Positions 1 through 46,571 of a DNA stretch of 46,571 nucleotides are shown here, piece after piece. Source of the stretch: Candidatus Dormiibacterota bacterium (GTDB lineage Bacteria > Chloroflexota > Dormibacteria > Aeolococcales > Aeolococcaceae); assembly GCA_003141695.1 (NCBI GenBank), contig PLNE01000172.1:221-46791 (forward strand). The letters run 5' to 3'. Under the pieces are notes generated by a model. The model searched no databases and had not been told where the DNA came from. It was given only the letters and a program-made list of their open reading frames with translations. Both the position numbers and the translations under genes were made by a program. Within the stretch, counting starts at the first letter, position 1. Each line of letters opens with the position of its first letter.

Positions 1-2350
<2,350 letters not shown>

Positions 2351-2354
<4 letters not shown>

Positions 2355-3474
2355 GACCCGTCCTCATCTGGATGGTCGACGGAAGCGACCGTGGCCGCCC
2401 GGTCCGGCGATGCCAACGCCGCGGCGATCCGCGAGCTGACCCGCTGGCGGGCGGCGAGCGCCGCCACGCGCACGGCGTTGCCGATGGCCTCGGCGTCACT
2501 GCGGCCGTGAGCGATGACCACCTCGCCGGCCACTCCGAGCAGCAGGGCGCCCCCGGACTTGCGGTAGTCGACCCGGTCGCGCAGGGGGCGGAGCTTCGGC
2601 TTGAGCAGGGCGCCTCCGACCTTGCCGGTCAGCGATCCGCGCGCCTCGCGGGAGATCACCCCGAAGAGAAGCTCGGCGACCCCCTCCGCCGTCTTGAGGA
2701 CGACGTTGCCGGTGAAGCCGTCGGTCACGACGACGTCGCAGGAGCCGTTGAAGACGTCCCGTCCCTCGACGTTGCCGACGAAACGGAGCCGTGCGGACGA
2801 GAGCAGCCGGTGCGCCTCCTGGACCAGCTCCGAGCCCTTCTCCGCCTCCTCCCCGTTGCTCAGCAGGCCGACGCGGGGGTCATCGACTCCCATCATCAGG
2901 CGCGCGTAGATGCTGCCCATCACTCCGAACTGGAGCAGCCAGAGCGGCTTGCAGTCGACGTTGCCGCCGATGTCGAGCAGGAAGGTGGAGGTGGTGGGGG
3001 TGGGGAAGGTCGCCCCGATGGCGGGCCGCGCGACCCCGCGGATCCGCCCCACCGTGAGCAGCGCCGCGGCCAGGGTGGCGCCGCTGTTGCCGGCGGAGAC
3101 GGCCGCCTGGGCCCGTCCCTCGGCGACCAGGCGGGTCGCGACCACCACGCTGGCGTCCTTCTTGGACCGGACCGCCTGGGCGGGGTGCTCGTCCATGCCG
3201 ATCACCGACCCCGCCGGCACGATCTCCACGTGGCTGCGCAGCACGTCCGCGGCGCGGGTCGCGTTGTCGGGGAGAGCGCGCCGCCATTCCTCGGAGAGGG
3301 CTTGCAGGCGCTCACGGTCGCCCACCAGCAGCACCCGGATGCCGTCCTTGAGGGCGGCTTCGAGGGCTCCACGCACGGCGGCCTGGGGGTCGTTGTCACC
3401 GCCCATGGCGTCGACGGCCACGGTGACCGGGGTCGCCGTCGGACGCGTCCCTCCCGGGGTGCCGCTCTGCTCCA

Positions 3475-3475
<1 letters not shown>
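2351..3475 (-). CDS. plsX: Phosphate acyltransferase PlsX
   Basis: PlsX makes acyl-phosphate from acyl-ACP and phosphate, the first step of the PlsX/PlsY route to phosphatidic acid; it is a soluble protein that associates with the membrane surface. The 374-aa product has the family blocks VAVDAMGGD, SAGNSGA, LSNGEEAEKGS, VVTDGFTGNVVLK and GGALLLGV (usually GGAPLLG). Length is slightly above the usual 330-350 because of short unconserved tails at both ends. It sits between gyrB and gyrA: its ATG shares one base with the gyrB TGA, and its own stop overlaps the gyrA start. Its usual neighbours (rpmF, fabH, fabD, acpP) are absent. The overlaps tie its expression to gyrase. Confidence 0.96.
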
Positions 3476-5604
<2,129 letters not shown>

Positions 5605-5613
5605 ATTCTACCA
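5605..5613 (-). promoter_or_regulatory. Extended -10 promoter for the gyr operon
   Basis: Read on the minus strand this is TGGTAGAAT, an extended -10 (TGn plus TAGAAT) in an AT-rich island that stands out from the surrounding G+C-rich DNA. Transcription would start near 5597, giving a leader of about 55 nt before the TTG at 5541. No good -35 is seen, as is usual for extended -10 promoters. No start codon lies 6-9 nt downstream, so this one is not leaderless. Confidence 0.5.
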
Positions 5614-5815
5614 GTGCACTGCCCTCTGCCGGGTTGCCGGGCGGCGTTTCCCCGGCCGGCCGGTCACGCCGTCCGCGGGGCCCCGTGGTCGCTCCCCCAG
5701 CCGGTCCGGCGCTGGCCCTCGGGACGGGAGCCTCCCCGCCTCGCGAGGGTCGGGCGTTCGCCCTGGAGCTGCTCCCGTCTGGTCAGGCGAGCGCCGTTCC
5801 GGGACACTTGGACCG

Positions 5816-8611
5816 ATGGCCCTCGACGAATACCGGCGCAAGCGCGACTTCTCCCGCACGCCCGAGCCCAGCGGCGAGGCGCAGCCAGGTGCTGGCTCCG
5901 ACCGAGGGCTCTGGGACCGGCTCCCGGAGGGGAGCCGTTTCTGCGTCCAGATGCACCGGGCGACGCGGCTCCACTACGACTTCCGGCTCGAGCACCGGGG
6001 CGTCCTCCTCTCGTGGGCGATCCCTCGGGGCCCTTCGCTGGATCCCGCGTCCCGCCGCCTGGCCGTCCAGACCGAGGACCATCCCGTCGACTACGGCCAA
6101 TTCGAGGGGGTGATCCCCTCCGGGTACGGGATGGGCACCGTGGAGCTCTGGGACGCCGGCTCCTTCGAGTGGACCCGGGAGTCCGCCGCCGACCCGGAAG
6201 CTCAGATCAGAGCGGGGGACATCAAGTTCCGGCTGGCCGGGGAGAAGCTGCGCGGCGAGTTTGCCCTGGTCAGGATCGGCGGCCGCGGCCGTTACCCCGG
6301 TGCCAGCCCGGAGGCGGAGCGCAACTTCCTGCTCATCAAGAAGCGGGACGAGGCGGCGAGCGCCGGCCACGACGCCGCCGGAGAGGATCGCTCCGTCAAG
6401 AGCGGGCGGACCCTGGCGGAGATCGCCGCCGCCGGGGGCGGTGACCCGCGCCAGAAGCGACGCCCGGCCGAAGGGGCCGCGCCCTCGGCGGGTGGCGCTC
6501 CGACCGCTGCCCCCGGTTCTCCGTCGCCGCCGGACAGCGCCCCCGCCGCTGCGACCGGCTCCGCCTCGACCCCGGGTGGCAACGCCGCCGTCCCGCTCCC
6601 CTCCCCGATGCTGGCGGTCACCGCCGACCGGCCCTTCTCCCGCGCCGGCTGGATGTACGAGCTGAAGTACGACGGCATCCGGGCCACGGTGGCGGTGGAC
6701 GGATCGGGGGTCCGCGTCCTGGGCCGGCGCGGCCGCGACGAGACGCTCCGCTTTCCGGAGGCCGCCGCCATCCCCACCCAGCTCCGATCCCGGAGTGCCG
6801 TCCTCGACTGCGAGATCGTGGTCCTCGATGAGGCCGGTCATCCCGATTTCGAGAGGCTGCAGTCGCGGATCAACCTCGAGGGCCCCGGCGAGGCGCGGCG
6901 TGCCGCCGACCGCCATCCGGCCACCTTCGTCGCCTTCGACCTGCTCTCGCTCGACGGTCGCGACCTGACCGCCACCGAGCTCCGCATCCGCAAGAAGACG
7001 CTCCGAGAGCTGGTCGGCCCCTCCGGACCGGTGCTCTTCGCCGACCACGTCGAGGAGGATGGCGAGAGCTTCTTCGCTGCTGTCTCCGAGCTGGGGCTGG
7101 AGGGGATGGTCGCCAAGCGCGCCGATTCCCTCTACCAGCCGGGCCGGCGGAGCCCTGACTGGATCAAGGTCAAGGCCTGGCGCACCCAGAGCTGCGCCAT
7201 CGCCGGATGGACCGAGGGGCATGGCCGGCGGGGGCACCTCGGGGCGCTCGTCCTCGCCCTGCGTGGTGCGGGCGGCTGGGAGGCCTGCGGCCAGGTCGGC
7301 ACCGGGTTCGGGGAGGCGACGATCGCCGACCTCCTCCGCCGCATGGGGCCGCTGCGCCGGCTCACCTCCCCGATCGCCGTTCCCCCGAAGCTGACCGAGT
7401 CGGTCACCTGGGTGGAGCCGCGTCTCGTCTGCGAGGTGCGCCATGCCGGCTGGACGAGGGCGGGTGTCCTCCGGCATCCCGCCTTCCTCGCCCTCCGGGA
7501 GGACGCGGGCCCGGAGGACTGCGTTCGCGAGGAGACGGCCGACGTCGACGCGCTCGTGTCCCGGGCCGGCGCGCCCCCGCCGATTGCGGTGAGGTCGGGG
7601 CCTCCACCCCAGGCCGTGTCGCCACAGCTCCCGCCCGCGGCGGCACGGCCCGAGCTCCCGCCGGAGGTGGCCGAGGCGCTCGAGGCCCTCCCCGGCCTCC
7701 GCCCCGACGACTGGTGGCAGATCGGGTCACGGCGGCTGCATCTCACCAATCTCGACAAGCCGATCTGGCCCCAGCCCGTCATCACCAAGCGCCGGATGAT
7801 CGACTACTACGTCCGGATGTCGCCCTACCTCCTGCCCTACCTCCGCGATCGTCCGCTCTCCACCCAGGTCTTCCCGGACGGCGTCACCGGGCACTCGTTC
7901 TGGCGCAAGGACAAGCCCAGCCACGCTCCGGAGTGGATCGATTCCTGGCTTTTCGAGGGTGAGTCCGGGAGCAAGCGCTGGATCGTGGTCCGGGAGGCGG
8001 CCACGCTCGGCTGGCTGGCCAACGCGGGCGTCGTCGACCTTCACCCCTGGCATTCGCGGGTCGACGCCCCGGACCAGCCCGACTGGGCGGTCTACGATCT
8101 CGACCCCTTCGAGCCGGCCAGCTTCGACGACGTCCGGGACATCGCCCGGCTGGTGAAGGCCGCCCTCGACCACCTGGGGTTGCGCGGCCTGCTCAAGACG
8201 AGCGGCCAGACCGGCCTCCAGATCTACGTGCCGCTCCGCCGCGGTCCCGACTACGCCAGGGTCCGAGGCTGGGTGGAGGAGGTGGGCCGGGCGATCGGGC
8301 GGGTGGAGCCGGACCGGATCAGCTGGGAGTGGGCGGTGAGCCGGCGGGCTGGGCGGATCCGGATCGACTACACACAGAACATCATCAACAAGACGCTGGC
8401 GGCCCCTTACTCGCTCCGCCCCCTGCCCGGAGCCACCGTCTCGACCCCGCTCGCCTGGGAGGAGCTGGACGACCCCGGTCTCCGGCCCGACCGCTGGACC
8501 ATGGAGACGATCTGGGAGCGCCTCCGGAGCGTCGGTGACCTCTTCACCGGCGTGCTGGACGGTGACCAGCTCCTACCGCCCCAAGCGGCAGGCCGCTTGG
8601 GGACCCCATGA
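5816..8611 (+). CDS. ligD: Multifunctional NHEJ ligase LigD (PE-LIG-POL)
   Basis: LigD processes and seals double-strand breaks in bacterial non-homologous end joining, normally with Ku. The 931-aa product has three domains. A 3'-phosphoesterase comes first (about 1-165; RATRLHYDFRLEH, VIPSGYGMGTVELWD). After an Ala/Pro/Gly-rich linker (about 195-245) comes an ATP-dependent ligase (about 255-560; nucleotidyl lysine Lys284 in ELKYDGIR, EGMVAKR, WIKVK). A primase-polymerase domain ends the protein (about 640-925; catalytic DLD at Asp761/Asp763, SGQTGLQIYVPL). This is the Pseudomonas-type domain order, not the mycobacterial POL-PE-LIG order. ATG 5816 (MALDEYRRKRDFSRT) is chosen because the PE domain begins there; the upstream open frame looks non-coding. 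No ku gene is in the window. A weak GACACT lies 7 nt before the ATG. Confidence 0.95.
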   Translation: MALDEYRRKRDFSRTPEPSGEAQPGAGSDRGLWDRLPEGSRFCVQMHRATRLHYDFRLEHRGVLLSWAIPRGPSLDPASRRLAVQTEDHPVDYGQFEGVIPSGYGMGTVELWDAGSFEWTRESAADPEAQIRAGDIKFRLAGEKLRGEFALVRIGGRGRYPGASPEAERNFLLIKKRDEAASAGHDAAGEDRSVKSGRTLAEIAAAGGGDPRQKRRPAEGAAPSAGGAPTAAPGSPSPPDSAPAAATGSASTPGGNAAVPLPSPMLAVTADRPFSRAGWMYELKYDGIRATVAVDGSGVRVLGRRGRDETLRFPEAAAIPTQLRSRSAVLDCEIVVLDEAGHPDFERLQSRINLEGPGEARRAADRHPATFVAFDLLSLDGRDLTATELRIRKKTLRELVGPSGPVLFADHVEEDGESFFAAVSELGLEGMVAKRADSLYQPGRRSPDWIKVKAWRTQSCAIAGWTEGHGRRGHLGALVLALRGAGGWEACGQVGTGFGEATIADLLRRMGPLRRLTSPIAVPPKLTESVTWVEPRLVCEVRHAGWTRAGVLRHPAFLALREDAGPEDCVREETADVDALVSRAGAPPPIAVRSGPPPQAVSPQLPPAAARPELPPEVAEALEALPGLRPDDWWQIGSRRLHLTNLDKPIWPQPVITKRRMIDYYVRMSPYLLPYLRDRPLSTQVFPDGVTGHSFWRKDKPSHAPEWIDSWLFEGESGSKRWIVVREAATLGWLANAGVVDLHPWHSRVDAPDQPDWAVYDLDPFEPASFDDVRDIARLVKAALDHLGLRGLLKTSGQTGLQIYVPLRRGPDYARVRGWVEEVGRAIGRVEPDRISWEWAVSRRAGRIRIDYTQNIINKTLAAPYSLRPLPGATVSTPLAWEELDDPGLRPDRWTMETIWERLRSVGDLFTGVLDGDQLLPPQAAGRLGTP
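8579..8602. repeat. Tandem hairpin unit 1 (11-bp arms)
   Basis: A perfect 11+2+11 inverted repeat (left arm CCCCAAGCGGC) lies over the last codons of ligD. It is preceded by CCG and followed by ACCC, as is unit 2 at 8634. No T-run follows, so a classical rho-independent terminator is not supported, although the position at the end of ligD suggests transcription termination or 3'-end protection. Confidence 0.7.
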
Positions 8612-8633
8612 CCATCAGGTGGCGCTGCCGCCG

Positions 8634-8657
8634 CCCCACGCCGCGGGCGGCGTGGGG
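8634..8657. repeat. Tandem hairpin unit 2, covarying with unit 1
   Basis: A perfect 11+2+11 inverted repeat (left arm CCCCACGCCGC) begins 55 bp after the start of unit 1, with the same flanks (CCG before, ACCC after). It differs from unit 1 at five positions: four form two compensated base pairs and one is in the loop. It lies in the non-coding gap between ligD and the HNH gene. Confidence 0.7.
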
Positions 8658-8814
8658 ACCCTCTTCTCACAGGGGCTCGCCGCCCCTCGGCGGCCCGGCA
8701 TAGCCGGTCTCTCGCCAGTCGCCGGGCCGTGGGCCCGCCGTCCTGCCAACGGATGCATCGACGCCGGAGCCGGGTGACGCCGCAGGGCCCCACCGCTCGC
8801 TCTGGTCCAGGCCA

Positions 8815-8820
8815 TAGAAT
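8815..8820 (+). promoter_or_regulatory. -10 TAGAAT, leaderless promoter of the HNH gene
   Basis: TAGAAT ends 7 nt before the ATG at 8828, so transcription would begin at or next to the start codon. No Shine-Dalgarno sequence and no convincing -35 are seen. Confidence 0.55.
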
Positions 8821-8827
8821 TTCGAGG

Positions 8828-9355
8828 ATGGCTGTCCTGCTCCTGAATGCCTCACTACAGCCCCTGAACGTGATCAGCCATCGGAGGCTGGTCGTTCTGC
8901 TGAGCAAGGAGCGGGTCGCCTTCCTGGACTCGGACGCGGAGGTCCGCGCCGCGGCGGCCCTGCAGGACCGCCGCATCCCCGTGGACGTGGTCATCGTGCG
9001 CCTGCTCCGCAATATCCACGTGCCCCGCCGGGTGCTCCGCCCCAACCGGCGCAATCTGCTGCTTCGCGACGACAACACCTGTCAGTACTGCGGCATGCTC
9101 GGCGTTCCCGCGGAGCTCACCGTCGATCACGTGATCCCCGTCTCCAGGGGCGGTGCGCCGGACCAGTGGGACAACGTGGTGCTCGCCTGCAAGCGGTGCA
9201 ACTGGCGGAAGGCCGATCACCTTCCGGCCGAGGTGGGGATGCACCTGCTCCGGGCGCCCGGGCCGCTCACCCAGGAGTACGCCCACATCATCTTCCTGCG
9301 CTACCCCGCGCTCAAGGCGGCCTATGACGCGTACTGCGCCACCGCCGCCGCGTAG
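8828..9355 (+). CDS. HNH endonuclease family protein
   Basis: A 175-aa protein of a small HNH family that is widespread in actinobacterial, deinococcal and cyanobacterial genomes. A two-cysteine pair CQYC (Cys85, Cys88) and a second pair CKRC (Cys121, Cys124) frame the HNH core: VDHVIPVSRGG with Asp100-His101, then WDNVV with Asn116. This is a zinc-stabilised beta-beta-alpha-metal fold expected to nick or cut DNA. The first 70 residues (MAVLLLNASLQPLNVISHRR) form the N-terminal region characteristic of these proteins. No methylase, phage or intron context is present, so this is not a recognisable restriction or homing gene; the cellular role is unknown. It follows ligD after a 216-bp gap with the paired hairpins, and appears leaderless. 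The ATG at 8828 matches the usual family start. Confidence 0.88.
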   Translation: MAVLLLNASLQPLNVISHRRLVVLLSKERVAFLDSDAEVRAAAALQDRRIPVDVVIVRLLRNIHVPRRVLRPNRRNLLLRDDNTCQYCGMLGVPAELTVDHVIPVSRGGAPDQWDNVVLACKRCNWRKADHLPAEVGMHLLRAPGPLTQEYAHIIFLRYPALKAAYDAYCATAAA

Positions 9356-9487
9356 TCGCTCCCCGGCGGGCGACCCCCGCCCAGGTGGTGCCGGGCGCCC
9401 CCCTGCCCCGGTGCGCCCCGCCGTGCCTCTCAGGAAACTCTCACCCGACTCTCACGGGCTGCTCATCCTTCCGCAAGCTTCGGCGCG

Positions 9488-9493
9488 TAGGGT
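9488..9493 (+). promoter_or_regulatory. -10 TAGGGT, leaderless promoter of the C39-like gene
   Basis: TAGGGT ends 6 nt before the ATG at 9500, with no ribosome binding site in between. Confidence 0.45.
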
Positions 9494-9499
9494 GTTGGG

Positions 9500-10342
9500 A
9501 TGACCCGACGTCCCGGCAGCCGTCTCTTGCTGGCTTCGGCCATTTCCCTGGGAGCCGCCCTGATCGCGGTGCTCGCCCCCTGGGATGCGCGGGCCAGCTC
9601 GCCCGGCGCCGATGGCCAGGCCGCCGTGCACTCGCGCTCGACGTCGGTTCTCGCGATCCATCCGGCGGCGGTCAAGCCGGTTGCCGAGCCGACCGCGACC
9701 CCGATCCCAATCCCGACGCCCACCCTGGCAGTGGCCCCGCTGGTCACCCTCTCCGAGGCCCAGATTCCCATCACCTACCACTCCCAGCAGGACGGCGACT
9801 GGTGCGACCCCACCGACATCGAGATGTGGCTCCAGGCGGACGGCGTCCCCCTCCACGGACTTGACGACTACGCCATCCAGCAGGGCTTCTGGAACTACGA
9901 ACTCGCCAACAACGACGGCTACACCCTCTCGCAGTGGAACGCCTCCCCCTACGCCGTCGCCGTCACCCTCGACCGCTTCGGCGGCTGGGACGACATCGGT
10001 GACGCCCCGCAGCCGACCGCCGATGCCGCGGGCGTGGTCATCTCGTACAGCCTGGACATGCTCCAGCAGCCCGTCATCGTCATGGTCGGCCAGGGGACGC
10101 ACTACGTCCTGGTCACCGGCGTCACCCTGAGCGCGGCGGGCACGGACGCTCCGCCCCTCTCCGTCACCGTCGACGACCCGCTGGCCTATGGGGTCGGTGG
10201 CACCCCGCCGGCCGGTTCCAACGGGACCGAGACGATGAGCTGGGACGACTTCACGGACTGGTACACGCCCAACACCAATCACGGCGGTGTCTGGGCCGGG
10301 CAGTGGGTGTTGATCGCCGCCGGCATCCCGCTGGTCAGCTGA
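9500..10342 (+). CDS. Secreted C39-like (papain-fold) peptidase domain protein
   Basis: A 280-aa exported protein. A Sec signal peptide is clear: basic MTRRPGSR, a hydrophobic stretch to about residue 27 and a likely cut at ARA-SS near residue 33. A Pro/Thr/Ala-rich linker follows (about 45-80; PTATPIPIPTPT). The rest matches the C39-like peptidase fold: QQDGDWC with Cys102 as candidate nucleophile and its Gln partner just before, GTHYVLVTG with His201, and VDDPL supplying an acidic residue. Cys-Asp-Pro-Thr replaces the common Cys-Gly-Pro-Thr. It stands alone, without a bacteriocin exporter or precursor, so a role as extracellular cysteine peptidase or cell-wall amidase is only a family inference. 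The substrate is unknown. Confidence 0.75.
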   Translation: MTRRPGSRLLLASAISLGAALIAVLAPWDARASSPGADGQAAVHSRSTSVLAIHPAAVKPVAEPTATPIPIPTPTLAVAPLVTLSEAQIPITYHSQQDGDWCDPTDIEMWLQADGVPLHGLDDYAIQQGFWNYELANNDGYTLSQWNASPYAVAVTLDRFGGWDDIGDAPQPTADAAGVVISYSLDMLQQPVIVMVGQGTHYVLVTGVTLSAAGTDAPPLSVTVDDPLAYGVGGTPPAGSNGTETMSWDDFTDWYTPNTNHGGVWAGQWVLIAAGIPLVS

Positions 10343-10410
10343 ACCCCGCCACCGGGGGGCGGCCGCAGCGCGCCTCTCCACATCGAGCGCCGCGCGGCAC
10401 CCTCACTTTC

Positions 10411-10433
10411 GATAGTTAGTCTATATAATTATC
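10411..10433. promoter_or_regulatory. AT-rich imperfect operator overlapping the aconitase -10
   Basis: The arms GATAGTTA and TAATTATC (one mismatch) are separated by 7 bp and include the -10 TATAAT. The core GTTAGTCTA resembles the GTTAGCCTA core of DtxR/IdeR iron boxes. Placement over the -10 suits a repressor. Metal control is inference from this resemblance and from the Fe-S target gene. Confidence 0.4.
10424..10429 (+). promoter_or_regulatory. -10 TATAAT of aconitase
   Basis: A consensus TATAAT in an AT-rich patch. Transcription would start near 10436, leaving a leader of about 75 nt. No -35 resembling TTGACA lies 16-18 bp upstream. Confidence 0.55.
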
Positions 10434-10439
10434 TCCACG

Positions 10440-10457
10440 CCCCGGACCGTTCCGGGG
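10440..10457 (+). repeat. Leader hairpin of aconitase mRNA
   Basis: Arms CCCCGGA and TCCGGGG around a 4-nt loop fold into a 7-bp hairpin at the 5' end of the predicted acnA leader. It may stabilise the mRNA; nothing more can be said. Confidence 0.4.
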
Positions 10458-10513
10458 TGAGGGGCCAGGAGTGGCAGGATGGGCTGCCGAGGACGTCGGA
10501 CGGTGGAGGTGAG

Positions 10514-13207
<2,694 letters not shown>

Positions 13208-13236
13208 CCGTGGGTGCGCCCCGGCTAGACTGTGAT

Positions 13237-13250
13237 CGAACATTCGTGTG
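13237..13250 (+). promoter_or_regulatory. LexA-like (SOS) box at the recJ promoter
   Basis: CGAACATTCGTGTG resembles the Gram-positive/actinobacterial LexA box CGAACRNRYGTTYG, with a perfect left half and two departures from consensus to the right. It directly abuts the -10 TAGATT, as expected for a repressor site. Candidate only. Confidence 0.35.
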
Positions 13251-13256
13251 TAGATT
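13251..13256 (+). promoter_or_regulatory. -10 TAGATT, leaderless promoter of recJ
   Basis: TAGATT ends 9 nt before the GTG at 13266 and no ribosome binding site intervenes. A second hexamer, TAGACT, lies about 20 bp upstream. Confidence 0.45.
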
Positions 13257-13265
13257 GTCGAGCGC

Positions 13266-14996
13266 GTGAAGCCAGCCCCCCGCCGCTGGGAGATCAATGA
13301 CTCCCCCCCGATCCCCGGGCACTCGCCCGTGCTCGGACGTGTCCTGGCGGGTCGGGGCCTGGACGGCGCCGAAGCCGCCGCCTTCCTCTCCGGTGGCATG
13401 GAGCTGCTCGATCCCTTTGGCCTGGAGGGGATGGCGGATGCCGTCGTCACCCTCGGCGTGGCGGTCACCGAGGGCCGGCGCATCGCCGTCTACGGGGATT
13501 ACGACGCCGACGGGGTGACCGCCTGCGCGATGCTGACCCGGGCGCTCCGGGCGGGCGGCGCCGACGTCCTCCCCTACATCCCCAACCGGATGACCGAGGG
13601 CTACGGGCTCCACGCCGCGGCGTTGGAAGAGCTGGCCGCCCAGGGGGTCCGCTGCGTGGTCACCGTCGACTGCGGCACCAGCTCGGTCGAGGTCGCCGCC
13701 AACCGGCCGGCGGGGATGGCCCTGGTGGTGACCGACCACCACCTGCCACTCGCCCCCGACGGCAGCCTACCCCGGCTGGCGCCCGCCGACGCCTTGGTCA
13801 ACCCCAAGCAGCCGGCTGACACGTACGGTTTCGACGGGCTCGCCGGGGCGGGGGTGGCCTGGAAGCTGCTCTGCGCCCTGGAGTCCGAGGGGATCGTCCC
13901 CGCCGGTCAGGCGGACGCCTTCATCGGTCTCGCCGCGCTGGGGACGATCGCCGACATGATGCCGCTTCGCGGCGAGAACCGGACCATCGTCCGCCGAGGG
14001 CTGGGGCGCATCCTGGAGCTGCCGGGGCTGCGCGCCCTGGCCCAGGCCGCCGCCGTCTCCGCCCCTCTCGTCGCCTCCGACATCGCCTTCGATCTCGCCC
14101 CGAGGATCAATGCGGCCGGCCGCATGGAGGACGCCCGCCTGGCCCTCGACCTCTGCCTGAGCGACGACCCCGACGAGTGCGGTGGCCTGGCCCACCAGCT
14201 CGACCGGCAGAACCGGAGACGGCAGGCGGCGGTCGCGGCGGCGCTGGCGGAGGCCGAGGAGCGGGTTGCCGAGCTCCCCGACGAGACGCCGGCGATCGTC
14301 ATCGGCGACCCGGGCTGGCCGATGGGGATCGTTGGACTGGTGGCCGGACGGCTGATGGAGCGGTACTCGGTCCCCGCCTTCGTGGTCTGCCTCGATCCCG
14401 GCGAGGCCAAGGGGTCGGGTCGCTCGGTCTCCGGGGTCCACATCGTCCGCGCTCTCGATCACGCCGCCCCCACCCTGCTCCGCTACGGTGGCCACGCCGC
14501 GGCGGCCGGCTTCAGCCTGAGGGCGGAGGACTTCGGTCGCTTCCGCGACCTGATCTCGGAGGCGTGCGCCGAGCAGGCCGCCGACCGGCCGCGCGAGCGC
14601 ATCTTCCACGTCGACAGCGAGATCGGGTGCGCAGACGCCACCCTCGACCTCTGTGGCCAGTTGGACGAGGTCGAACCCTGCGGGATCGGTAACCCCACAC
14701 CGCTGCTCGCCATCCGTGGCTGCGAGGTGGTCAGCACGCACACCTTCGGCAGTGAGGGACAGCACGTGAAGGTGGCGCTGCGCGACGGCCGGCGGGGGAC
14801 GGTCGAGGCGATCGCCTTCAACAAGCCCGGTCTCGCCGAGCACCTGCCGCGAGGGCGGCGCATCGACGTCTGCTTTGCCCTGGAACGGGACAGCTGGCAG
14901 GGCCAGGTCCGGGTCCGGGCCCGGCTGCGCGACCTGAGACCGGCACGAGCCGAGCGGCCGGTGAGCGTGGAGGACACGCTCGGCGTCCCGGCCTGA
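13266..14996 (+). CDS. recJ: Single-stranded-DNA-specific exonuclease RecJ
   Basis: RecJ degrades single-stranded DNA 5' to 3' in recombination, base-excision and mismatch repair. The 576-aa product has the DHH phosphoesterase motifs: VYGDYDADGVTA (Asp78, Asp80), the central VDCGTS and TDHH, and LAALGTIADMM. A DHHA1 domain follows (SGRSVSGVHIVRAL, RYGGHAAAAGFSL), then a C-terminal OB-like region. The start is GTG 13266, giving MKPAPRRWEI, a typical RecJ N-terminus. It ends 8 bp short of the convergent cpaF stop, with no room for a terminator. The promoter appears leaderless with a LexA-like box. Length matches the shorter RecJ class. Confidence 0.95.
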   Translation: MKPAPRRWEINDSPPIPGHSPVLGRVLAGRGLDGAEAAAFLSGGMELLDPFGLEGMADAVVTLGVAVTEGRRIAVYGDYDADGVTACAMLTRALRAGGADVLPYIPNRMTEGYGLHAAALEELAAQGVRCVVTVDCGTSSVEVAANRPAGMALVVTDHHLPLAPDGSLPRLAPADALVNPKQPADTYGFDGLAGAGVAWKLLCALESEGIVPAGQADAFIGLAALGTIADMMPLRGENRTIVRRGLGRILELPGLRALAQAAAVSAPLVASDIAFDLAPRINAAGRMEDARLALDLCLSDDPDECGGLAHQLDRQNRRRQAAVAAALAEAEERVAELPDETPAIVIGDPGWPMGIVGLVAGRLMERYSVPAFVVCLDPGEAKGSGRSVSGVHIVRALDHAAPTLLRYGGHAAAAGFSLRAEDFGRFRDLISEACAEQAADRPRERIFHVDSEIGCADATLDLCGQLDEVEPCGIGNPTPLLAIRGCEVVSTHTFGSEGQHVKVALRDGRRGTVEAIAFNKPGLAEHLPRGRRIDVCFALERDSWQGQVRVRARLRDLRPARAERPVSVEDTLGVPA

Positions 14997-15004
14997 GCAG
15001 TACC

Positions 15005-16597
15005 TCAGCTCGCCTTGCGCTTGCTCCGGGAGAGCGACATCCGCGTGGCCTTCTCGGGCAGCCAGTCCGACCGGCGGCGGCGCTCTCCGGGCTCCATCGC
15101 CGGGGAGGTGACCAGGGTTTCGGGGACCCAGTCTGCGAGACGGCGGCGCGGGTGGTCCGGCCCCGAGGGACGGTCGGGGGCGACGAAGATGCGCATGTCG
15201 AGACTCTCACCGCAGGCGAGGATGTCCGCGGTGCGCCGCGGCACCCGACCGCAGGCGATGTGGCGGCCGTGCACCTTCCCGTCCGCGTCCACGCCGGTCT
15301 GCTCGAAGCGGAAAAGCTCCTGAACCTGGACCTCTCCGTGCTCGACACCGTAGATCTCGGAGATGCTGAGGATGCGCCGGCTGCCATCGCGCAACCGGCC
15401 CTGCTGGACGATGAGGTCGATCGCCGATCCGATCTGACCTCGGACGGCCGCCGTGGGCAGCTCGGTGCCCGCCATCAGGACCATGGTCTCCAGCCGGGAG
15501 ATCGCCTCGCGCGGAGAGCTGGCGTGCAGGGTGGTCAGCGAGCCGTCGTGCCCGGTGGACATCGCCTGGAGCATGTCGAGCGCCTCGCCACCGCGGCACT
15601 CGCCGACGACCAGCCGATCGGGGCGCATGCGCAGGGAGCTGATCACCAGGTCGCGCACCAGGATCTGGCCGCGTCCCTCGACGTTGGCAGGGCGTGTCTC
15701 CAGGCTCAGCACGTGGCGCTGCCGCAACCGCAGCTCGGCGGCATCCTCGATGGTGACGATCCGCTCGTTCTCGGGGATGAAGCTGGAGATGACGTTCAGC
15801 GTGGTGGTCTTGCCGACGCCGGTCCCGCCGCTCACCAGGATGTTGAGCCGGGCCCGGACGCATGCGCGCAGGAAGCCCATCATCTCGGCGGTCGCCGTGC
15901 CGTGGTCGACGAGATCGCTGACCTCGAGGCCGGTGGTCATGAAGCGCCGGATGGTGAGCGTCGGGCCCTTGAGCGAGACGGGGGGGATGACGACGTGGAT
16001 CCGGGACCCGTCCTCCAGTCGTGCGTCGACCATCGGCGAGCTCTCGTCGATGCGCCGGCCGACCCGGCTCACCATCCGGTCGATGACCTGCATGAGCTGG
16101 TCCGTGGTCTCGAACCGGTACGCGGTCAGCGAGAGGCGGCCTGCCCGCTCGATCCAGATCTCATCCGGCCCATTGACCATGATCTCGGTGATGGTCGGGT
16201 CGACGAGGAGCCGCTCCAGGGGACCGAAGCCGAGCAGCTCGTGGTGGATCCTCGTGACCGTCCGCATCCCCTCCTCGAGGTCCAGCGGCTGTCCGAGCGC
16301 GCACGCGGTCTCGTTGACGAGCTCGGCGAGCCGCTCGCGCACCGCCTGGTCGTCGGTCTCCGAGAGGTAGGCGGTGTCGTCGACCAGGCGCGCGTGCACC
16401 TGCCGGCGGAGCATCTGATAGCGGGTCTCGCCGGAGTCCTCGTCGACGATCTCACGCTCGGTCTGCCGTGCGCCGAGGAGGCGGCTGCTGAGCTGCATCG
16501 CGCTGAGTGCGTTGATGGGCTGCTCGAGAGCCATCTGCGGCAGCGCAGTGGCCAGCACGTCCTGACTTCCCTTGTTGGCGGTGGGCCACCGTGGCAT
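15005..16597 (-). CDS. cpaF: CpaF/TadA-type secretion ATPase (orphan)
   Basis: A hexameric ATPase of the type II/IV secretion superfamily, CpaF/TadA branch, which normally powers Tad (Flp) pilus assembly at the inner face of the membrane. The 530-aa product has an N-terminal helical domain, ITEIMVNGPDEIWIER, a Walker A (GGTGVGKTT, Lys263), an Asp box (ERIVTIEDAAEL), a Walker B region (RPDRLVVGECRGGEALDML) and a His box (STGHDGSLTTLHA). The C-terminus after about 440 carries a basic tail (RSKRKAS). ATG 16597 is chosen because GGGGGAG lies 5 nt upstream. No tadB, tadC, cpaB, cpaE or pilin gene is in the window, so it acts with a distant locus or another partner. Paired palindromes lie in its upstream region. 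Confidence 0.9.
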   Translation of the reverse strand: MPRWPTANKGSQDVLATALPQMALEQPINALSAMQLSSRLLGARQTEREIVDEDSGETRYQMLRRQVHARLVDDTAYLSETDDQAVRERLAELVNETACALGQPLDLEEGMRTVTRIHHELLGFGPLERLLVDPTITEIMVNGPDEIWIERAGRLSLTAYRFETTDQLMQVIDRMVSRVGRRIDESSPMVDARLEDGSRIHVVIPPVSLKGPTLTIRRFMTTGLEVSDLVDHGTATAEMMGFLRACVRARLNILVSGGTGVGKTTTLNVISSFIPENERIVTIEDAAELRLRQRHVLSLETRPANVEGRGQILVRDLVISSLRMRPDRLVVGECRGGEALDMLQAMSTGHDGSLTTLHASSPREAISRLETMVLMAGTELPTAAVRGQIGSAIDLIVQQGRLRDGSRRILSISEIYGVEHGEVQVQELFRFEQTGVDADGKVHGRHIACGRVPRRTADILACGESLDMRIFVAPDRPSGPDHPRRRLADWVPETLVTSPAMEPGERRRRSDWLPEKATRMSLSRSKRKAS

Positions 16598-16742
16598 TGG
16601 ATCTCCCCCTGGCGCTAACTCGTTCCCGAGTGAGAGCTGCCTCCCCCGCATCTCTCGCAGCTTGGGCGGACTCCCAAACGGTCCGCGCCGTTAGACGCAA
16701 GTGATCGTATCATCTCGTGCCCATCGCCGCAAATCCTCCCCC

Positions 16743-16753
16743 CCCACATTGGG
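16743..16753. promoter_or_regulatory. Palindrome CCCA-cat-TGGG, proximal copy
   Basis: The minus-strand sequence is CCCAATGTGGG, with 4-bp arms around a 3-bp centre. It is one of two near-identical palindromes 33 bp apart in the cpaF upstream region. The spacing (about three helical turns) puts both on one face of the DNA, as for cooperative regulator sites. Confidence 0.4.
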
Positions 16754-16775
16754 TGGCGGACAGACGACCTGCTAA

Positions 16776-16786
16776 CCCATATTGGG
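16776..16786. promoter_or_regulatory. Palindrome CCCA-tat-TGGG, distal copy
   Basis: The minus-strand sequence is CCCAATATGGG. It sits 6 bp downstream of a TTGACT hexamer (minus strand, 16798-16793) that overlaps the stop codon of the preceding hydrolase gene. The expected -10 (TTAGCA) is poor, so the promoter itself is unproven. Confidence 0.4.
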
Positions 16787-16794
16787 CAAATAAG

Positions 16795-18309
16795 TCAACT
16801 GCCGCAGGTCGTCCCGACGGCCGGCACGGTCAGGCTCTCCAGGTAGGCGTTGACGTTGGTCTGGACGCAATCGCTTAATTCGTATGACGTGTGCCCGTAA
16901 CCGTCCCGTGTCAGCAGTACCGAACCCGCGACCTGCTGCTGGAGGGCGACCGACCATGCGTAGGGCGTGGCCGGATCGTGAGTCGCTCCGACCAGGAGGA
17001 TGGGGGGAGCGCCGGTGACGTCAAGCGCTGCCGGCGCCGGCCCATGGTCCGGCCAGTAGGCGCAGGTGAGCACCGAGTAGACCTCGTCCTGACCGAAATG
17101 CGGTTCGCCAGCCTGCACGGAGAGAGCCATGGCGTCGTAATCGGCGAGGTTCTCTGGAGCGTTGTGGTCAGCACAGTTGATCGCCGCGTTGGCCGGGGTG
17201 CTGTGGTCGTACCCCTGGGGGCCCCTGCCGGTGTAGCTGTCCACCAGCGACAGGAGTGACGCGACCCTGCCCTGGGCGGCCTCGGCGAGGGCCGTGTAGA
17301 AGCTGTCCCAGGAGCCTGGGTCGTACATGGCGGCGACCAGTCCGCCGATGACCGTGCCCCGTCCCACCGTCCGTCCGGCCGGCGCCTCGACCGGGCTGGT
17401 GGCGAGCCGTGCGAGCAGGCCGGCGATGGTCGCCGTGGGGTTCGATCCCAGCGGGCAGGCGGTCGCAGCCTGGCACTCGCTGACGAACTCGTCGTAGCTC
17501 GCCTCGAAGCTGGCTCCCTGCTGGATGGACTGCTCCATGAAGCTGAGCGCCGGGTCGATGTCCCCGTCCAGGACCATCGCCCGGATGTGGGTCGGGAAGA
17601 GGCTCGCGTAGGTGGCGCCGAGCGCGGTCCCGTACGAGAACCCCAGGTAGGTGAGCTGCTGGTCGCCGAGCGCTCCCCGGAGCGCGTCCATGTCGCGGGC
17701 GGCGTTGACCGTTCCGACGTAGGGGAGGAGCCACCCGCTGCGGAGGCGGCAGGAAGAGTCGAAGGCCAGGGTGCTCGCCACCAGGTCCGCCTCCGCCGTC
17801 GAGGAACCGACCACCAGGGGGTCCAGGCTCACGTCGTGGTCCAGGGCATCGGTGCCCTCGCAGGTGACGGCGTCCGGACCGGTGGTGCCCCGCGGGTCGA
17901 AGCCGACGATGTCGAAGCGCTCGTTGAGGGGGGCGAAGAGCGGGTAGGCCTGGTCGACGAACTGGACCCCGGACTCCCCGGGCCCACCCGGGTTTACGAG
18001 CAGGGACCCGATCCGCTCCGCCGGGTCCTTGGCCGGCACTACCACAACCGAGGTGGGGATGGTGCCCAGGGACGGGTCGGAGTAGTCGAGCGGCACCCAG
18101 AGGGTGTCGCAATGGCCTCCCGCGGGCGGGGTCGCGGCGCACGTGGCCCGCACCAGTCCCGGTGGCGTGCTGGACGGTCCCGGGCCCGCGCTGGGAGAGA
18201 GCGCGGGGCTGGCGCCCGCCCCGGAAGCGAGCGGCGCCGGCCCGCCGGCGAGCAGGAGGAGGGCTGTGGCGCCGAGTGAGGCGAGCATCCGGCGGGACTC
18301 CGTACGCAT
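16795..18309 (-). CDS. Secreted TAP-like alpha/beta hydrolase (tripeptidyl aminopeptidase family)
   Basis: A 504-aa secreted serine hydrolase related to Streptomyces tripeptidyl aminopeptidases, which remove short peptides from protein N-termini. The N-terminus MRTESRRMLASLG plus a hydrophobic run is a Sec signal peptide, followed by a Ser/Pro/Gly-rich stretch. The catalytic triad is visible: Ser225 in GFSYGTALG, Asp445 in GATHDPATP and His473 in DGYGHTSY. The oxyanion-type LLVNPGGPGESG lies near the N-terminus. The C-terminal quarter is the TAP-like domain. ATG 18309 is preceded 6 nt away by TACTGT on the minus strand, so it is probably leaderless. It diverges from the MoxR-type gene across 66 bp. 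Substrate is a family inference. Confidence 0.88.
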   Translation of the reverse strand: MRTESRRMLASLGATALLLLAGGPAPLASGAGASPALSPSAGPGPSSTPPGLVRATCAATPPAGGHCDTLWVPLDYSDPSLGTIPTSVVVVPAKDPAERIGSLLVNPGGPGESGVQFVDQAYPLFAPLNERFDIVGFDPRGTTGPDAVTCEGTDALDHDVSLDPLVVGSSTAEADLVASTLAFDSSCRLRSGWLLPYVGTVNAARDMDALRGALGDQQLTYLGFSYGTALGATYASLFPTHIRAMVLDGDIDPALSFMEQSIQQGASFEASYDEFVSECQAATACPLGSNPTATIAGLLARLATSPVEAPAGRTVGRGTVIGGLVAAMYDPGSWDSFYTALAEAAQGRVASLLSLVDSYTGRGPQGYDHSTPANAAINCADHNAPENLADYDAMALSVQAGEPHFGQDEVYSVLTCAYWPDHGPAPAALDVTGAPPILLVGATHDPATPYAWSVALQQQVAGSVLLTRDGYGHTSYELSDCVQTNVNAYLESLTVPAVGTTCGS

Positions 18310-18315
18310 CCCCGA

Positions 18316-18321
18316 ACAGTA
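18316..18321 (-). promoter_or_regulatory. -10 TACTGT, leaderless promoter of the TAP hydrolase
   Basis: On the minus strand TACTGT ends 6 nt before the ATG at 18309, with no Shine-Dalgarno sequence. It lies in a 66-bp divergent gap shared with the MoxR-type gene. Confidence 0.5.
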
Positions 18322-18360
18322 TTCGGTGCGGGTGCCGGCTGGCGGCGCTGGCACGCGGTG

Positions 18361-18366
18361 TACGCT
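18361..18366 (+). promoter_or_regulatory. -10 TACGCT, promoter of the MoxR-type gene
   Basis: TACGCT ends 9 nt before the GTG at 18376. A purine stretch (GGAAGGG) lies between them, so the start could be leaderless or use a weak ribosome binding site. Confidence 0.4.
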
Positions 18367-18375
18367 GGAAGGGCC

Positions 18376-19773
18376 GTGAGCGCAGCCCACACCCTCGGCG
18401 AACTCCGCCGTGCCGAGTACCGCGTGCAGCCGATCAAGTCGGAGCTTCGGCGCAACCTGATCCGGAAGCTCCGCAGTGGGGAGAGGCTCTTCCCCGGGAT
18501 CATCGGCTACGACGATTCCGCCATCCCCCAGGTGGAGAATGCCATCCTCGCCGGTCAGGACATCGTCCTTCTCGGCGAGCGTGGCCAGGCCAAGTCGCGG
18601 CTGGTCCGCTCCCTGACCTCGCTGCTCGACGAGGCCGTCCCCGCCATCGCCGGTTGCGAGATCAACGACGACCCCTACGCACCCATCTGCCGGCGCTGCC
18701 GCGACCTGGTGGCGGAGCAGGGGGAGGAGACGCCCATCGCCTGGTTGGGAGCCCAGGACCGCTACGGGGAGAAGCTGGCCACCCCCGACACCTCCATCGC
18801 CGACCTCATCGGCGAGGTGGACCCGATCCGGGTGGCGGAGGGCCGCTACCTCTCGGACGAGCTGGTGATCCACTACGGGCTGGTGCCCCGCACCAACCGG
18901 GGCATCTTCGCCATCAACGAGTTGCCCGACCTCGCCGAGCGCATCCAGGTGGGCCTTCTCAACATCATCGAGGAGCGGGACGTCCAGATCCGCGGCTTCC
19001 GGATCCGGTTGCCGCTCGACGTCTTCGTGGTCGCCACCGCCAACCCCGAGGACTACACCAACCGCGGTCGGATCATCACCCCGCTCAAGGACCGCTTCGG
19101 CGCCCAGGTGCGCACTCACTACCCGCGCACCGTCGAGGACGAGATGGCGATCGCCGAGCAGGAGCGCGTGGTCTTCGACGACACGCCCGTCCCGGTGCAC
19201 GTGCCCCAGCACATGAAGGAGATCGCGGTCGAGATCACCCACCTGGCCCGGCGGCATCCCCAGATCAACCAGCGCAGCGGGGTCTCGGTCCGGGTCACCA
19301 CCGCCAACTACGAGAGCCTGATCAGCAGCGCTCTGCGGCGGGCCCTCATCACCGGGGAGAAGGAGGCCGTGGCGCGGGTCAGCGACCTGGCCGCGGTCAC
19401 CGCGTCCACCTCCGGCAAGGTGGAGCTGGACACGCTCGATGACAGCGATGACGGCCAGGTTCTGGACAAGATCGTCCGCAGCGCTTGCAGCAATGTCTTC
19501 CGCCGCCACTTCTCCGCCGCCGAGCTGGTCGGCCTCGTCCAGCGGTTTGACCAGGGCGGCTTCACCGTCGAGGTCGGGCCTCTGATGATGGCGGAGTCCT
19601 ACCGCCCGGCGATCGGTGAGCTGCCCGGGCTCGACCTGGCACGGCAGAAGCTCGACGAGCCTGACACCCCGCAGTCGATGGCGGCGGTGCTGGAGTTCGT
19701 CCTCGAGGGCCTGCACCTCGGCAAGCGGCTCAATAAGACCGCTCTCGACGGCACCTCGGTGTACGGCGGCTGA
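18376..19773 (+). CDS. MoxR/ChlI-type AAA ATPase
   Basis: A 465-aa AAA+ ATPase of the MoxR / magnesium-chelatase-I type. Such proteins act as chaperones with a VWA-domain partner, here encoded 9 bp downstream. The P-loop is GERGQAKS (about 67-74), differing from GxxxxGKS/T. The Walker B region reads FAINELPD (about 178-185), with Asn where most AAA proteins have Asp. A cysteine cluster (Cys94, Cys105, Cys108; CEINDDPYAPICRRC) may bind zinc. Sensor 1 is ATANPEDYTNRGRIITPLKDRF. GTG 18376 is preferred over an upstream start because the -10-like TACGCT ends 9 nt before it. No chlorophyll or cobalamin genes are nearby, so it is not a metal chelatase. The target complex is unknown. Confidence 0.85.
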   Translation: MSAAHTLGELRRAEYRVQPIKSELRRNLIRKLRSGERLFPGIIGYDDSAIPQVENAILAGQDIVLLGERGQAKSRLVRSLTSLLDEAVPAIAGCEINDDPYAPICRRCRDLVAEQGEETPIAWLGAQDRYGEKLATPDTSIADLIGEVDPIRVAEGRYLSDELVIHYGLVPRTNRGIFAINELPDLAERIQVGLLNIIEERDVQIRGFRIRLPLDVFVVATANPEDYTNRGRIITPLKDRFGAQVRTHYPRTVEDEMAIAEQERVVFDDTPVPVHVPQHMKEIAVEITHLARRHPQINQRSGVSVRVTTANYESLISSALRRALITGEKEAVARVSDLAAVTASTSGKVELDTLDDSDDGQVLDKIVRSACSNVFRRHFSAAELVGLVQRFDQGGFTVEVGPLMMAESYRPAIGELPGLDLARQKLDEPDTPQSMAAVLEFVLEGLHLGKRLNKTALDGTSVYGG

Positions 19774-19782
19774 CGCCGGGAG

Positions 19783-21855
19783 ATGACCGTGCCCCGGCAT
19801 CGGTTCTCCGCCTGGGATGGCACCCAGGACCCGCTCGGGCCGGATGTCGAGGCGCTCTTCGAGCGTCTCAGTGAGGACGTCTTCCACGGCTGGGACTTCG
19901 AGTCGGCGCTCCGCCGGCTGCTCGAGAAGGGCTGGCGGGATGGGCAGGGCAAGCGCCTCGCCGGCACGGACGAGATGCTCGACAAGCTGCGCCGCCGTCG
20001 CCAGACGCAGCTGGAGCGCTTCAACCTCGATTCGGTCTTCGAGGACATGCGGGAGAAGCTCGACCGGGTGATCTCCCAGGAGCGCCGGGGCATCCAGGAG
20101 CGGCTCGACCAGGCGCCCGGCGAGGGGCGCCGGGTTCTCGAGCGCGTCGCCGAGCAGCGGGGCCGCCAGCTCGACGAGCTCCCCGCCGAGCCCGGGGGCG
20201 CCATCCGGGGCCTCCGCGACTACGAGTTCATGGACAGCCGGGCCGAGGCCGCTTTTCAGCGCCTGCTCGAGGAGATCCGGAGCAACCTCGTGGACTCCTA
20301 CTTCAAGGAGATGACCCAGTCGATGCAGGCGATGAGCGGGGAGGAGATGTCCCGGCTTCGGGACATGGCCAGGGACCTGAACGCCCTGTTGCGGCGCAAG
20401 CTCGACGGTGCCTCCGAGGCCGAGCTGCAGCGCAGCTACGAGGCCTTCCTTCAGCGCTGGGGAGAGCTTTTCCCCAACGCGCCCGCCGGGTTCGAGGAGT
20501 TCGTCGACCAGTTGATGCACCAGATGGCCCGCATGGATTCGCTGCTCCAGTCCCTCTCCCCCGAGATGCGTGCGGAGATGGAGTCGGTCATCGGTTCCGT
20601 CTTCAACGATCCCGAGCTCCAGGACACCCTCGCCGAGCTGGCCGGAACGCTCGACCAGCTCTCCCCCCGGGCCCGCCTGGGCAGCCAGTACCGCTTCTTC
20701 GGTGAGCAGGACGTCTCGCTGGAGGAGGCGATGGGGCTGATGGACCGTCTCCAGTCGATCGAGGAGGCGGAGGGCGACCTCCGTGGGGTGCTCCGTGGCG
20801 AGGGGCTCGACGAGGAGGCGCTGGCGCGGCTCCGCCAGCTCCTCGGCGATGACGCCTCGCGGAGCCTCGGCGAGATGCGGCAGCTGATGGAGGAGCTGGA
20901 GGGCCGCGGGCTGCTCGAGCTCGGCCCGGAGGGGATGCGGCTCACCGCCCGGGGGATGCGCAAGATCGGCCAGAAGGCTCTCGGCGACCTCTTCGCCCGA
21001 CTCCGCCGGGATCGCTTCGGGGAGCACGACCTCACCCGCCTCGGGCACGGCGGCGACCGGGGGGACGACAGCAAGGGCTACGAGTTCGGCGACCCCTTTG
21101 ACCTCGACGTCCAGAGGACGGTCATGAACGCGGTGACCCGGGAGGCGGAGGGCGTGCGCCAGAGTCCCGCCGGCGCGCCCCGCAGGGAAGGACACCAGCC
21201 CTCACGGGCCGGGAGCTCGCGGCAGGTGCCGCATCTGCACCCCGACGACTTCGAGGTCCACCAGACGGAGTCGCTGACCCGCGTGGCGACTGTGCTCATG
21301 CTCGACATGAGCCGCTCCATGCCGCTCCGCGGCTACTTCTACGCGGCCAAGAAGATGGCGCTGGCCCTCGATTCGCTGATCCGCAGCCAGTATCCGCGCG
21401 ACGTGCTCACGGTCGTGGGTTTCAGCGACCTGGCCCGCGAGATCCCGTCGAGCGCCCTCTCCCAGCTCACGGTCAACGAGTACGTCTACGGGACCAACTT
21501 CCAGCACGCCCTGATGCTGGCGCGGCGCATCCTCGGCCGGAGCCACGCCGAGAACAAGCAGGTGATCATCGTGAGCGACGGCGAGCCCACCGCCCACATC
21601 GAGAACGGGCGCCCGGTCTTCTCCTACCCGCCCCTCCCCGAGACCTTCCTCAAGACGCTGATCGAGGTGCGCCGCTGCACCCAGGAGAGGATCGTCATCA
21701 ACACCTTCATGCTGGAGTCCAATCCCCAGCTGGTGCGCTTCGTCGACCAGATGACCCGGCTCAACCGCGGTCGTGCCTTCTTCGTCAGCCCCGACAGCCT
21801 CGGCGACTACGTGCTCGTGGACTACGTCAGGTCGCGGCCCCGGGCGGCCGCCTGA
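19783..21855 (+). CDS. VWA-domain partner of the MoxR-type ATPase
   Basis: A 690-aa cytoplasmic protein with a C-terminal von Willebrand factor A domain (about 500-685). The MIDAS metal site is complete: DMSRS (Asp508), Thr571 in YGTNF and Asp599 in VSDGEPT. The first 400 residues are charged, rich in Glu, Arg and Leu and probably largely helical, followed by a low-complexity hinge (about 430-490). There is no signal peptide or membrane span. ATG 19783 follows CGGGAG directly and is 9 bp past the upstream stop, so the two genes form an operon. By analogy with ChlI/ChlD and MoxR/VWA pairs, the ATPase would remodel or load a client held by the VWA protein. The client is unknown. Confidence 0.83.
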   Translation: MTVPRHRFSAWDGTQDPLGPDVEALFERLSEDVFHGWDFESALRRLLEKGWRDGQGKRLAGTDEMLDKLRRRRQTQLERFNLDSVFEDMREKLDRVISQERRGIQERLDQAPGEGRRVLERVAEQRGRQLDELPAEPGGAIRGLRDYEFMDSRAEAAFQRLLEEIRSNLVDSYFKEMTQSMQAMSGEEMSRLRDMARDLNALLRRKLDGASEAELQRSYEAFLQRWGELFPNAPAGFEEFVDQLMHQMARMDSLLQSLSPEMRAEMESVIGSVFNDPELQDTLAELAGTLDQLSPRARLGSQYRFFGEQDVSLEEAMGLMDRLQSIEEAEGDLRGVLRGEGLDEEALARLRQLLGDDASRSLGEMRQLMEELEGRGLLELGPEGMRLTARGMRKIGQKALGDLFARLRRDRFGEHDLTRLGHGGDRGDDSKGYEFGDPFDLDVQRTVMNAVTREAEGVRQSPAGAPRREGHQPSRAGSSRQVPHLHPDDFEVHQTESLTRVATVLMLDMSRSMPLRGYFYAAKKMALALDSLIRSQYPRDVLTVVGFSDLAREIPSSALSQLTVNEYVYGTNFQHALMLARRILGRSHAENKQVIIVSDGEPTAHIENGRPVFSYPPLPETFLKTLIEVRRCTQERIVINTFMLESNPQLVRFVDQMTRLNRGRAFFVSPDSLGDYVLVDYVRSRPRAAA

Positions 21856-21872
21856 GCGCGGATGCTCCCAAC

Positions 21873-21902
21873 TTGACGCGGGGCGTCGTGGTAAGGTACC
21901 TT
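21873..21902 (+). promoter_or_regulatory. Full promoter TTGACG-N18-TACCTT, leaderless
   Basis: This is the best complete promoter seen: -35 TTGACG (21873-21878), an 18-bp spacer and -10 TACCTT (21897-21902), which ends 8 nt before the ATG at 21911. No ribosome binding site fits in the gap. Confidence 0.6.
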
Positions 21903-21910
21903 GACACGCC

Positions 21911-22735
21911 ATGAGCCTGAGCCCGGCCCCGCCAAGCCCTCCCGCGCCGCCCGCCCCCCTCATGCCGCCCGACCCTCCCATGCCGCCGTTGCCCCCCCCC
22001 GTGGGTGCGGTGTCCATCGCCGCCCGTGCCGTGGATGCGGTCAAGGTGTACGGCCGCGGCGACACCGCGGTCCGCGCGCTCGACGGGGTCACCGTCGACT
22101 TCGTCGCCCACCAGTTCACCGCGATCATGGGTGCCTCGGGGTCGGGGAAGTCGACGCTCCTTCACTGTCTGGCCGGGCTCGACCGGCTCACCTCCGGTCA
22201 GACGTTCATCGGCGGGTACGAGCTGGGCCAGCTCAACGACCGGCAGCTCACCCTGCTCCGCCGGGAGAAGGTGGGGTTCATCTTCCAGGCCCTCAACCTC
22301 GTGCCCACCCTCAACGCACTCGAGAACATCCTTCTTCCCCTGACCATCGCGGGTCGCAAACCGGACCAGGGCGTGGTGGACGGGGTGGTGCAGATCACTG
22401 GCATCGGGGACCGGCTCCGGCACCGTCCGAGTGAGCTCTCCGGCGGTCAGCAGCAGCGGGTGGCTGCCGCCCGCGCGCTGGTGAGCCGCCCCGAGATCAT
22501 CTTTGCCGACGAGCCCACCGGGAACCTCGACTCCAAGGCGGGCGGCGAGCTGCTCGGCTTTCTGCGCAAGGCCGTCGACGACCTCGGACAGACCATCGTG
22601 ATGGTCACCCACGACGCCTTCGCCGCCTCCCACAGCGACCGGGTGGTCTTCCTGGCTGACGGCCGGGTGGTGCAGGACATGCGGTCCCCCACCACCGACG
22701 GGATCCTGGCGGTCGTGCGCCACCTGGGCGAGTGA
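21911..22735 (+). CDS. MacB/LolD-like ABC transporter ATPase
   Basis: The ATPase of an ABC system of the MacB/LolD (FtsE-like) type, which moves substrates across or out of the membrane by mechanotransmission. The 274-aa product has Walker A GASGSGKST (about 74-82), the Q-loop FIFQALNLVPTL, signature LSGGQQQR (about 176-183), Walker B IIFADEPTGNLD and the H-loop VTHD. Its first 33 residues form a proline-rich tract of PPxPP repeats, unusual for this family. The start at 21911 is supported by the promoter 8 nt upstream, so the tract is probably translated. The partner permease begins 31 bp downstream. Substrate is unknown; lipoproteins, peptides or drugs are possible. Confidence 0.92.
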   Translation: MSLSPAPPSPPAPPAPLMPPDPPMPPLPPPVGAVSIAARAVDAVKVYGRGDTAVRALDGVTVDFVAHQFTAIMGASGSGKSTLLHCLAGLDRLTSGQTFIGGYELGQLNDRQLTLLRREKVGFIFQALNLVPTLNALENILLPLTIAGRKPDQGVVDGVVQITGIGDRLRHRPSELSGGQQQRVAAARALVSRPEIIFADEPTGNLDSKAGGELLGFLRKAVDDLGQTIVMVTHDAFAASHSDRVVFLADGRVVQDMRSPTTDGILAVVRHLGE

Positions 22736-22766
22736 CGCCGGCACCGGCGCCCGGAGCCGCGATCTG

Positions 22767-25307
22767 ATGTTCAAGGTCAGCCTGCGCAGCCTCCTGAGCC
22801 ACAAGCTCCGGCTCGTCCTGACGGCGGTGGCCATCATCCTGGGCGTCACCTTCGTCTCCGGCACCCTGGTCCTCACCGACACCATCCGGAGCACCTTCGA
22901 GGGAGTCCTCAGCAACGTCGACAAGGGCGTGGCCGTCCAGGTGAAGGGCGCGGTGCCCGCCACGGCCACCGCGCGCCTCCTGGGCGCGTCGCTGCCGCTT
23001 CCCGAGTCCGTGCTCGGCAAGGTGCAGAAGGTGTCCGGGGTGGCGGACGCCGTGGGCGTCCTCGAGCGCTCGGGGGTCTCCCTGCTCAACAACGGGCAGG
23101 TGGTCGGCGGCACCAACCAGCGGACGTTGCTCGGCATCAACTGGGTCTCCGACCCCCAGCTCACCACCTTTCAACTCACGTCCGGGACCGCTCCTCAGGC
23201 GCCCGACGAGGTGGTCATCAACGCCCGCACCGCGACCGACGGCCACCTGGTGGTCGGCCAGCACATCCAGGTGAGCTTCGAGGCCTCCGCCGCCCAGAAC
23301 TTCGTGATCAGCGGCATCGCCACCTTCGGTGGCCAGAACAGCATCGCCAGTGAGGGCTTCGCCCTCTTGACCCTGCCCACCGCCGAGAGCCTCCTCGAGG
23401 CCAACAGCACCTTCGACGTCATCGACGTCAGCGCCCAGTCCGGGGTCACCGACCTCCAGCTCCGCGACCGGGTGGCCGCCGCCCTGAGTGGGACGTCGGT
23501 CCAGGTCCAGACCGGGGCCCAGGCGGCCTCTCAGACCGAGCAGAACGCGGTCACCGAGATCAATGAGTTCATCGGCACCCCGCTGCTCGTGTTCGCCTTC
23601 ATCGCCGTCTTTGTCGGCAGCTTCCTGATCGCCAACACCTTCAGCATCCTGGTCGCCCAGCGGACCCAGGAGTTGGCCCTGCTGCGTGCCCTGGGGGCGA
23701 CCCGCGGCCAGGTCTTCACCGAGGTCATCACCGAGGCGACGCTGACCGGCATCTTCGCCTCTCTGGTCGGGTTCCTCGTCGGCATTCTGGTGGCCGATGG
23801 GCTGATCCATATCTTCAGCTCGTCCGCCAAGCTGAGCGTCCAGCTCAACGCCCTGATCGTGTCGCTCCTGGTCGGCACCATCATCACCGTGATCGCCGCG
23901 GTGGCTCCGGCCCGGCGGGCCACCCGGATAGCCCCCGTCGCCGCTCTGCGCCAGGCTCAGCCCGAGATCCAGGGGCTGCCCCGGACCCGGGTCGGCGCCG
24001 GCCTCGTGCTGTTCCTGGGCGGGACGGCGGGGCTCCTGTGGAGCCTCTTCACGGCGAGCGCTGCCGCCGGCCCCAACCTCGAGGTGCTCGGGCTGGCGGT
24101 GCTGGCCATCTTCCTGGGGACGGCTCTGCTCGCGCCCATCCTGGTCCGGCCGGTCGCAACGGTTCTGGGATGGCCCGCCCGGCTGAGGGGTGCGCCCGGC
24201 CGCCTGGCCGGCGAGAACGCCCGGCGCAACCCGCGCCGCACCGCCCTGACCTCGGCGGCGCTGATGATCGGCCTCGCCCTGGTCACGGCGGTGGCGGTCA
24301 TCACCGCCTCCGTGGAGGCGAGCATCAACCAGTCCATCGATGGCACCGTCCGCGCTCAGTTGGTGGTGCTCGACGAGGGGAGCGGCGGCTTCAGCCCGGA
24401 GGTCGCGGCCACGCTCCGCCAGGACCCGAGGCTCGCCGACATCTCCGAGATCAGGGGTGGCGACGTCCTGGTCGGTGACATCGCGACCGGCGTCACCGGC
24501 TTCGACACGAGCCATATCGGCCAGGTCCTGAGCTTCAGCATGACCGCGGGCTCCGCCGCGAGCATCGCCACCACCAACACCACCATCGTGGACTCCACCG
24601 AGGCGGCGAGCGAGAACCTCCACGTCGGTAGCACGGTCACCATGACATTCCCCAACGGGGACAAGGTGAACATGAGCGTCGGCGGCATCTACACGCCGGA
24701 TGCCCTCATCAGCGGTTTCCTGGTCTCGCTCCACACCTTGAATCCCCACGTCACCACGGCGCGCGACGCCGACATCGCTCTCAACCCGGCACCGGGCGTC
24801 GCACTCCCCGCCGCTCAAGCCTCGCTTCTCAACGACCTGAGGGCGTATCCGCAGCTGAGCGGCCTCACCCGGACCCAGTACAAGAATCTGATCTCGGCCG
24901 GGCTCAACACCTTCCTGAACCTTATCTACGTCCTGCTCGGTTTGGCGATCTTCATCGCCGTCGTCGGCATCGTCAACACCCTTGCGCTGAGCGTTCTGGA
25001 GCGCACCCGGGAGATCGGGCTGCTGCGGGCCGTGGGCATGACCCGCGGCCAGACCCGGGAGATGGTGGCCTGGGAGTCCGTGATCATCGCCCTGCTCGGC
25101 GCGGTCCTCGGCCTGGCGGTCGGCTCCGGGTTGGGCATCGCCCTGGTCAGCGCGCTCCACAGCGACGGGATCAGCCAGACTGCCGTCCCGGGCAACAACC
25201 TCATCCTCTACGCGGTGGCCGCAGGCCTCTTCGGCATCGTCGCCGCCATCTTTCCGGCGATCCGTGCGTCGCGGGTGGACGTCCTCCGCGCCGTCACCAC
25301 CGAGTAG
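22767..25307 (+). CDS. FtsX-like ABC transporter permease (double FtsX domain)
   Basis: An 846-aa membrane protein, the permease partner of the ATPase just upstream. A transmembrane helix near residues 12-35 (VLTAVAIILGVTFVSG) is followed by a large extracytoplasmic MacB-type domain. A first FtsX core lies at about 260-390 (NTFSILVAQRTQELALLRALGATRGQ is its hallmark region), then further spans and a second extracytoplasmic domain. A second FtsX core comes at about 700-840 (ERTREIGLLRAVGMTRGQ; ending RASRVDVLRAVTTE). It resembles two fused MacB-like halves, a common layout in Actinomycetota and Chloroflexota. CGGAG lies about 10 nt before the ATG. No MacA-type adaptor or regulator gene is adjacent. 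Substrate unknown. Confidence 0.9.
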   Translation: MFKVSLRSLLSHKLRLVLTAVAIILGVTFVSGTLVLTDTIRSTFEGVLSNVDKGVAVQVKGAVPATATARLLGASLPLPESVLGKVQKVSGVADAVGVLERSGVSLLNNGQVVGGTNQRTLLGINWVSDPQLTTFQLTSGTAPQAPDEVVINARTATDGHLVVGQHIQVSFEASAAQNFVISGIATFGGQNSIASEGFALLTLPTAESLLEANSTFDVIDVSAQSGVTDLQLRDRVAAALSGTSVQVQTGAQAASQTEQNAVTEINEFIGTPLLVFAFIAVFVGSFLIANTFSILVAQRTQELALLRALGATRGQVFTEVITEATLTGIFASLVGFLVGILVADGLIHIFSSSAKLSVQLNALIVSLLVGTIITVIAAVAPARRATRIAPVAALRQAQPEIQGLPRTRVGAGLVLFLGGTAGLLWSLFTASAAAGPNLEVLGLAVLAIFLGTALLAPILVRPVATVLGWPARLRGAPGRLAGENARRNPRRTALTSAALMIGLALVTAVAVITASVEASINQSIDGTVRAQLVVLDEGSGGFSPEVAATLRQDPRLADISEIRGGDVLVGDIATGVTGFDTSHIGQVLSFSMTAGSAASIATTNTTIVDSTEAASENLHVGSTVTMTFPNGDKVNMSVGGIYTPDALISGFLVSLHTLNPHVTTARDADIALNPAPGVALPAAQASLLNDLRAYPQLSGLTRTQYKNLISAGLNTFLNLIYVLLGLAIFIAVVGIVNTLALSVLERTREIGLLRAVGMTRGQTREMVAWESVIIALLGAVLGLAVGSGLGIALVSALHSDGISQTAVPGNNLILYAVAAGLFGIVAAIFPAIRASRVDVLRAVTTE

Positions 25308-25384
25308 CCGGCGCGGAGGGGTCCGGGCGGCCGTTCCGGGAGGCTCGGTCCGGCCACGCGGCGGCGCGGCCCAGCGCGGGAAGG

Positions 25385-27928
25385 TCAGGCAGCGGCCGGG
25401 GGAGGGGAGGCGGCGATCCCCCGGGGGGAGGCGCGCGGCACTTCCCAAGTCGGGGTCAGCGTGCTGTCGGGACCCTTCTCGGAACGCGCCGGGATGGTGA
25501 GGGCAAAGGTTGTCCCCGCGGCCCCGCTCTCGTCGACCCAGATCCGACCGCCCAGTCCCTCCACGATGCGGCGGCAGGTGGCAAGCCCCAGCCCGCTTCC
25601 GGGCGCCCCGGTCTCACCGCGGACAAAGGGCTCGAAGATCTGCTCGCGCAGGTCGGCGGGAATGCCCTCGCCGTTGTCGCGGCAGCGCACCGTCCACGCC
25701 CCGTCCTGGGGCTGCGCGTCGATGCGGATCCTGGGGGCGCGAGCGCCCCCGTGCTTGATGGCGTTCTCGACGAGGTTCTGAAGCACCAGCTCCATCTCCG
25801 CGAAGTTGCCGAGGACCGTGGGAAGGTCGCCGGTCTCGACCACGGCCCCGTGCTCGACGATCGTTGATTCGAGGGTCGCCAGGGTACGCTCGACGGCCAG
25901 GTTAAGGTCGACAGGCTTGCCGGGGCCGCCTCCGCCGTCGAGCTCTGCATAGCGGAGCAGGTCGGAGACCAGCTCGCCGGCGTATGCGGAGACCTCCCCT
26001 ATCTGGTCCACGATCCGCAGCATCGCTTCGGCGACGTCGCCCGGGCCGGCCCTGGCACGGGCCACCGATGCCCACATCGATATGGTCGCCAGGGGATTGC
26101 GGAGGTCGTGGGCCATGGCGTGGCTGAAGGTGGCCAGGTCGGCATTGGAACGGCGGAGCTTCTCGGTCATCTCTTCGCGCTCCACCGAGAGGCTCAGCAG
26201 AGCGCCTGTCTCGAAGAACCGATCGCGGATGGGGGAGTTGATGAAGTCGATCGACGTGACCATGGCGAGCAGGCCGAAGTCGGAGCTCGCGGTCCTGGCG
26301 GGGAGCACGATGGCGAACTCCCCCGGGCCCCACTCAAGGTCCTCGAGCAGGGCGGTGGGCGGGAATTCCTCGCTCCGGACCTGATTCGGGAGCCCAAGCT
26401 GTCCTCCGTCCCGGAGGTACGAGCCGGCGATGGTGAGCAGGCGCTCCTCTGGGGCCGGCGTCTTTCCCCCGGTCGACCACATCCCGATGCACCCGGCCCG
26501 CGCCGGCGTATGGGCGATCCAGCCGAGCGAGGTCAGGTCCTGAGCGGCCCCTCGCACCAGGGACATGCTCAGGTCGTGGTCCTGGGCCATCGCCGTGTGC
26601 AGCGCGTATCGGGCATGCGACTCCTGCTTGGCCAGGGAGCCGCCGAACTCCACCACCATCTCTACCATGCCCGAGTAGAGCTCCGCCGGGTCCCGGCGGG
26701 GGCCGGCGGTCTCCGCCAGCTCGGCCTCATACTGGCGCAGGCAAGCGACGGCAGCGGTCGCGGTCGTCCACCTCGGGCTCACGGCCCGGAGCGCCCTGGC
26801 CACCTCTCGGAACGCCTCCTCATGTGGGGGGCCGGAGTGGGTCTCGGTCTCTGCGAAGCCGGCGACAAGCTCCACGGCCCGGTCCAGGGCGGCGGTCTGC
26901 GGGGCGGTGAGAGGCTCCATCCCCACCAGGCCGCGCGCCAGGCGGAATCTCAACCTCTCCCGTGGTGCCGTTTCCAGGTCCATCGCGAGCTCGCTTGGCT
27001 GGTCGAGCAGCCCGACGCTGCCGCAGCCGCAGGACTCGCGGGGCAGGAAGAGGCTCGGCACCCGGTGCACACCGCCCGCGACCTCCCCACCGCCGACCAT
27101 CTCCAACAGAAGATCGGCCGCGAGCCTGCCCATCTCTTCGAAGCGCTGACAGACGGTGGAGAGGGTGGGCTGGGTCGAGGCCGCCTCTTCGACGTCGTCG
27201 AAACCGGTGATTGCCTGGTCGTCGGGGAGTGACAGCCCCGTCTCGCTGAGCACCCTCATGATGTCGATGGCGTTGTAATCGGTGGCGGCCACGACGGCGG
27301 TGGACGGCAGGCCCGCCGCCAGCATCCGCCGTGCCGCCAGCTCGCCGCCGCCGGCCGCGTTGCTCTCGGCCTCGAAGATCAGCCCGGGGTCCGGCTCGAT
27401 GCCGTGCATCAGGAGGGCCTCCTGGTACGCCGCGAGCCGCTCCTTGAGGTCCGATTGGACGAGGCTCCCGGCGAACGCGATGCGGTGGTGACCGTGCTCA
27501 ACCAGGTGGGAGACCGCCTCGATGATGCCGCTCCGGTTGTCGGGGCGTACCACTGGGAAGGGGAACCCCTCGACCTCGCTGCTGACCAGGACCACCGGCT
27601 TCCCGGCCTCCTGCAGGGCCCGCAGATACCACGGTTCGACGGCGTTGAGCACCACGATGAAGCCGGCCACCTGCTCCCATGCGGCGGGCACGGCGAACCG
27701 GGGCACAGCCATTTCCGCGGCCGCATGAGCGCCCCCGTAGCCCAGGTCCAGGGTCTGGATGGCGATCAGCCTGGCACCTCGCGCCTCGGCGGCGGCGGCG
27801 ATCCCCCCGATCACCCCGCCGAAGTAGCCGCCAGCCGCGAGCGGGGTCAGGACGCCGATCCGCGGGTGGTCTCTCTGCCCCTCATTCGTCACGGCCCGTG
27901 CCTCGCATCTCGACGGTTGACCCACCAT
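25385..27928 (-). CDS. Soluble histidine kinase with LacI-type ligand-binding domain
   Basis: An 847-aa sensor kinase. Residues about 20-310 form a periplasmic-binding-protein/LacI-type sensor (RIGVLTPLAAGGYFGG, DNRSGIIEAVSHLVEHGHHRIAFAG, AITGFDDVEEA), without the LacI DNA-binding helix-turn-helix. A long middle region may be GAF-like. A HisKA domain follows (FSHAMAHDLRNPL, phospho-acceptor His607) and then a HATPase (NLVENAIKHGG, DNGEGIP, GSGLGLATCRRIV). No signal peptide or transmembrane helix is seen, so it should sense a cytoplasmic ligand, perhaps a sugar or nucleoside. A cluster of Cys residues (ESCGCGS) closes the sensor domain. No response regulator is adjacent. ATG 27928 is chosen, with a weak CACATT 9 nt upstream; GTG 27892 is possible. 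Confidence 0.85.
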   Translation of the reverse strand: MVGQPSRCEARAVTNEGQRDHPRIGVLTPLAAGGYFGGVIGGIAAAAEARGARLIAIQTLDLGYGGAHAAAEMAVPRFAVPAAWEQVAGFIVVLNAVEPWYLRALQEAGKPVVLVSSEVEGFPFPVVRPDNRSGIIEAVSHLVEHGHHRIAFAGSLVQSDLKERLAAYQEALLMHGIEPDPGLIFEAESNAAGGGELAARRMLAAGLPSTAVVAATDYNAIDIMRVLSETGLSLPDDQAITGFDDVEEAASTQPTLSTVCQRFEEMGRLAADLLLEMVGGGEVAGGVHRVPSLFLPRESCGCGSVGLLDQPSELAMDLETAPRERLRFRLARGLVGMEPLTAPQTAALDRAVELVAGFAETETHSGPPHEEAFREVARALRAVSPRWTTATAAVACLRQYEAELAETAGPRRDPAELYSGMVEMVVEFGGSLAKQESHARYALHTAMAQDHDLSMSLVRGAAQDLTSLGWIAHTPARAGCIGMWSTGGKTPAPEERLLTIAGSYLRDGGQLGLPNQVRSEEFPPTALLEDLEWGPGEFAIVLPARTASSDFGLLAMVTSIDFINSPIRDRFFETGALLSLSVEREEMTEKLRRSNADLATFSHAMAHDLRNPLATISMWASVARARAGPGDVAEAMLRIVDQIGEVSAYAGELVSDLLRYAELDGGGGPGKPVDLNLAVERTLATLESTIVEHGAVVETGDLPTVLGNFAEMELVLQNLVENAIKHGGARAPRIRIDAQPQDGAWTVRCRDNGEGIPADLREQIFEPFVRGETGAPGSGLGLATCRRIVEGLGGRIWVDESGAAGTTFALTIPARSEKGPDSTLTPTWEVPRASPRGIAASPPPAAA

Positions 27929-27941
27929 CCCCGGAGCAATG

Positions 27942-27986
27942 TGGCTCTGCCGGCGCGGTGGCGCAGCCACCGCCATGGCTCTGCCG
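27942..27986. repeat. Direct repeat pair flanking a hairpin, upstream of the kinase gene
   Basis: TGGCTCTGCCG occurs at 27942-27952 and 27976-27986, 34 bp apart start to start. Between the copies is an inverted repeat GCGGTGGC-gca-GCCACCGC (27955-27973). The element is in the 243-bp divergent gap between the kinase and the DUF1444-like gene, 14 bp from the kinase start. The rest of the gap is G+C-rich with a further 9-bp inverted repeat and no gene. Confidence 0.4.
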
Positions 27987-28159
27987 CCGCCTCGTCACGC
28001 TTTGGGCACGGCCTTTTCCGGTGCTCGGAGGTGCCCTGCGCCCGCTTCCCCGCCCCGCGCGGGGGCGCGCAGGCAGCGGGGCGGAGCGTCGCGGCGCGGT
28101 GAGCGCCTGACATCCTCCCCCGGACGTCGAGAGGCTCGCGCAGCCGGCCGCCGCTGCCG

Positions 28160-28165
28160 CAGACT
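28160..28165 (+). promoter_or_regulatory. -10-like CAGACT before the DUF1444-like gene
   Basis: CAGACT ends 6 nt before the ATG at 28172, at the same distance as the TANNNT elements elsewhere but with C in the first position. No Shine-Dalgarno sequence. Weak. Confidence 0.3.
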
Positions 28166-28171
28166 GTCCCC

Positions 28172-29014
28172 ATGCCCGCCCCGGCCGATCGCCAGGCGTT
28201 CGCCGAGCGCATCCGGCTGCAGCTGCAGTCGCGCTATCGGGGGGTCGAGATCGTGATCGACGAGGCGGCCTTCGCCCTGCGCCTCAAGGGGGCCGGCGTG
28301 GACGTCCCGCTCCTTCTCGGACCGCTTCACCATGCCTGCGAGCGCGCACCGGAGCGTGCCGCGAGCCTCATCGCCGACTACGTACGGCGGGCGGAGCGCC
28401 AGCTCAGCCCGAGGTCCCCTGCCGACGTCAGCCCGAGCCAGCTCCTCTGGTGCGTCCGCGGGGCCGGCTACCTCGACGGCCTGAGCCGGGCGGCTGAGCT
28501 GACCACCCGGCCCCTCGGCGCGGAGATGGTCGCCTTCATCGCCGAGACCATGCCGGGCTCGCTGATGCGCGGGGTCCCGGCAGCCGACCTGGCCGCCGGG
28601 GGGCTGGACGATGCATCAGCTCGTGCCCACGCCGATGCAAACACGCGGGATCGTTTCTCCGCTCTCCCGGAGCGGATTCGCGCTGCGGAGCGCATCCCCG
28701 CCGACGGCTGGAGGCTCGGCAGCGACATCCTCTTCCAGGGGAGCGTCCTCCTGGTCGCCGAGGTCCTCGCCGCGTTCGCGGAGCGGTCCGGGGGGGACGT
28801 GCTGCTGGCGGTGCCCGACCGCTCCGAGCTGCTCGCCATCCCTGCCGGGCTACCCAGCACGGACCGCTTCCGGATGCGCGTGGTGCGCTCCTGGCGCGAG
28901 GCGATGAACCCGGTCTCCCGCGGCATCCTGGTCACCGATGGCGCCTCCCTCAGCGAGCTGGGCATGGCGCCGCGCAGGGCCGGCTTTGAGCTCCTGGGCT
29001 GGCTGCGCCGCTGA
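28172..29014 (+). CDS. DUF1444-like protein of unknown function
   Basis: A 280-aa soluble protein with no signal peptide or transmembrane helix. It resembles the DUF1444 (YtpQ-type) family in layout: an N-terminal region with LLLGPLHHACERAP and SLIADYVRRAER, and a C-terminal half with a hydrophobic strand followed by DVLLAVPDRSELLAIPAG, like the conserved late block of that family. The match is by eye and moderate. Function is unknown for the family. It diverges from the LacI-fold kinase across 243 bp and is followed 12 bp later by the convergent end of a small membrane-protein gene. It could instead be a lineage-specific protein. Confidence 0.55.
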   Translation: MPAPADRQAFAERIRLQLQSRYRGVEIVIDEAAFALRLKGAGVDVPLLLGPLHHACERAPERAASLIADYVRRAERQLSPRSPADVSPSQLLWCVRGAGYLDGLSRAAELTTRPLGAEMVAFIAETMPGSLMRGVPAADLAAGGLDDASARAHADANTRDRFSALPERIRAAERIPADGWRLGSDILFQGSVLLVAEVLAAFAERSGGDVLLAVPDRSELLAIPAGLPSTDRFRMRVVRSWREAMNPVSRGILVTDGASLSELGMAPRRAGFELLGWLRR

Positions 29015-29026
29015 CCGGAGGACGGG

Positions 29027-29416
29027 TCAGTCGCCGGCGGGGCGGTGGGCGGAGGAGGAAGACGGGAGCGCAGCCACCGGTCGGGCCGCCAGCCGCCGCC
29101 GGTCCTGCTCTCGCTGCGCCGCCAGGGTGGAGGCTGCGGCGACCGCGGCCGCTCCGATCAGGGTGATGCCCACACCCGCGGCCGTTCTCCAGGGGGAGCG
29201 GGAGACGCCGGGCACCGGGAGCGAGGGCCCCTCGCCCAGCCACACCGTGATCGCCGTCTGATCCGCCGACTCGCCACCACGCCGGGTGCTCGTCCTCTCC
29301 ACCCGCACCGCGGCGGGGGTGAGCGGGTGGCGATCGCCGCGCGCGAGGCCGGCGCTCTTGACGATGGCCGTGACCAGCGGCGACGAGACGGCGCGGAGCT
29401 GGTCCAGCGTTGCCAT
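29027..29416 (-). CDS. Small single-span membrane protein, function unknown
   Basis: A 129-aa protein not recognised. Residues 1-70 are soluble and basic (MATLDQLRAVSSPLVTAIVK), and one transmembrane helix lies near 80-100 (AAGVGITLIGAAAVAAAST). A charged Gln/Arg-rich and then Ser/Ala/Pro-rich tail follows. The ATG at 29416 has TATCCT 8 nt upstream on the minus strand, and this -10 overlaps that of the divergent gene starting at 29441. The tight shared promoter suggests co-regulation with the ADP-ribosylglycohydrolase-like gene. No other homology can be claimed. Confidence 0.65.
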   Translation of the reverse strand: MATLDQLRAVSSPLVTAIVKSAGLARGDRHPLTPAAVRVERTSTRRGGESADQTAITVWLGEGPSLPVPGVSRSPWRTAAGVGITLIGAAAVAAASTLAAQREQDRRRLAARPVAALPSSSSAHRPAGD

Positions 29417-29424
29417 GGCTCGAC

Positions 29425-29434
29425 AGGATACCGT
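29425..29434. promoter_or_regulatory. Overlapping divergent -10 elements (AGGATACCGT)
   Basis: On the plus strand TACCGT (29429-29434) ends 6 nt before ATG 29441. On the minus strand TATCCT (29430-29425) ends 8 nt before ATG 29416. The two hexamers share two base pairs, so polymerase cannot occupy both at once. The whole gap between the start codons is 24 bp. Confidence 0.55.
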
Positions 29435-29440
29435 TCGGGC

Positions 29441-30256
29441 ATGATCGGCGACGAGGCGGGGCGGGAGACAACCGCGCCCCCCGAGCTCCCCGACCACCAG
29501 GGGAGCGCCTACAGCGCTCGGATCGAGGCCGCGTTCCTCGGTGCGCTGGCGGGTGAGCGGGCTGCTCAGGCGCCGGCCGCGGCGGGCGACCTTCTCGAGG
29601 TCGCCGATTCGATCGCCACGGTCGGGGGTTTCGACGCCGACGACCTCCGCCGTCGTGGCCTCGCCGGCTCCTCTCAGGCGGGGCCCGCCGGCCTGCTGCT
29701 GCGGGCCGTGCCCTTTGGCCTGCTGGCACCCCTCGATCGCCCTCGGGTGCGCCGCGACGCCTACCGCGTGGCCTCGCTCGCCGGGGCCGACGAGGGGACG
29801 GCGGTCGCCGCCATGGCCGCAGCCCTGCTCACCGCGGATCTCACCCGCTTCGACATGGCCACCGCCGTGGTGCGGGTGTACCAGTCCCTCCTCGAGGACG
29901 CCCCCTTCGCCCTCCTCGAGCGCCTCCGCATCGGCGGCGACGTCCCAGCTGCGGAGGGCGACGACGATCCGGGTGCCGCCCTTCATCTGGCGATCACCGC
30001 CGTGCTCGGTGCCGAGCAGATCGAAGCCGCCATCCAGGCGGCTGCGGGGACAGGCCGGCGGGCCGCCGTCAGCCTGGCCGGGGCGCTCGCCGGCGCCCAC
30101 CTCGGCGCCGCCGGTCTCGACGTGGCGTGGAGGGCCGGGGTTCCCCACGCTCACCGGGCCGTCACCCTGGCGGCGTCGATGGCGGCCCGCGTGGCCGCGC
30201 TCGAGGAGGCCTCGGGCACCCCCGTCTCGTTCGCGGGGGACGCGGGACCGGCCTGA
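29441..30256 (+). CDS. ADP-ribosylglycohydrolase-fold protein, probably inactive
   Basis: A 271-aa protein with the layout of ADP-ribosylglycohydrolases (DraG/ARH), helical enzymes that use two metals to remove ADP-ribose. The frame matches in order: an opening ARIEAAFLGALAGERA (family G.a.GDalG), AGPAGLLLRAVPFGLL (family snGalMRvaPlgl), SLAGADEGTAVAAMAAAL (family lTHgdp.av.aa) and AGTGRRAAVSLAGALAGAHLG at about 202-222 (family GGDtDTiaaiaGalaGa.G). The metal and catalytic residues are missing: the GD of the first block, the TDDT motif, TH, and the DTD, which is replaced by Gly-Arg-Arg. A pseudoenzyme that binds ADP-ribose or a modified protein is the likeliest reading; this is inference. ATG 29441 has TACCGT 6 nt upstream. 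Confidence 0.65.
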   Translation: MIGDEAGRETTAPPELPDHQGSAYSARIEAAFLGALAGERAAQAPAAAGDLLEVADSIATVGGFDADDLRRRGLAGSSQAGPAGLLLRAVPFGLLAPLDRPRVRRDAYRVASLAGADEGTAVAAMAAALLTADLTRFDMATAVVRVYQSLLEDAPFALLERLRIGGDVPAAEGDDDPGAALHLAITAVLGAEQIEAAIQAAAGTGRRAAVSLAGALAGAHLGAAGLDVAWRAGVPHAHRAVTLAASMAARVAALEEASGTPVSFAGDAGPA

Positions 30257-30261
30257 CAGGT

Positions 30262-30267
30262 TAGAGT
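30262..30267 (+). promoter_or_regulatory. -10 TAGAGT, leaderless promoter of rplY
   Basis: TAGAGT ends 9 nt before the GTG at 30277 and lies just past the stop of the preceding gene. No ribosome binding site is visible. Confidence 0.45.
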
Positions 30268-30276
30268 CCTGGCCTC

Positions 30277-30924
30277 GTGGCAGATCTGACTCTCACCGCG
30301 GTTACTCGTTCCGAGCGTGGACGTCACGTCCAGGCCGTGCGCCGCCACGGCCAGGTCCCGGCCGTCCTGTACGGCCACGACCTGCCGTCTCAGGCGATCT
30401 GCGCCGACACGGCGGAGATCGTCCGGGTGTGGCACCGTGCCGGACGCACCCATCTCATCGATCTCAGCGTTGATGGTGCCCGAGCTCGCAAGGTGCTCTT
30501 CCACGACTTCCAGATCGACCCGCGCACGGCGCGGCCGCTGCACGCCGACTTCTTCGCGGTAAACCTGCGTGAGCGGCTGGCTGTCGACGTCCCGGTCCGG
30601 ACGATCGGGGAGGCTCCGGCGGTCATCGAGCTCAAGCTGGGAACCCTGCAGCAGGTCCTCGCCACCCTGCGCGTCGAGGCGCTGCCCGGCAACCTGCCCG
30701 ATCACCTGGCCGTGGACGTCAGTGGGCTGACCGAGGTGGACGCCGCTGTGCGCGTCCGGGACATCGTGCTTCCCGAGGGCGTGACCCTGGCAGGCCACCT
30801 CGACCCCGATGACGTGGTGGTCAAGGTGGCTCCGGTGCGGGCGGCCACGACCGAGGAGACCGCTGCCGAGGCCGCCGAGGCCGAGCCGGCCGTCGCCGAG
30901 CCGGAGACGCCCGAGGCCGACTGA
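30277..30924 (+). CDS. rplY: 50S ribosomal protein bL25 (CTC/TL5 type)
   Basis: bL25 binds 5S rRNA in the central protuberance of the large subunit; the long CTC form is also linked to general stress. The 215-aa product has the 5S-binding domain (about 1-95; RHGQVPAVLYGHD, HLIDLSVDGA, VLFHDFQIDP, LHADFFAVNL), then the beta-rich C-terminal TL5 domain (LPGNLPDHLAVDVSGL, DIVLPEGV) and an acidic Ala/Glu tail of about 25 residues. The start is GTG 30277 (MADLTLTAVTR). No pth or prs gene, the common neighbours, is adjacent. Identity is firm. Confidence 0.95.
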   Translation: MADLTLTAVTRSERGRHVQAVRRHGQVPAVLYGHDLPSQAICADTAEIVRVWHRAGRTHLIDLSVDGARARKVLFHDFQIDPRTARPLHADFFAVNLRERLAVDVPVRTIGEAPAVIELKLGTLQQVLATLRVEALPGNLPDHLAVDVSGLTEVDAAVRVRDIVLPEGVTLAGHLDPDDVVVKVAPVRAATTEETAAEAAEAEPAVAEPETPEAD

Positions 30925-31258
30925 CTGCGGCTGGTCGCGTCCCGGCCACGGCCGGTCACGCATCTGCAGCCTCCGCAACAACATGGCGGGCAGGCCCCAT
31001 GGGGCTTCACGGTGTCAAAACGCGTGATTCGCCACGTACACGTCACAGCTACCATCTGACGTGCCGGGGCGCCTCAGGCGGGGAGCATGAGAGTCCCGGC
31101 GCGACGCCCCTTGGGGGGGGTGCCGGCGGTCAGTCAGGCCTGGAGTGGGGGGTGGCGCGACCCGCTGGGCGCGCCACCCCAAGGTCTCTCTCTCCCGCCT
31201 CGGAGACGACGCTCGATCCTGGATGCAGGCCGCCGTCAGCGCCCCGGCCCGGTCGGGC
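30925..31258. other. 334-bp non-coding gap between rplY and mscS
   Basis: No credible gene is seen. The gap holds a perfect 12-bp palindrome GCCCCATGGGGC (30994-31005), an inverted repeat CACGTCA / TGACGTG with an 11-nt loop (31039-31063) and the terminator hairpin at 31149-31180. The 31006-31060 stretch is less G+C-rich than its surroundings. No tRNA or known riboswitch consensus was recognised. A small RNA ending at the terminator is possible but unsupported beyond these repeats. Confidence 0.5.
31149..31180 (+). terminator. Rho-independent-like terminator after rplY
   Basis: A perfect 11-bp stem (GGGGTGGCGCG / CGCGCCACCCC) with a 10-nt loop is followed by AAGGTCTCTCTCTCC, a pyrimidine-rich but not pure T tail. 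It lies between convergent rplY and mscS and would also act on the minus strand as a stem without a T-run. Confidence 0.6.
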
Positions 31259-32131
31259 TCACCCTCTCGCAGCTCCGCCGGCCCTCCCGGCGGAGCCGCC
31301 CCAGATCCGCGATAGCAGCTCGCCGCTCATCTTGTCGGGATCGTGGGCGCGGTAGTCGACCCAGAAGCTGACCACGACCACCCGCCGCCCATCCGGCTCC
31401 ACCCGTGGCTGGACACTCGGCGGCGGATCGCTCGCGATGCCGGGGACCGCCGCCAGTGCGCCGTCTGCCGCCTTCATCAGTTGCGGCAGATCGGTCCCGG
31501 GTTCGACCGGAACGGTCACGCTGTACCGCCGCTGGTCGAACGCCGTCGAGTTGAGGATGACGCTCGTGAAGACGGTCAGGTTGGGCATCACCGCGAGACG
31601 CCCGTCCCCGGTCCGGAGCGCTGTCGTCCGCAGGGCGATGGTCTGCACCGTTCCCTCGCAGTCCCCGATGGCCACGTGGTCGCCGATCCGGAAGGGCTTC
31701 TCCAGGAGGATGAAGATCCCGGCCAGGATGTTGCGGAGCAGGTCCTGGAAGGCGAGGCCGATGGCCAGGCTGAAGACGCCGCCGAAGGTCAGCACCCAGA
31801 GCACGTCCACGCCCCCCGTCACCAGGCCGCCGGCCGCGGCGAAGGCCCAGGTCAAGATAGTCATGACGTTGCGGGTCAGGGCGTGGACCTGCGGATCCGC
31901 CCGCCGCTCAACCGCGGCGACCAACACTCGTCGCAGCAGCTGCCCCGCGATCAGGATGATCAGGAAGACGGTGATCCCGTCGAGCACGTCCTGGACCAGC
32001 GGTCCCAGGGCGTTGCCGCTGCCGAGGTGGTCCTGAATCTGCTGGCAGACCCAGATCAGCGGGTTCTTCAGGCACTGAGGCCCGCTCGTCGGCGCCGCCG
32101 CCGCCGTGCTGGCCGCAAGGAGGAAGTGCAT
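31259..32131 (-). CDS. mscS: Small-conductance mechanosensitive channel (MscS family)
   Basis: A 290-aa MscS-type channel that opens under membrane tension to release solutes during hypo-osmotic shock. Transmembrane helices lie near 48-68 (ITVFLIILIAGQLL), 85-110 (MTILTWAFAAAGGLV) and about 115-145; the pore-lining third helix region reads LAIGLAFQDLLRNILAGIFILLEKPFRIGD, the MscS hallmark. The cytoplasmic beta domain (GTVQTIALRTTALRTGDGRLAVMPN) and alpha-beta domain follow. The N-terminus MHFLLAASTAAAAP may be a signal-like segment. ATG 32131 has TAGGAT 9 nt upstream on the minus strand and no Shine-Dalgarno sequence. Confidence 0.92.
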   Translation of the reverse strand: MHFLLAASTAAAAPTSGPQCLKNPLIWVCQQIQDHLGSGNALGPLVQDVLDGITVFLIILIAGQLLRRVLVAAVERRADPQVHALTRNVMTILTWAFAAAGGLVTGGVDVLWVLTFGGVFSLAIGLAFQDLLRNILAGIFILLEKPFRIGDHVAIGDCEGTVQTIALRTTALRTGDGRLAVMPNLTVFTSVILNSTAFDQRRYSVTVPVEPGTDLPQLMKAADGALAAVPGIASDPPPSVQPRVEPDGRRVVVVSFWVDYRAHDPDKMSGELLSRIWGGSAGRAGGAARG

Positions 32132-32140
32132 CAGCCCGGC

Positions 32141-32146
32141 ATCCTA
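32141..32146 (-). promoter_or_regulatory. -10 TAGGAT, leaderless promoter of mscS
   Basis: On the minus strand TAGGAT ends 9 nt before the ATG at 32131. Confidence 0.45.
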
Positions 32147-32251
32147 CGCGGTGCCGGGCCGAGGGCACCCGGGCGTCGAGCGGTCTCACGGTCGCGACCG
32201 GTATGACTGGCGTCAGCGCGCCCGGCGCGGCGAGCCCGGCCTCCCACGTCG

Positions 32252-32257
32252 TACGGT
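32252..32257 (+). promoter_or_regulatory. -10 TACGGT, promoter of the glsB-like gene
   Basis: TACGGT ends 7 nt before the ATG at 32265. The intervening TGTGGGG is purine-rich but abuts the start codon, too close for a normal ribosome binding site. Confidence 0.45.
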
Positions 32258-32264
32258 TGTGGGG

Positions 32265-32642
32265 ATGCCGGGACTGGTCGCCCTCGCCGCGCTGGTCGTC
32301 GTGGCCCTCGCCGTCTGGGCGGGGTTGCTCGCCGGCCACCACCTCCTCACCTGGCTCCTCATCGGGCTGATTGCGGGGGCCCTCGCGGGGCGCCTGGTGC
32401 GGGGCAAAGGGCTGGGCTGCCTGATGGACATCATCGTCGGCCTCGCCGGGGCCGTGATCGGGGGGCTGATCGTTCATCAGGTCGATCCCACGCTGATCGG
32501 CGGTGCCGGTCTCCTCGGCCTCATCGAAGACGTCGTGGTCGCCTTCGTCGGGGCGGTGATCCTGCTCTGCGCCGTCCTCCTCGTCTCCCCGAGGAAGCAC
32601 CGCCGTGCGGGCGCGGGACGCAAGCACCTCACCAGCCGGTGA
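32265..32642 (+). CDS. GlsB/YeaQ/YmgE-like stress-response membrane protein
   Basis: A 125-aa integral membrane protein with three to four helices. The central Gly-rich pair LIGLIAGALAGRLVRGKGLGCLMDIIVGLAGAVIGG matches the transglycosylase-associated (YeaQ/GlsB) family: helix, short basic loop with Gly, helix. An extra N-terminal helix (LVALAALVVVALAVWAGLLAG) makes it longer than the usual 80-85 residues, and the C-terminus is basic. Family members respond to acid or general stress; the mechanism is unknown. Its stop overlaps the next start by 4 bp (GTGA), forming a two-gene operon, and its start lies 133 bp from divergent mscS, so an osmotic or envelope-stress theme is plausible. Confidence 0.8.
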   Translation: MPGLVALAALVVVALAVWAGLLAGHHLLTWLLIGLIAGALAGRLVRGKGLGCLMDIIVGLAGAVIGGLIVHQVDPTLIGGAGLLGLIEDVVVAFVGAVILLCAVLLVSPRKHRRAGAGRKHLTSR

Positions 32643-33277
32643 TCGGACCCCAGCCGGGCCTCGCCGGCAGCCTGGGCATTGGAGCGCTCGCGCAACGGGT
32701 CGTGCTGGTCCGGCACGGCGAGACGGAATGGAGCCGGACCGGCCGTCACACCGGGCGGACGGACATCCCCCTCGATCCGGAGGGCGAGGCCCAGGCCCGC
32801 CTGCTCGGCCCGCGCCTGGCGCAGTGGAAGTTCGCCGAGGTGCTCTACAGCCCCCTCCAGCGGGCCCGCCGCACCTGCGAGCTGGCCGGGCTGATGGCCG
32901 GGGCGCGCCCCGACCCAAACATCCAAGAGTGGGCGTACGGAGCCTACGAGGGGCGAACCGCCGACGAGATCCGCGCCGACCGGCCGGGTTGGGTGATCTG
33001 GAAGGACGGGGTGTCCGGCGGGGAGACGCTCGCTGACGTCGGCCGCCGGGCCGACTCCGTGATCGAGCGGGTCCGCGGGGTGGCGGGGGATCTCGCCCTC
33101 TTTGCCCACGGGCACTTCCTGCGCATCCTGGCGTCGCGCTGGTGCGACCTCCCCGCTCTCGCCGGGGAGTCTCTGGCGCTCTCTGCGGCGGCGGTCTCGG
33201 TGCTCGGGTACGAGCGGGAGGACCCCGCCATCTGGCTCTGGAACGACACCTCCCACCTCAGCGCTGGGAAGTCCTGA
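32639..33277 (+). CDS. Histidine phosphatase (phosphoglycerate mutase-like)
   Basis: A 212-aa member of the histidine phosphatase superfamily, branch 1. The phospho-histidine motif RHGETEW lies at about 25-31, the second catalytic block is YSPLQRARRTCELAG, the acidic loop is QEWAYGAYEGRT and the second active-site histidine is in FAHGHFLRIL. It most resembles broad-specificity phosphatases (PhoE/GpmB/CobC-like) rather than glycolytic mutase. The GTG start overlaps the glsB-like stop, so the two are co-translated. Its 3' end overlaps the convergent folC-like gene by 20 bp. The substrate cannot be read from sequence. Confidence 0.88.
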   Translation: MIGPQPGLAGSLGIGALAQRVVLVRHGETEWSRTGRHTGRTDIPLDPEGEAQARLLGPRLAQWKFAEVLYSPLQRARRTCELAGLMAGARPDPNIQEWAYGAYEGRTADEIRADRPGWVIWKDGVSGGETLADVGRRADSVIERVRGVAGDLALFAHGHFLRILASRWCDLPALAGESLALSAAAVSVLGYEREDPAIWLWNDTSHLSAGKS

Positions 33278-34502
33278 AGCTCCTTTCGCAATCGACGTCC
33301 AGGGTGGCCAGCAGCTCGCCCACGAAGTAGACGGGGCCCAGGGCGAGCACCCGCGGGCCGAGGGTGTCGAGGTCGACGTCCTCGAGGCGCATCACCGCGC
33401 CGCCACCGGGGCCTCCGGTGGAAGGCCCGCCCGGGACCCGGACCACGGGCTGGCCGCGGAGGGCGGCGAGGAGCAGAGCCGGATCCCGGTGGTGGGGGGT
33501 GAAGGTGAGCACGGCGGTGGGGGAACCGATCGTCGCCGCGGCGTGGGAGATGGCGGCGGTGACCGCGGCCGGGTTGGTGGCGCAGTCGATGATCCACTCC
33601 TGCTCGCCGCGCCGGTGGTGGCTCAGCCGGCCGGGAAGGCTGACGCTCCCCAGGGATGCGTCCAGCGCCTCGGGCGCCGGCTCCGGCCGGCCGGCCATCG
33701 CGAGTAGGCGCAGGGCGGCGACCACTCCCAGGCGGGCATTGAGGCCGCCGAGCCCGGGAGCGGGTGCCGGCCCGGGCCGGTCATCGCCGCCCACCGCCCG
33801 GTGACACCTGGATCCGTGGCGGCGCGCGGCGCGCAGCACCGCCCTCTCGGCTCCCGGGTCCTCCTGGGCGGCCGCCACCACGTCGCGGGTCGCAGCGGTG
33901 ATGACGCCCGCCTTCTCGGCGGCGATCTCGGCCACCGAGTCACCCAGCACCCCGAGGTGCTCGGAGAGGATGGGGGTGACCACCACCACGCCGGGCGCGA
34001 CCAGGGAGACCTCGTCGGACGCCCCGCCCATCCCCGCCTCGAGGACCACCGCGTCGCAGCCGCGGTCGGCGAAGTGGCGGAGGGCGCTGAGGGTGAAGAG
34101 GCCGCTCGGGGAGAGATAGCCGCCGTCGGGGAGGAGATCCGATACCCGGGCGAGGGTCGCGGCCACCTTGCCGATCAGGGCCTCATAGTCGCGGCGGGAG
34201 ATGGCCCTGCCGTCCACTCGGATCCGCTCCCGGTTGCTGCGCATCCCGGGGCTGGTCAGGGTCCCGACCCGCAGACCCGCGCCTGCGAGAGCCGCCGACG
34301 CGAAGGTGGCCGCGGTGCCCTTCCCCTTAGAGCCGACCACGGTGACGACGCGTTCGGGATGCGCGCGCCAAAGTTCGAGATCGACGCCCAGATGAGGAGC
34401 GAGTGCCCGGGCCCGGGGCAGGCTGCGTCCCAGCCCGGCACCCCGCCCAGCGAGCCGCTCGGCGAAGAACGCCTGGTCCGTCTCGATCCGCTCCCGTCGC
34501 AT
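33258..34502 (-). CDS. FolC-like Mur ligase family protein (divergent)
   Basis: A 414-aa protein of the Mur ligase superfamily, closest to folylpolyglutamate / dihydrofolate synthase, which adds glutamate to folates using ATP. The frame is there: P-loop VVGSKGKGTAATF, TSPGMRSNRERIRVDG, VLEAGMGGASDEVSLV, LSEHLGVLGDSVAEIAAEKAGVI and the late DCATNPAAV. Several signature residues differ from usual FolC: P-loop Thr-Asn is Ser-Lys, TSPH is TSPG, GLGGRLD is GMGGASD, and DGAHNP is DCATNP. It may be a divergent FolC or a ligase for another substrate. ATG 34502 (MRRERIETDQAFF) has TACGGT 9 nt upstream on the minus strand. Confidence 0.75.
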   Translation of the reverse strand: MRRERIETDQAFFAERLAGRGAGLGRSLPRARALAPHLGVDLELWRAHPERVVTVVGSKGKGTAATFASAALAGAGLRVGTLTSPGMRSNRERIRVDGRAISRRDYEALIGKVAATLARVSDLLPDGGYLSPSGLFTLSALRHFADRGCDAVVLEAGMGGASDEVSLVAPGVVVVTPILSEHLGVLGDSVAEIAAEKAGVITAATRDVVAAAQEDPGAERAVLRAARRHGSRCHRAVGGDDRPGPAPAPGLGGLNARLGVVAALRLLAMAGRPEPAPEALDASLGSVSLPGRLSHHRRGEQEWIIDCATNPAAVTAAISHAAATIGSPTAVLTFTPHHRDPALLLAALRGQPVVRVPGGPSTGGPGGGAVMRLEDVDLDTLGPRVLALGPVYFVGELLATLDVDCERSFRTSQR

Positions 34503-34511
34503 CTCGGCTCG

Positions 34512-34517
34512 ACCGTA
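34512..34517 (-). promoter_or_regulatory. -10 TACGGT, leaderless promoter of the folC-like gene
   Basis: On the minus strand TACGGT ends 9 nt before the ATG at 34502, with no ribosome binding site. Confidence 0.45.
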
Positions 34518-34588
34518 CACGGAACGGCCCCCCCGGCCCCCTGCCCTGCCCACGGAGTTGCCATCGGCGGTCTCCACCACCTTCCCGG

Positions 34589-34594
34589 TATCAT
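34589..34594 (+). promoter_or_regulatory. -10 TATCAT upstream of the LCP gene
   Basis: TATCAT is a good -10. It ends 8 nt before TTG 34603, which is in frame with the LCP gene and could be a leaderless start adding 41 basic residues. Otherwise the mRNA has a leader of about 125 nt to ATG 34726. Confidence 0.4.
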
Positions 34595-34725
34595 CGCCCG
34601 GGTTGAGGTCCGCCCGGCGGGGAGCGGGACGGTCTCAGTCGAGGGGCCGTTCAGGTGGCCCGCGTCGCTGCATCCCGGGACCGTGCCGGCCTGGCCGGTG
34701 CCCCGAGACGGAGGTTCTACCGACC

Positions 34726-35817
34726 ATGAGCCCGGGTCGCTCCCCCGAGTCCGCGCGGTCGCGCCGCGCCCCGCGCCGGCACCCTCGCATCCCGCGAGTG
34801 CGCAGCATCCTCCTCGTCCTGCTCGGATTCATCCTCTCGGGGGTCGTAGGCGCGCTGAGCTTCTTCTGGCCGACGATCACCGCCGCGGTCGGAGCTACCG
34901 GCCACTCCATCCAGGTGACCGCGCCCACCGTTCTCCCGGGGAGCCCGACCGCCACGCCCGCAGCCGCGACTGGGTCCAGCGCGCCCTTCACCGTCCTGCT
35001 CTTGGGTTCCGACAACGACGGCAAGTTCACCACCGCCGGGAGCACCTCCGGTTTCTGCTGCACCCAGTCGATGATCCTGGTCCGCGTCGATCCCACCGCG
35101 GGCACCGTCACCATGCTCTCCATCCCCCGTGACCTCTGGGTCACTCTCTACTCGGCGAGTGGGAAACAGCTGACCGCCGGCAAGGTCTCCCAGGCGTTCG
35201 GCCCCGCTGGCGGCGGCACCAGTGGGATCGACGCCGAGATCGCCACCGTCGAGCAGGACTTCCAGGTCCAGGTCGACCACTACGTCTGGATCGGGCTGCA
35301 GGGGCTGATCAATCTGATCGATGAGGTGGGGGGCATCGACATCGTGGCCAGCCATCCGGTGATGGATGACAACTACCCGTACGACGTCGCCGGCAGCACC
35401 AACCCGAACGCCGCCGACCGGGTGGCGGTCCTCCCCGGGGCGCAGCACATGGGCGGGCTGGAGGCCCTGGAGTACGTGCGCTCGCGCCACGATGACCTCT
35501 CCGAGGATATCGGCCGCAACGTGCGCCAGCAGCAGGTGCTCGTCGCCCTACGCCAGAAGCTCTCCCAGTTGAGCCTGGGTGACATCAACAACCTCGCCTC
35601 CGCGCTGAGCGGCGAGGTGCTCACCGATGTCCCGCTGACCCAGTTCTCCCTGCTGCTCGGGATCAGCAAGGACATCGAGTCGGGGAGCATCCAGCACGTC
35701 TACATCGCCCCCCCTCTGTACACCGATGACCCCAACGGGCCCGGGGGTCAGGACATCTCGGTGCCCGACATGAGCGCCATCCGCGCCCTGGTCCACCGTT
35801 ACTTCCCGGCCACATGA
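34726..35817 (+). CDS. LytR-CpsA-Psr (LCP) family protein
   Basis: LCP proteins transfer glycopolymers from lipid carriers to peptidoglycan at the outer face of the membrane. The 363-aa product has a basic cytoplasmic N-terminus, one transmembrane helix (about 28-48; ILLVLLGFILSGVVGALSFF), a Thr/Ala/Pro linker and the LCP domain. Visible blocks are FTVLLLGSDND, MLSIPRDLWV, VDHYVWIGLQGLINLIDEVGGID and EALEYVRSRHDDLSEDIGRNVRQQ, which carries the Arg and Asp residues that bind pyrophosphate. ATG 34726 is preceded by GGAGG at an 11-nt distance; see the promoter entry for an alternative TTG start. The stop overlaps the next gene by 4 bp (ATGA). An LCP protein argues for a thick, polymer-decorated wall. 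Confidence 0.92.
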   Translation: MSPGRSPESARSRRAPRRHPRIPRVRSILLVLLGFILSGVVGALSFFWPTITAAVGATGHSIQVTAPTVLPGSPTATPAAATGSSAPFTVLLLGSDNDGKFTTAGSTSGFCCTQSMILVRVDPTAGTVTMLSIPRDLWVTLYSASGKQLTAGKVSQAFGPAGGGTSGIDAEIATVEQDFQVQVDHYVWIGLQGLINLIDEVGGIDIVASHPVMDDNYPYDVAGSTNPNAADRVAVLPGAQHMGGLEALEYVRSRHDDLSEDIGRNVRQQQVLVALRQKLSQLSLGDINNLASALSGEVLTDVPLTQFSLLLGISKDIESGSIQHVYIAPPLYTDDPNGPGGQDISVPDMSAIRALVHRYFPAT

Positions 35818-36965
35818 GCCGCTCCCGCCGCCTGCTGACCTGGCTCGTCCTCCTCGTCCTGATGGCGGCATTCGGTGCCGGTGTCAACCGTTACCTGGCG
35901 AGTGGCGACGCCACCGCCTTCGCCCCGGCCACCCAGCGGCCGACCCATACCAACGTCAAGCTCCCGCTCCCGGGGACGGTCTACTTCGCTGATGACGGGG
36001 GTCTATTTGCCATGACGGGGACCCACATCACGCAGCTCCAGGCCGAGGGCCGGGGCTGGACGCAGCCGGTGCTCCTCCCCGGCGTGGGTCTGCTTGCGAT
36101 CAAGGTCACCGCCAACTACTACTCCGACCTCTACGAGCTCGACCCGAACGGCCGGGTCGAGGCTCAGCTCAGCCACGACTCCGGGAAGGTCACCGCCACT
36201 GCGCTCGGGGCGGACGACTGGATCTACTACCCGGCGGTGGGCCCGGGCAACACCCTCTACTTCGCCTACGACTGGCCCAAAGGCGGCCTCGACGACCCCA
36301 ACAACGGGCTCCAGGTGGACCTCTCGATCTGGGAGACCACGCTCGGCAACCAGATCACCCGGACCAACGTCCAAAACAGCTCCGGCATCACCCAGCAGAG
36401 CTGGGCCAACTACTACACCGGCGGCGACATCAGCCCGGTGCCGCTGCTCGGCGGAGGGCTGATCTACGTCGACTACGAGGCCGCCACCGACAACAGCGAG
36501 GTGAGCACGCCGGTCCCCGGCGCGGGCCCGGGCGACGAGGTCAGCCAGATCCGCACGGACCCCACGCCCAATCCCAACGGTAAGGGCGATGGCACCCCGC
36601 TCACCCAGCCGGGTGACGACTGCGCCCAGCCCGCCCTCAACGCGGCGCAGACCGAGATCGCCATGGTCTGCACCCCCGTCGTGAACGGGGCGCCGAGCAG
36701 CACCGAGTCCGACCTGGTGGTGGCGAGCTTCGACGCTGCGACCGGCACCCTCGGGCCGCTCGACCGCATTGTCACCGGCACCATGGCGGCGTCGCCCACG
36801 TGGTCCACGGACGGCACCGACCTGCTCTACGAGGCTCCTGAGGCAGGCGACGGCTACCTCGAGCTCTGGTACGTCAAGGACGCCGCGACGACGCCGGTGG
36901 CGCAACCGAAGCAGGTCACGACCGACCTCGACCTCGACGGCTCCCCGCCGGTGTGGACGCCGTGA
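35814..36965 (+). CDS. Membrane-anchored propeller-like extracytoplasmic protein
   Basis: A 383-aa protein with an N-terminal signal anchor (LLTWLVLLVLMAAFGAGV, about 7-24) and an extracytoplasmic domain rich in Trp, Tyr, Gly and Asp. Repeated blade-like motifs (GTVYFADDGGLFAM, DLYELDPNGRVEAQLS, SPTWSTDGTDLLYEA, LELWYVKD) resemble WD40-like/TolB-type beta-propellers; about five to six blades could fit. No catalytic residues are recognised. It is translationally coupled to the LCP gene, so it may be a partner in cell-wall glycopolymer attachment or sensing; that is inference from context. Two cysteines lie close together (DDCAQPA, VCTP). Confidence 0.65.
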   Translation: MSRSRRLLTWLVLLVLMAAFGAGVNRYLASGDATAFAPATQRPTHTNVKLPLPGTVYFADDGGLFAMTGTHITQLQAEGRGWTQPVLLPGVGLLAIKVTANYYSDLYELDPNGRVEAQLSHDSGKVTATALGADDWIYYPAVGPGNTLYFAYDWPKGGLDDPNNGLQVDLSIWETTLGNQITRTNVQNSSGITQQSWANYYTGGDISPVPLLGGGLIYVDYEAATDNSEVSTPVPGAGPGDEVSQIRTDPTPNPNGKGDGTPLTQPGDDCAQPALNAAQTEIAMVCTPVVNGAPSSTESDLVVASFDAATGTLGPLDRIVTGTMAASPTWSTDGTDLLYEAPEAGDGYLELWYVKDAATTPVAQPKQVTTDLDLDGSPPVWTP

Positions 36966-37041
36966 CTTCGAGGCACGGACCCTCTCCCGGGGGGAGGCCC
37001 GGCACCCCGCCTGACGTGCCCACGGGGCGCCTGCAATAGGA

Positions 37042-37070
37042 GAGGCCCGACCCCCGAGGGGACGGGCCTC
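37042..37070. terminator. Bidirectional terminator-like hairpin
   Basis: An 8-bp outer stem (GAGGCCCG / CGGGCCTC) and a 4-bp inner C/G stem are separated by an A-A mismatch. It lies in the 237-bp gap between the convergent propeller gene and ftsH. There is no strong T-run; on the minus strand it is followed by the pyrimidine-rich TCTCCTATT. Confidence 0.5.
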
Positions 37071-37096
37071 AGCGAAGGAGAAGGCGCCGCCCGGGT

Positions 37097-37140
37097 TCAA
37101 GATGTAGTGGGTCGTGCCGGCGGCTGACCCCACATCTTGA
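37097..37140. repeat. Long hairpin with AT-containing stem
   Basis: TCAAGATGT (37097-37105) pairs with ACATCTTGA (37132-37140), then GGGTC pairs with GACCC across a small internal loop (AGT / C), closing a 12-nt loop. The 9-bp outer arm is unusually AT-rich for this genome. It lies between convergent genes and may be part of a bidirectional terminator or a small RNA. Confidence 0.5.
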
Positions 37141-37202
37141 TGATTCCCTCAGGGAGTGTCAAGCCGCGGTGGGGCGCCGGCCTCGCCCCGTGGCCGAGCC
37201 CG

Positions 37203-39242
37203 CTAGCCGGACAGCCCGCCGGGCCGCGGCCGCCCCCCGCGGGGACCCGTCACGGCGCGGAGCAGCGTCCGCAGCCACGGGGGCGGGACGGTGGCGGCGG
37301 CCGCCCCCCTCCGTGCCCCGGCGCCCGCCGGCCGGCGGGCGACCGCGACCGGGAGTCGGGCCGGGGTGGCCACCGGTACCCCCGTCCTGATGGCTGCACG
37401 GGGGACGGCCACCCCCTGCAGCTCCACGCTGGGGTTGGAGGAGACGATCGCGGCGAGCTCGGCCCCGCTCATCGTCTCCACCTCCAGGAGCCGCGCCGCC
37501 AGGGCGTCGAGCAGCTCCCTGCGGGCCGCGAGGATCGCCCGGGCCCGGCCCAGCGCCTCGTCGAGGAGCCGGTTGACCTCGTCGTCGACCCGGCGGCCCA
37601 ATTCATCCGAATGGGTGCGGGCCAGCCCCATCTCGCCTGCCTCGACCACGCGGACGCCGAGCCCCGACATCCCCAGCTCGGTGACCATCTGGCGGGCCAG
37701 CTGGGTCGCCTTGAGGAGGTCGTCCGCGCCCCCGGTCGTGATGTCCTCCTGCCCGAGGACGATCTCTTCCGCGACCCGCCCTCCGAGCAGGCCGGCGAGG
37801 CGGTTGCGGAGCTGCGACTTGGAGCCGAGCGCCCGGTCGACCTCTGGCACGGTGAGGGTCCAGCCCAGTGAGCGCCCTCGGCCGACGATGCTGACCCGGC
37901 GGACCGGGTCGGTCCCGGGCAGGGAGGTGAGGACGAGGGCGTGCCCCATCTCGTGGTAGGCGACGGTGCGCCTCTCCTCCAGGCTGAGCAGGCGCCCCCG
38001 CCGCTCGGGCCCGGCGAGCACCCGGTCAACGGCCGCCTCCAGCTGGGCCATCCCGATCACCGGCAGCTGCTCGCGGGCGGCGAGGAGCGCCGCCTCGTTG
38101 ATCAGGTTGGCCAGGTCGGCCCCGGTGAAGCCCGGCGTCCGCCGGGCGAGGAGACGGAGGTCGGCGTCCGCCGCGAGGGGCTTGCACCGGGCGTGGACAG
38201 CGAGGATCGCCTCGCGACCGGTGACGTCGGGCGCGTCGACCGTCACCTGGCGGTCGAATCTCCCCGGTCGGAGCAGCGCCTCGTCGAGCACGTCGGCGCG
38301 GTTGGTGGCGCCGATGACGACGATCCGCGCCCCCTGGTCAAAGCCGTCCAGCTCGACGAGTAGCTGGTTGAGCGTCTGCTCGCGCTCCTCGTGGCCGAGG
38401 TTGACCCCGGCGCCGCCCCGGCGCCGGCCCACGGCGTCGATCTCGTCCACGAAGACGATGCACGGGGCGGACTTCCTCGCCCTCTTGAAGAGATCGCGCA
38501 CCCGGGCGGCGCCGACCCCCACGAACATCTCCACGAACTCCGACCCGGAGACGGAGAGGAAGGCGCAGTCCGCCTCGCCCGCCACCGCCCGGGCCAGCAG
38601 GGTCTTGCCGGTTCCGGGCGGCCCCACCAGGAGCACTCCCTTGGGCACCCGGGCCCCCAGCTCGCGGTAGCGGTCGGGGTCCCGGAGGAAGGAGACCAGC
38701 TCGCCCATCTCGAGCTTGGCGTCGTCGCACCCGGCGACGTCCGCGAAGGTGCTGAGCGGCTGGTCACCGGCGACCGCCCTGGTCCGGGAGCGCAGCAGCC
38801 CCACCGGCCCGCCCCCCCCCTGGCGCCAGTAGAGGATGACGATGACCATCACGATGATGAGGGTTGGCACCAGCACCAGGAGCAGGGTGCTGGTTGGGAT
38901 CCCGTTGTCGGTCGTGAAGTTGCTGAAGTCCTTGCCGTAGAAGAGGTTGAGCACGATGCCCTGGCCGTCGTCGGGAAGCGGGGTGACGTGCTCGCCGCCG
39001 GCCGCGTCCCACCAGGTCACCTGGCCGGTGCCGACCAGCGCCGGGTGGGCGGTGCTGAGCGAGATCTGGTCTTGGGGCGCGCCGGTCCCGCTCTCGGTGT
39101 TGAGCACCGCCAGGGTCAACGTCCCCAGGCTGGCCTGGGGTGGGGAGGGCGGCTGGTCTCGGATGTCCACGTAGATGAGCACCACCATCGCCAGGAAAGC
39201 TGCCCAGAGGGCGAGCAGGGCCACCTGCTTGCGCGTGGACAT
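37203..39242 (-). CDS. ftsH: ATP-dependent zinc metalloprotease FtsH
   Basis: FtsH is a hexameric membrane AAA protease that degrades misfolded membrane proteins and regulators. The 679-aa product has a first transmembrane helix (about 8-27), an extracytoplasmic domain of roughly 75 residues and a second helix ([20 protein letters not shown]). The AAA module has Walker A GPPGTGKT (near 205), Walker [17 protein letters not shown] and the second region of homology [20 protein letters not shown]. The zinc motif is HEMGH (His430, Glu431, His434). The C-terminus is a Pro/Ala/Arg-rich tail of about 80 residues not typical of FtsH. ATG 39242 is chosen because the next residues run into the first helix; longer starts add unconserved sequence. 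Genomes of this kind often carry several FtsH copies; this may be a paralogue. Confidence 0.95.
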
Positions 39243-39394
39243 CAGGACCCATCCGCCGGTGGAGTCCAGCTGGACATCGTCCTGAGCGCTCCCACTTCCC
39301 TCGCATCTGCCGCGCCACCACAGGGGCGACAAGACAAGGAGCGGGGACCGCGGTCACCGCTCCCGAGCGGGGGAGCCCCTGGTACCGTCAGCCG

Positions 39395-39400
39395 AGTATA
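39395..39400 (-). promoter_or_regulatory. -10 TATACT, candidate ftsH promoter
   Basis: On the minus strand TATACT lies in the 251-bp gap upstream of ftsH, giving a leader of about 145 nt. No start codon lies 6-9 nt after it. The rest of the gap contains no gene. Confidence 0.4.
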
Positions 39401-39493
39401 GGCGGGCGTCCATCAACGCGCCAGGCGCGGCGAATTGCATGCGATGTGGCGTGGTGTCTGTCGCCCTGCTGTGGGGAATCCGGGGGCCCGATG

Positions 39494-40294
39494 TCACATT
39501 GCCGGTGCAATGTCGCGCACCAGCAGGGCGTCCATCCCCGGCGTCCACACCGTCCTGCGGTCCGGCGTGATCGCCAGCGCCTCGTATCCGTTCATCCCCG
39601 CGATCCAGTGCAGCCCCTGCTCACCCATCACGAACGCCGCGGTGGCGAAGGCGTCGGCGTAGGTGAGGCTGGGGCCGACCACGGTCATGCTGAGCAGCCC
39701 ACACGGGGCTCGCCCGGTGCGCGGGTCGAGGATGTGGTCGCCGCGCTCATAGGCCCCGCTGGTGGCGATCGCCAGGTCACCGGCCTCCAGCACCATGGCG
39801 ACCTGGTCGGCGATCTCGGGGTGGCGGATGCCGACCCTCCAGCGCTCGCCGGGAGCGGCCTCCCCCCGGGTCACGATGTCGCCCCCCGCGCCGACGAAGT
39901 AGCTGCGGGCACCGGCCGCTCGCAGCAGCTCCGCTGCGCGCTGCACCGACCAGCCCTTCACCAGGCCCGAGGGATCGAGCCGGCCTCCGCTGTGGATGTC
40001 GAAACAGCCCCCGCTCCTGCGCGCGACCTCAGCGCACAGTCCCAGCACCTCGCGAACCTCTGGAGAGCACTCGCTCTCCTTCAGCTCGCCGCGCCCCATG
40101 CGGCTGATCTCGCTGCCGGTGCGGTAGGTGCTGAAGGTGGCATCCACCTCGTGCAGCCAGGCGATGGCCGCGTTGACGGCCGCCTCGACCGCCGGCTCCC
40201 TCGGGTGGGGGTCGCGCACGTCGATGGTGACCATCGTCCCCATGACCGGCTCCACCCGCACCGTCCGCCGCTCCGCCGCACCGGCGTCAGGCAC
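39494..40294 (-). CDS. apbE: FAD:protein FMN transferase (ApbE family)
   Basis: ApbE attaches FMN from FAD covalently to a Thr of FMN-binding domains. The 266-aa product has the family blocks EPVMGTMVTIDV, DPSGLVKGWSVQRAAELL, YFVGAGGDIVTRG, ATSGAYERGDHILDPRTG and SLTYADAFATAAFVMG, which provide FAD- and Mg-binding residues. The start GTG 40294 overlaps the end of the upstream FMN-binding gene by 8 bp; longer starts would read through that gene in another frame. No signal peptide or lipobox is seen, whereas many ApbE proteins are exported. Its likely substrate is the FMN-binding protein encoded next door. A hairpin (39496-39513) overlaps its stop codon. Confidence 0.9.
   Translation of the reverse strand: MPDAGAAERRTVRVEPVMGTMVTIDVRDPHPREPAVEAAVNAAIAWLHEVDATFSTYRTGSEISRMGRGELKESECSPEVREVLGLCAEVARRSGGCFDIHSGGRLDPSGLVKGWSVQRAAELLRAAGARSYFVGAGGDIVTRGEAAPGERWRVGIRHPEIADQVAMVLEAGDLAIATSGAYERGDHILDPRTGRAPCGLLSMTVVGPSLTYADAFATAAFVMGEQGLHWIAGMNGYEALAITPDRRTVWTPGMDALLVRDIAPAM
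39496..39513 (-). repeat. Inverted repeat at the end of apbE
   Basis: ACATTGC-cggt-GCAATGT forms a 7-bp hairpin overlapping the apbE stop codon. No T-run follows. A weak terminator separating the flavin cluster from ftsH is possible. Confidence 0.4.
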
Positions 40295-40820
40295 GCGCCA
40301 GATCCAATGCCGACTGGACCGACTGGGCGTAGCCCTCGCTGGTGAAGGTGGCGCCACCAATGATGTTGATCTTCGCGCTCTGGGCCTGGAGAACCTCCTC
40401 GCGGAGCAGTGGAAGAGCCTGGGAGTTGATGAACACGGACTGCTGATGGCCATTGGGGTACTGGATGGTCTTGACGTCGGTGATCTTGCCGCCCGAGATC
40501 ACCACCTGTACCTGAACGTTCCCGTACGGGTTCGCGTAGGTCTGCCCCGTGAACGAACCCGACTTCAGCCCGCTCGCCGTCGGCTTCGGGGTGGGAGTCG
40601 CGGTCGTGGTGGCGGTCGGGGTCGGCGAGGCGCCGCCCGAAGGCGGTGCGGCCGAGGGTGTGGCCGTGGGGCTGGGCACTGAGCTGGATGACGAGGTGGA
40701 GGATGGCGCCAGGGTGGCGATCGGCGCCGCAGGTGGGGTCCGGAAGCTGAAGAGCAGGACGACCCCTATCGCGGTGGCGGCCAGGGTGACGGCGGCGCGG
40801 ATCGGCATTGCAGGGGGCAC
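40287..40820 (-). CDS. Membrane-anchored FMN-binding domain protein
   Basis: A 177-aa protein with a single N-terminal membrane anchor (about 6-25; AAVTLAATAIGVVLLFSF), a Ser/Thr/Pro-rich linker of about 55 residues and a C-terminal FMN-binding domain of the NqrC/RnfG type. The flavinylation site is visible as GGATFTSEGYAQS, with Thr160 the expected FMN acceptor. Such proteins pass electrons at the outer face of the membrane. The start is either GTG 40820, directly next to the upstream stop (TGAGTG), or ATG 40808. It is flanked by the ferric-reductase-like gene upstream and apbE downstream, making one operon of electron donor, flavoprotein and flavin ligase. Confidence 0.9.
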   Translation of the reverse strand: MPPAMPIRAAVTLAATAIGVVLLFSFRTPPAAPIATLAPSSTSSSSSVPSPTATPSAAPPSGGASPTPTATTTATPTPKPTASGLKSGSFTGQTYANPYGNVQVQVVISGGKITDVKTIQYPNGHQQSVFINSQALPLLREEVLQAQSAKINIIGGATFTSEGYAQSVQSALDLARA

Positions 40821-42248
40821 TCAGGTGAGGAACGCAAAGCGTTCGCAGTGGACTTGCGCGGCGGGGACGCGGAGCGCGCGCAGGCTGGTGATGACGGCGT
40901 CGACCATCTCCCGCGGCCCGCAGACGAAGACGTCGCGATCCCGGAGGTCGGGCACGGACGCGGCCAGGAACCGCGGTGAGAACGGCTGGGGGTGGACCTC
41001 CTGCCCGCGTTGCCCAACGATGTAGTGGATGACGCCCCCGCGGGCTGCGACCAGCTGGTCCAGCTCCGCCTTGAAGACGACGTCATCCCAGGAATGGGCC
41101 CGGTAGAGGAGGGCGATCGAATTCTTGCGCTGCGGCATCTCCTCGATCAGCGCCCGGAGCGGGGTGATGCCGATCCCCCCGGCGATGAGTAGCGCCCGTG
41201 GCCGCCGGCGCCGGATCGAGGTGAAGGCTCCGTGCGGGCCCTCCAGGATCACTGGGGTGCCGGGGCGAAGGCTGGTCAGCGAGCGGGTGAAGTCACCGAC
41301 CTGCTTGACGGTGATGCGGAGGTACTTGCCGTTCGGCGCCGCCGAGAGCGAGAAGGGGTGGACGCGCCACCACAGCTCGCGGGTGACGAAGCGGAACTTG
41401 AAGAACTGGCCGGCGCGCATCGGTAGCTCGCCGAGGTCGCGACCAGTGATGTAGATGGAGACGACGTTCGGAGACTCCGCGACCAGGTGGTGCACCCGCA
41501 GGCGGTGGCGCCACGCCATCCGCATGGGGATCGCCAGCCGGAATGCGATGACCAGCGCGGCTGCGGCGGTGTAGAGCGCCAGCCAGTATCCGACCGCCCA
41601 GGGGTCGCCGGCGAAGTCGGTGCCCGCCGTGAGCTGATGCGCAAAGCCGAGCGCGATCGCCAGGTAGACGTAGAGATGGATGAAGTGCCAGGTCTGGTGG
41701 GAGACGCGACGCCGCGCGGCTCGCACCGAGGTCACCGCGATGACGATGAACAGGGCTGCCGCGACGTAGGCCATCAGCATGTACGGGTAGGTGGTGAGGA
41801 AGACCCAGGTCTGGGTCGCGAAGGAGCGGCCATCGGCCATCGCGTAACCGGCGGTGGTGAGGACGACATGACCGCAGATCAGGCAGACCGTGGCGAAACC
41901 GAGCCAGCGGTGCCAGCCGCTGATGCGATCGATCCCGAAGAGGTTGTCCAGCCACGGGCTGCGCGACATCAGCACCAGCTGCACCAGCGCGCAGTAGGTG
42001 CCCAGCAGGGCGGCGACCTGACCGGCGCCGGTCAGCACCGCCGCCGGGTGCGTCAGATTGGGGAACTGCCCGTGGCGAACCCACATCCCCACGATGAGGA
42101 GGGCATTGGCGGCGAAGATCAGGATGACGTCGCTCGGGCGCAGCCCCCAGCGCCGGGGCGCACGCTGGGCCCTCCGGGTGGTCGCGGAGGAGGGGGCGTC
42201 CAGATCGGCGGGCGCAGCGAGCACGGCGGCGGCGGCGCGGGTGGGCAT
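40821..42248 (-). CDS. Ferric reductase-like transmembrane oxidoreductase with FAD/NAD module
   Basis: A 475-aa protein joining a heme-binding ferric-reductase-like membrane domain to a ferredoxin reductase-type module. About six helices span residues 40-235, with candidate heme histidines in GWHRWLG, CGHVVL, TWHFIHLY and FAHQL. The C-terminal half has an FAD site (HPFSLSAAPN), an NAD(P) site (GGIGITPLRALIEEM) and the closing VCGPREMVDAVITSL. It should oxidise cytoplasmic NAD(P)H and pass electrons through heme across the membrane. ATG 42248 (MPTRAAAAVL) is the start nearest the conserved part. It leads the FMN-binding/apbE operon. It is related to NOX/FRE and MsrQ-type proteins; the final acceptor is unknown. 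Confidence 0.9.
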   Translation of the reverse strand: MPTRAAAAVLAAPADLDAPSSATTRRAQRAPRRWGLRPSDVILIFAANALLIVGMWVRHGQFPNLTHPAAVLTGAGQVAALLGTYCALVQLVLMSRSPWLDNLFGIDRISGWHRWLGFATVCLICGHVVLTTAGYAMADGRSFATQTWVFLTTYPYMLMAYVAAALFIVIAVTSVRAARRRVSHQTWHFIHLYVYLAIALGFAHQLTAGTDFAGDPWAVGYWLALYTAAAALVIAFRLAIPMRMAWRHRLRVHHLVAESPNVVSIYITGRDLGELPMRAGQFFKFRFVTRELWWRVHPFSLSAAPNGKYLRITVKQVGDFTRSLTSLRPGTPVILEGPHGAFTSIRRRRPRALLIAGGIGITPLRALIEEMPQRKNSIALLYRAHSWDDVVFKAELDQLVAARGGVIHYIVGQRGQEVHPQPFSPRFLAASVPDLRDRDVFVCGPREMVDAVITSLRALRVPAAQVHCERFAFLT

Positions 42249-42262
42249 CTGACGGGAGTTTC

Positions 42263-42273
42263 GGGGATTCCCC
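42263..42273. promoter_or_regulatory. Palindrome GGGGA-t-TCCCC before the flavin operon
   Basis: A perfect 5+1+5 palindrome ends 14 bp upstream of the start of the ferric-reductase-like gene, in an 82-bp gap. It could be an operator; no clear -10 was found. Confidence 0.3.
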
Positions 42274-42330
42274 CTTACGGAACCCTGACGGGCCAGAGCC
42301 TCCCCTCGCGGGCCCGGACGGGACAGGCTG

Positions 42331-43302
42331 CTAGCCGACGTCGAGCAGCACCTTGCCCACCGCCCCGCTCTGGACCGCGTCGTGGGCCGCGGCGCATTCC
42401 TCGAGCGGGAAGCGATGCACCGGCAGCTCGGTGAGCGCCCCCGCCTCCAGCGCGGCGCTGACGTCGGTGACCCCGCGCAGGAGGTCGGCGATCGGCACGC
42501 CGTAGAGCAGGACGAACCGGAACACGACGTTGGCACCCATGCAGGCCCGGAGCGGCAGCTCGGGATCGGCGGTGTCGGCCGCGTACACCGACACCACCGT
42601 GCCCGGGCCCGAGAGGCCGAGATCGAGGGCGAGGTTGGCCGCCAGGTTGACCTCCACCACCCGGTCGACCCGCTCCGCGTAGGCCCGGATCTTCTCCAGG
42701 ACGTCCGGTTCCCGGTAGTTGACCACCAGGTCGGCTCCGGCCGCCCGGGCCAGCTCGGCCTTGGCGGCGCTGCTGACCGTCGTGACCACCCGGGCACCCC
42801 GATGGTGGGCCAGCTGGATCGCGAAGTGCCCGACCGCGCCGGCGCCGCCTGCCACCAGGACGGTGCGGCCGGCCACGTCGCCGTCGGCGAAGAGGCAGCG
42901 GTGGGCGGTCACCGCGGGCACGCCGAGGCTGGCGCCCAGCTCCAGCGACGCATCCGCGGGCAACCCCACCGCCTGCTGGTCGGAGACCACCGTCCACTCC
43001 GCCGCGGTGCCCCACCGGCTGCCGGCAGCGGCCATCCAGACCCAGACGCGCTGCCCCACCCGGTCCTCGTCGACCCCCGGTCCCACGGCGTCGATCACCC
43101 CGGAACCGTCGTGGTGGGGGATCTGGAACTCATCGACCTGCCTGGCCGTGGCCCCGCTCCGCGACTTCCAGTCCGTGGGGTTGACCCCGGAGAAGCTGAC
43201 CCGCACCCGCACCTCGCCGGGCCCCGGCTCCGGCCGGGGGAGATCGACGACCCGCAGCACGTCCTCGGCCGCGCCCAGACGGTCGTACACCACAGCCTTC
43301 AT
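42331..43302 (-). CDS. Zinc-independent MDR oxidoreductase (quinone reductase-like)
   Basis: A 323-aa medium-chain dehydrogenase/reductase of the NADPH:quinone oxidoreductase type. The N-terminal GroES-like domain has SGVNPTDWKSRSG, typical of zinc-free members. The Rossmann domain has the NADPH-binding AGGAGAVGHFAIQLA and TVSSAAKAELARAAGAD, and the end reads HAVQSGAVGKVLLDVG-like (HDAVQSGAVGKVLLDVG). ATG 43302 has GGAGG 8 nt upstream, a normal led start. It is 82 bp from the flavin operon on the same strand, with no clear functional link. The substrate (quinone, enone or aldehyde) cannot be read from sequence. Confidence 0.9.
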   Translation of the reverse strand: MKAVVYDRLGAAEDVLRVVDLPRPEPGPGEVRVRVSFSGVNPTDWKSRSGATARQVDEFQIPHHDGSGVIDAVGPGVDEDRVGQRVWVWMAAAGSRWGTAAEWTVVSDQQAVGLPADASLELGASLGVPAVTAHRCLFADGDVAGRTVLVAGGAGAVGHFAIQLAHHRGARVVTTVSSAAKAELARAAGADLVVNYREPDVLEKIRAYAERVDRVVEVNLAANLALDLGLSGPGTVVSVYAADTADPELPLRACMGANVVFRFVLLYGVPIADLLRGVTDVSAALEAGALTELPVHRFPLEECAAAHDAVQSGAVGKVLLDVG

Positions 43303-43371
43303 CTGCCACGCCTCCAGCAAGCTCTTAGGTCTGCCCGGGCGAGCCCGTGACCTCGGGCCATGCCGGTGGCA

Positions 43372-45024
43372 CTAGGGAAGGGCAAACCCCATGGGTCTCA
43401 GCATGATCGCATTGCGGTCCAGGCGGGTCCCCTCGAGCGCCGACCCGAACCCCGCCATCGGGAAGTTGGCGGCGAGCTCGCGATGGAGGGCAGCCATCTC
43501 CAGGGTCGTCTCAGCGTGCTCTGCCTCGGCCGGCCCGTCGTGGTCGATCATCGTGCTGGCGATGCCCAGCACCCCACCACCGGCGTCGAAGAGCTCGACC
43601 AGCCGGGCCTGGCACGGCCAGTCCACCAGCGACGCGGTGGTGACCTCCCACAGACCGTGCCCCTCGCCGCGCGGTGCGGAGCGGGCGTGGACGGCGTGGA
43701 TGTGGGTGTGCCCGTTGAGCCAGAGGACGACGTTGTCGAAGCGGAGAAGGGTGGACAGCAGCCGGGCCCCGGCTCCGGGGATCGTGCCGTCCGCATGCGG
43801 GCGGGTGCTCAGCGGACCGTACGACCCGTGGTGCGAGACGACGACCACGAGGCGGTCCTCCGCCCCCGTCTGCACCCGCGGACCGTCGGCGGTGCGGTAG
43901 GAGGAGTGCACCTCGGCGAGGCGATCCTCGAGCCAGCCGAGTTGTGCTTCGTCCATGCAGAGGTCGGCTGATCCGCCCGGGCAGGCGGTGTCTAGCACGA
44001 TGAACCTGACCGGCGCCGTGTCGTGGACGTGGAAGGCGGTGAGCTCCCGGCGGTTCCGCTCGTCGAATCCGTGGTTCCGTGGTGCCGTCCCGCCACCGTG
44101 CGCGCAGACGTACTCCCCGATGCTGCAGTGCCGCCGCTCGGCGTCCGGGGTGACGTTGACCGTGGGGCCGGCAAGGAAGGTCTCGGGCTGGTGGACGAAG
44201 GTGTCGTGGGCCTGCTCCCGGTCGAATCCGTCGGGCAACGCGATCGGCTTGCGCCGGGCGACGAGCGCCTCCTGGAGACCCGGCGTCATCTGCCCGACGC
44301 CCTGGCAGAGCGAGTCGTGGTTGCCGTGGCAGCCGAGCCAGGGCAGCCGAAGGCCGGGTGCCTCGAAGGGCAACAGGGCCCGCTGGAGCAGTCCGGGCAG
44401 CACCGGGTAGCCGAAGTCGCGCGCAAACATGTCAGGCGTCCCCGGCCTGCCGTCGGGCACCCAGAAGAAGTCGTCGGGCCAATCGACCGACTGCACCCCC
44501 TCATAGTCCGGCGCGCCCGAGTTCGGATCGACGCGGCCTCCGTCCAGCAGCCGGAGGAGGGTGTGCACCTCGTTGTGCTGGCCGTTGTCGATCGCGTCGC
44601 CCCCGGTCAGAACCAGCTCGGGTGCCGCCCCGGTGATGGGGCCGGCCAGACCGCCGTTCAGGGTGCGCACGAGCGCAGCCAGGGCGTGCGGGGTCAGGGC
44701 CTCCTGGGGGCGCTGCATCGGGATCAGCTCGGCGAACCGGGGGTCGCGAAACTCGCGGTTGATGAACTCGAAGCGGGCCGGCGACTGGACGTCACCGACG
44801 TGCAGGTCGGTCATGTGGGCGACGCAGGCGATCGCTCTCCGCTCACCCGCCGGAAGAGCTCGGCCGTCGCCGATCGGCCCCGCCCCCGCCCCCGCCGCCC
44901 CCAGCAGTTCGGTGCGGATCACGTGCTCCTCCCCCGGGCCGGGCGCGACCGCCCGGTACGGAGCCTGCGTGCCGGTGCTCAGGACGTCGCCCGGGCCGAG
45001 GGTCTGACGGTGGGTGAGTGGCAT
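43372..45024 (-). CDS. Metallophosphoesterase (TIGR03767-like)
   Basis: A 550-aa calcineurin-type metallophosphoesterase resembling the actinobacterial TIGR03767 family. All five motifs are present: MTDLHVGD, GGDAIDN, GCHGNHD, VVSHHG and NGHTHIH. An insertion between the second and third motifs (about 130-220, Trp/Asp/Pro-rich) and a long C-terminal extension make it larger than simple phosphatases. No signal peptide was seen at ATG 45024. GGAGG lies 10 nt upstream. It starts 4 bp after the ABC ATPase stop, so it is in an operon with a PotA-like transporter; hydrolysis of an imported phosphate ester is a reasonable inference, but the substrate is unknown. Confidence 0.85.
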   Translation of the reverse strand: MPLTHRQTLGPGDVLSTGTQAPYRAVAPGPGEEHVIRTELLGAAGAGAGPIGDGRALPAGERRAIACVAHMTDLHVGDVQSPARFEFINREFRDPRFAELIPMQRPQEALTPHALAALVRTLNGGLAGPITGAAPELVLTGGDAIDNGQHNEVHTLLRLLDGGRVDPNSGAPDYEGVQSVDWPDDFFWVPDGRPGTPDMFARDFGYPVLPGLLQRALLPFEAPGLRLPWLGCHGNHDSLCQGVGQMTPGLQEALVARRKPIALPDGFDREQAHDTFVHQPETFLAGPTVNVTPDAERRHCSIGEYVCAHGGGTAPRNHGFDERNRRELTAFHVHDTAPVRFIVLDTACPGGSADLCMDEAQLGWLEDRLAEVHSSYRTADGPRVQTGAEDRLVVVVSHHGSYGPLSTRPHADGTIPGAGARLLSTLLRFDNVVLWLNGHTHIHAVHARSAPRGEGHGLWEVTTASLVDWPCQARLVELFDAGGGVLGIASTMIDHDGPAEAEHAETTLEMAALHRELAANFPMAGFGSALEGTRLDRNAIMLRPMGFALP

Positions 45025-45028
45025 CGAG

Positions 45029-46144
45029 CTATCGCCTCCCCTGAGCGTCTTCCCGGGTGACCAGGACCGGGTCCTGGCGCAGCGCGATGCGGACCCGCGA
45101 TCCGCCCGGGTGGGCGGCGGCATCGGCGGTGGGGATCTGGACCAGCACGGTGGTATCGCCCAGGTCGACCGTCAGCCTGCTCACCGCGCCGAGAAAGGAG
45201 ACGGCGATCACCGTCCCCGAGAGCGGTCCGTTGGAGCTGTCGATCGCCGGCGCCAGTGACATCGCTTCCGGCCGCACCAGGGCCACCGCGGGGCCGTCCG
45301 GCGTGTCCGTGGCGATGAGAGGCAGGCGGATGCCGCGGACGTCGACGGCCCCACCGGTCACCACTCCGGCCAGGCGGTTGGTGAGGCCGACGAATTCGGC
45401 CACGAAGGGCGTCGCCGGCTGGGAGTAGATGGTGGTGGGCGGTCCCATCTGCTCCAGCCGGCCGGCGCGCATGACGCCGACCCGGTCGGCGATGGCGAGC
45501 GCCTCCTCCTGGTCGTGGGTGACGAAGAGGGTGGTGATTCCGACCTCGCGCTGGACGCGGCGGATCTCGTCCCGGAGCTGGCTGCGAACCCGGGCGTCGA
45601 GGGCGGAGAGGGGTTCGTCGAGGAGCAGGACGGACGGCCGGATGGCGAGCGCACGCGCCAGCGCCACCCGCTGCTGCTGCCCACCGGAGAGCTGGTGCGC
45701 GTAGCGATCCGCCTGGGTGCTCAGCCCCACCAGCTCGAGCATCTCCCCGGCGCGCTGGCGGCGCTCGGCGACCCCGACCTTGCGCATGCGCAGTCCGAAG
45801 GCGACGTTCTCCCGGGCTGTCATGTGCGGGAACAGCGAGTACGCCTGGAACACCATGCCGCTGTCGCGCCGGCTGGTGGGCAGATGGGTCACGTCCCGGC
45901 CATCGATCACAACGCGGCCACCGTCGGCTTCCTCGAGTCCGGCGACGAGGCGCAGGGCCGTTGTCTTGCCACACCCCGAGGGTCCCAGGAGGGCGACGAG
46001 CTCCCCGGCTTCGATGGTGATGCTGAGACCGTCGAGCGCGGTGGTCGATCCGTACATTCGGCGCAGGTCCTCGAGCCTCACCTCGGCGGCTGCACGCGAG
46101 CCGCCCCACGATGTGCCGAGCGGACGGGTGTCGAGCGCGCCCAT
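45029..46144 (-). CDS. ABC transporter ATPase (PotA/FbpC-like, with TOBE domain)
   Basis: A 371-aa importer ATPase of the CUT1/polyamine/iron/phosphonate class. Walker A is GPSGCGKTT (about 54-62), the Q-loop is VFQAYSLFPHMT, the signature is LSGGQQQR, Walker B is LLLDEPLSALD and the H-loop is VTHDQEEAL. A C-terminal TOBE regulatory domain follows (about 285-365; LVRPEAMSLAP). It lies 1 bp from the permease stop and 4 bp from the metallophosphoesterase start. Polyamine, Fe(III), thiamine and 2-aminoethylphosphonate transporters share this layout. The phosphoesterase neighbour favours a phosphorus compound, by context only. The substrate-binding protein would lie beyond the right edge. Confidence 0.93.
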   Translation of the reverse strand: MGALDTRPLGTSWGGSRAAAEVRLEDLRRMYGSTTALDGLSITIEAGELVALLGPSGCGKTTALRLVAGLEEADGGRVVIDGRDVTHLPTSRRDSGMVFQAYSLFPHMTARENVAFGLRMRKVGVAERRQRAGEMLELVGLSTQADRYAHQLSGGQQQRVALARALAIRPSVLLLDEPLSALDARVRSQLRDEIRRVQREVGITTLFVTHDQEEALAIADRVGVMRAGRLEQMGPPTTIYSQPATPFVAEFVGLTNRLAGVVTGGAVDVRGIRLPLIATDTPDGPAVALVRPEAMSLAPAIDSSNGPLSGTVIAVSFLGAVSRLTVDLGDTTVLVQIPTADAAAHPGGSRVRIALRQDPVLVTREDAQGRR

Positions 46145-46145
46145 C

Positions 46146-46571
46146 TCAGGCCCTCGCCGCGCCGCCGCGGCGGCGTGAGAGGAACCGACCGAGGAACGAC
46201 AGGAGGAGCAGGAAGAAGAACACGATGACGAGCGACAGGACCGCCAGCGCGATCGAGTCCCTTGCGTTGCCGGTGCCCAGGATGGAGATGGCCACCTGCA
46301 GGTTCTCGAAGTTGAGAAGGTTGGCGACGGTGAACTCCCCGAGCACCACCGCCACGCAGAGCAGGCACGCGTTGGAGACCGCGCTCGACATGTTGGGCAC
46401 GATGATCCGCCACATCACCGTCCCCCAGCTCGCGCCCAGGCTGCGTGCCGCTTCCGAGAGGGTGCGGATGTCGACGGCGGAGAGACCCGCGTCGAGGGCG
46501 CGGTAGCAGTACGGGAGCACGAGGATGAGGTAGGCGAATGCCAGGGTCAGGATCGAATCGCTGACGTTGAT
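46146..46571 (-). CDS. ABC transporter permease (5' end cut by window edge)
   Basis: The last 141 residues of a BPD_transp_1 type permease. Four hydrophobic stretches are visible (LTLAFAYLILVLPYC, NACLLCVAVVLGEFTVA, SIALAVLSLVIVFFFLLLLSFLG and part of another). The EAA loop that docks on the ATPase reads EAARSLGASWGTVMWRIIVP. A basic C-terminus (RRRGGAARA) ends 1 bp before the ATPase start. The frame stays open to the right edge, so the true start is outside. It belongs to the second-permease (PotC-like) class by its position and C-terminus. Confidence 0.9.
   Translation of the reverse strand: MNVSDSILTLAFAYLILVLPYCYRALDAGLSAVDIRTLSEAARSLGASWGTVMWRIIVPNMSSAVSNACLLCVAVVLGEFTVANLLNFENLQVAISILGTGNARDSIALAVLSLVIVFFFLLLLSFLGRFLSRRRGGAARA

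Follow-up and report, generated by a model that had tools for sequence, protein, structure and literature searches.

A probable MsrQ-like flavinylated electron-transfer triad from Dormibacterota with an ApbE that shows no evident export signal

Here, we explored a compact set of three genes in a 46,571-nucleotide stretch of the genome of a soil Candidatus Dormiibacterota bacterium ("the window" denotes this whole stretch). The set very probably constitutes an MsrQ-like flavinylated extracytosolic electron-transfer system, in which electrons would pass from NAD(P)H through FAD and hemes to FMN on Thr158 of an anchored protein. A preliminary description of the locus as a flavinylation-based electron-transfer operon is well backed by the homology of the proteins, by the cofactor residues that they keep and by the preserved gene order. 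The triad is unexceptional among published MsrQ-like systems, comes from a phylum that has been sampled less, and provides a Dormibacterota example of a widespread electron-export class that is experimentally almost untouched. The part worth carrying forward is the localisation of ApbE, the predicted flavin transferase.

The host genome (3.1 Mb in 241 contigs, 79.6% complete) carries the triad on the minus strand of the window, in the order reductase, FMN_bind, apbE and without gaps:

40821-42248, minus strand: heme/FAD/NAD(P)H transmembrane reductase, 475 aa, with Ferric_reduct, FAD_binding_8 and NAD_binding_1 domains
40287-40820, minus strand: N-terminally anchored FMN_bind protein, 177 aa from a GTG start, PF04205
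39494-40294, minus strand: ApbE FAD:protein FMN transferase, 267 aa from a GTG start, PF02424

The GTG start of the FMN_bind gene directly abuts the stop of the reductase gene, the GTG start of apbE is overlapped by 8 nt by the FMN_bind stop, and the Pfam matches of all three proteins exceed the cut-off, so that the three coupled genes initially described are indeed present at these positions and on this strand. These are also the sole PF01794, PF04205 and PF02424 genes found in the host genome at its 79.6% completeness. By reductase, the nearest named relative is the Candidatus Dormibacterota MAG palsa_874 (93%), followed by the Candidatus Dormibacterota MAG bog_854, deposited as Candidatus Changshengia (75%).

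By definition, an MsrQ-like system is a flavinylation gene cluster that contains a PF01794 gene, and the defining survey counts 1797 such clusters in 1468 genomes, mostly of Actinobacteria, which typically hold both apbE and an FMN_bind gene and for which NAD(P)H is the proposed donor (Meheust et al., eLife 2021, PMC8238504). Membership requires a PF01794 gene no more than 5 genes away from an ApbE or FMN_bind gene; here, the three genes are adjacent, a C-terminal PF00175 domain assigns the reductase to the NAD subtype, and four conserved histidines provide candidate heme ligands. The minimal arrangement of three genes with its fused NAD module had initially been singled out as worth comparing, but C-terminal PF00175 occurs in 1437 of the 1797 published clusters (PMC8238504), which makes this the commonest published form; the reading as a novel minimal variant was rejected on this ground. 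The window triad shares with the NAD type the fusion of PF01794 to PF00175, the adjacent FMN_bind and apbE genes, the lack of a fixed terminal acceptor gene and a type widespread in Actinobacteria, and differs in its Dormibacterota host and its NIIGGAT motif. The MsrPQ methionine sulfoxide reductase has the same PF01794 heme membrane core, but MsrQ has no FAD/NAD domain fused to it and partners with MsrP; the window reductase falls outside the MsrQ equivalog proper, scoring 22 bits with the NCBIfam MsrQ model against a cut-off of 130.

All three domains of the reductase are recognised by Pfam (PF01794, E=2.8e-16; PF08022, E=1.7e-6; PF00175, E=7.4e-10), the last spanning residues 354-452. The AlphaFold model (mean pLDDT 73) contains six transmembrane helices (residues 38-64, 68-94, 106-139, 155-179, 184-208 and 216-248) and places the candidate heme ligands His113 and His127 on TM3, 14 residues apart, and His191 and His204 on TM5, 13 residues apart. 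In an alignment with 19 homologues of 43-93% identity, these four histidines are invariant, as are the GG-G-TP loop and the CGP motif of the NAD(P)H site (GGIGITP, 357-363; CGP, 443-445), and the HPFSLS flavin-site stretch is mostly kept. Given the invariant histidines and the NOX-like fold, the natural reading is that the protein would hold two b hemes within the membrane that receive their electrons from NAD(P)H and FAD.

The top fold matches of the model are the Streptococcus pneumoniae NADPH oxidase SpNOX (PDB 8qta and 8qt6, E 2e-17 to 1e-16) and human NOX2. SpNOX, the closest solved structure by both sequence and fold, has the same six-TM two-heme core and FAD/NAD(P)H dehydrogenase domain, but it was solved as a stand-alone enzyme and is only about 20% identical to the window reductase. 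This affinity raises the alternative of a prokaryotic NADPH oxidase that acts directly on oxygen or ferric iron, the flavinylated protein being only an auxiliary electron outlet. The gene neighbourhoods bear on this possibility from both sides. According to our count from a table of loci, about 55 of the 80 named loci, mainly from Actinomycetota, Chloroflexota and Dormibacterota, hold the triad in the same order; in 17, the reductase has no recognisable FMN_bind neighbour in the stretch examined, and the remainder comprise reductase and FMN_bind. Relatives of the reductase can therefore work without an FMN_bind partner, which, together with the two motif departures described below, counts against the MsrQ-like reading. 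Nevertheless, FMN_bind and apbE directly follow the reductase in all same-genus triad copies and in most relatives, and are essentially its sole conserved neighbours outside the genus, so that an oxidase with the flavinylated protein as a mere side outlet appears unlikely.

Within the genus, all 6 other genomes keep the triad order along with the flanking genes, whereas outside it essentially the triad alone is shared. Across the 20 loci of relatives that were fetched, the three genes are contiguous in 17. The genes stay together in every same-genus triad copy; the exceptions are the paralogous copies in L038 and L040, which have no adjacent apbE, and a distant locus (L049), in which apbE is divergent and lies about 2.7 kb away. 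The paralogous copies are second reductase-FMN_bind pairs of the same genus (L038, 6416-8348; L040, 6418-8356) with a reductase about 74% identical and a TGATYDS or SGATYDS motif, presumably flavinylated in trans. Further afield, Streptomyces and Frigoribacterium plasmids carry triads annotated as ferredoxin reductase, FMN-binding protein and FAD:protein FMN transferase.

The MsrQ-like reading places the flavin outside the cytosol, on the FMN_bind protein. In this protein, a clear N-terminal hydrophobic anchor (residues ~9-26) is followed by a Pro/Ser/Thr linker and a single FMN_bind domain (residues 100-173; PF04205, E=2.8e-7); an internal ATG lies at residue 5. The AlphaFold model of this protein is too poor to use (pLDDT 49). 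Export by the Tat route was considered and rejected, the protein having no twin-arginine. The domain matches that of SaFMN3 (PDB 8P2A; profile E=2e-26), a Streptomyces azureus protein for which covalent FMN has been demonstrated by experiment and a domain crystallised (PMC10339131). Both proteins belong to the same FMN_bind subfamily and share an N-terminal anchor and the flavinylation site, but SaFMN3 has three FMN domains and the window protein one.

ApbE presents a different picture. It is recognised by profile (PF02424, E=5e-50; PDB profile matches with E down to 5e-31) and its catalytic region is kept, with HILDP (His187) and ADAFAT (Asp214, Thr218). However, no export or lipidation signal is evident on the window protein, which has no hydrophobic or transmembrane segment at its N-terminus. 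The start codon lies about 17 residues ahead of the conserved MGT, and the in-frame codons upstream of it extend into the overlapping FMN_bind gene. The same holds among named genomes (loci L052-L131): none of the 56 ApbEs encoded directly downstream of FMN_bind has an evident signal peptide or membrane segment. The FMN_bind stop and the ApbE MG motif are separated by a median of 29 nt, and by at most 75 nt in 55 of the 56; the highest N-terminal hydropathy of these ApbEs is 1.45, and the FMN_bind N-termini of the same loci, some of them open frames whose true start is not delimited, have a median of 1.97. This assessment relies on hydropathy and gene overlap in place of a signal-peptide predictor, and it agrees with the tabulated candidate starts and with two ApbEs annotated on plasmids. 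Nor was an alternative exported partner found: no other ApbE was found in the host genome, at 79.6% completeness, and among the other ApbEs of the sampled related genomes, those with a clear start likewise show no obvious signal peptide. Many related Dormibacterota genomes of a second family (L132-L161) carry a different apbE, with no PF04205 gene detected.

In the literature, ApbE is usually described as exported (PMC12052999), and the authors of the SaFMN3 study took an extracellular ApbE as given (PMC10339131), although a review mentions a cytosolic Klebsiella ApbE that serves a soluble fumarate reductase (PMC12052999). Apart from that Klebsiella case, we found no discussion of a signal-less ApbE with a secreted substrate in the open-licence literature searched, including the available portion of the MsrQ-like survey (PMC8238504), even though the feature extends to sampled Actinomycetota members of the class. 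Given the lack of an export signal, it does not follow from the sequence that ApbE acts outside the membrane. Instead, this lack suggests, as the simplest explanation, cytosolic flavinylation before Sec insertion, and we tentatively propose that in the triads of Dormibacterota, Chloroflexota and Actinomycetota ApbE may be cytosolic and modify its anchored substrate prior to Sec translocation. If so, the flavin would be exported already bound to protein and export of FAD would not be needed, unlike in the accepted scheme, which has ApbE working outside the membrane on FAD brought there. More broadly, a signal-less ApbE beside a predicted extracytosolic substrate poses the question of where, relative to the membrane, and at what stage the flavin is attached.

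The alternatives to flavinylation before export are that ApbE is exported by an unknown route or that the FMN_bind domain is itself cytosolic, alongside ApbE, in which case the system would not be extracytosolic at all. The latter arrangement would account for the missing export signal and is compatible with the near-balanced charges around the FMN_bind anchor (R8 before, R27 after), but it would render a two-heme transmembrane relay useless. Moreover, a long Pro/Ser/Thr linker, such as the one that follows the anchor here, typically lies on the outer side. SaFMN3, the Streptomyces homologue, is also predicted to be anchored outside (PMC10339131), and we consider a cytosolic FMN_bind domain very unlikely.

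The residue to which ApbE links FMN is the last one in the motif Dxx[S/T]GA[S/T] (PMC12052999), and therefore the predicted acceptor in the NIIGGAT motif of the window protein is Thr158 of GAT. The preliminary description had placed the flavin on Thr160, the second threonine of GGATFTS (residues 155-161, numbered from the GTG); this assignment has to be corrected, given that position 160 is Asp in three homologues (L038, L040 and L042). As to conservation of the motif, Thr160 is variable, whereas Thr158, the actual predicted site, is invariant in the alignment of 20 homologues. Compared with the consensus, GAT is present, N replaces D, and G replaces S/T. GGAT follows N-I-I/V in all same-genus triad copies but one (L037, with SGAT), and SGAT is found in most other relatives. 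That the variant motif is no longer flavinylated in the genus, the protein binding FMN non-covalently or decaying, would fit the two genus-wide departures from the consensus but is very unlikely considering the invariant Thr158, the adjacent apbE retained at 75-88% identity within the genus, the reappearance of GGAT in another genus (L045: IDILGGAT), and the minor effect on flavinylation that a review ascribes to a D-to-A change in the motif (PMC12052999).

For the MsrQ-like system, these features suggest the following route. Cytosolic NAD(P)H would reduce the FAD carried by the dehydrogenase domain at the C-terminus of the reductase, as its homology implies, and electrons would traverse the membrane via two b hemes on His113/His127 and His191/His204. 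They would next reach FMN in phosphoester linkage with Thr158 of the anchored FMN_bind protein, whose flexible linker could allow the flavin domain to meet first the reductase, at its outer face, and afterwards an acceptor that is either soluble or part of the envelope. ApbE, whose translation is probably coupled to that of its substrate, would attach FMN from FAD, most plausibly in the cytosol and ahead of Sec insertion.

As originally noted, no dedicated terminal acceptor is encoded beside the triad. A conserved neighbour in this role was considered and rejected: the flanking genes for an ADH, a metallophosphoesterase, an ABC ATPase and FtsH are syntenic only within the genus, FtsH alone recurring near the triad outside it, at one locus (L042). 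By analogy with relatives linked to VIT genes, ferric iron would be our best guess. Iron assimilation has been proposed for 153 VIT1-linked MsrQ-like clusters (PMC8238504), and the Frigoribacterium plasmid triad adjoins a VIT family gene and a DUF2231 gene. Counting against an iron link, the two VIT1 genes of the host genome sit on other contigs.

Several other genes of the window deserve mention in their own right. The metallophosphoesterase near the triad (43372-45123, minus strand), syntenic within the genus, belongs to the TIGR03767 family (341 bits against a cut-off of 331). An ORF at 25385-27976 (minus strand) combines a sugar-binding domain of the LacI type (PF13377) with a histidine kinase (PF00512 and PF02518), a sensor fusion with periplasmic-binding-like input. 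Finally, a LigD with three domains (phosphoesterase, ligase and primase-polymerase), a bacterial NHEJ ligase, is encoded at 5594-8611 (plus strand).
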